The position numbers and the translations under genes are program-made. Below are positions 1 through 64,000 of a stretch of 64,000 nt of DNA, piece by piece. Location: positions 1-64,000 of the forward strand of contig NZ_RJVB01000008.1 of assembly GCF_003751505.1 (NCBI RefSeq), given 5' to 3'. Under the pieces are notes generated by a model. That model saw only the letters and a list, made by a program, of their open reading frames with translations. It did no database searches and had not been told where the DNA came from. This DNA comes from Erwinia sp. JUb26 (GTDB lineage Bacteria > Pseudomonadota > Gammaproteobacteria > Enterobacterales > Enterobacteriaceae). Positions within the stretch are counted from its first letter, which is position 1. Each line of letters begins with the position of its first letter.

Positions 1-89
1 TGACCCCATGCCGAACTCAGAAGTGAAACGCCGTAGCGCCGATGGTAGTGTGGGGTCTCCCCATGCGAGAGTAGGGAACTGCCAGGCAT
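1..89 (+). rRNA. rrf: 5S ribosomal RNA, 3' part (cut by window edge)
   Basis: The first 89 bases match the last three quarters of an enterobacterial 5S rRNA, beginning at about position 32 of the 120-nt molecule and ending in the usual GCCAGGCAT. The rest of the rRNA operon lies to the left of the window. The neighbouring yhdWXYZ genes match the E. coli setting next to the rrnD operon. Confidence 0.95.
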
Positions 90-103
90 CAAATAGAGAT
101 GAA

Positions 104-130
104 GCCCTCTGCGAAAGCAGAGGGCTTTTT
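104..130 (+). terminator. Rho-independent terminator of the rRNA operon
   Basis: A nine-base-pair stem (GCCCTCTGC / GCAGAGGGC) with a GAAA tetraloop is followed by a run of T. It starts 14 bases after the 5S rRNA end, so it ends the rRNA operon transcript. Bases 131-260, up to the convergent yhdZ, hold no gene that I can see. Confidence 0.93.
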
Positions 131-260
131 CTTTTGTCTAAAATTAAGCCATCTGCAATTGATCTTCCGGCAGAAAGCATTGAAGCCACCCTTAAGTCAT
201 CGTGATGTTATACGAGCCGAGTGAAAACGGCCCGCTATATGGACTAAAAATATCTAAAAA

Positions 261-1022
261 TCAATGGATAACCTGAGACAGGAATGCACGTGTTCGCTCC
301 GACTTAGGATTAGAGAAAAACTCCTGCGGCGGTGCCTGCTCGACAATTTCCCCGCGATCCATAAAGATCACCCGATCCGCGACGGTACGCGCAAAGCCCA
401 TCTCATGGGTAACACACAGCATCGTCATCCCATCTTCGGCCAGGCCAATCATCGTATCCAGCACCTCTTTCACCATTTCCGGATCCAGGGCAGACGTCGG
501 CTCATCAAACAACATGATCTTCGGTTTCATGCACAGCGAACGGGCGATCGCTACGCGCTGCTGCTGGCCACCCGACAGCTGGCCGGGAAACTTATGCGCA
601 TGTTCAGCAATACGGACGCGTTCCAGATAATGCATGGCCAGTTCTTCCGCCTCTTTCTTCGGCGTTTTCCGAACCCAGATCGGAGCAAGGGTACAGTTCT
701 GCAGCACGCTCAGGTGGGGAAAGAGATTGAAATGCTGGAAAACCATGCCAACTTCAGTGCGTACGCGCTCGATATTACGCAGATCGTCGTTAAGCAGAGT
801 TCCGTCAACCACAATACGACCCTGCTGATGTTCTTCCAGATGGTTGATGCAGCGGATCGTGGTGGATTTACCGGAACCCGAAGGTCCGCACAGGACGATT
901 CGCTCGCGCGGTTTAACCGCCAGATTAATATTTTTTAGCACGTGAAACTGCCCGTACCATTTATTAACGTTTTCGAGCGTAATCATCATCGCATCGTCAG
1001 AAGGGGTAATAATTTGAGTCAT
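261..1022 (-). CDS. yhdZ: polar amino-acid ABC transporter ATP-binding protein YhdZ
   Basis: This 253-residue protein is the ATPase of an amino-acid importer of the AapP/GlnQ class. It hydrolyses ATP at the inner face of the membrane to drive uptake. Visible motifs are Walker [10 protein letters not shown] (residues 46-54), the Q-loop around residue 96, the signature LSGGQQQR (149-156) and Walker [13 protein letters not shown] (169-180), followed by the switch His in VTHEMGF. It is the last gene of the four-gene cluster yhdW-X-Y-Z, 10 bases after yhdY. The cluster next to a 5S rRNA matches E. coli yhdWXYZ. The exact amino acid carried is not known from the sequence. Confidence 0.93.
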
Positions 1023-1032
1023 TTAATTAACC

Positions 1033-2133
1033 TCAGTGCGGCGTACGCCCGGTGTGAAAGCGCTTTTCCAGATGCTGGCTATAGCGCGACATGCTAAAAC
1101 AGAAAATCCAGTAGACCAGTGCAGCAAAAACGTATCCCTCGGTCGACATACCCAGCCAGGTGGGATCGACGGTGGCCTGCTGTACGCTGCTAAACAGATC
1201 GAATAACCCGATAATGATCACCAGGCTGGTATCTTTGAACAGGGCAATAATGGTATTCACCAGACCCGGGATCACCAGTTTCAAAGCCTGAGGCAGGATA
1301 ACCAGCCCCTGCGTTTTCCAGTATCCCAGCCCCAGCGATTCCGCGGCTTCGTACTGGCCCTTTGGCAGCGCCTGCAGTCCGCCGCGAACCACTTCCGCGA
1401 CATAGGCCGACTGAAACAGGATCACCCCAACCAGAGCGCGGATAAGCTTATCAATGGTGCTGCCTTCAGCCATAAATAGCGGCAGCATCACCGAGGACAT
1501 AAACAGCACGGTTATGAGCGGCACACCCCGCCAAAACTCGATAAACAGGATGCACAGCGTACGCACCACCGGCATGGTCGAGCGGCGGCCCAATGCCAAT
1601 AGGATCCCGAGCGGAAGTGCTCCGGCGATCCCCACCGATGCGATGATCAGCGTTAGCGTCAATCCTCCCCACTGGCGAGTTTCCACTCGCTCCATGCCGA
1701 AATAACCCCCGTACATCAGCAGCCAGACGACTATCGGGTAGACGATTGCCCAGACGGCGATATAGCGGCCTCTGCGTGGAAAACGACTGATGAACATGGG
1801 GACGATCGAAACCAGTCCGATAATCAGAGCCAGATTGATGCGCCAGCGTAGTTCATGCGGATACAGGCCATACATAAACTGGCCAAAACGGGCGTGGATG
1901 AATATCCAACACGCCCCTTCCTTCGTACAGTCTGCACGGGTGTTGCCGAACCAGTTAGCCTGAAAGACCAGCCAGTTAAGCGCCGGTGGGATAACCGACC
2001 ACATCACCCACAGGCAAAACAGAGTCAGCAGGGTATTGCCCCAGCTTGAAAACAGATTTTTTCTGGCCCAGGTCACGGCACGCGCAAACGTGTTGGGGGC
2101 AGCGGGTGAAGTTTCATGAGTGGCTACAGTCAT
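1033..2133 (-). CDS. yhdY: polar amino-acid ABC transporter permease YhdY
   Basis: This 366-residue inner-membrane permease is of the HisM/GltK (AapM) type. It has several hydrophobic segments, starting around residues 35-57 and 100-140. The conserved permease segment YQAAESLGL-like (here QYEAAESLGLGYWKTQ, about residues 262-277), which contacts the ATPase, lies in the C-terminal half. The long N-terminal membrane extension is typical of AapM relative to short permeases. It lies between yhdX and yhdZ with gaps of 14 and 10 bases, so the genes are almost certainly one operon. Confidence 0.92.
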   Translation of the reverse strand: MTVATHETSPAAPNTFARAVTWARKNLFSSWGNTLLTLFCLWVMWSVIPPALNWLVFQANWFGNTRADCTKEGACWIFIHARFGQFMYGLYPHELRWRINLALIIGLVSIVPMFISRFPRRGRYIAVWAIVYPIVVWLLMYGGYFGMERVETRQWGGLTLTLIIASVGIAGALPLGILLALGRRSTMPVVRTLCILFIEFWRGVPLITVLFMSSVMLPLFMAEGSTIDKLIRALVGVILFQSAYVAEVVRGGLQALPKGQYEAAESLGLGYWKTQGLVILPQALKLVIPGLVNTIIALFKDTSLVIIIGLFDLFSSVQQATVDPTWLGMSTEGYVFAALVYWIFCFSMSRYSQHLEKRFHTGRTPH

Positions 2134-2147
2134 AATTGTCCGTTCTC

Positions 2148-3326
2148 TTAGCGCTCAATGAGGGCAATCTTGCGGTTATAAATATTCATGAGCAGCGATA
2201 TCGACAGGCTGATAATGAGGTAAACCCCCATCGTAATGGCGATTGTTTCTATAGCCTGGCCTGTCTGATTCAGCACCGTTCCGGCAAACAGCGACACCAT
2301 ATCCGGGTAGCCAATCGCCGCGGCCAGAGAAGAGTTCTTCACGATATTGAGGTACTGACTGGTCAACGGCGGAACAATAACCCGCATTGCCTGCGGAATA
2401 ATGACCTGACGCAGCGTCACCGGATTGGGCAAACCCAGCGAACGGGCCGCTTCATGCTGGCCGTACGGTACCGACTGAATTCCCGAACGAATCACTTCTG
2501 CGATAAATGAAGAGGTGTAAATCGACAGCGCCAGCGTTAACGCAGCCAGTTCCGGTATCAGTACGAAGCCACCGCGGAAGTTGAAGCCGCGCAGCTCAGG
2601 GACATCCCAGTGCATTGGGCGGCCCGCAAACAGCGATGCTGCAAGCGGGAACAGGATCAGCATGGCGACGGCAGCGGGCCAGGTTCGGCGCAGCTGTCCG
2701 GTCTTCAACTGATGCATTTTGTTGTAGCGGAAAAGAGCTATAGTCACCGCCGCCGCCAGCAAAATCGCGATCAGGAACGGCCAGGTTCCCGGCGCATATT
2801 CAGGCCAGGGAATGTATAAGCCGCGATTGCTGACAAACGCGAGGTCGAAGGCGCTGAGTGCCTGGCGGGGGCCGGGTAAATTGCGCAATACGGCAAAGTA
2901 CCAGAAGAAAATCTGTAACAGCGGCGGGATGTTGCGGAACGTCTCAATATAAATATTCGAGATTTTACGCAGCAACCAGTTATCAGACAGTCGTGCCAGC
3001 CCAATAAAGAAGCCGAGAAATGAGGCGAAGACAATACACAGAGCGGAAACCAGCAGCGTATTGGTCAGGCCGACCAGAAACACACGGGCGTAGGTATCGC
3101 CTTCACTGTAATCAATCAGATGCTGGACGATACCGAAGCCCGCGCTGCGTTCCAGGAAGCCGAAACCGGAGGTAATACCGCGATTTGCCAGGTTAATGAT
3201 GGTGTTGTGGATCAGATAGCCAGCAACGAAAAGTACCGCGGCGATCGCAGCGATCTGATAAAGCCATGCGCGAACCGCAGGATTGCTGAATGAAAAATCC
3301 CTTTTTACGGTTGGGCGTTGAGACAT
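2148..3326 (-). CDS. yhdX: polar amino-acid ABC transporter permease YhdX
   Basis: This 392-residue inner-membrane protein is the second permease (AapQ type) of the importer. It has a hydrophobic segment near residues 25-45 and the permease family fold in the C-terminal half, including the ATPase-contact segment GQHEAARSLGLPNPVT. YhdX and YhdY are expected to form the heteromeric channel. The start is preceded by an AGG-containing site in the 67-base gap after yhdW. Sequence and order agree with E. coli yhdX. Confidence 0.92.
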   Translation of the reverse strand: MSQRPTVKRDFSFSNPAVRAWLYQIAAIAAVLFVAGYLIHNTIINLANRGITSGFGFLERSAGFGIVQHLIDYSEGDTYARVFLVGLTNTLLVSALCIVFASFLGFFIGLARLSDNWLLRKISNIYIETFRNIPPLLQIFFWYFAVLRNLPGPRQALSAFDLAFVSNRGLYIPWPEYAPGTWPFLIAILLAAAVTIALFRYNKMHQLKTGQLRRTWPAAVAMLILFPLAASLFAGRPMHWDVPELRGFNFRGGFVLIPELAALTLALSIYTSSFIAEVIRSGIQSVPYGQHEAARSLGLPNPVTLRQVIIPQAMRVIVPPLTSQYLNIVKNSSLAAAIGYPDMVSLFAGTVLNQTGQAIETIAITMGVYLIISLSISLLMNIYNRKIALIER

Positions 3327-3393
3327 GTTGAAACCTCAGTAACGGAAATTCTGATGTGGGCACCGCTGGAGCGGTGCCCGGTATTCGGAGGAA

Positions 3394-4419
3394 TTAACGT
3401 ACTGGCGGTGCGTACTGAATGCCGCCATTGTTCCACAGCGCATTCTGACCACGGGCAATTTTCAGCTGGCTGTCTTTACCGACGTTGCGGTCAAAGACTT
3501 CCTGATAGTTACCAACCTGCTTAACAATATTGTAAGCCCACTTGTTATCGAGCTTCAGATCTTTACCGAAATCACCTTCTGCACCCAGGAGGTGGGCCAT
3601 ATCTGGCGTGGTTGGCTTCGCGGCCATCTGATCGACGTTTTTAGAGGTGACACCCATCTCTTCAGCATTCAGCATGGCAAACAGCGACCACTTCACAATC
3701 GTGAACCAGTCATCATCACCGCGACGGACCACCGGGCCCAGAGGCTCTTTGGAGATCACTTCTGGAAGAACGATAAATTCATCAGGTTTGCCCAGTTTGA
3801 TGCGCAGGGCATACAGCTGAGACTGGTCAGAGGCCAGCGTATCGCAGCGGCCGGTATCCAGCGCCTTTGCGGATTCGTCAGAGCGGTCGAAGGTGACCGG
3901 GGTGTACTGCATTTTGTTCGCTTTGAAATAATCCGCCACGTTCAGCTCGGTATCGGTACCGGCCTGAATACAAACCGTCGCGCCATCCAGTTCTTTTGCA
4001 CTCTTCAGGCCCGCTTTCTGGTGGGTCAGGAAGCCGATACCGTCGTAATAGTTGACCCCGGCGAAAATAAAGCCCATGCCACCGTCACGCGCGGAGGTCC
4101 AGGTGGTATTACGGGACAGAATATCCACCTCGCCCGACTGAAGTGCGGTAAAACGTTCTTTGGCGGTCAGCGGGGTGTACTTCACCTTGCCTGCATCACC
4201 AAATACCGCAGCGGCCGCAGCACGACAAACATCCACATCAATACCGGTGAACTTGCCGCTGGCATCCGCATAGGAGAAGCCCGGCAGGCCATCACTGATA
4301 CCACATTGAATGAAGCCTTTCTTTTTAATGGCATCCAGGGTGGTGCCCGCGTGGGCCTGATTGGCAACGGCAAACAGTGTTGCAGCCGCAATCAAAGTGG
4401 AGAGCATCATTTTTTTCAT
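3394..4419 (-). CDS. yhdW: periplasmic amino-acid-binding protein YhdW
   Basis: This 341-residue solute-binding protein of family 3 (AapJ-like) captures amino acids in the periplasm for YhdXYZ. Residues 1-24 form a classical signal peptide (Lys-rich start, hydrophobic core, AHA cleavage site). The mature part has the family start TLDAIKKKGFIQCGISD and the segment GIDVDVCRAAAAAVFGD. It is first in the operon, as is usual for a binding protein made in excess. The ligand cannot be assigned; the AapJ family mostly binds general L-amino acids. Confidence 0.92.
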   Translation of the reverse strand: MKKMMLSTLIAAATLFAVANQAHAGTTLDAIKKKGFIQCGISDGLPGFSYADASGKFTGIDVDVCRAAAAAVFGDAGKVKYTPLTAKERFTALQSGEVDILSRNTTWTSARDGGMGFIFAGVNYYDGIGFLTHQKAGLKSAKELDGATVCIQAGTDTELNVADYFKANKMQYTPVTFDRSDESAKALDTGRCDTLASDQSQLYALRIKLGKPDEFIVLPEVISKEPLGPVVRRGDDDWFTIVKWSLFAMLNAEEMGVTSKNVDQMAAKPTTPDMAHLLGAEGDFGKDLKLDNKWAYNIVKQVGNYQEVFDRNVGKDSQLKIARGQNALWNNGGIQYAPPVR

Positions 4420-4708
4420 AAAGCATCCTGTGTGGCGGGATCATATTGTTATGTTTTAACGCACGCTGTGGTGCGCTTGCCTGTCTGGCTATTCACAGCT
4501 TTGCAAAGGTAATGCCAGGTTTGCATTGCTCTGAATTCCTTGGAAAGCTTTACTAATAATTAGAAGTGATTTGAAAGTTTAATTAATATCGCGCACCCGA
4601 GCGGGGCAAAAATAGATGGCGTGGTCACAGTTGGTGCAAATAGTTTCACTATATGGAAGTAGTGTGAAGGAGGTATCAATTCTGTAAGGTTTTGGTAAGC
4701 AGAATGAT
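4420..4708 (-). promoter_or_regulatory. upstream region of yhdWXYZ, no gene
   Basis: These 289 bases lie between the lpxP terminator and the yhdW start. They contain no convincing reading frame. They must hold the yhdW promoter, but I cannot place the -35 and -10 boxes with confidence. The stretch is AT-rich near 4545-4585. Confidence 0.5.
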
Positions 4709-4732
4709 AAAAGCCAGCGTGGATACGCTGGC
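4709..4732 (-). terminator. Rho-independent terminator of lpxP
   Basis: A perfect eight-base-pair stem (GCCAGCGT / ACGCTGGC) with a four-base loop lies 21 bases after the lpxP stop. Read on the minus strand it is followed by TTTT. It separates lpxP from yhdWXYZ. Confidence 0.8.
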
Positions 4733-4753
4733 TTTCAAATTTCAGAGGCAATA

Positions 4754-5674
4754 TCAGTAGAGCGAGGCGGCCCCTGCCGGGCGCGTTTTAAAGCGTCGAT
4801 GCAGCCACATATACTGGTCTGGCGCGCGCATGATTTCGTGCTCAATCACCCGGTTCATATAGGCTGCGGCCTGCTGTTCATCATCGATCGGATAATCTTT
4901 CAGCTCCGGCTGGATCACCAGTTCATAGCCGCTGCCATCTTCTTTGCGGATAAGCACGACGGTCACCATCGCCGGTTTTGCCATACGGGCCAGCATCCAT
5001 GTGCCGCTGGTGGTGGCTGCCTGGGGGACGGCGAACAGCGGAGCGAACACGCTGCCTTTCGGGCCGTAATCCTGGTCTGGAGCAAACCACACGGCTTCAC
5101 CCTGTTTAAGCGCCTGAACCATGCCACGTAAATCCCGGCGGTTAATCATCGCTTTGTTAGAGCGCATGCGCCCCTTGGTCTGTACCCATTCCATCAGCTT
5201 GTTATTGTGCGGACGATACATCGCCATCATCGGCTGGCAAAGACCCATTGCGCGGCCGCCCAGCTCAAGCGACATAAAGTGAACGCCGATCACTAAGGCA
5301 CCGCGGCCATCGCTCTGCGCTGCCTGAAGATTATGCAGGCCATTGACCCTGAACCAGCGCTTAACGCGACGGTCAGACCAGAACCAAGCCATTCCAGTTT
5401 CTATCAGCCCCATCCCAAGGGATTCAAAGTTTCCGACGATACGACGTTCCAGCTGCTCCCGATCCATATCCGGGAAACAGAGTTCCAGATTGCGGCGGGC
5501 AATCGAAACGCGGCGCTTCATAAAGCGCATTGAGGTGCGGCCCATCCAAATGCCGAGTCGGTGTAATAACGGATAGGGCAGCTGTACCAGCAAAAACAGT
5601 ACGCTGACGCCGAACCAGGTAAGCCAGTAACGCGGGCGCAGATAGCCCCTCTGGAACTTAGGTGAATGCTTCAT
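4754..5674 (-). CDS. lpxP: lipid A secondary acyltransferase, LpxP type
   Basis: This 306-residue inner-membrane enzyme belongs to the LpxL/LpxM/LpxP family, which adds a secondary acyl chain from acyl-ACP to Kdo2-lipid IV-A. The N-terminal hydrophobic segment (about residues 17-35) is the membrane anchor. The catalytic HX4E motif is His132-Glu137 in VHFMSLELGG. This segment and the following GLCQPMMAMYRPHNN resemble E. coli LpxP more than LpxL, so palmitoleoyl transfer at low temperature is the likely role. Some other stretches are LpxL-like, so the acyl preference is uncertain. Its place between yhdW and fis differs from E. coli. It has its own terminator and is probably transcribed alone. 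Confidence 0.85.
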   Translation of the reverse strand: MKHSPKFQRGYLRPRYWLTWFGVSVLFLLVQLPYPLLHRLGIWMGRTSMRFMKRRVSIARRNLELCFPDMDREQLERRIVGNFESLGMGLIETGMAWFWSDRRVKRWFRVNGLHNLQAAQSDGRGALVIGVHFMSLELGGRAMGLCQPMMAMYRPHNNKLMEWVQTKGRMRSNKAMINRRDLRGMVQALKQGEAVWFAPDQDYGPKGSVFAPLFAVPQAATTSGTWMLARMAKPAMVTVVLIRKEDGSGYELVIQPELKDYPIDDEQQAAAYMNRVIEHEIMRAPDQYMWLHRRFKTRPAGAASLY

Positions 5675-6094
5675 AATTACTCGTATAGCGTTAAGGGATG
5701 GTGAATCTGTATTGCATTAAAGAAACGGATAGCTGCGGTACAGTAACTCAGACACCCAATCAGGACGATGGTTTAACCGGGTTCCGCTACCGGCAAAAAC
5801 TTTACATTCGTGGGGCATTACGCACTGCAGTCAGAAAGGTGAGGGCGGCGGGCCTGCGAAGGCATTTCCATTGGCGCTGAGTGTACACAGGTTACAGGCC
5901 ATACAGGAAGAGGGTAAGCCGAATAATCTGAGAAGAATTTTGAAATTCAAAATGATGAAAACCGAATCATTGAATTTCCGATAAAGCCTGGCCGCTCAAT
6001 TCTTCCTGCGCCTTAAACCACTTTGGCCGCTAACAGGGTCTGCAGGTTGAGTTTTAACTCTCTACATCAGGAAGGACGTGGGGTGGTTGCATTA
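5675..6094. other. intergenic region between fis and lpxP
   Basis: These 420 bases separate the fis terminator from the lpxP start and contain no supported gene. A 60-codon frame on the plus strand (5698-5880) has no family resemblance. The lpxP promoter should be here, reading leftwards, but no strong box pair stands out. In E. coli other genes (yhdJ, yhdU and the acrEF locus) follow fis; none is present. Confidence 0.6.
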
Positions 6095-6128
6095 AAAAAG
6101 GCGCTTCCCATGCCGAGGAGCGCCTTTT
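6095..6128 (-). terminator. Rho-independent terminator of dusB-fis
   Basis: On the minus strand an AGGCGCT / AGCGCCT stem with a 13-base loop is followed by six T residues. It lies 23 bases after the fis stop codon. Confidence 0.85.
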
Positions 6129-6151
6129 ATCAAACACATAACTGATTAGTA

Positions 6152-6448
6152 TCAGTTCATGCCGTATTTTTTCAGTTTCTTACGCAGTGTTCCGCGGTTG
6201 ATACCCATCATCAGGGCTGCACGGGTCTGGTTGCCACGGGTGTATTGCATCACCATGTCCAACAGAGGCTGTTCTACTTCAGCCAGTACCAGCTCATACA
6301 GGTCACTCACATCCTGACCATTCAGTTGAGCAAAATAGTTCTTCAGTGCCTGCTTGACCGAATCACGCAGTGGCTTTTGGGTCACCTGATCCTGTGAGTT
6401 CACGGTAGATACGGTCAGTACGTCAGAATTTACGCGTTGTTCGAACAT
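6152..6448 (-). CDS. fis: DNA-binding protein Fis
   Basis: This 98-residue nucleoid-associated protein bends DNA, activates rRNA promoters and assists site-specific recombination. Compared from memory with the E. coli protein it differs only at one residue (Ser for Asn in DVSDLYEL). The C-terminal helix-turn-helix ([21 protein letters not shown], about residues 76-96) is intact. It follows dusB by 25 bases in the dusB-fis operon, and its expression is set by the growth-phase promoter upstream of dusB. Confidence 0.99.
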
Positions 6449-6473
6449 AGTTCTGTCAGCTCTTTATTTCTAA

Positions 6474-7439
6474 TTACGCAAGATTTTCGAAGTATGCCTC
6501 CAACGCCTCCAGCTGTTCGCTGGCATCCTCAATGGCGTTGAATGTGCGCCGAAACTGGTCGTTTGGGGCATGCTCCTGGAGATACCAGGAGACGTGCTTC
6601 CGGGCAATACGGTATCCTTTGCGGTGACCATAAAAGTCGTGCAGTTCCCGTAAGTGCTCGATAAGCAAGCGCTTTACTTCAGCTAGTGGCATCGGCGCCA
6701 GCAGCTCCCCAGTGTCCAGATAATGCTGGATTTCCCGGAAGATCCACGGTCTTCCCTGAGCCGCGCGTCCTATCATCAGGGCATCAGCCCCCGTATAGTC
6801 AAGCACAGCTCTGGCTTTATGCGGGTCAGTAATGTCTCCATTCGCGATAATCGGAATGGATACGTTCTGCTTAACTGTCCGAATGCTGTCGTACTCAGCT
6901 TCGCCGTTGAACAAACAAGCGCGTGTGCGTCCATGAATTGTCAGGGCCTGAATACCACAGCGTTCAGCCAATTGGGCAATCTCTACGCAGTTGCGGTTGT
7001 CGCCGTCCCAGCCGGTGCGAATCTTTAACGTTACCGGTACGTCAACTGCATTAACCACCGCCGAGAGGATAGACTTCACCAACTCAGGGTGCTGCAGCAG
7101 TGCCGAACCTGCCATTTTCCGATTCACTTTTTTGGCTGGACATCCCATGTTGATGTCAATCACCTGCGCACCTGATGCAGCATTGATGCGCGCGGCCTGT
7201 GCCATCTCTTCCGGGTCACAACCTGCAATTTGCACGGTACGAATACCTGGCTCATCACTGTGTACCATACGCAACCGTGATTTATCGCTGGCCCAGACTT
7301 CAGGGTTAGACGACATCATCTCGGATACGGTCATTCCAGCGCCCATTGAATAGCAAAGGGTCCTGAACGGCCTGTCTGTGATCCCGGCCATCGGGGCTGC
7401 AATCAATCGATTACGAAGCTGGTGATTTCCTATGCGCAT
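6474..7439 (-). CDS. dusB: tRNA-dihydrouridine synthase B
   Basis: DusB reduces uridine at position 17 of tRNAs to dihydrouridine with FMN and NADPH. The 321-residue product starts at [12 protein letters not shown]; a longer frame begins upstream at 7523 but would run through the fis promoter. Motifs are [13 protein letters not shown] at the TIM-barrel start, the catalytic Cys in [12 protein letters not shown] (about residue 100) and the FMN-phosphate segment [13 protein letters not shown]. It is the first gene of the operon with fis, and the pair is conserved across enteric bacteria. Confidence 0.97.
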
Positions 7440-7477
7440 GAAAAAAAATTGACCATAGTGTGTCCGCAAGGCGGCGT

Positions 7478-7506
7478 ATATTACGCATTTTTTCAGGAAG
7501 ATGAAA
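7478..7506 (-). promoter_or_regulatory. dusB-fis promoter
   Basis: Reading leftwards, a -35 box TTTCAT (7501-7506) and a -10 box TAATAT (7478-7483) are separated by 17 bases. They are followed by a GC-rich discriminator (CGCCGCC). This matches the E. coli fis promoter almost base for base as I recall it. The discriminator is known there to mediate stringent control. The rest of the gap up to prmA is AT-rich, consistent with Fis and IHF sites that I have not tried to place. Confidence 0.85.
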
Positions 7507-7708
7507 GGCCAAACTTTGAACAATCCACCACTGATGGCCCGTTAAGGGCATTGTTGTGCCTGTCTATTTTCTTTTAGTTCATATAAAACAATAAATTAAA
7601 AAAATATGCTGAAATTGTATACAAAGATTTTTCTTTTTTTGTGACCAATATAACAACATTTTTCACGTCAGATTGACTGTTATTTGGCACATGTGACGTA
7701 AGGAAAGC

Positions 7709-7738
7709 GCTGACGCAGTTCTAATGACCTGCGCCAGC
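7709..7738 (-). terminator. hairpin after prmA, possible terminator
   Basis: A ten-base-pair stem with one wobble pair (GCTGGCGCAG / CTGCGTCAGC) lies six bases after the prmA stop. Only a short T stretch follows on the minus strand, so termination may be partial. Confidence 0.45.
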
Positions 7739-7744
7739 GAAATT

Positions 7745-8626
7745 TTAGTGGCGGACACCGGTGATGCGGCACCACTCTTCTTTCTCGGCAACCGGGTCGA
7801 GTGCGAAGGTCTCCGCGTAGGCTTCACAGACGCTTTCGGCCTGGCTCGCCAACACGCCTGAAAGACCCAAATGACCGCCGTCTTTTGGCAACACGCTAAT
7901 CAGCGGTGCCAGTTCACGCAGCGGGCCCGCCAGGATATTGGCGACCACCACATCGGCGATCAGGTTGTCCGGCTGCTGGTGGGGAAGATAGAGCGACAGG
8001 CGGTCAGAAACGCCGTTACGCTCAGCGTTATCACGGCTTGCCTGAATGGCCTGCGGATCGATATCAATGCCAATCGCCTGTGCTGCACCGAGTTTCAGCG
8101 CCGCAATGGCCAGAATGCCGGAGCCGCAGCCAAAATCGATCACCGTTTTACCTACCAGATCCAGACCGTCGAGCCATGCAAGGCACAGCGCGGTGGTCGG
8201 GTGGGTGCCGGTACCAAAGGCAAGGCCCGGATCGAGCATCACGTTAACCGCTTCAGGGTCCGGCACATCACGCCAGCTTGGGCAGATCCACAGACGCTGA
8301 CCAAAACGCATTGGGTGGAAGTTATCCATCCACTCGCGTTCCCAGTCCTTATCTTCGATCTGCTCGATCTTATGGTGGAAGCCCGATCCCAGCAGCGGAT
8401 GCTGTTCCAGTCCGGCGATCACGTCCGGCATCTCGGTTTCGGCATCAAACAGGCCGATCACGTCGGTGTCGCCCCACAGGCGAGTTTCGCCCGGCAGCGG
8501 TTCGAAAACCGGATTATCGTGCGTATCCTGGAAGGTCACCGATACCGCACCGTTTTCAATCAGGGCGTCACCCAGCTCTTCAGCCTGAGCGCCGGTCGTA
8601 TTAATCTTCATCTGTATCCAGGGCAT
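7745..8626 (-). CDS. prmA: ribosomal protein L11 methyltransferase
   Basis: PrmA trimethylates several amino groups of ribosomal protein L11 using S-adenosylmethionine. The 293-residue product starts at [12 protein letters not shown]; a longer frame from 8761 overlaps panF and is not family-like. The SAM-binding motif I is [20 protein letters not shown], and the substrate-side motif is [12 protein letters not shown] (NPPF-like position). It follows panF by 10 bases, giving the operon yhdT-panF-prmA. Confidence 0.97.
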
Positions 8627-8636
8627 AGCAATTCTC

Positions 8637-10097
8637 TTATTCAAACAGGGTGGAGGGCTTCTGCGGTTCAACGGCAGCGTGGCCAAAACGGTTACCGGCA
8701 ATAAATGCCAGCAGACTGAGCAGCAGCGCGGGCACAATCGGGTGGAAACCCATCGGCTCAATGTGCAGGCTGGCCAGCAGTGTGTAACAGACAGCGCCGG
8801 TAATCATGCTGCTCAGTGCGCCGGCGGCATTCGCCTTTTCCCAGTACAGCCCCAGCACCAGCGGCCAGAGGAACACGGCTTCAAGGCCACCGAACGCCAG
8901 CAGATTCAGCCAGATAATCATATCTGGTGGATTCCACGCCGCCAGCAGCAGCAGCAGACCCAGCACCAGCGTCACCAGGCTGGAAAAGCGTTTAAGCAGG
9001 CGTTCGTTCGCCATTTGCTCAGGCCGTACGCGCAGGTAAAGATCTTTCACGATCGTTGCCGATGATTGTAGCAGCTGGGCATTGATCGTTGACATGATCG
9101 CGGCCATCGGGGCGGCCAGGAAGATCCCCGCAGCCAGCGGCGGCAGTACCTTGATCATCAGCGTCGGGATCACCTGGTCGGGGATCGCCAGATCCGGCAG
9201 CACGGCGCGGCCCAGCGCACCGGCCAGATGCATACCCAGCATCAGCACGGCGACCACGATAGTACCGAGGACGATCGCCATATGCACCGCTTTGCTGTCT
9301 TTATAAGAGATGCAGCGCACGGCGGTATGCGGCAGGCCGATAACGCCGAAGCAGACCAGCACCGAGAACGAGGCGAGGAACGTCGGCGTCAGAATGTTAT
9401 CCACGCCGGAAGGCGTAATCAGCCGGGGATCGATCGCTTCCAGTTTGGCCACGGCGCTGTGCATTCCGCCTGCTGCGTGGATTACCGCGTACAGCAGCAG
9501 AAACGTTCCCAGCAGCATCACCAGGCCCTGCATCGCATCGTTAAGCACGCTGGCACGGAAGCCGCCAAAGGCGGTATACAGCGCAATGCTGCCGCCGAAA
9601 ATCAGCAGCCCGGTATCGTAAGGGATACCCGCTGCCGTCTCCAGCAGGCGCGCGCCGCCGATAAACTGCACCGTCATCGCGCCAATAAAAGCCACCAGCA
9701 GGCTGAGGCTCGCCAGCCACACCAGCAGCGGGCTGCGGTAGCGGGCATACAGCATATCGTTGAGCGTAACGGCGTTGTAACGACGGGCAAGAATAGCGAA
9801 TTTTTTCCCCAGTACGCCCAGCGCCAGCCAGACGGCGGGAACCTGTACCAGCGACAGCAGCACCCAGCCGAGGCCGTACTTATAGGCGGCACCGGGGCCA
9901 CCGATAAACGAACTGGCGCTGATGTAAGTCGTGGTCAGCGTCATCGCCAGCACAAAGCCGCCCATTGAACGGCTACCGAGGAAATACTCGGTGAGGAAGC
10001 TTCCTTCTCGGCGCTTGCGCATAGCAAACACCGACAGACCGGCGACCAGCAGCAAATAGCCAATCAGCGGTAAAACGATCTCAAGCTTCACTATCAT
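8637..10097 (-). CDS. panF: sodium/pantothenate symporter
   Basis: PanF imports pantothenate, the coenzyme A precursor, together with sodium. The 486-residue protein is almost entirely hydrophobic, with about 13 membrane segments typical of the solute:sodium symporter family. The family signatures around [22 protein letters not shown]-like residues 55-76 and the segment [18 protein letters not shown] (about 174-191) are visible. It overlaps the end of yhdT by 17 bases, which suggests translational coupling. Confidence 0.96.
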
Positions 10098-10323
10098 CCT
10101 CCAGGGGAATATCGCGGAAAACCACGCGAACCATCAGCCAGCAGAGAAATATAAACAGGGCCGGCACCAGCAGGCAGGAGAGTTCAAACCAGTGTGGTAA
10201 ACCCGTGATACCCGGCCTGTCGTCCCATAGCCAGGCAGTCAGCACCCAGCAGGCAAGATAAGCCACCGCCAGCCAGAACGACCAGCGCGCTTCTTTATTC
10301 GCCTGTAGAAAACGCGTATCCAT
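10081..10323 (-). CDS. yhdT: YhdT family small inner-membrane protein
   Basis: This 80-residue protein has two hydrophobic segments (about residues 15-32 and 46-68). YhdT (DUF997) is found with panF across enteric bacteria and its own role is unknown. Overlap with panF suggests that it assists or is co-regulated with pantothenate uptake; this is inference from context. Confidence 0.92.
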   Translation of the reverse strand: MDTRFLQANKEARWSFWLAVAYLACWVLTAWLWDDRPGITGLPHWFELSCLLVPALFIFLCWLMVRVVFRDIPLEDDSEA

Positions 10324-10426
10324 CCGTATCTCCTCAGAGTGACGGCAAAGGTTTTTTTATGCAGGGATAGCAACGTAGGCCCATGACCCGGCAATACCTT
10401 AGAAGTGACTTACGGGGAAGGAGAAT

Positions 10427-10446
10427 GGGCCTGACGATGCAGGCCC
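10427..10446 (-). terminator. palindrome after accC, possible terminator
   Basis: A seven-base-pair perfect stem (GGGCCTG / CAGGCCC) with a six-base loop lies 14 bases after the accC stop. No T run follows on the minus strand, so its role as a terminator is uncertain. Confidence 0.4.
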
Positions 10447-10460
10447 ACGAGCAGGCAGGA

Positions 10461-11810
10461 TTACTTCTCTTGCAGGCCGAGTTTCTTCTCCAGATAGTGG
10501 ATGTTGGTTCCACCCTGCTGGAAGTTCTCGTCCGACATGATTTTCATCTGCAGTTCGATATTGGTTTTGATACCGTCGATAATCAGCTCAGCCAGCGCAT
10601 TTTTCATGCGTGAGATAGCCACATCGCGGGTTTCACCGTAGGTGATGAGCTTGCCAATCATCGAATCATAGTACGGCGGCACGCTGTAACCGGCGTAGAT
10701 ATGCGATTCCCAACGCACGCCAAAACCACCTGGCGCATGGAAGCGGGTGATCTTGCCCGGGCTCGGCAGGAAGGTGTTCGAATCTTCGGCATTGATACGG
10801 CATTCCACCGCATGGCCGCGAACGATCACTTCTTCCTGTTTGATTGACAGCGGCTGACCGGCAGCGATACGCAGCTGCTCTTTGATCAGATCCACGCCGG
10901 TGATCATTTCAGTCACCGGATGCTCAACCTGAATACGGGTGTTCATTTCAATGAAGTAGAACTCACCGTTTTCAAACAGGAACTCGAAAGTCCCCGCACC
11001 GCGGTAGCCGATATCCACACAGGCTTTAGAACAGCGCTCGCCGATAAAGCGACGCAGCTCTTCAGTGATGCCCGGTGCTGGCGCTTCTTCCACCACTTTC
11101 TGGTGGCGACGCTGCATGGAACAGTCTCGCTCGGCCAGATAGATAGCGTTGCCCTGACCATCGGCCATCACCTGAATTTCGATATGGCGTGGATTTTCCA
11201 GGTACTTCTCCATGTACACCATGTCGTTGTTGAAAGCCGCTTTGGCTTCCGCTTTCGTCATGGTAATGGATTGTTCCAGGTCTTTGTCGCTGCGCACAAC
11301 GCGCATACCGCGACCGCCCCCGCCGCCGGAGGCTTTGATAATCACCGGGTAACCAATGCGTTTTGCAAAGGCGCGGTTTTTATCCATGTCCTCGGTCAGT
11401 GGACCGTCAGAACCGGGAACGGTAGGCACACCGGCTTTTTTCATCGCGGTGATGGCGGACACTTTATCGCCCATCAGGCGGATGGTATCCGCTTTTGGTC
11501 CGATAAAGATAAAGCCGGAACGCTCAACCTGCTCAGCAAAATCAGCGTTCTCGGACAGGAATCCGTAGCCAGGGTGGATAGCCACCGCACCGGTGATTTC
11601 CGCCGCAGAAATCAGCGCCGGAATATTCAGATAGCTTTTTACCGACTGAGCCGGACCGATGCAGACGGTTTCGTCCGCCAGCAGCACGTGCTTCAGGTCG
11701 CGATCCGCAGTGGAGTGTACGGCAACGGTTTTGATGCCCAGCTCTTTACAGGCACGCAGAATACGCAGCGCAATCTCACCACGGTTAGCAATTACAATTT
11801 TATCAAGCAT
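10461..11810 (-). CDS. accC: acetyl-CoA carboxylase, biotin carboxylase subunit
   Basis: AccC carboxylates the biotin carried by AccB, using ATP and bicarbonate, in the first step of fatty-acid synthesis. The 449-residue protein begins [21 protein letters not shown], the usual N-terminus. The ATP-grasp domain contains the Gly-rich loop [14 protein letters not shown], and the catalytic region includes [16 protein letters not shown]. It follows accB by 11 bases. Length and motifs are those of the E. coli enzyme. Confidence 0.98.
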
Positions 11811-11821
11811 GGTTCGCCTCG

Positions 11822-12295
11822 TTATTCGATGACTACCAGCGGCTCGTCAAATTCAACTGGCTGACCGCTTTCGACCAGGATCGCTTTCACTACGCCGGAC
11901 TTATCGGCTTCGATCTGGTTCATCATTTTCATCGCTTCAACGATGCACAGAGTGTCGCCGGCGTTAACTTTCTGGCCAATTTCAATGAAGGCTTTGGCAT
12001 CCGGGCTAGGGGTACGATAGAAGGTACCTACCATTGGAGAGCGTACGATGTGGCCGCTGATTTCAGCTGCCGCTGGTGCTTCCATAGCCGGTGCAGTGGC
12101 TGGAGCCACGGCTGCGGCCAGAGCGGGCTGTGGCTGCATCATTGGGGCAGCGTAGGCCTGCTGCATCATTGGATAGCCAACGTTAGCCGGGGAACGGCTG
12201 ATACGAACTGACTCTTCGCCTTCAGAGATTTCCAGTTCAGCGATACCTGATTCTTCAACCAGTTCGATCAGTTTTTTAATCTTACGAATATCCAT
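11822..12295 (-). CDS. accB: acetyl-CoA carboxylase biotin carboxyl carrier protein
   Basis: AccB carries the biotin that shuttles CO2 between AccC and the carboxyltransferase AccAD. The 157-residue protein has an N-terminal part, an Ala/Pro-rich linker (about residues 47-77) and the C-terminal biotinyl domain. The biotin-accepting lysine is Lys123 in EAMKM. The protein follows aroQ by 21 bases and leads the accBC unit. In E. coli AccB represses its own operon; the sequence gives no direct sign of this. Confidence 0.98.
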
Positions 12296-12316
12296 AAGTG
12301 TGGTTCCGTACTCTGT

Positions 12317-12769
12317 TTAATTAGATGGTGACAGGCGTTTTACCGCTGTCTGTAAAGCCCAGGAATAACCGTCGACGCCAAGTCCACAGATCACGCCGGC
12401 AGAAATATCAGATAGATATGAATGATGGCGAAAAGGCTCGCGGGCATGCACATTTGACAGATGAACTTCGATAAACGGGATGCTGACTGCCAACAGCGCG
12501 TCACGCAGCGCTACGCTGGTATGAGTGAATGCCGCCGGATTGATGACGATATAATCGACATTGCCTTTTGCCTCATGTATGCGATCAATCAACGCATGTT
12601 CCGCATTGGACTGGAGATGGCTCAGGGTAACATTCAGCGCTGCGGCCTGTGCCGTCAGATCGCTGACAATCTCGCCCAGCGTCGTGTGGCCATACTTTTC
12701 CGGCTCACGCGTACCCAGCAGATTCAGGTTGGGACCGTTCAAAAGGAGTACATGAAACTTATCCGTCAT
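12317..12769 (-). CDS. aroQ: type II 3-dehydroquinate dehydratase
   Basis: AroQ converts 3-dehydroquinate to 3-dehydroshikimate in the shikimate pathway. The 150-residue length and motifs [28 protein letters not shown] and [13 protein letters not shown] (with the catalytic Tyr in the first) identify the dodecameric type II enzyme. The start was placed at [10 protein letters not shown]; a frame to 12835 adds 22 non-conserved residues. Together with accBC it forms a likely operon. E. coli K-12 lacks aroQ and uses the unrelated AroD, so this marks a difference from E. coli. Confidence 0.96.
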
Positions 12770-13016
12770 CTTGCTGCTATCTCCTGCGATAATTGAGGCA
12801 TCGCACAAAATACATCGCCAAAGCCGGTTTGTCACCTCATTCAGATGAAATTTGATGCTGGCTGGCGAACGAAGTCGGGCATTATAACGATATCAACGCA
12901 ATTAGCAGCTAAATACTGGTCTTATCAGCGAAGATGATCCACCGCACCTGTGAAAAAGACGCCGAAGATTTATCCCATTGTGACAGAGAGCTCACTCTCT
13001 GCGGGGGCTGCACCCG

Positions 13017-13619
13017 TCACCATGGCCACCACTTGCGGAAGGTTTTAAAGCGAAATGCCAGCAGGATCGCGGCAAGTAGCGCATATATCCACGGCTGTGG
13101 TGAAAGCACTTTCACCGACCAAAGATAGTGAATGGGTGCCAGAATTGCCACCAGATAGACGGTGTAATGCAGCGTTTGCCAGCGTTTTCCCAACCGGCGC
13201 TGGGCTTTCTGGAAAGAGGTGGCGGCCAGCAGCAGCAGGATAACCCAGCTGATCAATCCGAACGTCAGGTACGGACGGTAAATCAGCTCCGAACCCAGCA
13301 GACTAATATTGTCGATGCCGAGTTCGAGCAGCGAATAGCTGACCAGGTGAAGGGTAGCCCAGGCAAAACACCACAGACCCAGCAGACGTCGTACGCGGAT
13401 CAGCAAAGGTTGTTTACCGTAGCGGGCGAGCGGCGTGACGGCCAGACTGGCCAGCAGAAACTTCAGCGCCATTCTACCGGTGAAATGCTGGATATCCTTC
13501 GCCGGATCGGCGCTGAACCAGCCCTGATCGATAGAGAGCAGCAGCCAGAGGAACGGCAGGAAACCGGCAAGATGCAGCAGAACCTTCAGGGCGGTAATGT
13601 GTTTGGCATTCAGGCGCAT
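13017..13619 (-). CDS. msrQ: heme-binding membrane subunit MsrQ of the periplasmic methionine sulfoxide reductase
   Basis: MsrQ is an integral membrane protein that passes electrons from the quinone pool or a flavin reductase to MsrP. The 200-residue protein starts at MRLNAKHIT, three bases inside the longest frame, which opens with TTG. Six hydrophobic segments are visible, with conserved His residues in the heme-binding family segments [12 protein letters not shown] and [12 protein letters not shown]. It begins three bases after the msrP stop, so the two are translationally coupled. Confidence 0.95.
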
Positions 13620-13622
13620 CAA

Positions 13623-14627
13623 TTAAAAGTTTTCCCGTAAATCAAGACCACGATAGAGCGAGGCTACCTGTTCGGCGTAGCCGTTATACAGCAGCGTCGG
13701 CTGGCGTTTCACGTCAAGGATCCCGCCGGAGCCAATGACGCGCTCACTGGCCTGTGACCAGCGCGGATGATCGACATGTGGATTCACGTTGGCAAAGAAA
13801 CCGTATTCATTCGGCGCCAGCTGATTCCAGGTCGTCGGCGGCATATCTTTCACCAGGCTGATTTTGACTATCGATTTAATCCCTTTAAAACCGTACTTCC
13901 ACGGCACGGTCAGGCGAATCGGTGCACCGTTTTGCGGCGGCAGCGCTTTGCCATAAACGCCGGTGGTGAGCAGGGTCAGCGGATGCATGGCTTCATCAAG
14001 CCGCAGTCCTTCGACATAGGGATAATCCAGCCCGCCGCCGATAAAGCGATCCTGCTGACCTGGCATCTGGTCCGGGGCATAGACCGTCTGGAAGGCGACA
14101 TAGCGAGCATTGCTGGTGGGCTCGGCGGCCTGCAGCAATTTACCCAGCTCAAAGCCGACCCACGGGACCACCATGGACCAGGCCTCAACGCAGCGCATGC
14201 GATAGATGCGCTGCTCCAGCGGGAAGCGCTTGAAGAGATCGTCCATATCTAATGTCAGTGGTTTCGCCACTTCACCGTCGATGGTGATTTTCCAGTCCGT
14301 GGTTTTCAGCGTGCCGGCATTTGCGGCGGGATCGGCCTTATCCAGCCCGAACTCATAGAAGTTATTGTACCCGGTGACCTTATCTTCCGGCGTTAGCGGC
14401 AGATCGGCCTGATACTGCGCGGGTTGAGTGAATTCCAGCGCTTTACCCGACATCGCTTTAGGGCGATCGTTGCCTTTAAACCATGAAAGCACATCAGCCC
14501 GCGCCGCGCCGGGCAGGGTAAACGCAGCCGCGCCGATCCCGAGGGTTTTTAACAGCGTGCGGCGGCGGGTATTAAACACGCTTTCCGGCGTGACGTCGTT
14601 TTCAGACAGGTTATTCACGTGTTTCAT
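13623..14627 (-). CDS. msrP: periplasmic methionine sulfoxide reductase, molybdopterin subunit
   Basis: MsrP repairs oxidised methionines in periplasmic proteins with a molybdenum-molybdopterin cofactor. The 334-residue precursor has a Tat signal with [10 protein letters not shown] (about residues 21-30) and an ARA cleavage region. The molybdenum ligand is Cys146 in [11 protein letters not shown], the same number as in E. coli. The start at 14627 was chosen by family length; an upstream TTG at 14642 is also in frame. In E. coli msrPQ lies at a different chromosomal site. Confidence 0.96.
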
Positions 14628-14721
14628 AGGATTTCTCGACAAAGACTGTGGATATTAGATTAGAGCATGGCCTGGGGAAGAAGTTTCAGCGAGGGTTTAG
14701 GGAAAATGAAGCATTTGCGGA

Positions 14722-14750
14722 TAAAACAGCCCCGGCGAGTAAACCGGGGC
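14722..14750 (-). terminator. Rho-independent terminator of acuI
   Basis: On the minus strand a seven-base-pair stem (GCCCCGG / CCGGGGC) is followed by TGTTTT. It begins eight bases after the acuI stop codon. Confidence 0.75.
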
Positions 14751-14757
14751 GAGGGGA

Positions 14758-15735
14758 TCAGCGAACCCGCACCAGCGTCCGGCCGGTAATCTGATTATTT
14801 AACAGTTTTTCCGCGGCTTCCGGTGCCTGCGCCAGCGCGATTTCACGGGTGGCCTGCTGATAGAACGAAGCTGGGAGCGCCTTGACCAGGCGTTTCCAGG
14901 CGGCAATGCGGCGTGCGGTCGGTGCCATGACGGAATCAACCCCCTGCAGGCGAACGTTGCGCAGAATAAACGGCATTACGCTGGTTGGCAGATCGAAGCC
15001 ACCGGCCAGGCCACAGGCGGCAACGACACCGCCCCACGTGGTTTGCGCCAGCACGCTGGCCAGCACCTGGCCACCGGCGGCATCGATCGCTCCGGCCCAG
15101 CGCTGTTTCTCCAACGGGCGAGAAGCTTCGCTGAATTCGCTGCGCGGCAGAATGTGTTCCGCTCCCAGCTGGCGTAAATAGTCATGTGTAGAATCGCGTC
15201 CGCTTACGGCAGTCACCCGATAACCCAGTGCGTGCAGTAGCGCAATGGCCGTACTGCCCACGCCGCCGCTGGCTGCGGTAACCAGTACGTCGCCGCTTTC
15301 CGGAGTCACGCCACCGTCTTCCAGCGCCATCACGCACAGCATGGCGGTCAGTCCTGCGGTGCCAATAATCATCGCCTGGCGTGCATCGATGCCTTCAGGT
15401 AACGCAACCAGCCAGTCCGCTTTGACCCGCGCCTGTTCCGCCAGCCCGCCCCAGTGATTTTCGCCAACGCCCCAGCCGGTGAGCACCACAGACTGGCCGC
15501 AGTGAAAGCGCGGATCGCTGCTGGTGTGTACTTTCCCGGCAAAATCAATACCGGGCACCATCGGGAACTGGCGGATAATCTTGCCCTTACCGGTGATAGC
15601 CAGCGCATCCTTATAGTTGATACCTGACCAGTCAATATCAACGGTAACTTCACCGGGAGGAAGGCGGCTGCTGTCGACCTGCTGAATTGAGGCCAAAGTC
15701 TTACCGTCTGCCTGTTCGAGAACCAGTGCCTGCAT
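14758..15735 (-). CDS. acuI: acrylyl-CoA reductase (NADPH), AcuI/YhdH family
   Basis: This 325-residue zinc-independent member of the medium-chain dehydrogenase/reductase family reduces acrylyl-CoA to propionyl-CoA with NADPH. Family features are the N-terminal substrate domain with NYKDALAITGKGKI, the segment VPGIDFAGKV, and the nucleotide-binding loop VTAASGGVGSTAIALLHALG (about residues 149-168). It is highly similar to E. coli YhdH. It is transcribed alone, divergently from csrD. In E. coli the enzyme protects against toxic acrylyl-CoA. Confidence 0.95.
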   Translation of the reverse strand: MQALVLEQADGKTLASIQQVDSSRLPPGEVTVDIDWSGINYKDALAITGKGKIIRQFPMVPGIDFAGKVHTSSDPRFHCGQSVVLTGWGVGENHWGGLAEQARVKADWLVALPEGIDARQAMIIGTAGLTAMLCVMALEDGGVTPESGDVLVTAASGGVGSTAIALLHALGYRVTAVSGRDSTHDYLRQLGAEHILPRSEFSEASRPLEKQRWAGAIDAAGGQVLASVLAQTTWGGVVAACGLAGGFDLPTSVMPFILRNVRLQGVDSVMAPTARRIAAWKRLVKALPASFYQQATREIALAQAPEAAEKLLNNQITGRTLVRVR

Positions 15736-15960
15736 GTGAATCTCCTGAATCGGTTGTTCAATGAAAAAAATACCTGGGACGACTATACTCGCAGAAACCT
15801 CTGATTATCTGATACCAGACAAGCAAAGGTCATCCGGGTTATGCTATTTTTCCATCCTGTGTTACCCAGGCGAGGGTGCCTGCTATCCACCTGCCATTAA
15901 TTTATGAACGTGTACTACCGTTAATGGCGTATCTGTCACCGCAGTTGAATGGGCACAAGG

Positions 15961-17910
15961 ATGCGATTAACCACCAAATTTTCTGCGATCGTCACGCTAC
16001 TCTGCGCATTAGGGATGTTGCTAATGCTGGTGGGCTGCGTACTCAGCTTCTTCTATATGAGCAACCAGCGAGCAGAATTCCGGGTTGAGCGTATGGCTGA
16101 AGATGTCGATATTGCCTTACTAAGCCAGTCTCCGCAGCAGATCTCCCCCTGGCTCCATCAGGTCATGAACCCCTTACAGATTGAGCGCATCGAACTGAAC
16201 GACGGCAGCAACACACTGCTGGAGGTCACCCGGCATCAGCAGTCGCTGCTGGATGATGAGCCAAACCGCTTTCGCCAGACCGATATTCATCTCCGCCAGC
16301 ATCCTGATTTAACCCTGCGCATTATGTGGCTCGATCCAACCAAAACCTGGTTCAGCTCGATGATCGGTGCTTCCACGCTGCTGGCTATCCTGGCCGTTGT
16401 CGCGATCATGACATTTTTACTGGCGCAGTCCCACCGCTGGCTCTATCGGCAACTGAGGGGCCTGGAAAAGCTGGAAATACGCGCCGAAGCGATCATCAAA
16501 GGGGAGCGTGCCAGCGTCAGGCCGGGATCGGTGCATGAATGGCCGCCGAAAGCGAGCAGCGCAATCGACCTGCTGCTGGCGGATTTGAAAGAGGCGGGGG
16601 AGCAGCATTACCGGGTCGATACGCTGATCCGCACCTTTGCCGCGCAGGATCCGAGAACCGGACTGAATAATCGTCTGTTCTTTGACAATCAATTGACCAC
16701 GTTACTGGAAGATCCCGAGGCCGTCGGCACCCACGGCATGGTGATGATGGTCCGCCTGCCGGATTTTGACACGCTGCGTGAGCGCTGGGGACATACTGAC
16801 GTTCAGGACTATCTGTTCGCACTGGTTAACCTGCTGTCGACCTTTGTTTTACGCTATCCGGGCGCGCTGCTGGCGCGTTATTTCCGCAGTGATTTTGCCG
16901 TGCTGCTGCCGCACCGCAGCATTAAAGATGCCGATGGCATTGCTTCGCAGCTGATCAAGGCCGTCGATACGCTTCCTCCGACGCGCATGCTGGATCGCGA
17001 AGACATGATCCATATCGGAATCAGCGGCTGGCGCAGCGGGCAGACCACACAGCAGGTTATGGAAAATGCGGAGCTGGCCACGCGGCAGGCGACGTTGCAG
17101 GGCGGGAACAGCTGGTCGGTTGGTGAAGGCGCGCTCCAGGACCTGGGGCGTGGCAGCGTGAAATGGCGTACGTTGCTGGAGAATACCGTGAACCGCGGTG
17201 GGCCTCGTCTGTATCAGAAACCGGCGGTCACCAGCGAAGGTCAGGTTCATCATCGGGAGATGATGCCGCGCATCTTTGATGGCGAAAAAGAGCTGCTGGC
17301 CGCGGAATATTTGCCACTGGCGCTGCAGCTTGGGCTGGCTGAGCGCTATGACCGCCAGATGGTGACGCGGATCCTCACGCTGGTCGAACTGTGGCCAGAA
17401 GAGACGCTGGCCATTCCCCTGACGCTGGACTCTCTGCTGCAGCGAAGTTTCCTCAACTGGCTGCGCGATAGTTTGCTGCAATGCACTAAATCACAAAGAA
17501 AACGTATTTTATTTGAACTTGCAGAAGCGGATGTGTGTCAACACTTCAACCGGTTGGATCCGGTGTTTCGTTTGATCTATGGTTTTGGCTGCCGCGTGGC
17601 CATCAACCAGGCTGGGTTAACCGTGGTTAGCACCGCTTATATACGGCAGTTTCAGGTGGAGCTGATCAAGCTACATCCGGGGCTGGTGCGCAATATTGAG
17701 CGGCGTACGGAAAATCAGCTGTTTGTGCAGAGCCTGATTGAGAGCTGCAAGCACACATCAACCCGGGTTTTTGCCGCCGGAGTACGTTTCAAAGAGGAGT
17801 GGCAAACCCTGGTTGAGCTGGGCGTTACCGGTGGTCAGGGGGACTTTTTTGCGTCCTCTCAGCCGGTCAACAGCAACGTGAAAAAATATTCGCAAAGATA
17901 TCGAGTTTAG
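15961..17910 (+). CDS. csrD: RNase E specificity factor CsrD
   Basis: CsrD is an inner-membrane protein that directs RNase E to degrade the CsrB and CsrC RNAs. This 649-residue protein has a hydrophobic segment at about residues 10-34 and another at 136-156, then a GGDEF-like and an EAL-like domain. Both catalytic motifs are broken: FRSDF (308-312) stands at the GGDEF site and EMM (433-435) at the EAL site. That agrees with the family, which does not make or break c-di-GMP. The start MRLTTKFSA matches E. coli; ATG at 15949 is an alternative four codons upstream. Similarity in the sensor part is low, and in the EAL part high. Confidence 0.93.
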   Translation: MRLTTKFSAIVTLLCALGMLLMLVGCVLSFFYMSNQRAEFRVERMAEDVDIALLSQSPQQISPWLHQVMNPLQIERIELNDGSNTLLEVTRHQQSLLDDEPNRFRQTDIHLRQHPDLTLRIMWLDPTKTWFSSMIGASTLLAILAVVAIMTFLLAQSHRWLYRQLRGLEKLEIRAEAIIKGERASVRPGSVHEWPPKASSAIDLLLADLKEAGEQHYRVDTLIRTFAAQDPRTGLNNRLFFDNQLTTLLEDPEAVGTHGMVMMVRLPDFDTLRERWGHTDVQDYLFALVNLLSTFVLRYPGALLARYFRSDFAVLLPHRSIKDADGIASQLIKAVDTLPPTRMLDREDMIHIGISGWRSGQTTQQVMENAELATRQATLQGGNSWSVGEGALQDLGRGSVKWRTLLENTVNRGGPRLYQKPAVTSEGQVHHREMMPRIFDGEKELLAAEYLPLALQLGLAERYDRQMVTRILTLVELWPEETLAIPLTLDSLLQRSFLNWLRDSLLQCTKSQRKRILFELAEADVCQHFNRLDPVFRLIYGFGCRVAINQAGLTVVSTAYIRQFQVELIKLHPGLVRNIERRTENQLFVQSLIESCKHTSTRVFAAGVRFKEEWQTLVELGVTGGQGDFFASSQPVNSNVKKYSQRYRV

Positions 17911-19268
<1,358 letters not shown>

Positions 19269-19338
19269 TTTGCCTGAAGGGAGTGACGGGACGCTGCCCG
19301 CACTCCTTTTTCATGTTGTCGAGGAAAACGCCGATTTT

Positions 19339-20391
19339 ATGAAGCCGATGTTCAGCAGGGGGCCTTCCCTGCAGTTACGCTTATTTTTAGCGGTTATAGT
19401 GGCAATAGGCGTTATTGTTGCCGATAGTCGTATGGGGGCTTTCACCCAAATACGCACCTATATGGATACCGCCGTTAGTCCATTCTACTTTCTGGCCAAT
19501 GGGCCGCGTCAAATTCTGGACGATGTTTCTGAAACATTGGCCTCTCGCCAGCAGGTCGAGCTGGAAAATAAAGCCTTACGTCGTGAACTGATCCTGAAGA
19601 ACAGCGAACTGCTGATGCTGGGCCAGTTCAAACAGGAAAATGCCCGTCTGCGCGAGCTGCTGGGTTCTCCGCTGCGTCAGGACGAACACAAAATGGTCAC
19701 CCAGGTGATCTCCACCGGCAGCGATCCGTACACCGACCAGGTCGTCATTGATAAAGGCAGCGTAAACGGGGTTTACGAAGGGCAGCCGGTTATCAGCGAT
19801 AAGGGCGTGGTAGGACAGGTTGTTGCCGTCGGTAAAATCACCAGCCGCGTGCTGCTGATCTGTGATGCCTCACACGCACTGCCAATTCAGGTACTACGTA
19901 ACGACATCCGGGTGATCGCGGCGGGCAACGGCTGCACGGAAGATTTGCAGCTGGAGCATCTGCCGGGCAATATCGATATCCGTGTCGGCGACGTGCTGGT
20001 GACGTCGGGTCTCGGTGGGCGCTTCCCTGAAGGCTATCCCGTCGGCGTAGTGTCGTCGGTGAAAGTCGATACGCAGCGTGCCTACACGGTTATTCAGGCT
20101 CGCCCGACCGCCGGACTGCAGCGCCTGCGCTATCTCCTGCTACTTTGGGGTGCCGATCGAAACGGCAGCATGCCAATGGCGCCGGATGAAGTTCACCGCG
20201 TGGCCAACGAACGCCTAATGCAAATGATGCCTCAGGTGCTGCCGCCGGTAAGCGAGATGGGGCCACCTGCACCGCCTGCCGCGAGTGAAAGCGGTAGCGC
20301 CGCGCCCGGCACGGCTGCCGTGACGGAACCCGCGCCAGCTCAGGCGACGCCGGTTCGCCGCCAGTCACCGGTGCGTGGAGGTCAGCCTTGA
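19339..20391 (+). CDS. mreC: rod shape-determining protein MreC
   Basis: MreC is a bitopic inner-membrane protein that links MreB with the periplasmic wall-synthesis enzymes. The 350-residue product starts at [15 protein letters not shown] with a good GAGG site 12 bases upstream; a longer frame from 19231 overlaps mreB and is rejected. A membrane helix (about residues 15-33), a coiled coil (about 65-105, rich in Leu/Glu) and the beta-rich domain follow. The tail after residue 290 is Pro/Ala-rich and shorter than in E. coli (367 residues). Confidence 0.97.
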
Positions 20392-20876
20392 GTAGCTATC
20401 GCAGTCATGGCCGCTGGGTTATCTGGCTCTCATTTCTCGTCGCGCTGGTGCTGCAAATCATGCCCTGGCCGGAACAGATTTTTATGTTCCGGCCATCCTG
20501 GCTGCTGCTGATCTTAATTTACTGGGTGCTGGCGCTGCCGCATCGGGTAAATGTCGGTACGGGATTCGTGATGGGATCTATAATGGACCTCATCTCTGGC
20601 TCAACGCTGGGCGTACGTGCGCTGGCATTGAGCATTATCGCGTATCTGGTGGCGTTTAAATTCCAGCTGTTCCGCAATCTGGCGCTGTGGCAGCAGGCAC
20701 TGATGGTGATGGTGCTGTCGCTGGCGATGGATGTGATCGTCTTCTGGGCCGAATTCCTGGTGATCAACGTTTCGTTCAGGCCAGAAATTTTCTGGAGCAG
20801 CGTCATCGACGGCATCCTCTGGCCCTGGTTGTTCTTACTGATGAGAAAAATTCGCCGCCAGTTTGCCGTACAATAA
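20388..20876 (+). CDS. mreD: rod shape-determining protein MreD
   Basis: MreD is a 162-residue inner-membrane protein of the elongasome with about five hydrophobic segments. It starts with TTG overlapping the mreC stop (TTGA), so translation is coupled to mreC. Segments [20 protein letters not shown] and [15 protein letters not shown] match the E. coli protein closely. Confidence 0.97.
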
Positions 20877-20885
20877 AGGACAATT

Positions 20886-21479
20886 ATGGTATCCCTGTAT
20901 CTGGCTTCTGGTTCTCCCCGTCGTCGTGAGCTACTGACTCAGCTTGGTTTGTCATTTGAACGCATCTCTACCGAGGTAGAAGAACAGCGTCGCGACGGCG
21001 AACAGGCCGAACACTACGTCCGTCGGCTGGCGCTGGAAAAAGCGCAGGCCGGCGTGGCCGTTGCCCGCCAGGATCTGCCCGTGCTTGGGGCCGATACCAT
21101 TGTCGTCTTACATAATGAAGTGCTGGAAAAACCAGCCGATGCAGATGCCGCAGCCGCGATGCTGGCGAAGCTCTCCGGTCAGACCCATCAGGTGATGACC
21201 GCCGTAGCGTTTGCCGACAGGCAGCGGTCGCTTGATTGCCTCGTTGTCACCGATGTGACGTTTCGCTCACTGACACCAGATGATATCAGGAACTATATCG
21301 CCAGCGGCGAACCAATGGATAAAGCCGGTGCGTATGGGATTCAGGGACTGGGTGGAAACTTTGTCAGAAAAATTAACGGAAGCTATTACGCTGTAGTGGG
21401 ATTGCCGCTGGTTGAAACAGCCGAGCTGTTCAGCAGCTTTCTGGCGCTGCGTGAAGTGAGAGGACAAGATGACAGCTGA
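20886..21479 (+). CDS. yhdE: Maf-type nucleoside triphosphate pyrophosphatase YhdE
   Basis: This 197-residue house-cleaning enzyme hydrolyses dTTP, UTP and modified pyrimidine triphosphates to monophosphates. The family start [19 protein letters not shown] with the nucleotide-binding SGSPRR is intact, as are GADTIVV (catalytic Asp) and the segment [13 protein letters not shown]. It lies nine bases after mreD and overlaps the start of rng by 11 bases, an arrangement conserved in enteric bacteria. Confidence 0.96.
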
Positions 21480-22938
21480 ACTGCTGGTTAATATTACGCC
21501 GTCGGAAACCCGCGTTGCCTATATCGACGGCGGCATTTTGCAGGAAATTCATATCGAGCGCGAGGCACGCCGCGGCATCGTCGGGAATATTTATAAAGGT
21601 CGCGTCAGCCGGGTACTGCCTGGGATGCAGGCGGCGTTTGTTGATATCGGCCTGGAGAAAGCCGCCTTTCTGCACGCTTCCGACATCATGCCGCACACCG
21701 AATGCGTGGCGGGCGATGAGCAGAAAAACTTCTCGGTGCGGGATATTTCCGAGCTGGTTCGTCAGGGGCAGGATCTGATGGTACAGGTGGTGAAAGATCC
21801 GCTGGGCACCAAAGGCGCGCGTCTGACCACCGATATCACTTTGCCCTCGCGCTATTTGGTGTTTATGCCGGGTGCTTCCCACGTGGGCGTTTCACAGCGT
21901 ATTGACAGTGAAGCCGAGCGCGACCGCCTGAAAGCGGTGGTTTCCGGCTATTGCGATGAGCTGGGCGGTTACATTATTCGCACCGCTGCGGAAGGCGTGG
22001 GTGAAGAAGAACTGGCGTCCGATGCCGCGTTCCTGAAGCGCCTGTGGACCAAGGTCATTGAGCGTAAGAAGCGCAACCAAACCCGCTACCGTCTGTACGG
22101 TGAGGTCGCGCTTTCGCAACGCATTCTGCGTGATTTTGCCGGCGCGGCGCTGGATCGCATTCGTATCGACTCGCGCCAGACCTTCGAACACCTGGTGGAG
22201 TTCACCGGCGAATACATCCCGGAAATGACCGCTAAGCTGGAGCTGTACACCGGCAAGCAGCCGATTTTTGACCTGTTTGATGTCGAAAACGAAATCCAGC
22301 GCTCTTTAGACCGTAAGGTTGAATTGAAATCCGGCGGTTATCTGATCATCGATCAGACCGAAGCGATGACCACCATCGACATTAATACCGGTGCGTTTGT
22401 CGGCCATCGTAATCTTGAAGAGACTATCTTCAATACGAATATTGAGGCCACACAGGCCATTGCACGGCAGCTGCGGCTTCGTAATCTCGGCGGCATTATT
22501 ATTATCGACTTCATCGATATGAGTAATGAAGATCACCGCCGCCGGGTGCTGCACTCTCTGGAGCAGGCGCTGAGCAAAGATCGGGTGAAGACCGGGATTA
22601 ACGGTTTCTCACAGCTGGGCCTGGTGGAAATGACGCGTAAGCGCACTCGTGAAAGCATTGAGCACGTACTGTGCCAGGACTGTCCGGTATGTAAAGGGCG
22701 CGGCACGCTGAAAACGGTGGAAACCGTGTGTTACGAAATTATGCGTGAAATCGTTCGCGTACATCATGCTTACGACTCCGACCGCTTCCTCGTCTACGCT
22801 TCTCCGGCGGTCGGTGAGGCGCTGAAGAGCGATGAATCCCACGCGCTGGCAGAAGTTGAAATCTTTGTCGGCAAGCAGGTTAAAGTCCAGATTGAGCCGC
22901 TCTATACGCAGGAACAGTTTGACGTAGTGATGATGTAG
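21469..22938 (+). CDS. rng: ribonuclease G
   Basis: RNase G matures the 5' end of 16S rRNA and degrades some mRNAs. The 489-residue protein has an N-terminal S1-type RNA-binding domain (about residues 35-125, [24 protein letters not shown]) and the RNase E/G catalytic domain with catalytic acidic residues in TTIDINTG and IIIDFIDM. The zinc-link cysteines are in [11 protein letters not shown] (about residues 402-412). The long C-terminal scaffold of RNase E is absent, as expected for RNase G. Confidence 0.97.
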
Positions 22939-22979
22939 AGTAAAAACTGTTACCCCCGGAACGAGACAAGGAGAGGCAT

Positions 22980-25900
22980 GTGAGGCAACTGCCGAGGATT
23001 TTGTTACTGACTGGCGCAACGTTAGTTGTGGTGATTGCGCTGCTGGTCAGTGGCTTACGCCTGGTGATGCCGCATATGAACACCTGGCGCGAGCCGATTC
23101 TGGAGCGTGTCTCGGCCGCAGCGGGCGGGAAAGTGACGGCCAGCTCGCTGGCTGGCAACTGGGAGTCTTTCGGCCCGCGCCTGGAAGTCAAAGACATTCA
23201 GGCGGCGCTGTCTGACGGTGGCAGCGTTAGCATTCAGCGCGTCACGCTGGCGCTGGATGTCTGGCAGTCTCTGCTGCATCTGCGCTGGCAGTTTCGCGAT
23301 CTGACCTTCTGGCAGCTTAATCTGGTGACCAACACGCCGCTCACCGGCGGCGGCGGTCAAACCAATCTGCAGGCTGATAATCTCAACAATCTGTTTCTGC
23401 GGCAGTTCGATCACTTCGATCTGCGCGACAGTGAAATCAGTTTCGTTACCCCTTCAGGCCAGCGCGCCAAACTGGCGATCCCCCAGCTCACCTGGCTTAA
23501 CGAAAGCAACCGCCACCGGGCCGAGGGGCTGGTCAGCCTCTCCAGCTTTACCGGCCAGCACGGCGTCGTGCAGGTTCGCCTCGATCTGAGCGACAGCAAC
23601 GGTTATCTGGATACCGGCCGCGTGTGGATGCAGGCCGACGATGTGGATGTGAAGCCGTGGCTGGGGCAGTGGATGCGCGACAATACCAGCCTTGAAAGTG
23701 CGAAATTCAGCCTTGCCGCATGGATGGAAGTGAAAAACGGTGAAATCTGGGGCGGCGATGTCTGGCTGAAGCGCGGCGGTGCGAAGTGGGAAGGTTATGA
23801 TAGGCCGCATCACCTGAGCGTGGATAATCTGACCGCGCATATCAGCCGCTTCAACCGGGGCTGGCTGCTTAACATCCCGCAAACGCGCTTTATCACCGAC
23901 GATAATCCGTGGCCGAAGGGCCAGCTGTCCATGCTCTGGCTGCCGCAAAGCAGCGAGCTGCCGGGGCCGGATAAGCAGGCGGAAATGCGCGTGCGCGCCA
24001 CGCATCTGGACCTGGGTTCGCTCGACCCGCTGGTTCCGCTGTTTGCCAAACTGTCGCCGGAACTGCTGGAAAACTGGCGTGCGCTGCAGCCGCGCGGCGA
24101 GATACAGTCGCTGGCCGCCGATGTCCCGCTAAACCAGCCCGAGCTGACACGTTTTCAGGCCCGCTGGCAAAACCTCAGCTGGCAGCAGTGGAAGCTGCTG
24201 CCGGGTATCGAGCATCTTAACGGCTCGCTTTCCGGCAGTGCGGCGGACGGGCAACTGGCGTTTGCTATTCAGCAGGCGACCGTGCCCTACGGCGATATGT
24301 TCCGCGCTCCGCTGGAGATCGGCCGGGCTTCCGGTGCGCTGAACTGGCAGCATAATGCCGACGGGCTGACGTTGTCCGGCGAGCAGCTTGACGTGCAGGC
24401 CCGATCGCTGTGGTCCCGCGGTGATTTCCATTATCAGCAGCAGAAAGGACAGGCCCCACGGCTGGACATCCTGGCCGGCATTAAGCTGACGGATGCCGCT
24501 GATGCCTGGCGCTACTTCCCCGAGCCGCTAATGGGCACGTCACTGACTCACTATCTCAGCGGTGCGCTGAAAGGGGGACAGGTGGATAACGCGACGCTGA
24601 TCTTTGCCGGCGACCCACACAAATTCCCGTTCAAGCACAACGAGGGCATGTTTGAAGTGGCGGTGCCGCTGCGGAAAGCTACCTACGAATTCGAACCCGG
24701 CTGGCCGCTGCTGGAAAACCTGGCGATCGATCTCGACTTCGTGAACAACGGTCTGTGGATGAAGGCCGAAGAGACTAAGTTGGGTGAGGTGCAGGGGCGC
24801 AACATCTCGGCGGTGATCCCTGATTATCTGGAAGAGAAGCTGCTAATCGACGGTGAAATCAGCGGCGGTGGCGAGCAGGTTCGCGACTATTTCAACGATT
24901 CGCCACTGAAGTCATCGCTGGGGGCGGCGCTGGATGAACTACAGGTCGGCGGAAATGTGAGTGGTAACTTACATATTGATATCCCGCTGGATGGCAAGCA
25001 GGTCCACGCTACGGGTGACGTTAACTTTAAAAACAATTCTCTGCATATTAAACCGCTGGAAACCACCTTCGAGCAGCTCTCCGGACGGCTCACCTATGAT
25101 AACGGCAATTTGAAAAGCGACCTGATGCACGCCCGCTGGTTCGGTCAGCCGCTGGCGGTCAGTTTTACTACTCAGGAAGGCGAGAAAGACTATCAGATTG
25201 GCGTGGATCTGCAGGCCGACTGGCAGCCTGGTGAGTTAACCGTGATTCCATCAGCGGCACGATCGCAGCTGGCGGGAAATCTGCCGTGGCAGGGTAAAGT
25301 TCACATCGAACTACCGCACGGCGGTGGTGCCAACTATCAGGTTGATATCGACAGCGACCTGAAAAATGTAAGCAGTCACTTACCTGCACCGCTGGATCTC
25401 AGTAAGCCCGCTAATACGCCGGTTAAACTGACGGCTAAAGGTAATCTTAACAGCTTCGATCTCAGCGGTTCGGTCGGCAGCAGCCATCGTTTTAACAGCC
25501 GCTGGCTGCTGGGCAAACAGCTGCGCATCGATCGCGGCATCTGGGAGAACGAGGCCAAACGCACGCCGCCGCTGCCTGATGCTCAGGGCATGGTGCTGAA
25601 TCTGCCGCCGCTGGACGGTAGCGCGTGGATGGGGCTTCTGGCCGGTGCCGGCTCGGAGAGCGGGAAAGCAGGAAGCAGCACCTTGCCGGGAGATATCCGC
25701 CTTCATACGCCCGCCCTGACGCTGGCGGGTCAGCGATGGCAGGATCTCAACCTCACGGTGAGCCAGGATGTTTCTGGCGATACAACGGTCGCCGCGAAAG
25801 GTAAAGAGGTGGATGGCTCGTTGATGATGAAGCGCTCCGGTCCCTGGATCGCGCAGCTCAAGTATCTCTATTACAACCCGCAGTGGCAGACCTCGGGCGG

Positions 25901-26774
25901 CGGAGCACCGCTGCCTGGCGATGCATCGAGCATCGACTTCAGCCGCTGGCCTGCGCTGAATCTTAACTGCGCCGAGTGCTGGTTGCGCGGGCAAAAATTT
26001 GGCCGCATGCAGGCATCGCTGACTCCGGCAGGCGATACGCTGAAGCTGGATAATGGGCTGATCGACAGCGGTAATGCGCGCCTGACGGTTAACGGTGAAT
26101 GGGTAAACCGCCCGGACACCCAGCGCACCTCATTGAAAGGCGTACTGAGCGGCAAAAAAATCAACGAGGCGACCAACTGGTTTGGCATCAGCAGCCCGCT
26201 GCGCGATGCGCCGTTCAACTTCGACTACGATCTGCACTGGCGTTCTGCACCGTGGCAGCCTTCGGAAGAAACGCTGAGCGGCGTGCTGAAGTCGCACCTC
26301 GGCGCGGGGCAGATCACCGACGTCTCCACCGGGCGTGCCGGTCAGCTGCTGCGCCTGGTCAGCTTCGATGCGCTGATCCGCAAGCTGCGCTTCGATTTCA
26401 GCGACACCTTTGGCCAGGGCTTCTGGTTTGATTCGATCAACGGCACCGCGTGGATAGAAAATGGCGTGATGCACACGGATAACCTGCTGGTGGATGGCCT
26501 GGAAGCGGACATCGCCATGAAGGGCAAAATGGATCTGGTAAAACGCCAGATTGATATGGAAGCGGTGGTGGCGCCGGAAATATCGACAACGGTCGGCGTG
26601 GGCGTCGCGTTTGTGGTGAACCCGGTGGTCGGTGCGGCCGTATTTGCCGCCAGCAAGGTGCTGGGGCCACTGTGGAATAAAATTTCCGTACTGCGTTATC
26701 ACATTAGTGGGCCGATTGATAAGCCTGAAATCAATGAGGTCCTGCGCAAGCCGCGAGAAAACGACGATAAGTGA
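22980..26774 (+). CDS. yhdP: AsmA-family intermembrane phospholipid transport protein YhdP
   Basis: YhdP is a very long inner-membrane-anchored protein that spans the periplasm and moves phospholipids towards the outer membrane, with TamB and YdbH. The 1264-residue protein starts with GTG after an AAGGAGAG site. Residues 7-29 form the only membrane segment; the rest is predicted beta-rich groove with repeated short strands. The segment WQSLLHLRWQFRDLTFWQLN and the C-terminal stretch IDMEAVVAPEISTTVGVG are family marks. E. coli YhdP is 1266 residues. Confidence 0.95.
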   Translation: MRQLPRILLLTGATLVVVIALLVSGLRLVMPHMNTWREPILERVSAAAGGKVTASSLAGNWESFGPRLEVKDIQAALSDGGSVSIQRVTLALDVWQSLLHLRWQFRDLTFWQLNLVTNTPLTGGGGQTNLQADNLNNLFLRQFDHFDLRDSEISFVTPSGQRAKLAIPQLTWLNESNRHRAEGLVSLSSFTGQHGVVQVRLDLSDSNGYLDTGRVWMQADDVDVKPWLGQWMRDNTSLESAKFSLAAWMEVKNGEIWGGDVWLKRGGAKWEGYDRPHHLSVDNLTAHISRFNRGWLLNIPQTRFITDDNPWPKGQLSMLWLPQSSELPGPDKQAEMRVRATHLDLGSLDPLVPLFAKLSPELLENWRALQPRGEIQSLAADVPLNQPELTRFQARWQNLSWQQWKLLPGIEHLNGSLSGSAADGQLAFAIQQATVPYGDMFRAPLEIGRASGALNWQHNADGLTLSGEQLDVQARSLWSRGDFHYQQQKGQAPRLDILAGIKLTDAADAWRYFPEPLMGTSLTHYLSGALKGGQVDNATLIFAGDPHKFPFKHNEGMFEVAVPLRKATYEFEPGWPLLENLAIDLDFVNNGLWMKAEETKLGEVQGRNISAVIPDYLEEKLLIDGEISGGGEQVRDYFNDSPLKSSLGAALDELQVGGNVSGNLHIDIPLDGKQVHATGDVNFKNNSLHIKPLETTFEQLSGRLTYDNGNLKSDLMHARWFGQPLAVSFTTQEGEKDYQIGVDLQADWQPGELTVIPSAARSQLAGNLPWQGKVHIELPHGGGANYQVDIDSDLKNVSSHLPAPLDLSKPANTPVKLTAKGNLNSFDLSGSVGSSHRFNSRWLLGKQLRIDRGIWENEAKRTPPLPDAQGMVLNLPPLDGSAWMGLLAGAGSESGKAGSSTLPGDIRLHTPALTLAGQRWQDLNLTVSQDVSGDTTVAAKGKEVDGSLMMKRSGPWIAQLKYLYYNPQWQTSGGGAPLPGDASSIDFSRWPALNLNCAECWLRGQKFGRMQASLTPAGDTLKLDNGLIDSGNARLTVNGEWVNRPDTQRTSLKGVLSGKKINEATNWFGISSPLRDAPFNFDYDLHWRSAPWQPSEETLSGVLKSHLGAGQITDVSTGRAGQLLRLVSFDALIRKLRFDFSDTFGQGFWFDSINGTAWIENGVMHTDNLLVDGLEADIAMKGKMDLVKRQIDMEAVVAPEISTTVGVGVAFVVNPVVGAAVFAASKVLGPLWNKISVLRYHISGPIDKPEINEVLRKPRENDDK

Positions 26775-26876
26775 ATTTGACGTGGCCAGGTAATTGCCTC
26801 ACGCTGTAAGTATAGCGAACCTAAATGAATATTGAGGGCCAGCCGCAGCTGGCTCATCCATACTGAGTGAGAATTC

Positions 26877-28322
26877 ATGAGTCTGAATCTGGTGAGTGAG
26901 CAGCTACTGGCTGCCAATAACATTAGTCATAACGATCTGTTTGCCATTCTCGGCCAGCTCTCCGAGCGTAAGCTGGATTATGCCGACCTCTATTTCCAGT
27001 CCAGCTATCATGAATCCTGGGTGCTGGAAGACCGCATCATCAAAGATGGTTCCTACAATATCGATCAGGGCGTGGGCGTGCGCGCGGTCAGCGGTGAGAA
27101 AACCGGCTTTGCCTACGCCGATCAGATCACCCTCAATGCGCTGCATCAGAGCGCTACAGCGGCCAGGAGCATCGTACGCGAGCAGGGCAACGGACAGTCG
27201 CACACTCTGGGCGCGGTGCTGCATCGTCCGCTGTATCCGGCGCTCGATCCGCTGCAAAGCCTGACCCGTGAAGAAAAAATTGCCCTGCTGCACCGCGTAG
27301 ACAGCGCTGCCCGTGCCGCCGATAAGCGCGTGCAGGAGGTTTCTGCCAGCCTGACCGGCATCTATGAGCTGGTGCTGGTGGCGGCCACCGACGGTACGCT
27401 GGCGGCAGATGTGCGTCCGCTGGTTCGTCTGTCCGTAAGCGTACAGGTTGAGGATAACGGCAAGCGCGAGCGCGGCTCCAGCGGCGGCGGCGGTCGTTAC
27501 GGCTATGAGTTCTTCCTGGCCAATGAAGATGGCGAAGTGCGTGCCGATGCCTGGGCGCGTGAAGCGGTGCGTATGGCACTGGTTAACCTGAACGCCGTGG
27601 CGGCTCCGGCGGGTTCGGTGCCGGTGGTTCTGGGCGCGGGCTGGCCAGGTGTGCTGCTGCATGAGGCGGTCGGCCACGGTCTGGAAGGTGACTTCAACCG
27701 TCGTGGCACCTCGGTATTCAGCGGCCAAATGGGCGAACTGGTGGCTTCTGAACTCTGTACCGTGGTCGATGACGGTACCATTGAAGGGCTGCGTGGTTCA
27801 CTGGCCGTGGATGATGAAGGCGTGCCTGGCCAGTACAACGTGCTGATTGAAAACGGTATTCTTAAAGGTTACATGCAGGATAAGCTTAACGCGCGCCTGA
27901 TGGGCGTTAAGCCAACCGGCAACGGTCGCCGCGAGTCCTATGCGCACCTGCCGATGCCGCGCATGACCAACACCTATATGCTGGCTGGTAAATCTACCCC
28001 GTCAGACATTATTGCCAGCGTGGAATATGGTCTGTACGCGCCGAACTTCGGCGGCGGTCAGGTTGATATCACCTCCGGTAAGTTCGTCTTCTCAACTTCG
28101 GAAGCCTATCTGATCGAGAACGGCAAAGTGACTAAGCCGGTGAAGGGGGCAACTTTGATCGGCTCAGGTATCGAGGCGATGCAGCAGATTTCGATGGTCG
28201 GCAACGATCTGGCGCTGGATAAAGGCGTCGGCGTATGCGGTAAAGAAGGGCAGAGCCTGCCTGTTGGCGTCGGTCAGCCAACGCTGAAGCTGGATAAACT
28301 GACGGTAGGCGGCACGGCGTAA
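26877..28322 (+). CDS. tldD: metalloprotease TldD
   Basis: TldD with TldE (PmbA) forms a heterodimeric zinc protease that processes unfolded peptides such as microcin B17 and the CcdA antitoxin. The 481-residue protein carries the zinc motif HEAVGH (residues 262-267). TldE, which lacks the motif, is not in this window. The 102-base gap after yhdP allows its own promoter. Confidence 0.97.
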
Positions 28323-28360
28323 CGCGCGGCCGGGTATTCCTTCGCAGTATCTGTTTTATC

Positions 28361-28394
28361 TCGGGCGATCGCACAGGCGGCCGCCCGATGTTTT
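28361..28394. terminator. shared hairpin between tldD and aaeR
   Basis: TCGGGC / GCCCGA arms enclose a GC-rich loop. TGTTTT follows on the plus strand, and GATAAAAC on the minus strand. It sits in the 81-base gap between convergent tldD and aaeR, so it may end the tldD transcript. Confidence 0.45.
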
Positions 28395-28403
28395 ATCTCC
28401 ACG

Positions 28404-29321
28404 CTAAACCTTGCGAAATTCCCGGTAGATCTCATCCACCTTATCGAAGTAGCTGATAAGGTAGTTAATGCACACCTGAACCTTAAGCGGCAGCTTGTCT
28501 TTTTGCGTATACAACGCATAGACCGGGCGTGGCATGGAGTGGTACTGGGTAAACAGGATCTCCACCTCACCCGCGTTGATCTCTTCAATCACCCACATCA
28601 GCGGCACATAGGCGATACCGGTTCCGGCCTTCAGCCAGCGGATTAACGTCTGGGCATCATTGGTGGCAAAACGCCCCTGCGGCGATAAGCGTACAGACTT
28701 GCCTTCCGGTGAGGTCAGCTCAAAGTCGTTGTCCGTGCGCACGCTGTACTCAAGCCATGAAAAGTTGCTGATATCGGCGGGATTTTCCGGCGTGCCGTGC
28801 TGCGCCAGATAGCTTTTTGCCGCGCAGACCACCATCGGCATCGATCCCAGACGTCTGGAGAACAGCCCGGAATCCTGCAGCGTCCCCACGCGCAGAACCA
28901 GATCCAGGCCATCGGCAATCAGATCGGGGGCCGGAATGCCGGTGACCAGATTAATCGTCAGACCGGGATATTCCTTGAGCATCTCGACCGTCATCGGGGC
29001 CAGCAGGTTTTGCGACATGGTGGAAGAACTGCCGATGCGCAGGGTGCCAATCGGCGTATTGTTAAATGCCCACAGCTGTTCATGTACCTGCTGAACTTCA
29101 GACAGCATTCTCCGACAGCCCTGAAAATAGATCTTTCCCGCCTCGGTCAGCCCGATGCTGCGCGTACTCCGGTTGAGCAATTTGACCTGCAGCTCATCTT
29201 CCAGCCGGGCCACTATCTGGCTAACTGCCGAGACGCTGAGCTGGAGTTGCTGTGCCGCGGCGGTGAACGAGCCGAGTTCAACCACTTTGGCGAAAACGGA
29301 CATGCCTTTCAGTCTTTCCAT
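28404..29321 (-). CDS. aaeR: LysR-type regulator AaeR
   Basis: AaeR activates the aromatic carboxylic acid efflux genes aaeXAB when compounds such as p-hydroxybenzoate are present. The 305-residue protein has the N-terminal winged helix (residues 1-60, with FTAAAQQLQLSVSAVSQIVARLE) and the LysR effector domain (about 90-295). It lies directly upstream of and divergent from aaeXAB, the classical LysR layout. Length is close to E. coli AaeR (309). Confidence 0.94.
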   Translation of the reverse strand: MERLKGMSVFAKVVELGSFTAAAQQLQLSVSAVSQIVARLEDELQVKLLNRSTRSIGLTEAGKIYFQGCRRMLSEVQQVHEQLWAFNNTPIGTLRIGSSSTMSQNLLAPMTVEMLKEYPGLTINLVTGIPAPDLIADGLDLVLRVGTLQDSGLFSRRLGSMPMVVCAAKSYLAQHGTPENPADISNFSWLEYSVRTDNDFELTSPEGKSVRLSPQGRFATNDAQTLIRWLKAGTGIAYVPLMWVIEEINAGEVEILFTQYHSMPRPVYALYTQKDKLPLKVQVCINYLISYFDKVDEIYREFRKV

Positions 29322-29336
29322 TATTAACCCTAGCTT

Positions 29337-29358
29337 AAAAGTGATTTAGATCACATTT
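29337..29358. promoter_or_regulatory. CRP-binding site in the aaeR-aaeX gap
   Basis: The 22 bases have half-sites AAAAGTGAT and ATCACATTT around TTAG and differ from the CRP consensus at two positions. The site begins 16 bases upstream of the aaeR start and is about 230 bases from aaeX. It overlaps the likely aaeR promoter, so CRP could repress aaeR. Confidence 0.6.
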
Positions 29359-29586
29359 GGTAGATAACTTATAGTCATGCGCGTTACTATAGCAGCGCCG
29401 GACTAACGTTCTGAAGTCCTACTCCTATTTTAAAGCTCACTTTATAAGCTACTATTTTGTGAGTATCGGTTGTGATCCGGGCCCAGCTCCGTGGCCATCA
29501 TCAGCCTGAACTTTAAACTGCCCTGAAACAGGTGGGAGAACGTTATGCGTCTTCAGATTCCGGTATGGTTTTTACAAGGATAAGAG

Positions 29587-29790
29587 ATGAGTGTGCTACC
29601 TGTTATCGTGGTTTTCGGGCTTTCCTTTCCGCCCATTTTTTTTGAAATTGTCGTGTCACTGATGTTGTTCTGGCTGGTTCGCCGCCTGCTGATGCCGACC
29701 GGACTGTATGACAGTGTCTGGCACCCGGCGCTGTTTAATACAGCTCTGTACTGCTGTCTGTTCTACCTTGTATCCCGCTTGTTCGTCTGA
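29587..29790 (+). CDS. aaeX: AaeX small membrane protein
   Basis: This 67-residue protein has two hydrophobic segments (residues 4-35 and 46-66). It is the DUF1656 protein that comes first in the aaeXAB operon and is nearly identical in pattern to E. coli AaeX ([31 protein letters not shown]). An AAGGA site lies just upstream. Its own role in efflux is unclear. Confidence 0.96.
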
Positions 29791-29797
29791 GGTCATC

Positions 29798-30730
29798 GTG
29801 AAAGCACTAATAAAAAAAATTTCCCGTTTCGCCATTACCCTGATTTTGGTGGCGATCGCGGTTGTTCTGATTTTCCGCGTTTGGGTGTTTTATACCGAAT
29901 CCCCGTGGACCCGCGATGCTAAGTTTACCGCCGATGTGGTCGCCATTGCGCCCGATGTGAGTGGGTTGATCACCGATGTGCGCGTGCGTGATAACCAGCT
30001 GGTCGTGAAGGGCCAGGTGCTGTTTGTCATCGACCAGCCGCGTTACCAGAAAGCGCTGGAAGAGGCGAATGCCGACGTTGCCTACTATCAGGCCATTCTC
30101 GGCGAAAAGCGCCGCGAAGCGTCGCGCCGCAATCAGTTAGGGGTTTCCGCAATGTCGCGGGAAGCGATCGATCAGGCCAACAATGATTTCCAGACCACCG
30201 AACACCAACTGGCGAAATCGATCGCTACGCGCGATCTGGCGCAGCTGGATCTTGAGCGTACCGTAGTGAAGGCACCGTCAGCCGGATGGATCACCAACCT
30301 GAACGTTTACGGCGGTGAGTTTATTACCCGTGGTTCGACGTCGGTGGCGCTGGTTAAACAGAATTCGTTTTATGTGCTCGCCTATCTGGAAGAAACCAAA
30401 CTCGACGGCATCCGCCCTGGCTATCGCGTTGAAATCACGCCGCTCGGCAGCAACCAGGTCATTCTGGGATCCGTTGACAGCGTGGCCGCAGGGGTGACCA
30501 ACAGCAGCAGCACCGTCGACAGTAAAGGTATGGCAACCGTCGATTCGAATCTGGAGTGGGTGCGTCTGGCGCAGCGCGTGCCGGTCCGTATTCGTCTGGA
30601 TAAGCAGCCGGGGAATCTCTTCCCGTCAGGTACCACGGCGACGGTGGTGGTGACCGGTGAGCAGGATCGCCAGGCAAAAGACGTTTCACCGCTGATGAAA
30701 CTGCTGCATCGCCTGCGCGAGTTTGGCTAA
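29798..30730 (+). CDS. aaeA: aromatic carboxylic acid efflux pump membrane fusion protein AaeA
   Basis: AaeA is the periplasmic adaptor of the p-hydroxybenzoate efflux pump. The 310-residue protein starts with GTG at [10 protein letters not shown], seven bases after aaeX; a longer frame from 29708 overlaps aaeX. It has an N-terminal membrane anchor (about residues 11-29), a lipoyl-type segment ([15 protein letters not shown]), a helical hairpin (about 85-150) and a beta-barrel part ([16 protein letters not shown]). It is translated together with aaeB. Confidence 0.96.
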
Positions 30731-30740
30731 GGTGGCGTAA

Positions 30741-32702
30741 ATGATGCAGTGGTATCGTCTGCGATTCCCTATCAAGCTGACCTTTGCCATCATTCTGGCG
30801 CTGTTTGTTGGCTTTGAATTCAACCTTGAAACCCCGCGCTGGTCGGTGATGACCGCTGCGATTGTCGCTGGCGGTACGGCCTTTGCCGCCGGGGGCGATC
30901 CCTTCTCCGGGGCGCTACGCTATCGCGGCATGCTGCGTATTGTCGGTACGTTTATCGGCTGTATAGCGGCATTGACCATCATGATCGCCACTATCCGTGC
31001 ACCGCTGTTGATGCTGCTGCTGTGCTGCCTGTGGGCCGGCGTGTGCGTGTGGCTCTCTTCGCTCATCAAGCTGGAAAACTCCTACGCACTAGGCCTGGCG
31101 GGCTATACCGCATTGATTATCGTCGTCAGCGTGGATTCAAGCGGTTCGCTGCTGTTGGCACCGCAGTTTGCCGTAGAGCGCTGTAGTGAAATCATCATCG
31201 GGATCGTCTGCGCCATTCTGGCCGATATGCTGTTTTCACCGCGATCCATCAAGCAGGATATTGACCGCGAGGCCGATGCGCTGTTGATGGAGCATTACCG
31301 ACTGATGCAGCTGTGCGTCGCCCATGCCGACAAGGATGAAGTGGATAAAACCTGGGCCGGTCTGGTGCGTCGCACTACGGCGCTGAAGGGCATGCGTTCG
31401 CTGCTGATGATGGAGTCGGGTGGATGGCCGAAGGTCGAGCGCCGTATGGCGGTCATGAACACGCTTTCGTTGACGCTGATCACCCAGGCTTGCGAAACGT
31501 TCCTGATCCAAAATTCCCGCCAGAGCTATGTGCCGCCTCAGTTTGTGATGCTGTTTGAAAAGCCGGTTGAAAGTACGGCGGATATCCACAAGCGGATGAA
31601 AATCATGCGGCGAATTATTACCGTCAGCGGTAGCAAAAATACGCCGGCGACCATCCGCAGCTGGGTGGGGGCAGCCAGTCGCTATTTGCTGCTGCTAAAA
31701 GGGATACACACCAACAGCAGCATCAGTCGGATCGAAGAAGAGGTGCTGAATGCCGAGCCGGAGGTCAGGATGCGGTCGGCAGAATCCCGGCATGCAATTA
31801 TCAACGGTGTTCGTACCTTCGTCGCGACGGCCGTGGGCTCCGTATTCTGGCTGTGGACCGGCTGGGCCTCGGGCAGTGGGGCGATGATTATGCTGGCGGT
31901 GATCACCGCCCTGGCAATGCGCATGCCTAACCCGCTGATGATGGCCAAGGATTTCCTTTACGGAATGCTGTTCGCTCTGCCGCTGGGCGCACTCTATTAC
32001 ATGGTGATCATGCCGGCTACCCAGCAGAGTATGCTGCTGCTGTGCATCGCTCTCGGCGTGATGGCGTTTGTGGCCGGTATCTTTATTCAGCGGCGTCAGA
32101 TCGGTACGCTGGGCGCGCTGGTGGGGACGATTAATATTCTGACGCTGGATAATCCAATGACTTTCGACGTCAGCACCTTCCTTGATGGTGCGTTGGGGCA
32201 GGCTATCGGCTGTTTTGTCGCGCTGCTGGTGATCCTGCTTATTCGCGACAGCTCCAAGGCGCGCGTGGGCCGGACGTTGCTCAATCGCTTTATGTATGCG
32301 GCGGTTTCAGCGATGACGACCAACACGGCAAGGCGGCGGGAAAACCATCTTCCCGCGCTTTATCAGCAGCTGTTTATGCTGCTGAATATCTTCCCGGGCG
32401 ATATTGATAAATTCCGCCTGGCGCTGACGCTAATTATTGGTCACCAGAGGCTGCGCGATGCGGAGATCCCGATTAACGACGATCTGTCGGCTTTCCACAA
32501 GCAGCTGCGCCATACCGCCGATCGAGTGATTTCAGCGGGTAGCGATGCGAAGCGGCGCCACTATTTCACCCGTCTGCTGTCCGAATTTGATATTTACCAG
32601 CAAAAGCTGGCGCTGTATGAGGCACCGGTTAGCGTCACCGAGCCGGTGGCACGGCTGGCGCAGATGTTGAAAAAATACCAGAATACCCTGATTCAGATTT
32701 GA
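30741..32702 (+). CDS. aaeB: aromatic carboxylic acid efflux pump inner-membrane protein AaeB
   Basis: AaeB is the transporter of the AaeAB pump, which exports p-hydroxybenzoate and related aromatic acids as a safety valve. The 653-residue protein has two blocks of about five to six membrane segments (about residues 15-165 and 365-500), each followed by a cytosolic region, typical of the aromatic acid exporter (FUSC) family. The C-terminal motif [17 protein letters not shown] is conserved. It lies 10 bases after aaeA. Confidence 0.96.
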
Positions 32703-33056
32703 TCCTGCCGCCGGTAGTGCAGGCTACCGGCATCTCCCCGCACTTTTCCGCCTGATGATGTCATTCCGTCACAAAACCGCATGGTTTTGCCATCTATACT
32801 TGTTGATATAACCGCAATCGAACCGGGACAAGCCATAAACGATCTCATCTTTAAGGAAAAGGGGCTTGTACAGACGGGACACCTTGCTGCGGAAAATTGA
32901 TGTAAACCTGCGTGTTGGGAATGCCATCTGGCACTTTCCGTGGGCCTGAAGCGTTGTATATGTGAAGTAAAAGGTCGATTCCTGACCTGCATATTGTTGG
33001 ACTGTAACCCGGCGGGCGGCATGTCGTCCGGCAGTTTTTTCAGCGGAGCAGCCTTA
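32703..33056. other. intergenic region between aaeB and yhcO
   Basis: These 354 bases hold no supported gene. A perfect eight-base-pair hairpin GCCGGTAG / CTACCGGC (32710-32731) follows the aaeB stop but lacks a T run. A second short stem, TGCCA / TGGCA flanked by GGAA and TTCC, lies at about 32919-32939. A frame that would extend yhcO upstream to 32940 has no family match. Confidence 0.55.
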
Positions 33057-33326
33057 ATGAGAAAAGAGATTTTTGACTTTAACGTGATTGTCGATAGGGC
33101 GCATTTTTATCGCCAGTTCAGCGAGCGCTTCGCTCTTGAGCCGCACGACATTAGCGATCTCGACAGCTTGTGGGATGTGCTGACTGCGGTGGCGATGCCT
33201 TTACCGCTGGAAATTGAGTTTATCAATCTGGGAAGTGGTCAGAAGCGCCGCTATGGTGCGCTGATTCTGCTGTTTGATGAAGCGGAAGAGGAGCTGGAAG
33301 GCCAGCTCTACTTCAATGTCAGATAG
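33057..33326 (+). CDS. yhcO: barstar-family protein YhcO
   Basis: This 89-residue protein belongs to the barstar (ribonuclease inhibitor) family. It starts at [14 protein letters not shown]. The segment [13 protein letters not shown] and the C-terminal [21 protein letters not shown] match E. coli YhcO. No barnase-like ribonuclease gene is adjacent, so its target is not known from context. Barstar-type proteins bind nucleases; inhibition here is inference. Confidence 0.93.
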
Positions 33327-33335
33327 CTGCCATCA

Positions 33336-33360
33336 AAAAGGGCCCCGGCGAGCGGGGCCA
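33336..33360 (-). terminator. Rho-independent terminator on the minus strand
   Basis: A seven-base-pair stem (GGCCCCG / CGGGGCC) with a five-base loop is followed on the minus strand by CTTTTT. No T run follows on the plus strand. It would end transcripts coming from the yhcN-type genes, about 220 bases away. Confidence 0.75.
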
Positions 33361-33581
33361 AAAGGTTCGTCATATTGGGCTATCAACGGATAGCCATCGA
33401 CGAGGAATAGCTTAGAAATCTGAGCGGTTACGTGCCCGCTATCCTGACTGCGGTTTCAACCATCTACCAGGCGCTTGCCCTACATATCCGCATTTTATGA
33501 CAGCTGCTCTCACGTAACGGGCTGCAGCATTAAACCTGCTCTTAATATTATCGCCGGACGCCACGCATCCGGTACGAATAC
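33361..33581 (-). ncRNA. possible structured RNA or long 3' untranslated region
   Basis: This 221-base gap has no reading frame but is rich in secondary structure and ends at a strong minus-strand terminator. Hairpins are GGCTATC / GATAGCC (33379-33396, perfect, four-base loop) and AGCGG / CCGCT (33423-33440). A longer-range pair is GTTACGTG / CACGTAAC. It could be the 3' untranslated region of the upstream yhcN-type transcript or a small RNA released from it. I do not recognise it as a known RNA family, and no promoter of its own stands out. Confidence 0.3.
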
Positions 33582-33851
33582 TTATTTATACAGTTCAGCT
33601 GTGGCGTGGTAATTACCATCGTTATGCGCTTCGATCACGCGATAAGAGGTCGCACCCTGCTGGTCCGCTTTATCAGACAGCTGCTGACGAATATCGCTTG
33701 GCGCGCCATCAATGCCGCTGACGCTGATGGTTCCGACGGACTGCAGATTCTGCTGAGCAACCTGATCGGTATTCACCAGTTGAGCAGCGCTGGCACTGAA
33801 TGAAAGAACAGAAGCAAGACCTAAAGCAGCGATAGTAAATGTGGTTTTCAT
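33582..33851 (-). CDS. YhcN/DUF1471 periplasmic stress protein, copy 1
   Basis: This 89-residue secreted protein has a signal peptide (residues 1-22, ending SASA) and one DUF1471 (BhsA/McbA-like) domain. The domain core is SVGTISVSGIDGAPSDIRQQ and the C-terminus HATAELYK. It is a tandem relative of the next gene, 112 bases apart, but the two differ at many positions. DUF1471 proteins respond to acid, peroxide or biofilm conditions in E. coli; the exact role here is unknown. Confidence 0.9.
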   Translation of the reverse strand: MKTTFTIAALGLASVLSFSASAAQLVNTDQVAQQNLQSVGTISVSGIDGAPSDIRQQLSDKADQQGATSYRVIEAHNDGNYHATAELYK

Positions 33852-33963
33852 GATTGACTCCAGATAATGTTTTTTCGGTAACCGAAAGGGCTAAAAAGCA
33901 TTTATTATTCTTGGGGTTACCGTACTAATTGTGTTGAAACCGAATAACGTTTTTAAATCGGTA

Positions 33964-34227
33964 TTATTTATAAATCTCAGCGGTGGCATGCCAGTTACCG
34001 TTCTGATAGCTCTCGATAACGCGGTATGCACTGGCACCTTTCTCGGTCGCTTTGCTGTCCAGCGCCTGACGGATATCCATTGGCGAACCGGCAATGCCGC
34101 TTACGCTAACGACACCGATTGACTGCAAATTTTGTGCCTGAGTGGTATTGACAGATTCGGCGGCAAAAGTGCCGAATGACAGGGCAGATAGTACGCTTAA
34201 AGCGGCAATAGTAGTTTTAATGTTCAT
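33964..34227 (-). CDS. yhcN: YhcN/DUF1471 periplasmic stress protein, copy 2 (yhcN)
   Basis: This 87-residue protein is the copy closest to E. coli YhcN (MKIKTTVAALSVLSVLSFG-like start, QNLQSIGVVSVSGIAGSPMD, HATAEIYK end). The signal peptide covers residues 1-22. It starts at MNIKTTIAAL; a frame six codons longer is less likely. E. coli YhcN helps survival under acid and peroxide stress. A CRP-like site lies about 40 bases upstream. Confidence 0.93.
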   Translation of the reverse strand: MNIKTTIAALSVLSALSFGTFAAESVNTTQAQNLQSIGVVSVSGIAGSPMDIRQALDSKATEKGASAYRVIESYQNGNWHATAEIYK

Positions 34228-34264
34228 GATTTTATTCCTCGTCAACTGTTTTTATCTTTTTATT

Positions 34265-34286
34265 TACTGTGATTCTCATCACGGAA
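34265..34286 (-). promoter_or_regulatory. CRP-like site upstream of yhcN
   Basis: TGTGATTCTCATCACG (34268-34283) is a TGTGA-N6-TCACA palindrome with one mismatch. It lies 41 bases upstream of the yhcN start codon. A CRP dimer here would be close to the promoter; FNR is less likely because of the TGTGA half. Confidence 0.5.
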
Positions 34287-34678
34287 ATAAGTATAGATCT
34301 GATAACGAGAAATATTAATAGCAGGCTAATAATATTTTTTTGGGATTTATTGCAACTGTGTGCGGTTTTTATAACCAGTCGTTATAACAAATGCTTATAT
34401 TTTGCTCTGAGACTGTTAAATTCGCGTAAAAACATTAACCTGCGCGACTTTAACTATTTGTGCGGTTATTTGTGGCGGATCACATGGGTGAAATAAATTT
34501 CGCGATGTCTGGCCCCTGCTTTTGATCTAAAGGCCAGTCATATCTGCTGTTGTGGTGCGGTTCAGCCCGCATTTGCTTAGGCGTTGTTGGACGATAGGCC
34601 TGACAAACCGTCATGCAACAGGTGTTAGCATGGAGTTAACCGTTGGGAACGGGCTGGTTATGCTTATAACCCTGCCTT
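34287..34678. other. intergenic region between argR and yhcN
   Basis: These 392 bases are AT-rich and contain no supported gene. Close to the argR stop is a six-base-pair stem, GGTTAT / ATAACC (about 34648-34663), that may contribute to argR termination, though no T run follows. Confidence 0.5.
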
Positions 34679-35152
<474 letters not shown>

Positions 35153-35194
35153 TTACCGATAAAAGGGAGTGAAAGGGGGAACCCCAAGCGGGAT

Positions 35195-35232
35195 AGTACA
35201 TTATTATGCAATTAAATGAATTTTTATGCAAA
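35195..35232 (-). promoter_or_regulatory. pair of ARG boxes in front of argR
   Basis: The box at 35215-35232 contains TGAATTTTTATGCA, one mismatch from TGAAT-W4-ATTCA. A weaker box (35195-35212, about three mismatches) lies two bases away. A two-base gap, rather than the usual three, is known for the E. coli argR operator. This indicates self-repression. Confidence 0.7.
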
Positions 35233-35597
35233 CGGGAATTATTCGGCGAGGTGACAGCTTTACCGGGGGCGGATTCTAACAAACTTTGGTACTGAAAAGA
35301 AATGGACTCCACGTGTACCATTCTGCACAATAAGTGAACAATTTGTTATAAAATTGATGTTGTTCGGATAAGTGCTATAGGTGTAAGGTACGCCGGATCA
35401 CGATGTCTGCATGTTGCAATGACTGGCGACCAGCGATAACAGGATGTAATGCGGGCATATCTTCAGCATTTGCTGCTTTTTAGTGCGTAAGTACGCAAAA
35501 TGGCAAACCCGCTATCGTCATTATCCCACAGGTCGTCTAAGGTCTTAAGCAGATGGATTTCCCGGCATAACATGCTCAAAATAATAAGGAGTTTAGG
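35233..35597. promoter_or_regulatory. argR-mdh divergent control region
   Basis: These 365 bases carry the promoters of both genes and no reading frame of interest. The stretch TTGTTATAAAATTGATGTTGTT (about 35342-35363) is AT-rich with GTTA-type repeats reminiscent of an ArcA box, which would fit mdh, but this is only suggestive. A good ribosome site AATAAGGAG precedes mdh. Confidence 0.45.
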
Positions 35598-36533
35598 ATG
35601 AAAGTTGCAGTTCTCGGTGCAGCGGGTGGTATCGGCCAGGCTCTGGCCCTCCTACTGAAAACCCAGCTTCCGGCTGGTTCAGAACTCTCTCTCTATGACA
35701 TCGCCCCCGTTACCCCGGGTGTTGCGGTAGACCTTAGCCATATCCCTACAGCAGTCAAAATTGAAGGCTTCAGCGGTGAAGATGCGACCCCGGCTTTGCA
35801 GGGCGCTGATGTGGTGCTGATTTCCGCCGGCGTGGCGCGTAAACCGGGTATGGACCGTTCCGACCTGTTTAACGTCAATGCGGGTATTGTGCGCAATCTG
35901 ATTGAACAGGTCGCTACAACCGCACCAAAAGCGCTGATTGGCATTATTACAAACCCGGTTAATACCACGGTAGCCATTGCGGCTGAAGTGCTGAAAAAGG
36001 CCGGTGTGTATGACAAAAACAAACTGTTCGGCGTCACCACGCTGGATATTATCCGCGCCAACACCTTTGTGGCTGCGCTGAAGGGCAAGCAGCCACAGGA
36101 TCTGAACGTTCCGGTCGTGGGCGGCCACTCTGGCGTCACCATCCTGCCTCTGTTGTCGCAGATTGAAGGCGTGAGCTTTACCGAGCAGGAAGCGGCGGAT
36201 CTGACTAAACGCATTCAGAATGCCGGTACCGAGGTGGTTGAAGCGAAAGCCGGTGGCGGTTCAGCAACGCTCTCTATGGGACAGGCCGCCGCACGCTTCG
36301 GATTGTCGCTGGTGCGCGCCCTGAAAGGAGAAAGCGATGTGGTGGAATGCGCCTATGTCGAAGGCAGCGGCGAATATGCCCGCTTCTTCTCACAGCCGCT
36401 GCTGCTGGGCAAAAATGGTATTGTTGAACGTCGGCCGATCGGCAAACTGAGCGCGTTCGAACAGCAGTCGCTGGATCACATGCTGGATACGCTGAAAAAA
36501 GATATCGCCCTCGGCGAAGATTTTATTAAGTAA
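35598..36533 (+). CDS. mdh: malate dehydrogenase
   Basis: Mdh interconverts malate and oxaloacetate with NAD in the citric acid cycle. The 311-residue protein has the NAD loop [14 protein letters not shown] (residues 5-18), the substrate arginines in [12 protein letters not shown] and the catalytic His in [13 protein letters not shown]. The residue pattern is that of a malate rather than a lactate enzyme. It is a single-gene unit with a GC-rich hairpin after it. Confidence 0.99.
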
Positions 36534-36543
36534 GTCCGTATTT

Positions 36544-36565
36544 CGCCCCGTCGACTGACGGGGCG
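36544..36565. terminator. hairpin between mdh and degS
   Basis: A perfect nine-base-pair stem (CGCCCCGTC / GACGGGGCG) with a four-base loop lies 10 bases after mdh and 21 bases before the degS stop on the other strand. Neither side has a T run, so it may serve both convergent genes weakly or need Rho. Confidence 0.5.
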
Positions 36566-36586
36566 ATACAGCCGAAGCGTTCCCCG

Positions 36587-37642
36587 CTACTGGCTCTTAT
36601 TCTCTTCCGGGTATTCCAGCACCGTGACCGGCAGTGTCATCTTCTTATCGTTGCGCAGGATTTCCACTTCGATCACCGTTCCGGGGCGGATCTCTGCAAC
36701 CTGATCCATGGTTTCCATCGCTGAAACGGCAGGGGCATTATTCACCCGCGTAATCACATCGTGGATTTGTAAACCGGCCGTCTGCGCCGGGCCGGTTGGA
36801 TTCATGCCGGTTATTACAATACCCTGCGGATGCTCCAGCGTCGTGTTCTGGCCGGTAAAGCGTGGGATCTCCTCACCGGTAATACCGATATAGCCGCGGA
36901 TCACTCGTCCGTCGCGGATCAGCTTATCCATGATCTTTGTCGCCAGCCGTGTCGGAATGGCAAAGCCGAGCCCTTCCGGCGTCTCGCCATCGCTGCTCTT
37001 ATCGAATGAAAGCGTGTTGATCCCCATCAGTTCACCCAGCGAGTTAATCAGGGCGCCGCCGGAGTTACCTCGGTTAATCGATGCATCCGTTTGCAGGAAG
37101 TCCTGATGGCGTGATGGACTTAACCCCACGCGGCCGGTCGCGCCAATAATTCCCTGAGTGACTGTTTGACCGATGTTGTACGGGTTGCCAATCGCCATCA
37201 CCAGATCGCCGATATGCGCGACGCGTTTCGGATTGATGGGGATAACCGGCAGATTAGAGGCGGTGATTTTCAGTACGGCGAGATCGGTCAGCGAGTCTGA
37301 ACCTACCAGCATCGCCTCAAAATAACGGCCGTCCTGCAGACGAACGATGATCTGATTAGCATCGTTGATCACGTGTTTGTTGGTCAGAATATAGCCGCGG
37401 GGATCCATGATGACTCCGGAACCCAGGACATCAGAGGTGTTGCTGGCGCTGCGGTTATAAACGTAAACCACCGCTGGTGCGGCGCGCCGCACGGCATCAT
37501 TGTAGCTGACCGGTTCCTGGTCGGCGCTGTCGCCTGGCTGGGACAGCAGATCGCCACCGAACTTAAGGTCCGGTACGGCTACCAGAAGAATACCCGCTAT
37601 GATCAGGCCGAATATCACGGAACGTAAAAGTTTAGGAAACAT
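36587..37642 (-). CDS. degS: site-1 envelope stress protease DegS
   Basis: DegS is an inner-membrane-anchored periplasmic protease that cuts RseA when unfolded porins bind its PDZ domain, starting the sigma-E response. The 351-residue protein has an N-terminal membrane segment (about residues 5-26), a trypsin-like domain with the catalytic His in TNKHVIND, Asp in LTDLAVLK and Ser in NRGNSGGALIN (about residue 198), and a single PDZ domain (about 255-345). It lies 81 bases after degQ. Confidence 0.97.
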   Translation of the reverse strand: MFPKLLRSVIFGLIIAGILLVAVPDLKFGGDLLSQPGDSADQEPVSYNDAVRRAAPAVVYVYNRSASNTSDVLGSGVIMDPRGYILTNKHVINDANQIIVRLQDGRYFEAMLVGSDSLTDLAVLKITASNLPVIPINPKRVAHIGDLVMAIGNPYNIGQTVTQGIIGATGRVGLSPSRHQDFLQTDASINRGNSGGALINSLGELMGINTLSFDKSSDGETPEGLGFAIPTRLATKIMDKLIRDGRVIRGYIGITGEEIPRFTGQNTTLEHPQGIVITGMNPTGPAQTAGLQIHDVITRVNNAPAVSAMETMDQVAEIRPGTVIEVEILRNDKKMTLPVTVLEYPEENKSQ

Positions 37643-37689
37643 GGTTTTAAGCGGTGAATGAATGAACTACTGGCAGGATAACATGAGTT

Positions 37690-37717
37690 GCGCGGGCACA
37701 GTAGCCTGTGCCCGCGC
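37690..37717. terminator. very strong GC hairpin between degQ and degS
   Basis: A perfect twelve-base-pair stem (GCGCGGGCACAG / CTGTGCCCGCGC) with a four-base loop (TAGC on the plus strand) lies seven bases after degQ. No T run follows, so it may stabilise the degQ mRNA end or limit read-through into degS rather than terminate fully. Confidence 0.55.
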
Positions 37718-37723
37718 GGTGGA

Positions 37724-39097
37724 CTACTGAAGCAGTAAATAGATACTGTCGCTGCCGCGAATGATATTCAGCGCCAGCAGCGGGGGCTTGCCTTCCAACT
37801 GCTTGCGTAGCTCTGCCAGATTCTGAACCGGGTTGCGGTTCAGGCCGACAATCACATCATCCTTCTGCAGGCCAGCGATGGCCGCAGGGGTGCCTTTCTC
37901 AACGTTGTCCACCTTGACACCTTTAGTGCCATCCGCTGCCGCTCCGTCGCTGAGCGTTGAGCCCTGAAGAGCCGGGGCCAGCTGTTCTGCACTGACGGTA
38001 GCCTGGCTACTGTTATCCAGCTTAACGCTGACGGTAGCCGGTTTACCTTCATGCAGCAGGCCAACCTTCACTTCCTGCCCTGGTGCGGTGGTGCCAATTT
38101 TCACCCGCAGTTCGGCAAAGTTATTAATCGGCTTGCCGTCCACGCTGATGATAATGTCACCGGCTTTGATACCCGCCTTCGCCGCTGCCGAACCGGCCAG
38201 CACTTCGTTAACGAAGGCTCCACGCTGCACGTCAACGTTGAAGGCTTTGGCCATATCGGCGGTCATTTCTGTGCCTTTAATACCGAGCTGACCGCGTTTG
38301 ACTTCACCAAACTTAATAATTTGCTGAGCCAGATCCATCGCCATGTTGCTTGGGATCGCGAAGCCGATACCGATATTGCCGCCCGCTGAGGAGAGAATGG
38401 CCGTATTCAGGCCGATCAGCTCACCGTTCAGGTTCACCAGCGCACCACCGGAGTTACCGCGGTTAATGGCGGCATCGGTCTGGATGAAGTTCTCCAGCCC
38501 TTCCAGATTCAGGCCGCTGCGCCCCAGCGCTGAGACAATGCCGGAGGTTGCCGTCTGGCCTAAGCCAAACGGATTACCGATGGCGACGGTAAAATCGCCG
38601 ACTTTCAGCTGGTCCGAGTCAGCGATAGTGACCTGAGTCAGCTTCGTGGCTCCATTCAGCTGGATAAGCGCCACGTCGGTTTGTTCATCGTCACCAATCA
38701 GCTTGGCGTCAAATTCACGGCCGTCGCTGAGCTGTACTTTAATCTTGTCTGCGCCGTTCACTACATGGTTATTGGTCAGGACATAGCCCTTCGCCGCATC
38801 AATAATGACACCGGACGCCAGACCTTCAAAAGGCTGCTTTGGACCGTCATCCTGCTCACCGTCCTGACCCAGAAAGCGTTTCAACTGCTCAGGGATCTGC
38901 TGGTCCTGCTTCTGCGTTCCTTCAACGTAGACGCTGACCACGGCAGGTAGCACTTTTTCCAGCATAGGGGCCAGGCTGGGTAGCGGTTGTCCTTCAACTT
39001 GCGCAGGCAGTGATGCCTGGGCGGAAGGGGCAACCAGAGCCAGATTAAGGCCGAGACTTAATGCTAATGCGCTTAACAGAAATGATTTTTTTTTCAT
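37724..39097 (-). CDS. degQ: periplasmic serine endoprotease DegQ
   Basis: DegQ is a soluble periplasmic protease and chaperone of the HtrA family. The 457-residue precursor starts at MKKKSFLLSALAL; the longer frame from 39208 has no signal-peptide logic. The signal peptide ends near AQAS (about residue 27). Catalytic residues are His in LTNNHVVNG, Asp in TDVALIQL and Ser in NRGNSGGALVN, followed by two PDZ domains (about 255-350 and 365-455). It is upstream of degS, as in E. coli. Confidence 0.97.
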   Translation of the reverse strand: MKKKSFLLSALALSLGLNLALVAPSAQASLPAQVEGQPLPSLAPMLEKVLPAVVSVYVEGTQKQDQQIPEQLKRFLGQDGEQDDGPKQPFEGLASGVIIDAAKGYVLTNNHVVNGADKIKVQLSDGREFDAKLIGDDEQTDVALIQLNGATKLTQVTIADSDQLKVGDFTVAIGNPFGLGQTATSGIVSALGRSGLNLEGLENFIQTDAAINRGNSGGALVNLNGELIGLNTAILSSAGGNIGIGFAIPSNMAMDLAQQIIKFGEVKRGQLGIKGTEMTADMAKAFNVDVQRGAFVNEVLAGSAAAKAGIKAGDIIISVDGKPINNFAELRVKIGTTAPGQEVKVGLLHEGKPATVSVKLDNSSQATVSAEQLAPALQGSTLSDGAAADGTKGVKVDNVEKGTPAAIAGLQKDDVIVGLNRNPVQNLAELRKQLEGKPPLLALNIIRGSDSIYLLLQ

Positions 39098-39217
39098 CGC
39101 TACGACGCTCTCGCTACCGGAGAAGTGATTTGAAAATCCTGCACATGCAGGCTCTGAGGTGTGACTGACAGCGATATTTGCAACGAAATGGGGTGCCAGG
39201 CACCCCATAAGAATGGC

Positions 39218-39619
39218 TTACTTTCCTGCCGGGCGTTCACCGCGCAGCAGGCCGGAAGCGCTGTCCGGGTAGTCACGTGGCATCTGAACCGGTGCCTGAT
39301 CGTTATCAGCTTCTGACTCAGTCAGCTGATAAGCAAAGGGATTTTTCTCTCCCGGCAGGTTCGGTAACAGGTCGTTAGACCCTTTTGCCATATGTTGGTA
39401 CAGCTGGCGATAATCGCGGGCCATATTGTCCAGCAGCTCGGCGCTGTGGGCAAAATGGTTGGTCAACTCTTCGCGGTATTCCGCCAGCTCTGCTTTGCTT
39501 TTTTCCAGTTCATACTGCAGCGAGCGCTGCTCACGCAGTTTCTTGTTACCAAAACGCATTGCAACCGCGCCGATAATAATCCCAACAACTAACCCAATAA
39601 GCGCGTATTCCCAGGTCAT
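39218..39619 (-). CDS. zapG: cell envelope/division protein ZapG (YhcB)
   Basis: This 133-residue inner-membrane protein (DUF1043) has one N-terminal membrane helix (residues 5-22) and a cytoplasmic coiled coil (about 28-75). It links cell-wall synthesis and division in E. coli and is needed for normal shape. The start MTWEYALIGLVVGI matches the family; the frame to 39667 is not conserved. It is divergent from zapE. Confidence 0.95.
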   Translation of the reverse strand: MTWEYALIGLVVGIIIGAVAMRFGNKKLREQRSLQYELEKSKAELAEYREELTNHFAHSAELLDNMARDYRQLYQHMAKGSNDLLPNLPGEKNPFAYQLTESEADNDQAPVQMPRDYPDSASGLLRGERPAGK

Positions 39620-39796
39620 AATAACTCCCGTTTTGTCTTCGTTGTTCCGTAGGGTCTTTCCATTCACTATTAGCCACTATAACCGCTAATGTTATGGAAG
39701 TGGAATCCTGTGGCCGCTTCGCTTAGTGTAGAACGACTTTTTTTTCGACGATCAACCCTCCGGCACGGCCATTTTTTCAGGGAATGTGACTAAATT

Positions 39797-40924
39797 ATGC
39801 AAAAGATGTCCCCTCTGGCGCTCTATGAGCAGGCGCTGGAAAACGGCGAGTATCAGCCTGATGCAGTACAGCACGCAGCAATCACCCAGCTTGACGGCAT
39901 ATGGCAGGCGCTTAGCGGTTCCCGTGCCGCTCCGGTTCAGAGCAGCGGTGGGCTGTTTGGCAAATTAAATAAGCTGTTGGGCAAAGGGAAAACTGACTCC
40001 CAGCCTCCGGCGCGCGGCCTGTATATGTGGGGTGGCGTTGGGCGCGGAAAGACCTGGCTGATGGACATGTTTTTTCAGGCAATTCCTGGAGAACGCAAGC
40101 AGCGTCTGCATTTTCACCGCTTTATGCTGCGCGTGCATGAAGAGCTGACAGAACTGCAGGGGAAAAGCGATCCGCTGCAAACCGTCGCCGACCGCTTCAA
40201 GGCAGAAACGGATTTGCTGTGCTTCGATGAATTTTTTGTCTCCGATATTACGGATGCGATGCTACTGGGCACGCTGATGGAAGCGTTGTTCAGCCGCGGC
40301 ATCACTCTGGTGGCGACCTCAAACATTCCGCCGGACGATCTCTATCGTAACGGCTTGCAACGTGCGCGTTTTCTTCCGGCCATCGAAATGATCAAGCAGC
40401 ACTGCGATATTATGAACGTCGATGCCGGCATTGATTACCGCCTGCGCACGCTGACTTCTGCTCATCTGTGGATGACGCCGCTGGATGACTCCACCTCAAA
40501 GGAGATGGAGCGGATGTTTGTTGCGCTGGCCGGTAAGGCGCGGGAAGCGCATGCACCGCTGGAAATTAACCATCGCCAGCTGCCGACTCTCGGCATGGCG
40601 GAGGGCGTGCTGGCGATGAGTTTCCTCACCCTGTGTGGAGAAGGGCGAAGCCAGCACGACTATATTGAGCTATCACGCCGTTTTCACAGCGTATTGCTGT
40701 ATGATGTGCCGGTGATGATTTACAAAACCGAAGATCAGGCCCGGCGTTTTCTGGCGCTGGTGGATGAGTTTTACGAGCGTCACGTGAAGCTCGTGGTTTC
40801 AGCGGAAACATCACTTTATGAAATTTATCAGGGCACGCGGCTGAAGTTTGAGTATCAGCGCTGCGTTTCCCGCCTGCAGGAAATGCAGAGTGAAGAATAC
40901 CTGCGGCTGCCACATCTGCCCTGA
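39797..40924 (+). CDS. zapE: cell division ATPase ZapE
   Basis: ZapE is an AFG1-type ATPase that associates with the Z ring and destabilises FtsZ polymers late in division. The 375-residue protein has the Walker A motif GGVGRGKT (residues 79-86) and Walker B LLCFDEFFVSDI. The substrate-side segment TSNIPPDDLYRNGLQRARFLP is a family mark. Length equals that of E. coli YhcM. Confidence 0.96.
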   Translation: MQKMSPLALYEQALENGEYQPDAVQHAAITQLDGIWQALSGSRAAPVQSSGGLFGKLNKLLGKGKTDSQPPARGLYMWGGVGRGKTWLMDMFFQAIPGERKQRLHFHRFMLRVHEELTELQGKSDPLQTVADRFKAETDLLCFDEFFVSDITDAMLLGTLMEALFSRGITLVATSNIPPDDLYRNGLQRARFLPAIEMIKQHCDIMNVDAGIDYRLRTLTSAHLWMTPLDDSTSKEMERMFVALAGKAREAHAPLEINHRQLPTLGMAEGVLAMSFLTLCGEGRSQHDYIELSRRFHSVLLYDVPVMIYKTEDQARRFLALVDEFYERHVKLVVSAETSLYEIYQGTRLKFEYQRCVSRLQEMQSEEYLRLPHLP

Positions 40925-40968
40925 TTAAAAAAGGACCTGGCGGAACGGCAATTTTATCGTAGAAAGTG

Positions 40969-41167
40969 TTCGATTTTTATGGACGACTTCTCTATAATCT
41001 TGCGACCCCACGTTACAACAAAGGTTTTTTTCCCAAAACTCTTTGTGTTCCAGTAACTCTATCCGAAGGGGTGGGCTTACTGGTCAAGATGGTCGTGTGA
41101 GCTCCAACCGTTTATTCAAGCGTTTGGGATTTCACCAACGTGTAACTTAATTTGGGTAAGCTTTTAG
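40969..41167 (+). promoter_or_regulatory. rplM-rpsI promoter and L13 mRNA leader
   Basis: A perfect -10 box TATAAT (40993-40998) lies 18 bases after TTCGAT (40969-40974). The start site would be near 41005, giving a leader of about 160 bases. In E. coli L13 represses translation by binding this leader; the leader here has the same position and size, but I have not drawn its fold. Confidence 0.65.
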
Positions 41168-42004
<837 letters not shown>

Positions 42005-42038
42005 TTTATTCTGCTTCGGCAGAGTCAATTATCGAAAA

Positions 42039-42065
42039 ACCCGGTGCCTGGCGCCGGGTTTTTTA
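42039..42065 (+). terminator. Rho-independent terminator of rplM-rpsI
   Basis: A nine-base-pair stem with one wobble (ACCCGGTGC / GCGCCGGGT) is followed by six T. It lies 35 bases after the rpsI stop. Confidence 0.88.
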
Positions 42066-42316
42066 TTTTCTACTGGTGCAAAAAGCGCGAAAGCAATCTT
42101 GCTTTATCACTTTTCCCTCGTAAATCGGTATTCGTCCCCGCACAAGCTGGCTAAAATCTGGTAAACTGTGTGTCACTTTGTGCCCATTGGCCATGCAACA
42201 ATGACGTGCAGCTCTCGCCTGTGGCTGGAGCGGTCAATCATCGGGCTAATGGCAATAACGAGTCGCCGCGTGGATGGCTATTCGCAGTAATTTTCTGGAT
42301 AAACTTGGAGGTTTAC

Positions 42317-42958
42317 ATGGCTGTCGCTGCCAACAAACGTTCGGTAATGACGCTGTTTTCTGGTCCGACTGACATTTTTAGCCATCAGGTTCGTATCGTA
42401 CTGGCTGAGAAAGGTGTTAGCGTCGAGATCGAGCAGGTTGAAACGGATAATCTGCCCCAGGATTTGATCGACCTCAACCCGTACCGTACCGTGCCAACAC
42501 TCGTTGATCGTGAGCTGACGCTGTATGAATCTCGTATCATCATGGAGTATCTGGATGAGCGTTTCCCGCATCCTCCACTGATGCCGGTATACCCGGTCGC
42601 ACGTGGTGAAAGCCGTCTGATGATGCATCGCGTTGAGCAGGACTGGTACAGCCTGATGCGTAAAGTTGAGAACGGTACGGCGCAGGAAGCCGACGCGGCG
42701 CGTAAGCAGCTGCGTGAAGAGCTGCTGGCTATTGCGCCACTGTTCTCCCGCACGCCGTTCTTTATGAGCGAAGAGTTCAGCCTGGTGGACTGTTATCTGG
42801 CTCCGCTGCTGTGGCGTTTGCCGCAGATGGGTATTGAGCTTAACGGTGCCGGTTCGAAAGAGCTGAAGGGCTATATGACTCGCGTCTTTGAGCGTGATTC
42901 GTTCCTCGCTTCCCTGACCGAAGCCGAGCGTGAAATGCGCCTGCAAACGCGGGGCTGA
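42317..42958 (+). CDS. sspA: stringent starvation protein A
   Basis: SspA binds RNA polymerase during stationary phase and acid stress and lowers H-NS levels. The 213-residue protein has a glutathione-transferase fold (thioredoxin-like half with TLFSGPTDIFSHQVRIVLAEKG) but no transferase activity is known. The surface PHP loop, here HPPLMPV, needed for polymerase binding is present. The start at MAVAANKRSV follows a GGAGG site; the longer frame to 42170 is upstream leader. The 251-base gap before it holds its promoter. Confidence 0.98.
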   Translation: MAVAANKRSVMTLFSGPTDIFSHQVRIVLAEKGVSVEIEQVETDNLPQDLIDLNPYRTVPTLVDRELTLYESRIIMEYLDERFPHPPLMPVYPVARGESRLMMHRVEQDWYSLMRKVENGTAQEADAARKQLREELLAIAPLFSRTPFFMSEEFSLVDCYLAPLLWRLPQMGIELNGAGSKELKGYMTRVFERDSFLASLTEAEREMRLQTRG

Positions 42959-42963
42959 TTACA

Positions 42964-43458
42964 ATGGAAATGTCGCAACTTACCGCACGTCGCCCTTATC
43001 TGTTGCGCGCTTTCTATGAGTGGTTGCTTGAGAACCAGCTCACCCCGCACCTTGTGGTCGACATTAATTTGCCGGGAGTGATGGTTCCTCTGGAATATGC
43101 GCGTGATGGCCAGATTGTGCTGAATATCGCGCCGCGCGCCGTAGGGAACCTGGAACTGGGTAACGATGAAGTGAGTTTTAACGCTCGCTTTGGTGGCGTA
43201 CCGCGGCAGGTCAATGTGCCGCTGGCAGCGGTACTGGCGATCTATGCCCGTGAGAATGGGGCCGGAACGATGTTCGAACCGGAACCTGCCTACGAAGGTG
43301 CCGGGGAATTTGATGCTTCCGCTGGACAGGATGAAGCGCCGGAAACCCTGATGTCGGTGATCGATGGCGATCGTCCTGATGACGAGAGCGACGATCATAC
43401 GCCTGATGACGAACCGCCTCCGCGCGGTGGCCGTCCGGCGCTACGCGTCGTGAAGTAA
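42964..43458 (+). CDS. sspB: ClpXP adaptor SspB
   Basis: SspB delivers ssrA-tagged proteins and some other substrates to the ClpXP protease. The 164-residue protein has a conserved tag-binding domain (residues 1-112), an acidic variable linker (about 113-150) and the ClpX-binding tail GGRPALRVVK. It lies five bases after sspA. Confidence 0.98.
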   Translation: MEMSQLTARRPYLLRAFYEWLLENQLTPHLVVDINLPGVMVPLEYARDGQIVLNIAPRAVGNLELGNDEVSFNARFGGVPRQVNVPLAAVLAIYARENGAGTMFEPEPAYEGAGEFDASAGQDEAPETLMSVIDGDRPDDESDDHTPDDEPPPRGGRPALRVVK

Positions 43459-43482
43459 GTCACAGAAAAGCAGCATAGAAAA

Positions 43483-43508
43483 ACGGGCCAGTTGGCCCGT
43501 TTTTTTTT
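43483..43508. terminator. bidirectional terminator between sspB and the diflavin reductase gene
   Basis: A perfect eight-base-pair stem (ACGGGCCA / TGGCCCGT) is followed by nine T on the plus strand and by AAAA/TTTT on the other side. It ends sspAB and lies 46 bases after the stop of the convergent diflavin gene, so it can serve both. Confidence 0.88.
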
Positions 43509-43554
43509 GACTGAATCTCCATCGTGGATGCGGGCTGGCCCGCATCCCAGAGGA

Positions 43555-45312
43555 TTAATACACGTCGCGCAGGTAACGCTTCTCTTTCTTCAGCTGATCG
43601 ATGTAGTCAGCCGCGCGCTCGGCAGACATACCGCCAAACTGAGCAACGATTTCATACAGCGCTTTATCAACGTCTTTCGCCATGCGTGATGCATCGCCGC
43701 ACACGTAGAAGTAAGCCCCTTCCTGCAGCCACGCAAACAGTTCAGCGCCCTGTTCCAGCATCCTGCTCTGCACGTAAATCTTTTTCGACTGATCGCGTGA
43801 GAAGGCCAGATCCAGACGCGTCAACAGACCGCTTTCCTGCCAGCCATTCAGCTCATCCTGATAGATGTAGTCGTGCTCCTGATGCTGATCGCCGAAGAAC
43901 AGCCAGTTTTTACCGCTGGCGCCGGTTGCCTGGCGTTCCTGCAGGAAGGCGCGGAATGGCGCAATACCGGTACCCGGGCCGATCATGATCAGCGGCGCGT
44001 TGCCGTTTGACGGTACGCGGAAGGCTTTGTTGGGCGAAATAAAGATCGCCGGCTTGCCGCCGCGGCCAACGCGCTCTGCCAGATAGGTTGAGCACACGCC
44101 GTTACGCGCACGTCCCGCGCTGTGATAGCGCACGGAAGCGATGGTCAGGTGTACCTGATTAGGGTGCGCCTTCGAGCTGGACGAAATTGAGTAGGCGCGG
44201 TGCTGAAGCGGGCGCAGCAGCGTGACAAACTCAGCGGTCGTCAGCGTGCGGGTCAGATCCAGCTGCAGCAGATCCAGGGTATCTTTACCCCAGAGCCATA
44301 CGCCCAACGCATCTTTATCATCGTGCTGCAGAACGTGGCGCAGCTCCTGATTCGTGGTGTTCTGGCCAACCCATTCGATCAGCTTGCGCGAAGGCTCGGA
44401 GATTTCGAACTGATAGGTCAGCAGGTCGCCCAGGCTGCGGTCAAAGCCAGGAACCGGGCTCTGATAATCGGACTTGAGCTGCGTCAGCAGCAGATCGACC
44501 AGTACCGGATCGTTGACCGGGATCACCCCGAGCGCATCACCGGCTTCATACTTCAGGCCGCTGTCGGTCAGATCGAATTCAAAGTGGCGAATGTCTTTAC
44601 CGGACGCCTCGCCGGACAGGCGCTTATTGGTGACCAGGGCGGCGGCATACGGGTTGTTTTTGTTGCTGCCCGGGATCACCGGTGCTTCCGGCAGGTTCTC
44701 CAGCGCTGCGCCGGTGCTGCCTGCACTGGCGGCGAACTGCGGCATGGAGTTAGCGATCCACTCACCGGCGGGATCTTCGTAGTCGATATCGCAGTCGATG
44801 CGATCGAATACGCGCTTCGCGCCCAGCTGTTCAAGACGCATATCGAAGAATTTGCCGGCCTGGCAGAAACCGTCATAGCCGGTATCGCCGATGGCCAGAA
44901 TAGCAAAGTGCATCTGTTCCATACGCGGTGCGGTGCTGGCAGAAAGCGCCTGCCAGAACAGTTCGGCGTTATCCGGCATCTCACCTTCACCGTAGGTGGA
45001 GGTAATAATCAGTACGTGACGCATGGTGGCGAAAACGTCGATATCGACTTCACCCAGACCCTGAACCACCGGCACCAGACCTTTGGCACGTGCGGCTTTC
45101 GCGGCGCTCTGCGCTAACGCTTCAGCGTTACCGGTCTGCGAACCGAACAGGATATGCAGCTGGGTTGTGGTTGCCGCGCCTGCGCTTGCTCCCGCCTGCG
45201 GTTTGTCTTCCAGCACCAGCAGACGTGAATGTAACCCGGCGAGGAAGCCTGCCAGCCAGAATTTCTGTTCACCATTAAATGGTGCATCTTCAGGAATATA
45301 AGGAATTTTCAT
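43555..45312 (-). CDS. CysJ-like NADPH diflavin reductase, likely electron donor to the adjacent glutamate synthase
   Basis: The 585-residue protein has the domain order of sulfite reductase flavoprotein CysJ. A flavodoxin-type FMN domain comes first: FGSQTGNAE (56-64), STYGEGEMPDN (105-115), IGDTGYDGFC (141-150). A connecting/FAD domain has RAYSIS (372-377) and GVCSTY (405-410). An NADPH domain has GPGTGIAPFRAF (445-456), SRDQ...KIYVQ (505-515, 2'-phosphate side), YVCGD and the terminal RDVY. It should pass electrons NADPH to FAD to FMN. It is not in a cys operon: no cysI or cysH is near. It lies 106 bases after a glutamate-synthase-type gene, in the place where gltD would be. A role as reductase of that enzyme is inference. 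It has no Fe-S cysteine motifs like those of GltD. Confidence 0.85.
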   Translation of the reverse strand: MKIPYIPEDAPFNGEQKFWLAGFLAGLHSRLLVLEDKPQAGASAGAATTTQLHILFGSQTGNAEALAQSAAKAARAKGLVPVVQGLGEVDIDVFATMRHVLIITSTYGEGEMPDNAELFWQALSASTAPRMEQMHFAILAIGDTGYDGFCQAGKFFDMRLEQLGAKRVFDRIDCDIDYEDPAGEWIANSMPQFAASAGSTGAALENLPEAPVIPGSNKNNPYAAALVTNKRLSGEASGKDIRHFEFDLTDSGLKYEAGDALGVIPVNDPVLVDLLLTQLKSDYQSPVPGFDRSLGDLLTYQFEISEPSRKLIEWVGQNTTNQELRHVLQHDDKDALGVWLWGKDTLDLLQLDLTRTLTTAEFVTLLRPLQHRAYSISSSSKAHPNQVHLTIASVRYHSAGRARNGVCSTYLAERVGRGGKPAIFISPNKAFRVPSNGNAPLIMIGPGTGIAPFRAFLQERQATGASGKNWLFFGDQHQEHDYIYQDELNGWQESGLLTRLDLAFSRDQSKKIYVQSRMLEQGAELFAWLQEGAYFYVCGDASRMAKDVDKALYEIVAQFGGMSAERAADYIDQLKKEKRYLRDVY

Positions 45313-45350
45313 GGGTTATTTATACTCAATCCCGTTTCGTCATGTTCAGT

Positions 45351-45404
45351 AACCCGCATTCTGGCGCTGCACCCCGCAGGATACAGCGCCAGTTCACGCG
45401 GGTT
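45351..45404 (-). other. large two-part hairpin between the glutamate synthase and diflavin reductase genes
   Basis: A nine-base-pair inner stem (CTGGCGCTG / CAGCGCCAG, loop of 14) is enclosed by a second seven-base-pair stem (AACCCGC / GCGGGTT), with small internal bulges. No T run follows. In a shared mRNA it could protect the upstream message or lower expression of the downstream gene. Confidence 0.7.
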
Positions 45405-45418
45405 GATTCAGGCTGTTA

Positions 45419-48400
45419 TCAGGCCAGTTTGCCTACCGCAGCGGCTAACTCCGGCAGCGCGGCGCGTGCAAACAGTTCCTCAAAGTCAGGCAATCCACCC
45501 AGCACCTGACGGTTGCTGGCATCCTGGTAGATGATCCAGCCGTAGGTCGCCAGACTATCCATTGAGCGGATGTTACGCTGAGTCAGCGCCGCCTTATAGT
45601 CTGCCATACGTTTGGCAGCAATCAGGCAGGACAGCTCTTCGTCGTTATAATTCTCAATCGCTGCGCGAGCGTGACGCTGCAGCTTAGAGATCAGGGCAAA
45701 GTCTTCCGTCATCAGCAGGTTACGTACCGCTTTTTCAACGGCGGCATCATCCACCGCGGTGCCTTTCGGCAGGCGGGAAAGGGCCAGCTGCTGAGCGGAG
45801 CTGAGCACGGTGTAGTTATTTAACAGCACCAGCATTTCTGGCGTGTCGGTCGCACCGTAGGCCGGTACTGCGCCGTTAGCGATCGGCTTGCCTTCACGCC
45901 AGGCGGCCTTGAATTTCGCTACCTGATGGCCGGCCAGAGCGGTAGACAGCTCCTCCAGCAGATCCTTGCGGCTCTTCGCCTTGAGGATCTCTGCGCTATC
46001 CTGATACAGCAGCAGGGAGCGCGGCATGACGTAGACAAAGTTCTGGCACTCGGTTTCCCAGTGATCCAGCAGCCAGGCGGCGCGAGGTGATTTCGTCGCC
46101 TCCAGATGCCAGGTCAGCATGGTGAACACCGCCTGTTTGTGCACGCGGGCCATTTCATTGTCTTCGGCGATGGAGCCGAACAGCACGGAATCACCGGCTG
46201 CATGGCTGGCCAGCGATCCGTACGGGTCGTACTGGTAGGCGAAGCCGCCGCTCATGCCGTTACCGAAGCCTTTACCAAACGTACCGAGGTTCAGAACGGC
46301 GCCGTTGGTCATATATTCGCAGCAGAAATCGCCGACGCCTTCCACCACAGCGGTAGCACCGGAGTTACGCACCGCGAAGCGGTCACCGGCCTGGCCCTGT
46401 ACGAACAGACGTCCACCGGTAGCACCGAACAGCGCGAAGTTACCGATCAGCACGTTGCCTTCAGCATCTTCAGAGCCGCCGCCAGGTGAAACAACGATCA
46501 GCTCGCCGCCACACTGGCCTTTACCGACGCCGTCGTTACAGGTACCGGAATGCGTCATCTGCATCCCGTCGTTACAGAACACGCCATAAGACTGACCGGC
46601 AGAACCGGAGGTGAAGATGTTCACCGTGCCCGGCGCCAGGTAGCGGCGGCCGCGATCGTCGAGCAGCGCGGCAGGAATATTTGCCAGCTGTTCCGCGTTC
46701 AGCGTGTGGTTCAGCATACGCTCGATATCAATAGCCAGCTGGCCACCGACGCTCTTGTTACGGTTGTTCAGCGTAATGCCATTGCCCAGACGGATATCGG
46801 TGCTTCCCTGAACAACCAGCGAGTCGTTCAGCAGCTCCACCCAGTCGTTATCAAGGGCGAAATCTTTTTCCAGATAGACCGGTTTGGCGATCTTCACTTC
46901 CGGTACCACGGTCAGCATGGCACGCAGATCGAGTTTGCCGACTTCCAGCGGGTGATCCATCAGGTGCAGCAGGTCAGAACGCCCGCGCGCTTCACGCAGG
47001 GAGCGTAATCCCAGGCGCGACAGCATCTCACGCACTTCATGCGCAACGTTGATGAAATATTGTGCCAGCTGGCGAGGATCGCCATCAAAGGCTTCGGCAT
47101 TGGTGGTCAGACCGGCCGGGCATTTCACGTTACAGTTTTTCGCCATTACGCATTTCAGCATCATCAGCGCGGTCGTACCGAACTCGAAGCTGTCGCCGCC
47201 AAGCAGGGCAGATTTCACCACGTCGCTACCGGTCTGCTGGGCGCCGGAGCAGCGCAGCAGCACTTTTTCGCGCAGGCCGTTGGCGCAGAGCGCCTGATGC
47301 ACTTCAGCAATGCCGATTTCGGCAACGCGACCGGTGTATTTCAGACTGGTCACCGATGCTGCACCGGTACCGCCGGTGTTACCCGCCACGTTGATCACAT
47401 CGGCACCGGCTTTCGCCACGCCGACCGCGATTGTGCCGATCCCTTCAGAAGACACCAGCTTAACGATGACGCGAACGCGCGCCGCCTTACAGTCGTGGAT
47501 CAGCTGTGCCAGATCCTCGATGGAGTAGGTATCGTGGTGCGGAGGAGGGGATACCAGCTCCACGCCCGGCGTACCGCCACGGGCAGCGGCGATCTCAACC
47601 GTCACTTTCGGCGCAGGCAGCTGACCGCCTTCACCCGGTTTTGCACCCTGACCGATTTTGATTTCCAGCTCGGATAGCATCGGATCGGCCAGATAGGCCG
47701 CCCAGACGCCAAAACGACCGGATGCCAGCTGTTTGATTCGTGATGCGCGGATGGTGCCGTGGCGAGAATAGTGCTCGCCGCCTTCACCGCAGTTGCTCAT
47801 GCCGCCAACCATGTTGGTACCGTGGGCAACCGCTTCGTGAGCCGGAGCAACCAGCGCACCGTGGCTCATCGCGCCGGAAGCGAACGTGCGGGTGATCTCG
47901 CAGGCCGGCTGGACTTCGCTCAGCGGCAGGGAAGGCTGAGTAGCGAAGATGCGTGACAAATAGTCAGCCGCTTTGCCCTGTGCCGTGATCTGCAGACCGT
48001 CAGCGGTGATTTCACTGTGCTCAATTTCATCCTGGAAGCGGTTTTTCAGCGCGGTAGCCAGCACCAGCAGACGTTCGTGCTCCGGCTTCAGGCCTTCAAT
48101 CGCATCGGTCAGACGCAGGGTGAACTGGCCAGCGCTTCCGGCTTCACAGGTCAGCCCGCGTACGGCGAAGCTGTTGTTCACCAGCGAGTAGCGGCCCAGC
48201 TTGCGGCTGAATTCAGCCAGGCTGTCAACGTGGGTCAGATCGCACGGGAAGGCCAGGATATCGCGCAGCGCGGCCGGACGGCGTTTACGTTCTTCGTGCA
48301 TCAGGCTGGAGAACTGACGGTAATCCGGCGTAATGGTAAAGGCGTTAATCACCTCATCAGGGATACGCTCAAAGCTGCTGTCAGCAAAGGACTTCGCTTT

Positions 48401-50944
48401 GATATTGAAGGCATTATCCAGCTTGGCCAGCGTCAGCAGGCGGATAAACTGATCTTCGTCATGCTGCTTGTCCGAGAAGCGGATAGGCTGCTCGGTCATG
48501 TCGATAAAGGTACGTACGGCAATAGTACCGTAAGAGTGACCGGCACCTTCTGCACGTTCTTTAAACAGGCCCAGCAGCGGAACTTCCGCTTCGCCCTGAA
48601 TTTTCAGGGCGCTCTGGTGCCAGTCCACGGCCATCTGCGCGATAGACGCAAAGCCCGCACCGCCCACCGGCGTTTTAATGTTCGGGAAGTATTTCTTCAG
48701 CACGCGATCTTCGGTATCCAGGAAGTTTGGCTCGAAGAATTCACCGCAGCTGTAGCTTTCAACCGTACACAGGCCCACTTTACCCATGGTTTTCATCAAG
48801 GCTTTTTCTGCAGCCTTGGCATAGCGTTTGAAGGCTTTATTACCTTCTTCGCCTTCGCCATATTTCTCTTCGGCACGCATCTGCACGCCGAGCGGATAGA
48901 TGGCTGAAGCACCAAAGCCCAGCGCAGCGGCAATGTGGTGCGAAGAAATACTCTGGCCGCTTTCAACCACCAAAGAAACGTCAAGACGCAGACCTTCCTG
49001 CACCAGACGCTGGTTGATGGCGGACACCACCAACAGCATCGGCATCGCCGCCTGCGTTGAGGAAATGTGGCGGTCGGTCAGTACCGCGATGCCACCCTGT
49101 TCACGGGCAAAATCAACCACCTGCTGAGCAAGGTCGTCAATCGCCTGTTCCAGCGCATCGGCATTCTTTTGGCGGCTCGCTACATCGCTGCCGAGCACCG
49201 GCGCGTAGAGCATTTCAAAACGGGCGTACGGTGCCACATCCTGCTCGCGCAGCTGCAGCATATCCAGATGCGTCAGGATCGGTGTCGGCACGATGATCTG
49301 GCGGCCTTTACTGCGGCCCAGATGCGGCTTGGCACCCAGCGCCACGCGCAGCGTCATACCGTCAACTTCACGAATGGAGTCTAACGGTGGGTTCGTCACC
49401 TGCGCAAAGCGCTGGGAGAAGTAGTGCGCCATGCCGCCTTCATGATCGGATAAGGCGTTGATCGCGTTGCCGTAACCCATGGCTGAAATTTTTTCAGCGC
49501 CGGTGTTCAGCATCGGATCCATCATGAATTTGAAGCTTTCCTGGTTATAATAGTAAGCCACAAAGCGCTGATAGGTTTTCAGATCGCCGCTATAGCGCAG
49601 CGGTGAGCCCTGTTTTTCCGCCGGGATCACCGGCAGCTCTTGCAGCGTGATACGTGCCTCAGCAACCAGCGCCGGGTAGTCTTTCTCCGCAGCCAGCTTT
49701 TCCAGCGCTTCTACGGTGGTGTAGCTGCGTTTTTCGCTGTGATCGTAGTACAGCATCCCGCCCGCTTCGATACGGCCGCGGCGCAGCACGCTTTCCGGTG
49801 GGAAGGCGATCTGGCCGGCTTCGGACATGGCGCCGATGTATTCGGCAGTTTCCACCGAACGCAGCGGACGCAGGCCCAGGCGGTCAAGGCGGGCACCGAT
49901 GATTTCACCGTTACCAAAGATCAGCGCTGCCGGGCCGTCGTTCTTCTCTTCATAAAGAGAGAAGTATTCGAGCATGGCGCGAACGTTCTCGGAAAGAGAG
50001 TCATCGTTTTCCCAGGCCGGTGGCATCATGGAAACTACGGCGTTAATCAGGTCGAGATTATCTTCCATCAGGCGGCTGTGGATGCTCTGGTCCAGACGCG
50101 AACTGTCAGACTGACCTTTTGGACGAACGATTTTCTTGCCGCGAGCCGAAGCAAGCGCGGATTCCGCGATGCGGTTTTTACGGTCGGTATTCAGCTCACC
50201 GTTGTGCGCCATCAGACGGAACGGCTGTGCCATCGTGGTGTGCGGATCGGTGTTGGTTGAAAAACGGGTATGGAAGAACAGACCGCGAACGCGATGATCG
50301 GGATCGGTCAGATCTTTGAAGTAAGGGATCACTTCATTGGAGTTCAGGCGTGCCTTAAACACCTGGGTGCGCGAGGAGAGCGACAGCGGGTAGAGGCCGC
50401 CAAATTCACTTTCGGTAAAGGCACGGGCTTCGATATCCAGCAGGGCACGATAGATGCGTTTTTCGAAATCGTTTTGATTATCAATGTCCTGGGGAACTGC
50501 GAAGATCCACTGTGCGATAGGCAGCTGCGACACAATGGCAGCCGGGCGCAGTACGTCGGTGTCCAGCGGCATATCGCGTTTTAAAATCACCGACAGGCCG
50601 TAGGCCGCGAGGGTTTCTTCTACCAGCCGCTCGGCATTGGCACGCAGCGCGCTGTCCTTCGGCACAAAGAAATTGCCTACGCCAAAACGGCCCGGCTCAA
50701 GCTGCTGGCCGGTAATTTTGCGGAAAAAATGCAGTGAGATATCCACGTTGACGCCCGCGCCATCGCCCACGCCTTCAGCAGACATGCCGCCGCGATGAGG
50801 AACGGTACACAGGGCACTGTGTGCCATCTGGAGGACCTCATGAGTTTGCTCGCCGTCCTTACGTGTAATGAAACCCACGCCACAGCTATCACTCTCTTTT
50901 GTTGGATCATACAAGCCATAGGGATACGGTTTTGAGTCAGACAT
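45419..50944 (-). CDS. non-canonical glutamate synthase large subunit (GltB family, 1841 residues)
   Basis: This protein belongs to the glutamate synthase alpha family, which makes glutamate from glutamine and 2-oxoglutarate. Cys21 in DSCGVGF would be the N-terminal nucleophile after removal of 20 residues. The amidotransferase domain (21-430) has VPHRGG, HTRFSTNT (225-232) and AHNGELN (246-252). The FMN domain (about 1020-1310) has GEGGEHYSRHG, GQGAKPGEGGQLP and SPPPHHDTYSIEDL. Cys1265, 1271 and 1275 form CX5CX3C, against CX5CX4C in classical enzymes. The GXGXG domain is about 1440-1570. Classical subunits have about 1480 residues; here extra sequence lies before the FMN domain and as a tail (about 1667-1841) I do not recognise. 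An AAGGAGG site six bases before ATG supports the start. No gltD follows; a diflavin reductase does. Confidence 0.85.
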   Translation of the reverse strand: MSDSKPYPYGLYDPTKESDSCGVGFITRKDGEQTHEVLQMAHSALCTVPHRGGMSAEGVGDGAGVNVDISLHFFRKITGQQLEPGRFGVGNFFVPKDSALRANAERLVEETLAAYGLSVILKRDMPLDTDVLRPAAIVSQLPIAQWIFAVPQDIDNQNDFEKRIYRALLDIEARAFTESEFGGLYPLSLSSRTQVFKARLNSNEVIPYFKDLTDPDHRVRGLFFHTRFSTNTDPHTTMAQPFRLMAHNGELNTDRKNRIAESALASARGKKIVRPKGQSDSSRLDQSIHSRLMEDNLDLINAVVSMMPPAWENDDSLSENVRAMLEYFSLYEEKNDGPAALIFGNGEIIGARLDRLGLRPLRSVETAEYIGAMSEAGQIAFPPESVLRRGRIEAGGMLYYDHSEKRSYTTVEALEKLAAEKDYPALVAEARITLQELPVIPAEKQGSPLRYSGDLKTYQRFVAYYYNQESFKFMMDPMLNTGAEKISAMGYGNAINALSDHEGGMAHYFSQRFAQVTNPPLDSIREVDGMTLRVALGAKPHLGRSKGRQIIVPTPILTHLDMLQLREQDVAPYARFEMLYAPVLGSDVASRQKNADALEQAIDDLAQQVVDFAREQGGIAVLTDRHISSTQAAMPMLLVVSAINQRLVQEGLRLDVSLVVESGQSISSHHIAAALGFGASAIYPLGVQMRAEEKYGEGEEGNKAFKRYAKAAEKALMKTMGKVGLCTVESYSCGEFFEPNFLDTEDRVLKKYFPNIKTPVGGAGFASIAQMAVDWHQSALKIQGEAEVPLLGLFKERAEGAGHSYGTIAVRTFIDMTEQPIRFSDKQHDEDQFIRLLTLAKLDNAFNIKAKSFADSSFERIPDEVINAFTITPDYRQFSSLMHEERKRRPAALRDILAFPCDLTHVDSLAEFSRKLGRYSLVNNSFAVRGLTCEAGSAGQFTLRLTDAIEGLKPEHERLLVLATALKNRFQDEIEHSEITADGLQITAQGKAADYLSRIFATQPSLPLSEVQPACEITRTFASGAMSHGALVAPAHEAVAHGTNMVGGMSNCGEGGEHYSRHGTIRASRIKQLASGRFGVWAAYLADPMLSELEIKIGQGAKPGEGGQLPAPKVTVEIAAARGGTPGVELVSPPPHHDTYSIEDLAQLIHDCKAARVRVIVKLVSSEGIGTIAVGVAKAGADVINVAGNTGGTGAASVTSLKYTGRVAEIGIAEVHQALCANGLREKVLLRCSGAQQTGSDVVKSALLGGDSFEFGTTALMMLKCVMAKNCNVKCPAGLTTNAEAFDGDPRQLAQYFINVAHEVREMLSRLGLRSLREARGRSDLLHLMDHPLEVGKLDLRAMLTVVPEVKIAKPVYLEKDFALDNDWVELLNDSLVVQGSTDIRLGNGITLNNRNKSVGGQLAIDIERMLNHTLNAEQLANIPAALLDDRGRRYLAPGTVNIFTSGSAGQSYGVFCNDGMQMTHSGTCNDGVGKGQCGGELIVVSPGGGSEDAEGNVLIGNFALFGATGGRLFVQGQAGDRFAVRNSGATAVVEGVGDFCCEYMTNGAVLNLGTFGKGFGNGMSGGFAYQYDPYGSLASHAAGDSVLFGSIAEDNEMARVHKQAVFTMLTWHLEATKSPRAAWLLDHWETECQNFVYVMPRSLLLYQDSAEILKAKSRKDLLEELSTALAGHQVAKFKAAWREGKPIANGAVPAYGATDTPEMLVLLNNYTVLSSAQQLALSRLPKGTAVDDAAVEKAVRNLLMTEDFALISKLQRHARAAIENYNDEELSCLIAAKRMADYKAALTQRNIRSMDSLATYGWIIYQDASNRQVLGGLPDFEELFARAALPELAAAVGKLA

Positions 50945-51739
50945 CGAGGGCCTCCTTAACTTCTTTTGTACATTACCTATATTGTTCAGGCACAGAACGC
51001 AGCTGAGCGGTCACCTCAGGGTCTGTATCATTTTTCTTTGCCGCTAAAATGCGGACACCATGACTCCGAGCATTCCATCCTGAGACATAAGCACATCGTC
51101 CGTGAATGAAAAACTCTCTAGATTCCTGGTCTCATTAAATGGAGATATCCGGTATCACGAGGGAGTCGTCTAACTGCATATGTATGCCGAGACACTGGCC
51201 CGTAAGCAAAGCTTCCAGCGGATTCCCAACTTATCGGGAAAGCGTACAGAGGTCAAATACCGATCTTTCTTATGCCTTTTAATGAGTTTTGTTGTTTAAC
51301 TTCATGATAAATATGAAGATATAACCTGATTTCACCTCTGTTGGAGGTAAGGTGGCATGTAAAGAAGTGTGAGCTGTCTCACTATAGTGCAGCGAGCAAA
51401 TTGCTGCACCATGCTGGCATTGCGCCTCGTCGCAGCATAATGTGCTGATTGGAGGGTAATACCCACATCAACACACTGTTTTTAATCAGTGGGGATATTT
51501 GAATTAAACGGGGGGGGTTATTAGTAAAATTAATCACGTCAGGAGTGAGTAATTCTTCGTAATTTATGAATGATTATTCGTTTGGATGTAGCAAAGGAAA
51601 GGCGAGTGATCTGCATCATCGCTATGAAAAGTAATATTGAAGCTCTGCACACTGGGTTTTGAGCGGCTTTATAGATTATGCAGTTATAAAATTTAGTCAA
51701 TATATCTGGCAACAACTTTTTGCTCTGATGCCAAAATAA
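50945..51739 (-). promoter_or_regulatory. long upstream region of the glutamate synthase gene
   Basis: These 795 bases precede the gene and hold no supported coding frame. They include a 23-base inverted repeat GTGCAGC / GCTGCAC (51387-51409), a weak NtrC-like half-site TGCACC (51405-51410) and an eight-G run (51510-51517). If the sigma-54 candidate at 51751 is used, all of this is a leader. A nearer sigma-70 promoter is possible but I see no strong one. Confidence 0.4.
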
Positions 51740-51750
51740 TTGATAAATCA

Positions 51751-51766
51751 TGCAGGAGCCGCGCCA
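51751..51766 (-). promoter_or_regulatory. candidate sigma-54 promoter towards the glutamate synthase gene
   Basis: Reading leftwards, TGGCGCGGCTCCTGCA matches the consensus TGGCACG-N4-TTGCW at all but two positions and has GG and GC ten bases apart. The start would be near 51740. The nearest NtrC-type site is centred about 128 bases upstream, a normal distance for NtrC activation. The 800-base leader is the weak point. Confidence 0.4.
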
Positions 51767-51859
51767 GCACAGGCCGAAGAGGTAATTTCCGCGCAGGAAT
51801 ACCGCTGCTCTTCGGCGACGAAAATTCCGTGATAATAGCGATTAAGCTAGAGAGTGTTC

Positions 51860-51876
51860 TGCACCACTATTGTGCA
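51860..51876. promoter_or_regulatory. NtrC-type binding site 1
   Basis: TGCACCACTATTGTGCA has perfect TGCAC / GTGCA arms with the seven-base spacing of NtrC sites such as those at glnA. It lies between arcB and the glutamate synthase gene, upstream of the sigma-54 candidate. Confidence 0.6.
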
Positions 51877-51982
51877 GTGGATTTATTAAATCGAATTCAA
51901 TGTTCCATAACCGTGCAATGAATCGGTGAATAATATTTTCGTGAACTATAAGTGTGCATTTGATGAGTCAGGAAAGGTGCGC

Positions 51983-51999
51983 TGCACTTATTTTGTGCA
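51983..51999. promoter_or_regulatory. NtrC-type binding site 2
   Basis: TGCACTTATTTTGTGCA again has perfect arms and the same 17-base length. It is 123 bases from site 1 (centre to centre) and 80 bases upstream of arcB. The pair on this spacing is unlikely to be chance. Confidence 0.6.
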
Positions 52000-52078
52000 A
52001 AACTTTGCGCGCGTTAGCGTGTGGGACTTTGGTTCGATTCCGGTATGATTGAGGGATACAGACCGGAAGGGATCCTAA

Positions 52079-54421
52079 ATGAAACAAATTCGATTACTGG
52101 CGCAGTACTACGTTGATTTGATGGTCAAGCTGGGGCTGGTTCGCTTCTCTTTGCTGCTGGCTTCCGCCCTGGTGGTACTGGCAATGATTGTCCAGATGGC
52201 CGTGACCATGGTGCTTCGCGGGCATGTGGAAAGCATCGACGTGGTGCGATCGGTGTTTTTTGGCCTGCTGATTACGCCCTGGGCGGTATATTTCCTTTCG
52301 GTCGTTGTGGAGCAGCTGGAAGAGTCACGCCAGCGACTGGCGCGGCTGGTCGATAAGCTTGAGGAGATGCGCAACCGCGATCTCGAGCTGAATCAGCAAA
52401 TGAAGGAAAACATTACCCAGCTCAATCAGGAAATTGCCGATCGTATTAAGGCGGAAGAAGCGCGTCTGCAGGTAATGACCCGCCTGAAAGAGGAAATGGC
52501 ACGGCGTGAACAGGCGCAGATCGAACTGGAGCAGCAGTCAACCTTCCTGCGCTCGTTTCTGGACGCTTCGCCGGATCTGGTGTTCTACCGTAACGCCGAT
52601 CAGCAGTTTTCCGGCTGTAATCGGGCGATGGAACTGCTGACGGGGAAAAGTGAGAAGCAGCTCATTGGGTTAACCCCGAATGACGTCTACGACGACGATG
52701 CCGCGTTAAAAGTGTTGGAAACGGACGAAAAGGTTTTCCGCCACAACGTTTCTCTGACCTACGAGCAGTGGCTGCAGTATCCCGACGGCCGCAAAGCCTG
52801 CTTTGAGATCCGCAAAGTGCCTTATTACGACCGCGTGGGTAAACGCAGCGGTCTGATGGGCTTCGGACGCGATATAACGGAACGTAAGCGTTACCAGGAC
52901 GCGTTAGAGAATGCCAGCAGGGAGAAGACCACTTTTATCTCAACAATCAGCCACGAGCTTCGTACGCCGCTTAACGGCATTGTCGGGCTGAGCCGGATTC
53001 TGCTGGATACTCATTTAAACCCGGAACAGCTTAAGTATCTGAAAACCATTCACGTCTCTGCGATAACCCTTGGAAACATCTTCAACGATGTCATCGAGAT
53101 GGACAAAATCGAGCGTCGGAAGGTGCAGTTGGATAATCAGCCGCTTGATTTCACCGGCCTGCTGGCCGATCTGGAAAATCTCTCCGGCCTGCTGGCCGAG
53201 CCTAAGGGGCTGAAGTTTATCCTGCAGCCGGAACTTCCGCTGCCGCACAAAATTGTGGCGGACGGCACGCGCCTGCGGCAGATCCTGTGGAATCTGATCG
53301 GCAATGCGGTGAAGTTCACCCAGCGCGGCGAAATCGTCGTGCGGGTGGGCTATCGCGATGAAGACTGCCTGTGCTTTGAGGTGGAAGATTCCGGGATGGG
53401 TATTCCGCAGGATGAACAGGATAAGATCTTTGCCATGTACTATCAGGTGAAAGATCAGCGCGGCGGTAAACCGGCAACCGGCACCGGCATTGGCCTGGCG
53501 GTGTCCCGCCGTCTGGCGCAGGCCATGGGGGGTGATATCAGCGTTCGTAGCGCACAGGGGCAGGGTTCATGCTTTACGCTGACGCTGAATGCACCGCGGG
53601 TTGCGGAAGAGGTTGAGGACGAGCAGCCTGAAGACGATCTTCCATTGCCTGCGCTGCATGTGCTATTGGTGGAAGACATTGAGCTTAACGTGGTGGTGGC
53701 AAGATCGGTGCTGGAGAAACTCGGCAACAGCGTCGACGTGGCGATGACCGGGCAGGAAGCGCTGGATATGTTCGATCCGGATGAATTCGATCTGGTGCTG
53801 CTGGATATTCAGCTGCCGGATATGACCGGCCTGGATGTGGCGCGAGCTATTCATCAGCGTCATGCTGGTAAACAACTGCCGCCGCTGGTGGCGTTAACCG
53901 CCAACGTACTGAAGGACAAGCGGGAGTACCTGGATGCGGGCATGGACGATGTGCTGAGTAAACCTCTGGCGGTGCCTGCACTGACGGCGATGATTAAGAA
54001 ATACTGGGACTATCAAAGCGAGGAGCGGGTGATACCTGCGCAGGAGATCAATTTGGATGAGAAAAAACTGGCGCTGCTGGATGTCGTGATGCTGGAGCAG
54101 TACATCGAACTGGTTGGGCCGAAACTGATTCATCAGAGCCTGGAGATGTTTGAGAAAATGATGCCGGGTTACCTGGACGTATTGGATTCCAACATGATGG
54201 CCCGCGACCAGAAAGGCATTGCGGAAGAAGGACATAAGATCAAAGGTGCCGCGGGTTCCGTTGGGCTGGTGCATCTGCAGCAGATTGCCAAACAAATTCA
54301 AAGCCCTGAGCTACCTGCCTGGTGGGACAACGTTCAGGAGTGGATTGATGAGCTTAAACAGGAATGGCGCAATGACGTGAATGTTCTGCGTGAATGGGTT
54401 TTGGACGCTGAAAAAAAATGA
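52079..54421 (+). CDS. arcB: aerobic respiration hybrid sensor kinase ArcB
   Basis: ArcB senses the redox state of the quinone pool and phosphorylates ArcA when oxygen is low. The 780-residue protein has two membrane helices (about residues 22-47 and 58-77), a coiled-coil/PAS region with the redox cysteines Cys180 and Cys241, the kinase domain with His292 (ISHELRTPLNG), a receiver with Asp576 and an Hpt domain with His719. The first four positions equal those in E. coli; the Hpt His is two residues later. A possible -10 box TATGAT is at 52044-52049. The 3' end is overlapped by arcZ on the other strand. Confidence 0.98.
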   Translation: MKQIRLLAQYYVDLMVKLGLVRFSLLLASALVVLAMIVQMAVTMVLRGHVESIDVVRSVFFGLLITPWAVYFLSVVVEQLEESRQRLARLVDKLEEMRNRDLELNQQMKENITQLNQEIADRIKAEEARLQVMTRLKEEMARREQAQIELEQQSTFLRSFLDASPDLVFYRNADQQFSGCNRAMELLTGKSEKQLIGLTPNDVYDDDAALKVLETDEKVFRHNVSLTYEQWLQYPDGRKACFEIRKVPYYDRVGKRSGLMGFGRDITERKRYQDALENASREKTTFISTISHELRTPLNGIVGLSRILLDTHLNPEQLKYLKTIHVSAITLGNIFNDVIEMDKIERRKVQLDNQPLDFTGLLADLENLSGLLAEPKGLKFILQPELPLPHKIVADGTRLRQILWNLIGNAVKFTQRGEIVVRVGYRDEDCLCFEVEDSGMGIPQDEQDKIFAMYYQVKDQRGGKPATGTGIGLAVSRRLAQAMGGDISVRSAQGQGSCFTLTLNAPRVAEEVEDEQPEDDLPLPALHVLLVEDIELNVVVARSVLEKLGNSVDVAMTGQEALDMFDPDEFDLVLLDIQLPDMTGLDVARAIHQRHAGKQLPPLVALTANVLKDKREYLDAGMDDVLSKPLAVPALTAMIKKYWDYQSEERVIPAQEINLDEKKLALLDVVMLEQYIELVGPKLIHQSLEMFEKMMPGYLDVLDSNMMARDQKGIAEEGHKIKGAAGSVGLVHLQQIAKQIQSPELPAWWDNVQEWIDELKQEWRNDVNVLREWVLDAEKK

Positions 54422-54536
54422 CCCCGACCGAGGCCGGGGTGCGCGAATACTGCGCCAACACCAGGGAAAATGGAAACCCACGCTATTCTGATAATAATCG
54501 TCTGGAGCGCAGGCCGGGTATTGGGTAAAACTCTCA
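54411..54536 (-). ncRNA. arcZ: Hfq-dependent small RNA ArcZ
   Basis: ArcZ is a trans-acting RNA that raises rpoS translation and represses several mRNAs including flhDC. On the minus strand the sequence CCCTGGTGTTGGCGCAGTAT and the following TTCGCGCACCCCGG (54434-54466) match the processed 3' core of E. coli ArcZ. They run into the terminator stem ACCCCG / CGGGGT and eight T (54411-54418). The 3' end overlaps the arcB stop region antisense, as in E. coli. The 5' end is set from the known length (about 121 bases) and a TAAGGT -10-like box at 54543-54548; it may be off by several bases. Confidence 0.9.
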
Positions 54537-54754
54537 GCCACTACCTTAGCAAATCTAACATCACATGTTACCAGATTCATTAAAATGTGTGATGTTGAGC
54601 AGTGTTTGTAAATAGAAGACATCAAATTACTTTCTCAGTCAAGCAGGTAATTCATTTTGCTCTTTTTATGATGGATTATTGTACGATTGTTGTATTTTCC
54701 TCATCGGACATCTTGACGAGTAACGTGACGGAATCGAATTGCTGAAGTCCAATG

Positions 54755-54780
54755 GCTGAAACGCTATTTCAGCAGTTTTT
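54755..54780 (+). terminator. Rho-independent terminator, probably of arcB
   Basis: A perfect seven-base-pair stem (GCTGAAA / TTTCAGC) with a five-base loop is followed by AG and five T. It is 334 bases after the arcB stop, so arcB mRNA may carry a long 3' untranslated region antisense to the whole of ArcZ. Confidence 0.55.
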
Positions 54781-55195
54781 GTGGGTTTAATATATTGTAA
54801 GTGCTGTATTTTTTGTTGTTTTTGCTGAGTTTTACCGAAACGTTTTGGTTTCTGCTAGCACAAATCGCCATCGGCCAATCATGCAGCAGATAAATGCTGA
54901 CACAGTTCAGCAAGCGAAACGAGGCTGTTTATTAATAATCAGCATAAAAAAGACGCGCTTTTGTTTCGTTTATCGCTGGTTTTCTATTTCAAATTTTGTG
55001 CTTTCGAAATGTACTCAGTGAAATTTATAAGCAATGTAAATCAATTAAAAAATGATTTTCTCCGCCGGAGAGCGCCCGCCTTAAATGTATTAAACTATGG
55101 TGCACGATGGAACCGATTCCTGGATAAGTGCCGATTCCGCAAGCCCCAGACGAAAACAATCCGTATTGACGAGAGTATGATGATGGAGTCAACGA
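54781..55195 (+). promoter_or_regulatory. AT-rich region upstream of mtgA
   Basis: These 415 bases hold no supported gene; an 81-codon frame (54961-55206) overlaps mtgA and looks random. In E. coli elbB stands here between arcB and mtgA, and I see no trace of it. The mtgA promoter should lie within, with a GGAG ribosome site about 10 bases before ATG. Confidence 0.5.
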
Positions 55196-55921
55196 ATGAG
55201 CCGTAACCGACGTCCTCGCTGGATGTGGATAAAGAAAGTCGCGTTGCGTCTGCTGCTGGGCGTTATTGGTTTTTGGCTTGCGGGGATTGTGATCTTCGCT
55301 TTTATCCCTGTGCCGTTCTCTGCGGTGATGGTTGAAAGACAGCTTGGCTCCTGGCTACAGGGTAATTTTGATTATGTTGCTCATTCTGACTGGGTCGGCC
55401 GCGATGAAATATCTCCGTGGATGGCGCTGGCGGTGATGGCCTCTGAAGATCAAAAGTTTCCTACGCACTGGGGTTTTGACGTAGATGCAATTCAGTCGGT
55501 GCTGGACAACAACGGCGAAAACGCACGTATGCGCGGTGCTTCAACGCTGTCGCAGCAAACGGCAAAGAATTTGTTCCTCTGGGACGGACGTAGCTGGGTG
55601 CGAAAGGGGCTGGAAGCCGGGCTGACCGTCGGGATTGAAACGGTGTGGACTAAACGACGTATTCTGACCGTTTATCTGAATATTGCTGAGTTCGGTGACG
55701 GTGTCTTTGGCGTGGAAGAGGCGGCGCAGCGTTATTTCAATAAGCCGGCCAGCCGTTTGACGATGTCCGAAGCTGCGCTGCTGGCGGCCGTGCTGCCGAA
55801 CCCAATACGCTTTAAGGCGGCAGCGCCTTCAGGTTATGTCCGCCAGCGCCAGCAGTGGATCATGCGTCAGATGCGCCAGCTGGGTGGTGAAGCGTTTCTT
55901 TCCAGAAATCACCTGGATTAA
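55196..55921 (+). CDS. mtgA: monofunctional peptidoglycan glycosyltransferase MtgA
   Basis: MtgA polymerises lipid II into glycan strands without a transpeptidase domain. The 241-residue protein has one N-terminal membrane helix (about residues 17-38) and a GT51 domain with the catalytic Glu in [19 protein letters not shown] and motif [17 protein letters not shown]. The segment [22 protein letters not shown] is also present. Length is one residue short of E. coli MtgA. It is convergent with ptsO, 24 bases away. Confidence 0.97.
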
Positions 55922-55945
55922 CAGGCGGCTTCTGCAACAGGGGCA

Positions 55946-56218
55946 TTACTCTTCGTCGAATCCGGCGTTAAACAGTTCAATAACGGCTGCCAGCGCTTCG
56001 GCTTCCTGTGGGCCGCTTACCTCAATTTCGATATGTCCACCTTTGGCGGAATCGAGCATCAGCAGCGCAATGACGCTGCTGGCTTCGGCCTCCGTACCGC
56101 TTTCGTTTCTCAGCAGCACTTCAGCATCAAAACTCTGTACCAGCTCAAAAAGCTTCATCGCCGGGCGGGCGTGCATGCCCAACTTATTCCTGATTTCAAC
56201 GGTTTGCTTAACGGTCAT
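55946..56218 (-). CDS. ptsO: nitrogen-related phosphocarrier NPr
   Basis: NPr is the HPr-like protein of the nitrogen phosphotransfer system and passes phosphate from PtsP to PtsN. The 90-residue protein carries the phosphorylated His16 in [10 protein letters not shown]. Ser in the regulatory region [15 protein letters not shown] is as in HPr-like proteins. Its start overlaps the rapZ stop by four bases. It is the last gene of the rpoN cluster. Confidence 0.97.
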
Positions 56219-57069
56219 GATTTACGTTTTTCCAGCGTACGGTGACGGGACTGCACGTTTTTACCACGGGAACGGAAGTAGTCGGCTAACTGCTCTGCGA
56301 TGTATACCGAACGGTGTTTACCGCCGGTACAGCCAATCGCCACGGTCAGATAGCTGCGATTGTTGGTTTCCAGCATCGGCAGCCACAGTTCCAGATAGCT
56401 GCGCGTCTGATAGATAAAATTATGCACTTCGGTATGGCGATCGAGAAACGCTGCCACCGGACGATCGAGGCCGGTCATCGGACGCAGCTTTGGATCCCAG
56501 TGCGGGTTCGGCAGAAAGCGAACATCAAAGACATAATCGGCATCAATCGGAATACCGTGCTTAAAGCCAAATGACTCAAACACCATCGTCAGTTCGCGCT
56601 CACGCTTGCCCAGCAGGCGGGTTCTCAGCATTTCGGCCAGTTCATGAACGGACATTTCCGAGGTGTCGATGATCAGGTCGGCGCGGGAACGCAGCGGTTC
56701 AAGCAGATCGCTCTCTTCATCAATTGCGCTTTCCAGTGACAGATTTTTGCTGGAAAGGGGATGCAGGCGGCGGGTATCACTGTAGCGACGGATCAGCGTG
56801 TTGCGATCGGCATCCAGGAACAAAAGCTGCGGCGAAAAGCAGTCGGGAAGATTATTCAGCGCCGTTTCAAAAACTTCGGGGGATTCCGGCATATTACGCA
56901 CGTCAATACTGACCGCAGCAGACATATTGCGTTCAGAGAGCGAATTGGCGAGATCGGGCAGCAAGACCACGGGAAGGTTGTCCACGCAGTAGAAGCCCAT
57001 ATCCTCCAGTGCGCGTAACGCCACGGATTTACCTGAACCGGAACGACCGCTGACGATCATCAGCACCAT
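56215..57069 (-). CDS. rapZ: RNase adapter protein RapZ
   Basis: RapZ binds the small RNA GlmZ and recruits RNase E, setting glucosamine-6-phosphate synthase levels. The 284-residue protein has the Walker A motif GRSGSGKS (residues 8-15) and a basic C-terminal region with [17 protein letters not shown] and the tail [15 protein letters not shown] that binds RNA. The start [11 protein letters not shown] was chosen over a frame five codons longer. It overlaps ptsO by four bases. Confidence 0.97.
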
Positions 57070-57130
57070 TAACTCTTCCCCCAATTTAACCTGTTACCAC
57101 GGATAGCGTGGTGAATGTACTACAGCTGGC

Positions 57131-57607
57131 TTAATCGTGATCTTCCGTGATGATCTCGTACAGCTCTTCATCGCTCTGAGCCGCGCGCAGGCGTCGGCAA
57201 ACCGTTTTATCGGCCAGACGTTTTGCCACCAGCGAAAGCGTATGCAGGTGAGTCTTACACTGGTCTGCCGGAACCAGCAGGGCGAACAACAAATCCACTG
57301 GCTGATTATCAATCGCGTCAAAGGCAATCGGCTGATCCAGGTGGATAAATACGCCAACCGCACGCAGCGTATCTTCGAGTAATTTTCCGTGCGGGATCGC
57401 AATCCCGTTACCAATACCCGTACTGCCCATTCTTTCGCGCGTCAGAATCGCTTCAAAAATGGTCTGATGCGGAAGGTTAAGCTGTTTGGCCGCCAGTTCA
57501 CTGATAATTTCCAGTGCCCGTTTTTTACTCTGGCAGTGTACACCGTTTCGGGTGCAGGACAGGTTCAGGACCGAGCCCAGTTCCAGTTTCAGATCGTTGT
57601 TCATCAT
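57131..57607 (-). CDS. ptsN: PTS IIA-like nitrogen-regulatory protein PtsN
   Basis: PtsN (EIIA-Ntr) ends the nitrogen phosphotransfer chain and controls potassium transport and other targets. The 158-residue protein has the phosphorylated His73 in NGIAIPHGKL. It is a few residues shorter at the C-terminus than E. coli PtsN (163). ATG codons occur in tandem at the start, so residue 2 may be the true start. It belongs to the rpoN-hpf-ptsN-rapZ-ptsO set. Confidence 0.96.
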   Translation of the reverse strand: MMNNDLKLELGSVLNLSCTRNGVHCQSKKRALEIISELAAKQLNLPHQTIFEAILTRERMGSTGIGNGIAIPHGKLLEDTLRAVGVFIHLDQPIAFDAIDNQPVDLLFALLVPADQCKTHLHTLSLVAKRLADKTVCRRLRAAQSDEELYEIITEDHD

Positions 57608-57686
57608 AGTTTCACTTACGTGTTCACATCCGCATGGCGGTTAACTTCAGCCGTTTTACTGGCCATTGTTTACCCCAGATTGATTA

Positions 57687-57717
57687 GCGGCTCGTACCTT
57701 ATCAAGAGACGAGCCGC
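57687..57717 (-). other. hairpin between hpf and ptsN
   Basis: A perfect nine-base-pair stem (GCGGCTCGT / ACGAGCCGC) lies in the 170-base gap. There is no T run, so it may be an mRNA processing or stabilising element within the operon. Confidence 0.55.
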
Positions 57718-57777
57718 CGCTGACTTTAGCTTAACCCGATGTGGGAAGCTGCAGAAACAATCAGCGCAGGGTGAAAT

Positions 57778-58065
57778 TTAGTGTTGTTTAAGCTTATCTT
57801 TGTGTTTATTTAACTGGCGAGCCAGCTTATCAACCAGGCCGTCAATCGCCGCGTACATATCTTTTTCTTCTGCGGTTGCATGCAACTCCCCGCCATTCAC
57901 ATGCAGCGTCGCATCTGCAATTTGAGTCACTTTTTCCACCTTCAGAACAATATAGACCTGATTAATCCGGTCAAAGTAGTGTTCTAATTTACCGAATTTC
58001 GCCGTCACAAATTCGCGCAGTGCCTCGGTAATTTCAACGTTTAGTCCAGTGATATTGAGTTGCAT
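57778..58065 (-). CDS. hpf: ribosome hibernation promoting factor
   Basis: HPF binds the decoding site of idle ribosomes and helps form 100S dimers in stationary phase. The 95-residue short form has MQLNITGLNVEITEALREFV and the basic/acidic pattern up to LARQLNKHKDKLKQH. It follows rpoN by 22 bases, as across enteric bacteria. Confidence 0.97.
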   Translation of the reverse strand: MQLNITGLNVEITEALREFVTAKFGKLEHYFDRINQVYIVLKVEKVTQIADATLHVNGGELHATAEEKDMYAAIDGLVDKLARQLNKHKDKLKQH

Positions 58066-58087
58066 GATGTCTTCCTTCTCAGTTCTT

Positions 58088-59521
58088 TCAGACCAGCTGT
58101 TTACGCTGGTTTGATGGCGGGATGGATAAAGACTCTCGATATTTTGCCACAGTACGTCGCGCGACCATAATTCCCTGCTCGGAAAGCAAAGAGGTTAGCT
58201 TGCTGTCGCTCAGCGGCTTGGCGGGATTTTCCGCCGAAATTAATTTCCTCACCAGCGCCCGGATAGCGGTTGAAGAGGCTTCGCCGCCACCTTCAGTGCT
58301 CACGTGGCTGGAGAAAAAATACTTCAGCTCAAATATACCGCGCGGGCTGTGCAGGTACTTCTGCGTTGTGACGCGCGATATTGTTGATTCATGCATATCG
58401 ACTGCGCTGGCTATGTCTGCCAGTACCATCGGCCGCATATGCTCTTCACCCTGCTCGAAAAATGCCTGCTGCTGATCGACGATACAGCGGGTCACTTTTA
58501 ACAGCGTGTCGTTGCGGCTCTCAAGGCTTTTGATCAGCCATTTTGCTTCCTGCAAATTACTCCGGATAAACTGTGAATCGCTGTCGTTACGGGTGGAGCC
58601 ACCCAGCGCAGCATAGTGCTGGTTGATCTTCAGACGCGGCACGCTGTCAGCATTAAGCTCAACGGTCCAGCGAATGCCGACTTTGCGTACCAGCACATCA
58701 GGGATAACGTATTCAGGTTCCTGAGTATTAATCGACTGGCCCGGACGCGGATCGAGTGACTGGATCAGCTGTACTGCGCCTTTCAGTACCTCTTCTTTTA
58801 GCCGGGTTAAACGCATCAGGCTGCGGAAATCATGGTTAGCCAGCAGATCGAGATGATCGCTCACGATCAGACGCGCTTCTTTTAGCAGCGGCAGATCGTC
58901 AGGGAACTGAGAAAGCTGGACCAGCAGGCAGTCGCGCAGATCGCGGGCGCACACGCCTACCGGATCGAATCGCTGTACGCGTTTCAGCACGGCTTCAACT
59001 TCATCCATGCTGAGTTCTTCATTGCCCATGCTGTCGAGGATATCGTCCAGCGGGATGGTCAGATAGCCGGTTTCATCCACGGCATCGACGATCGAGGTGG
59101 CGATAGCGCGATCGGTATCGGTAAACGGCGTGAGTTCCACCTGCCACATCAGATAATCCTGCAGCGACTGGGTGGTTTCCCCCTGATACACCGGCAGTTC
59201 GTCGTCGTGATAGTCGGTACCGGTACCGGAAGGCGTGCCCGCGGTGTAAATTTCATCCCAGGTGGCATCAAGCGGCAGTTCTTCAGGCATATCCTTTTGC
59301 TCTAGCGCTTCCCGCGTATCCAGCGCTTCGGTTTCCTGATATTCGCGGGAGTCGATCTCCTCATGAACATCACTCTGCTCGAGCAACGGGTTGCTTTCCA
59401 GCGCCAGCTGAATTTCCTGCTGTAGTTCAAGCGTAGAGAGTTGCAGCAGACGAATGGCCTGCTGCAACTGTGGCGTCATGGCAAGCTGTTGGCTCAGCCT
59501 GAGTTGTAAACCTTGCTTCAT
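58088..59521 (-). CDS. rpoN: RNA polymerase sigma-54 factor
   Basis: RpoN directs RNA polymerase to -24/-12 promoters, which need enhancer-binding activators such as NtrC. The 477-residue protein has the Gln-rich activator-interacting region I (residues 1-50), an acidic region II (about 50-115), the core-binding region, a helix-turn-helix (about 367-386) and the RpoN box [10 protein letters not shown] (454-463). It follows lptB by 46 bases. Confidence 0.98.
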
Positions 59522-59567
59522 ATTCAGGATAGTAATTCCCTAAAAAACAAACCTAATGGACACCTTA

Positions 59568-60293
59568 TCAGAGTCTGAACTCTTCGCCCAGGTAGACGCG
59601 TTTCACCTGTTCGTCGGCAAGGATTTCTTCAGGCGTTCCGTGTGCGATGAGGTGTCCCTGGCTGACGATATAAGCGCGCTCACATACCGCCAGCGTTTCG
59701 CGGACGTTGTGGTCGGTTATTAGTACGCCAAGTCCGCTATCACGAAGATGCTCGATAATCTTTTTAATATCAATAACGGAAATGGGGTCAACCCCGGCAA
59801 AAGGTTCATCCAGCAGGATAAATTTAGGATTTGCAGCCAGCGCACGGGCAATTTCTACCCTGCGGCGTTCACCGCCGGAAAGCGCCTGGCCGAGGCTGTC
59901 GCGCAGATGCTCGATGTGGAATTCGGCCATTAGCTCGTTGGCGCGATCTTCCCGCTGTTCGCTGGTCAGATCGTCACGGATTTGCAGGACCGCCATCAGA
60001 TTATCGTAAACGCTCAGACGGCGGAAGATGGAGGCTTCCTGAGGGAGATAGCCAATACCCCTGCGTGCGCGTGCGTGCAGCGGCAGGATACTGATATCTT
60101 CATCATCAATCACGATACGGCCTGCGTCACGCGGTACTATGCCGACCACCATATAAAAGGTGGTCGTTTTGCCGGCTCCGTTGGGGCCCAGCAGTCCGAC
60201 AATCTCGCCGGATTTCACTTCCAGACTGACGTCTTCAACCACACGGCGGCCTTTGTAGGCCTTCGCCAGGTTTTCCGCAATTAACGTTGCCAT
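59568..60293 (-). CDS. lptB: lipopolysaccharide export ATPase LptB
   Basis: LptB powers extraction of lipopolysaccharide from the inner membrane with LptFG. The 241-residue protein has Walker [10 protein letters not shown] (36-44), signature LSGGERRR (138-145), Walker [13 protein letters not shown] (158-169) and the switch His in [11 protein letters not shown]. It starts five bases after lptA. Confidence 0.98.
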
Positions 60294-60298
60294 GTTGG

Positions 60299-60847
60299 TT
60301 AGTTACTCTTTTTCTGACCGTTAGACGGTGTGCTTTTATCCTGCAGCTGTGACGGCACAAGCACGGTTGTGACACGTTTGCCGCTGCTGCCGTAGGCCTG
60401 CATTTTCTGCTCTTTCACCAGATAGGTAATGCGATCGCCTTTCACATTGCTGTCCAGCTGCTCCAGATAGGCATTTCCGGTCAGCTCAACCAGATCTTTT
60501 TCCAGCTCATAGTGCATTTTCTGCGCGTGGCCCTGAACCGGTTTGCCGTTGTCCTGCATCTGATAGAACGTGGCGGGATTGCCATAAGCATCGACGATGG
60601 TTTTCTTGCTGTCGCCGCCAGGACGGGTGACCACCACTTTATCGGCGGTGATCTTGATCGATCCCTGGGTGACGATCACTTTACCGGTGAAGGTGGCCAC
60701 ATTGCCCTGCATATCCAGCGCCTGATTTTCCGAGTCGACGTTGACCGGCTTATCGGAATCTCCGGTCAGCGCCAGAGCGGGTAAGCTGGCAGCCAGAAGC
60801 AGAGATGCCGTCAGTAACTTAAGGCTGTTGTTCATTTTGAATTTCAT
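60299..60847 (-). CDS. lptA: lipopolysaccharide transport periplasmic protein LptA
   Basis: LptA polymerises into the periplasmic bridge that carries lipopolysaccharide from LptC to LptD. The 182-residue precursor starts at [12 protein letters not shown]; its signal peptide ends near ALA (about residue 27). The OstA-type beta fold has [19 protein letters not shown]-like and [17 protein letters not shown] segments. It overlaps lptC by 29 bases, an overlap also known in E. coli. Confidence 0.97.
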
Positions 60848-61394
60848 AAGATGTTTTGACCTTTTCAATCAACTCGGCAGTTTTCTTCCGTAAATTTCCG
60901 CGCATCTTCATTCCCGTAGAGTTAAAGCTGCGGCCATAAAGCGTAACCCGATCGTTTGAGGTGACATCCTGAGTGGTCAGATTCACCAGCGCGTTATCGG
61001 TTTTAATTTTTTCCAGCTGCGCATCCTTCGTCAGGCTGTTTACTTCGACATTGCCGTACAGATACAGCATGCGATCGTTAGTGAGCTTGGCTTTATCGGC
61101 GCGCACCGACCAGGTCGCCACTTTGTTTTCATCGTAAGTCGTCATCTTCGGGTTGTCGAACCAGCTAATGGCGTCAGCGGAAAAGTAAGTGACCTTGTCG
61201 GATACCAGCCGGTAGCTGAGTCCACCCTCGGGGTTGTAGACGACAGTATGCGAATTATCGCTCAGATAGGTGGGTTCACTATCGTTGTTACTGACCGTCG
61301 CATCCCCGTTATCCGAGTCAGCCAGATTCCAGCCAATCAAAATGATGGCGATCAGCGTCAGTAACAGTGTAATCCAGCGTCTTGTTTTACTCAT
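60819..61394 (-). CDS. lptC: lipopolysaccharide export protein LptC
   Basis: LptC is anchored in the inner membrane by one helix (residues 7-25) and hands lipopolysaccharide from LptB2FG to LptA. The 191-residue protein has SYRLVSDKVTYFSADAISWFD-like and LYGNVEVNSLTKDAQL segments typical of the family. It overlaps kdsC by four bases and lptA by 29, so the three are coupled. Confidence 0.97.
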   Translation of the reverse strand: MSKTRRWITLLLTLIAIILIGWNLADSDNGDATVSNNDSEPTYLSDNSHTVVYNPEGGLSYRLVSDKVTYFSADAISWFDNPKMTTYDENKVATWSVRADKAKLTNDRMLYLYGNVEVNSLTKDAQLEKIKTDNALVNLTTQDVTSNDRVTLYGRSFNSTGMKMRGNLRKKTAELIEKVKTSYEIQNEQQP

Positions 61395-61957
61395 ACAGAC
61401 TGCCCTATGGCCTTATCAAACGTACCCTGAGCAATTAAGATCAGGTCGCAAAGTTCCCGAACGGCACCACGACCACCGGCAATTCGGGTCACGTAGTCGG
61501 CTTTAGGGAGCAGAACCGGATGTGCATCGGCAACGGCTACGCTCAGGCCAACCTGGGCCATAACCGGCCAGTCAATCAGGTCATCGCCGATGTAGGCGAC
61601 CTGACTGGCATTCAGCGCTAGTTTATCCAGAAGTTCGCGGAAGGCCAAAGTCTTATCAGACTGGCCCTGGTAAAGATGGGTAATTCCCAGCGTCGCACAG
61701 CGATCTTCCAGCAGCTTTGCCTTGCGGCCGGTAATAATCGCCACCTCGACGTCCGAGGTCAGCAGGCAGCGAATACCGTACCCGTCACGGACATTGAATG
61801 CTTTCAGCTCTTCACCGTTGTTACCCTGATAGATCACGCCATCAGACATCACCCCATCGACATCGCAAATCAGCAGTTTAATCTGTTGAGCCCGTGCCAT
61901 GACCTGCTCACTGACCGGGCCATAACAGGTCTCAACGGCGGCGGCTGGATTACTCAT
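61391..61957 (-). CDS. kdsC: 3-deoxy-D-manno-octulosonate 8-phosphate phosphatase
   Basis: KdsC removes phosphate from KDO 8-phosphate to give KDO for lipopolysaccharide. The 188-residue HAD-superfamily protein has the catalytic DVDGVMSDG (nucleophile Asp first) and GDDLIDWPVM. The start at MSNPAAAVETCYGP fits the E. coli length of 188 exactly; a frame seven codons longer is not conserved. It lies 17 bases after kdsD. Confidence 0.97.
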   Translation of the reverse strand: MSNPAAAVETCYGPVSEQVMARAQQIKLLICDVDGVMSDGVIYQGNNGEELKAFNVRDGYGIRCLLTSDVEVAIITGRKAKLLEDRCATLGITHLYQGQSDKTLAFRELLDKLALNASQVAYIGDDLIDWPVMAQVGLSVAVADAHPVLLPKADYVTRIAGGRGAVRELCDLILIAQGTFDKAIGQSV

Positions 61958-61974
61958 TATCGCTATATTCCTTA

Positions 61975-62961
61975 TCAAACAACGCCGGCACGCAGCATAT
62001 CGTGCATGTGTACCACTCCAAGCAAACGATCGCCGTCGGCCACCATCACGCAGGTAATGTTTTTGTTCTGCATTAAATTCAGGGCGTCTACCGCCAGCGT
62101 ATTGGGCCTGACGCGGATGCCTCCACGGGTCATCACGCTCGCGATGCTGGCGTGCTGGATGTCAATGCCCATATCAAATACGCGGCGCAGGTCACCGTCG
62201 GTAAAAATGCCTTCAATTTTCATCAGGTCGTTGCAGATGACCGTCATCCCCATATTTTTACGGGTAATTTCCAGCAGCGCATCGCGCAGCGACGCATCGC
62301 TGCTGATATGCGGCATCTCGCTCCCGGTATGCATAATATCATCAACCCGCAGCAGCAGCTTACGCCCCAGCGCGCCGCCCGGATGCGACAGCGCGAAGTC
62401 TTCGGCGGTAAAGCCGCGCGCTTTGAGCAGGGCGACCGCCAGCGCGTCCCCCATAACCAGTGTAGCCGTGGTGCTGGTGGTTGGCGCAAGGCCCAGCGGG
62501 CAGGCTTCCTGCGGCACTTTAACACACAGATGAATATCAGCAGCACGCCCCATCGCGCTGTCGGGGCGGCCGGTCATGCAAATCAGGGAAACTTGCAGGC
62601 GTTTCAGCACCGGTATCAGGGCTAAAATTTCGGAAGATTCCCCCGAATTTGAGATGGCGATGACCACATCATTCGGGCTGACCATGCCCAGATCGCCATG
62701 GCTGGCTTCGCCGGGATGGACGAAAAACGCGGGAGTCCCGGTGCTGGCAAAGGTAGCGGCAATTTTTTTGCCGATATGCCCGGACTTGCCCATCCCCATC
62801 ACCACCACTTTACCGCGGCAGCGGGAAATCAGCGCACAGACCTGGCTGAAGTCGTCATTAATGTATTGATCCAGCTGTTCCAGTCCTTCGCGTTCGGTCT
62901 GCAATACCTCTTTTCCGGCTTTTATAAAGTCAAAATCAGTATCGGTAATGATATGCGCCAT
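61975..62961 (-). CDS. kdsD: D-arabinose 5-phosphate isomerase
   Basis: KdsD converts ribulose 5-phosphate to arabinose 5-phosphate, the first step of KDO synthesis. The 328-residue protein has an N-terminal SIS domain (about residues 40-180, GMGKSGHIGKKIAATFASTG) and two C-terminal CBS domains (about 205-328). It follows yrbG by 15 bases. Confidence 0.97.
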   Translation of the reverse strand: MAHIITDTDFDFIKAGKEVLQTEREGLEQLDQYINDDFSQVCALISRCRGKVVVMGMGKSGHIGKKIAATFASTGTPAFFVHPGEASHGDLGMVSPNDVVIAISNSGESSEILALIPVLKRLQVSLICMTGRPDSAMGRAADIHLCVKVPQEACPLGLAPTTSTTATLVMGDALAVALLKARGFTAEDFALSHPGGALGRKLLLRVDDIMHTGSEMPHISSDASLRDALLEITRKNMGMTVICNDLMKIEGIFTDGDLRRVFDMGIDIQHASIASVMTRGGIRVRPNTLAVDALNLMQNKNITCVMVADGDRLLGVVHMHDMLRAGVV

Positions 62962-62976
62962 AACTCTTCAGTCCTT

Positions 62977-63957
62977 TTACCAGAAAGTCACTGAGGGGAA
63001 ACCATACAGCATGACCACCCAGAGGATAAATCCGCACAGCAGCAACGCTCCAGCAACCCGACCAATCCGGCGGTTGCGTTGCAAACAGATCAGCGTAAAC
63101 AGGGCGCTGACGGCCAGCATGACCCAGTAATCGCGGGCAAATGCACTGGCGTCAAAGCTGCCGGGATGAATCAGCGCCGGGATGCCAAGAACAATCACCA
63201 TATTATAAATGTTAGACCCAATCAGGTTGCCGATGGCAATATCATCTTCGCCTTTCAACGCCCCGGCGATCACCGTCGCCAGTTCTGGCAGGCTGGTGCC
63301 CACTGAAATAATGGTCAGCGCAATCACCAGTTCACTGATGCCGAAATAGTCGGCAATCACCGTGGCGTTATCAATCACCATGCGGGTTGAGACCGGCAGT
63401 AAAATCAGCGCAACGGCCAGCCAGAGGAACGCGACGGTATTGCCGACGTCATCACGCGGCAGCTCGGCCAACTGCTCGCGGGTCAGTGTGTCATTATTCT
63501 CACGCTCGGCGCGGCGGGCGATTTTGATGGTACACACCAGCCAACAGGCGGCGATAAAGATCAGCCCCAGTCCGTCATTCCGGCTCAGATAATTGTCGAA
63601 AAGCATGATGCCGCTCAGCAGCGCCACCAGCAGCATCAGCGGCAGCTCGCGACGTATCAGATTTGAATGTACGGTTAGCGGATGCAGCAGTGCCGCACCA
63701 CCGAGGATCAGCAGGATATTGGTAATATTAGAACCGATGGCCGTACCGACGGCGATATCCATTTGACCGTGCGTGGCTGCGGAAAACGAAACAATCAGCT
63801 CGGGGAGGGAAGTGCCGATGCCTACAACGGTCATCCCAATAATAAGCGGCGGGATCCCCAGTGAACGACACAAAATGGCTGCGCTAAACACAAGACGATC
63901 GGCCCCATAAACCAGTAAGGCTAAACCGATAATCAATAGTGCTATAGCTACGAGCAT
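62977..63957 (-). CDS. yrbG: calcium/sodium antiporter YrbG
   Basis: This 326-residue inner-membrane protein is of the Ca/Na exchanger family with about ten membrane segments. The two inverted alpha repeats are visible as GIGTSLPELIVS with GTAIGSNITNIL and SVGTSLPELATV with GNLIGSNIYNMV. Physiological substrate in enteric bacteria is not established. It heads the yrbG-kdsD-kdsC-lptC run. The last 43 bases of the window would hold its promoter. Confidence 0.96.
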   Translation of the reverse strand: MLVAIALLIIGLALLVYGADRLVFSAAILCRSLGIPPLIIGMTVVGIGTSLPELIVSFSAATHGQMDIAVGTAIGSNITNILLILGGAALLHPLTVHSNLIRRELPLMLLVALLSGIMLFDNYLSRNDGLGLIFIAACWLVCTIKIARRAERENNDTLTREQLAELPRDDVGNTVAFLWLAVALILLPVSTRMVIDNATVIADYFGISELVIALTIISVGTSLPELATVIAGALKGEDDIAIGNLIGSNIYNMVIVLGIPALIHPGSFDASAFARDYWVMLAVSALFTLICLQRNRRIGRVAGALLLCGFILWVVMLYGFPSVTFW

Positions 63958-64000
63958 GAAATGTCCTTTTATCGGATATAATCGTCGGTTGCTGCTGGTG

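Follow-up and report, generated by a model that had tools for sequence, protein, structure and literature searches.

An extended glutamate synthase large subunit paired with a CysJ-type diflavin reductase, a predicted replacement for GltD, in Erwinia and other bacteria

When ammonia is scarce, glutamate synthase is a main route by which nitrogen enters metabolism. Its classes are set by the electron donor, which is either NAD(P)H by way of a GltD-type subunit or ferredoxin. In GltBD, the large subunit GltB is paired with GltD, which carries FAD and two 4Fe-4S clusters, whereas the large subunit of the ferredoxin-dependent enzymes of plants and cyanobacteria works without GltD and uses free ferredoxin. 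In the stretch of Erwinia sp. JUb26 DNA that we analyzed (64,000 nucleotides, hereafter the window), a GltB-type large subunit, which we call GltBx, again lies beside no GltD, but it is linked to an NADPH-type diflavin reductase, which we call Rdx. Rdx shares its FMN/FAD/NADPH layout with CysJ, the partner of CysI. We propose that GltBx and Rdx together form an NADPH-dependent glutamate synthase in which a CysJ-type diflavin reductase is the electron-input subunit in place of GltD. From the sequence evidence, we put the probability of this reading at roughly 0.84.

The two genes lie where E. coli carries gltBD (Table 1). The order in the window is sspB-[rdx gltBx]-arcB, with the same orientation as in E. 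coli, where it is sspB-...-[gltD gltB](-)-yhcC-arcB. The E. coli strain that we compared has a dcuC remnant and IS1 between sspB and gltD, and yhcC is absent from the interval between sspB and arcB in the window. A preliminary description of this locus had placed a GltB-family protein of 1841 residues, followed by a CysJ-type reductase, at the gltBD site, and the coordinates, the Pfam domains, and the two flanking genes agree with this. Among the sites listed for the gap between gltBx and rdx, there is no terminator-like site on the minus strand. Both genes are under purifying selection (dN/dS of about 0.02 to 0.15 in comparisons to five relatives) and the pair recurs at 80 of 80 loci (the best 80 of 172 relatives), so we reject the idea that either frame arose by chance.

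Table 1. Features of the gltBx-rdx locus, in positions of the window
Feature	Position	Strand	Evidence
sspB, flank marking the E. coli gltBD site	42964..43458	(+)	tblastn, 79% to E. coli SspB
rdx, CysJ-like NADPH/FAD/FMN diflavin reductase, 585 aa	43555..45312	(-)	ORF with ATG start; Pfam
Rdx NADPH domain, NAD_binding_1, residues 443-549	43666..43986	(-)	Pfam; SRD...K.YVQ 82/82, GPGTGIAPFRAF 80/82
Rdx FAD domain, FAD_binding_1, residues 217-410	44083..44664	(-)	Pfam; RxYSISSS 82/82, GxCST[YFW]L 74/82
Rdx flavodoxin (FMN) domain, Flavodoxin_1, residues 54-177	44782..45153	(-)	Pfam; G[ST]QTGN 82/82
Intergenic gap between gltBx and rdx, 106 bp	45313..45418		ORF coordinates
gltBx, extended glutamate synthase large subunit, 1841 aa	45419..50944	(-)	ORF with ATG start; Pfam; PRK11750
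GltBx C-terminal extension of ~196 aa, residues 1646-1841	45422..46009	(-)	Alignment to E. coli GltB
GltBx GXGXG domain, residues 1430-1596	46157..46657	(-)	Pfam
GltBx FMN / Fe-S synthase domain, residues 1005-1313	47006..47932	(-)	Pfam (Glu_synthase match 991-1313)
GltBx Fe-S cluster motif CVMAKNCNVKC, C-x5-C-x3-C, residues 1265-1275	47120..47152	(-)	76/76 rows
GltBx insert of ~108 aa before the FMN domain, residues 897-1004	47933..48256	(-)	Alignment to E. coli GltB
GltBx Glu_syn_central domain, residues 460-738	48731..49567	(-)	Pfam
GltBx GATase_2 glutaminase domain, residues 21-423, Cys21 in SCGVGFI	49676..50884	(-)	Pfam; Cys21 76/76 rows
arcB, opposite flank	52079..54421	(+)	tblastn, 77% to E. 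coli ArcB

GltBx shares its four domains, and their order, with the GltB of GltBD (GATase_2, Glu_syn_central, Glu_synthase, and GXGXG), and it narrowly passes the NCBIfam model PRK11750 (1054.2 bits; the cut-off is 1047). The catalytic cysteine of class II amidotransferases is present, as Cys21 aligns with the cysteine in NCGFGLI of E. coli GltB. The preliminary description had reported that the catalytic features of the large subunit are all there, and to this we add an altered spacing of the Fe-S cysteines. In all 76 of the intact GltBx sequences that we aligned, the spacing is C-x5-C-x3-C, while in canonical GltB it is C-x5-C-x4-C, both in E. coli and, in the same order, in 23 canonical loci (26 were entered and 23 were read, with L046-L048 left out). 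That GltBx has an altered type of cluster is speculative.

Compared to E. coli GltB (1486 amino acids), GltBx has a longer linker, an insert of about 100 residues, and a C-terminal extension. The insert has nearly no counterpart in E. coli GltB and the extension has none. In five members that we scanned, the insert had no match in Pfam; it is predicted to be alpha/beta, with 10-residue means of pLDDT of 81-93 from residue 900 onward in a structure model. The extension had no convincing Pfam family in 20 members scanned (the best E value was 0.0028, to an unrelated family). It is predicted to be all-helical, with a mean pLDDT of 82.7, and its model gave no clear match to a known fold. We divided GltBx into seven parts and compared them across 25 thinned sequences: conservation is highest in the FMN/Fe-S domain (0.92) and lowest in the insert (0.54), with the extension at 0.65. 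A tree of 37 rows places the 25 GltBx sequences apart from the 12 canonical GltBs, with support of 100/100 and a long branch, so unlike the GltB of GltBD, GltBx belongs to a separate deep branch.

Scanning genome contigs, we found 172 relatives of GltBx, and our counts of loci use the best 80 of these. Rdx is encoded directly downstream of GltBx in 80/80 of them, as seen by tblastn, which bears out the co-occurrence of the two genes that the preliminary description had proposed to check. (At five loci, L099, L105, L113, L116, and L120, Rdx was seen by tblastn and not as a listed ORF, and at L096 and L112 it is in two pieces by tblastn.) The best 80 of the 172 relatives come from Pantoea, Erwinia, Mixta, Winslowiella, Lampropedia, Comamonas, Methylobacillus, Rhizobium, Agrobacterium, Shinella, Azorhizobium, Ancylobacter, and others. 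GltBx is one long frame in 75 of the 80 loci; L068, L090, L096, L101, and L112 were excluded from the motif alignment, the distance correlation, and both trees. Overall, Alpha-, Beta-, and Gammaproteobacteria carry the pair, as does a plasmid of Tsukamurella, which is an actinobacterium.

Other searches gave similar results. Among 295 genomes of the same order, seven have a full-length extended GltB, and Rdx is directly downstream in all seven (six loci besides the host's; two of these, from G097 and G238, are also among the 80). Nine plasmid records were listed at 59% identity or more, and the pair is present in all three that we examined (Shinella, Ketogulonicigenium, and Tsukamurella). Even in G508, where GltBx is only 50% identical, Rdx is still directly downstream. 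In a phylum-wide sample, the extension is found in 6 of 398 genomes and 5 of 213 genera, so it is widespread yet uncommon. We measured the distance from GltBx to Rdx at 74 loci, where it ranges from -4 to 189 bp with an overlap in 13, and we did not see any protein in which the two are fused. By a mechanical count over 79 loci, the neighboring genes belong to 21 families upstream and 25 families downstream, so the pairing is not accounted for by simple synteny. The evolutionary distances of GltBx and Rdx are correlated (r = 0.97 across 82 pairs and r = 0.96 across 25 thinned pairs), a correlation that any pair of genes moving together should show.

The best match of GltBx in the PDB is the large chain of an NADPH-type enzyme (7mfm, 819.5 bits). 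The ferredoxin-type enzyme 1llw (725 bits) and others also match GltBx, and ferredoxin-dependent members of the GltB family exist, so GltBx might depend on ferredoxin or flavodoxin in the manner of the plant and cyanobacterial enzymes. Rdx would then keep a small carrier reduced or would be a replaceable helper. We consider this to be quite unlikely: a dedicated reductase that is linked at 80 of 80 loci (the best 80 of 172) would be unusual if the carrier were shared, Rdx has a flavodoxin domain of its own, and the NADPH-type chain is the closer structure. Instead, Rdx is most likely the main electron donor of GltBx, as judged from these sequence comparisons.

Rdx has the flavodoxin, FAD, and NADPH domains of CysJ by Pfam. 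Its C-terminal tyrosine is present in 82/82 sequences, and we take this residue and the Rdx motifs in Table 1 to be marks of FMN, FAD, and NADPH binding. Although Rdx is 42% identical to the host's CysJ, it is linked to GltBx instead of to CysI, and it scores below the cut-offs of both equivalog models for CysJ (612.7 bits against 668.15 for TIGR01931; 521.3 bits against 838 for PRK10953). The five other Rdx proteins that we tested also miss both cut-offs. Rdx from the window does pass a model named "sulfite reductase subunit alpha" (PRK06214, 478.8 bits against 432), as do four of the five relatives tested. In a tree, 25 Rdx proteins form a group (95/92) apart from six CysJ proteins (100/99) and from the diflavin parts of four fusion proteins (100/99; discussed below).

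Could Rdx be a sulfite reductase flavoprotein whose linkage to GltBx is merely historical, with another reductase feeding GltBx? NCBI names the partners in Shinella and Tsukamurella "sulfite reductase subunit alpha" and the partner in Ketogulonicigenium "sulfite reductase flavoprotein subunit alpha", and the scores of Rdx against the CysJ models are high, albeit under the cut-offs. The neighborhood points the other way. As the preliminary description had noted, there is no cysI or cysH nearby: searches of the window with the host's CysI and CysH found neither gene, and neither is linked to Rdx at any of the 80 loci (the best 80 of 172), in regions that reach up to 10 kb past the match. The host has a cysJ-cysI-cysH locus on a separate contig, so Rdx is not its sole CysJ, and the concern that the reductase might serve only sulfite reductase does not apply in this organism. 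We searched 16 genomes that contain Rdx and found a second protein of the CysJ clade in only six of them, namely all four Erwiniaceae (including the host), G021, and G094. No other CysJ-clade protein was found in the remaining 10, and in G311, G312, and G508, Rdx was the sole match at E = 1e-20. In these 10 genomes, it is possible that Rdx has a double role and also acts in sulfite reduction. As a general account of Rdx, however, the sulfite reductase explanation is very unlikely, given the absence of cysI and cysH from the window and from those 80 loci, the separate CysJ in those six genomes, the missed cut-offs, and the separate group in the tree.

In the host genome, which is 99.96% complete, gltBx is the only GltB-type gene (we also searched with Glu_syn_central). 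There is no GltD in this genome: the best match scores 33.1 bits, where the cut-off is 482.95, and the matches are fragments only. We therefore reject a second gltBD in the host, which the preliminary description had named as evidence that would count against the pair. The host also has two matches to the glutamate dehydrogenase family.

Our search for GltB and GltD covered 31 genomes, of which 18 have two GltBs; the other 13 have GltBx alone. (Across our GltD counts, G097 and G298 appear to be the same genome and were counted once, G267 may belong to a species that was counted already, and the genome of L069 was not included. Our searches for GltD used two E-value limits, 0.001 and 1e-12.) In all 18 genomes with two GltBs, GltD is within 5 kb of the canonical GltB. 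GltBx is on another contig in 14 of these and about 30 kb away in G305; in G094, GltD and the canonical pair are within 10 kb of GltBx. In G021 and G178, the GltBx-Rdx pair and the canonical pair are direct neighbors, and GltD is less than 1 kb from GltBx; even there, GltD directly follows the canonical GltB and Rdx directly follows GltBx. None of the 13 genomes with GltBx alone has a GltD-family protein of the length of GltD. In 12 of them, matches to the GltD family do not exceed 34 bits; G303 has a frame of 651 amino acids.

The preliminary description had suggested looking for loss of gltD, and the outcome favors its reading as far as sequences can tell. A full-length match to the GltD family is missing from 36 of the 40 Erwiniaceae-type genomes (the host is one of these; two of the records carry Enterobacter names). 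The other four have a match in a frame of 651-701 amino acids, which is longer than stand-alone GltD; from their length, we presume that these are AegA/YgfT-like proteins. GltD is also missing from two of five Methylobacillus genomes (it is present in G305, G691, and G692) and from G508, which has fragments only. The other genomes with GltBx that we searched have kept GltD next to the canonical GltB. Since 18 of the 31 genomes also contain a canonical gltBD, GltBx could have a special role in them.

A glutamate dehydrogenase of the PF02812 kind is missing from 6 of the 45 genomes that we checked. (PF02812 misses the large type of glutamate dehydrogenase, and this check can also match other dehydrogenases.) Four of the genomes have neither a GltD-family protein nor this kind of glutamate dehydrogenase: P. 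eucrina LMG 5346, P. eucrina Russ, Pantoea sp. Mb-10, and Ca. Pantoea formicae (G299, G666, G672, and G684). Three of these are contig-level assemblies and all four may be drafts. In these bacteria, GltBx-Rdx is left as the evident route to glutamate; glutamate dehydrogenase of the large type, or other ammonia-fixing enzymes and transaminases, may also contribute.

Published genetics from Pantoea ananatis bears on the activity of GltBx. According to the portion of PMC12364357 (2025) that we drew on, which cites Hara 2012, knocking out gltB in strain SC17(0) gave a glutamate auxotroph; the gene disrupted was gltB, not rdx. The same portion describes P. ananatis AJ13355 as lacking any close homologue of the GOGAT of E. 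coli and as carrying a putative gltB that is 64% identical to the large subunit of GOGAT from Agrobacterium. We found that the type strain of P. ananatis (LMG 2665, G097) has a single GltB, which is of the extended kind and is 68% identical to GltBx from Agrobacterium. Because GltBx is the sole GltB of LMG 2665, and because 68% is close to the 64% in that account, we firmly infer from the sequences that the gene knocked out as gltB was GltBx. Given the auxotrophy reported in that source, GltBx is very likely a working glutamate synthase. It is highly improbable that the pair makes glutamate only secondarily and that its main job is some other amide transfer or reduction: the deep branch, the two extra segments, and the coexistence of GltBx with gltBD in 18/31 genomes would fit such a role, but the auxotrophy reported in the available part of PMC12364357, the 13/31 genomes where GltBx is the only GltB, the four genomes that lack both GltD-family proteins and a glutamate dehydrogenase of the PF02812 kind, and the strong conservation of the FMN domain argue against it.

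In the open-licence PMC literature, we found neither an account of the GltBx-Rdx pair nor an experiment on Rdx, whether biochemical or genetic. The main text of PMC12364357, as far as it was available to us, does not mention gltD or a flavoprotein; the available text of PMC8097209 has no mention of diflavin or CysJ; that of PMC9231021 has no match for GOGAT; and that of PMC5561584 concerns ordinary cysJI. The preliminary description knew of no characterized enzyme of this form, and as far as the open-licence PMC literature goes, our search likewise points to a previously undescribed variant.

How might a diflavin-linked glutamate synthase work? Based on the intact domains and on the known enzyme, glutamine would bind to the N-terminal glutaminase domain of GltBx, the ammonia that is released would pass to the synthase site, and 2-iminoglutarate would be reduced at the FMN of GltBx. 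On the other side, a hydride from NADPH would be transferred to the FAD of Rdx, and the electrons would continue to its FMN (flavodoxin) domain, then to the Fe-S cluster of GltBx, and then to the FMN of GltBx. It is tempting to speculate that Rdx docks on the insert, which is beside the FMN domain, and on the C-terminal extension.

In both the GltBx tree and the Rdx tree, the Erwiniaceae group with four Comamonadaceae (Lampropedia and Paracidovorax; 100/100). The Erwiniaceae are nested inside a betaproteobacterial group in the Rdx tree and are sister to it in the GltBx tree; both trees were midpoint-rooted and had long-branch warnings. Another 16 genomes from the same family that have a GltB match contain only the shorter kind. 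Given the trees and the synteny, the simplest reading is that the pair was acquired horizontally and replaced gltBD: this probably occurred in an ancestor of the Erwiniaceae, at gltBD's own site, by transfer from a betaproteobacterial lineage. The wider reading, that this system has moved between phyla and has taken the place of GltBD in the Erwiniaceae, including an industrial producer of glutamate, is more tentative, and we give it somewhat less than even odds.

If our proposal is correct, then the diflavin-linked form is a further class of glutamate synthase, with flavin-only input, and the pair makes it possible to test whether the low-potential Fe-S clusters of GltD are needed for glutamate synthesis. 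The automatic label of "sulfite reductase subunit alpha" would be corrected for a likely partner of GltBx, and models of nitrogen and NADPH metabolism in Pantoea, Agrobacterium, and Methylobacillus would be affected. It would also explain why a close homologue of E. coli GOGAT is missing from P. ananatis, as stated in the part of PMC12364357 discussed above.

Another combination of a CysJ-like module with a large redox enzyme is found in fusion proteins of about 1400 amino acids that contain a molybdopterin oxidoreductase. These are one chain, whereas Rdx is a separate chain, and their diflavin parts group separately from Rdx. We tested three of them (from Methylobacillus, an Agrobacterium sp., and Comamonas). 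The N-terminal parts match models for formate dehydrogenase or nitrate reductase, all under the cut-offs, and one of the three passes PRK06214. Fusions of this kind go by the name of assimilatory nitrate reductases. If these three are such enzymes, they are a precedent for the recruitment of a CysJ-like module to nitrogen assimilation.

The window as a whole resembles an ordinary stretch of an enterobacterial chromosome: Pfam matches for nine ORFs include, for example, dihydrouridine synthase, biotin carboxylase, the arginine repressor, RapZ, and sigma-54. The host is of the Pantoea/Erwinia type, and among the best 80 of the 172 relatives, the closest named one is from Pantoea coffeiphila, at 99% over the C-terminus of GltBx.

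Four Pantoea genomes carrying loci for GltBx, the extended GltB-family protein (L057, L059, L067 and L081), had no match for a PF02812-type glutamate dehydrogenase and no match for a GltD-family protein. These genomes are test cases provided by nature.

The pair of GltBx and its diflavin reductase (Rdx) is also borne on large plasmids, in Tsukamurella, Ketogulonicigenium, and Shinella (L133, L134, and L135), and the Ketogulonicigenium plasmid was typed as conjugative. Large plasmids are a possible vehicle for the spread of the pair.

With E. coli YhcC as the query, we found no match in the window, nor in the best 80 of the 172 loci with GltBx relatives (arcB was present in 41 of the 80). In E. 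coli, yhcC is the neighbor of arcB; its loss here may have been part of the event that replaced gltBD. In five assemblies (L068, L090, L096, L101, and L112), there is no single long reading frame for GltBx; candidate causes are assembly errors or decay.

Features of the host, Erwinia sp. JUb26
Feature	Location	Size	Content
Stretch between gltBx and arcB without yhcC	window 50945-52078	1.1 kb	no ORF >70 aa
Third diflavin reductase	L050 7685-9226; own genome C3:557705-559150	513 aa	

The host's third diflavin reductase is 30-33% identical to Rdx, is distant from CysJ in the tree, and is encoded away from GltBx. CysJ-like diflavin modules also occur in fusion proteins of ~1400 amino acids with a formate dehydrogenase/nitrate reductase-type N-terminus (by matches below the cut-off). 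The three that we tested (L172, L173, and L174) are from Methylobacillus, Agrobacterium, and Comamonas genomes; the genome of L175 has a 1395-amino-acid frame.
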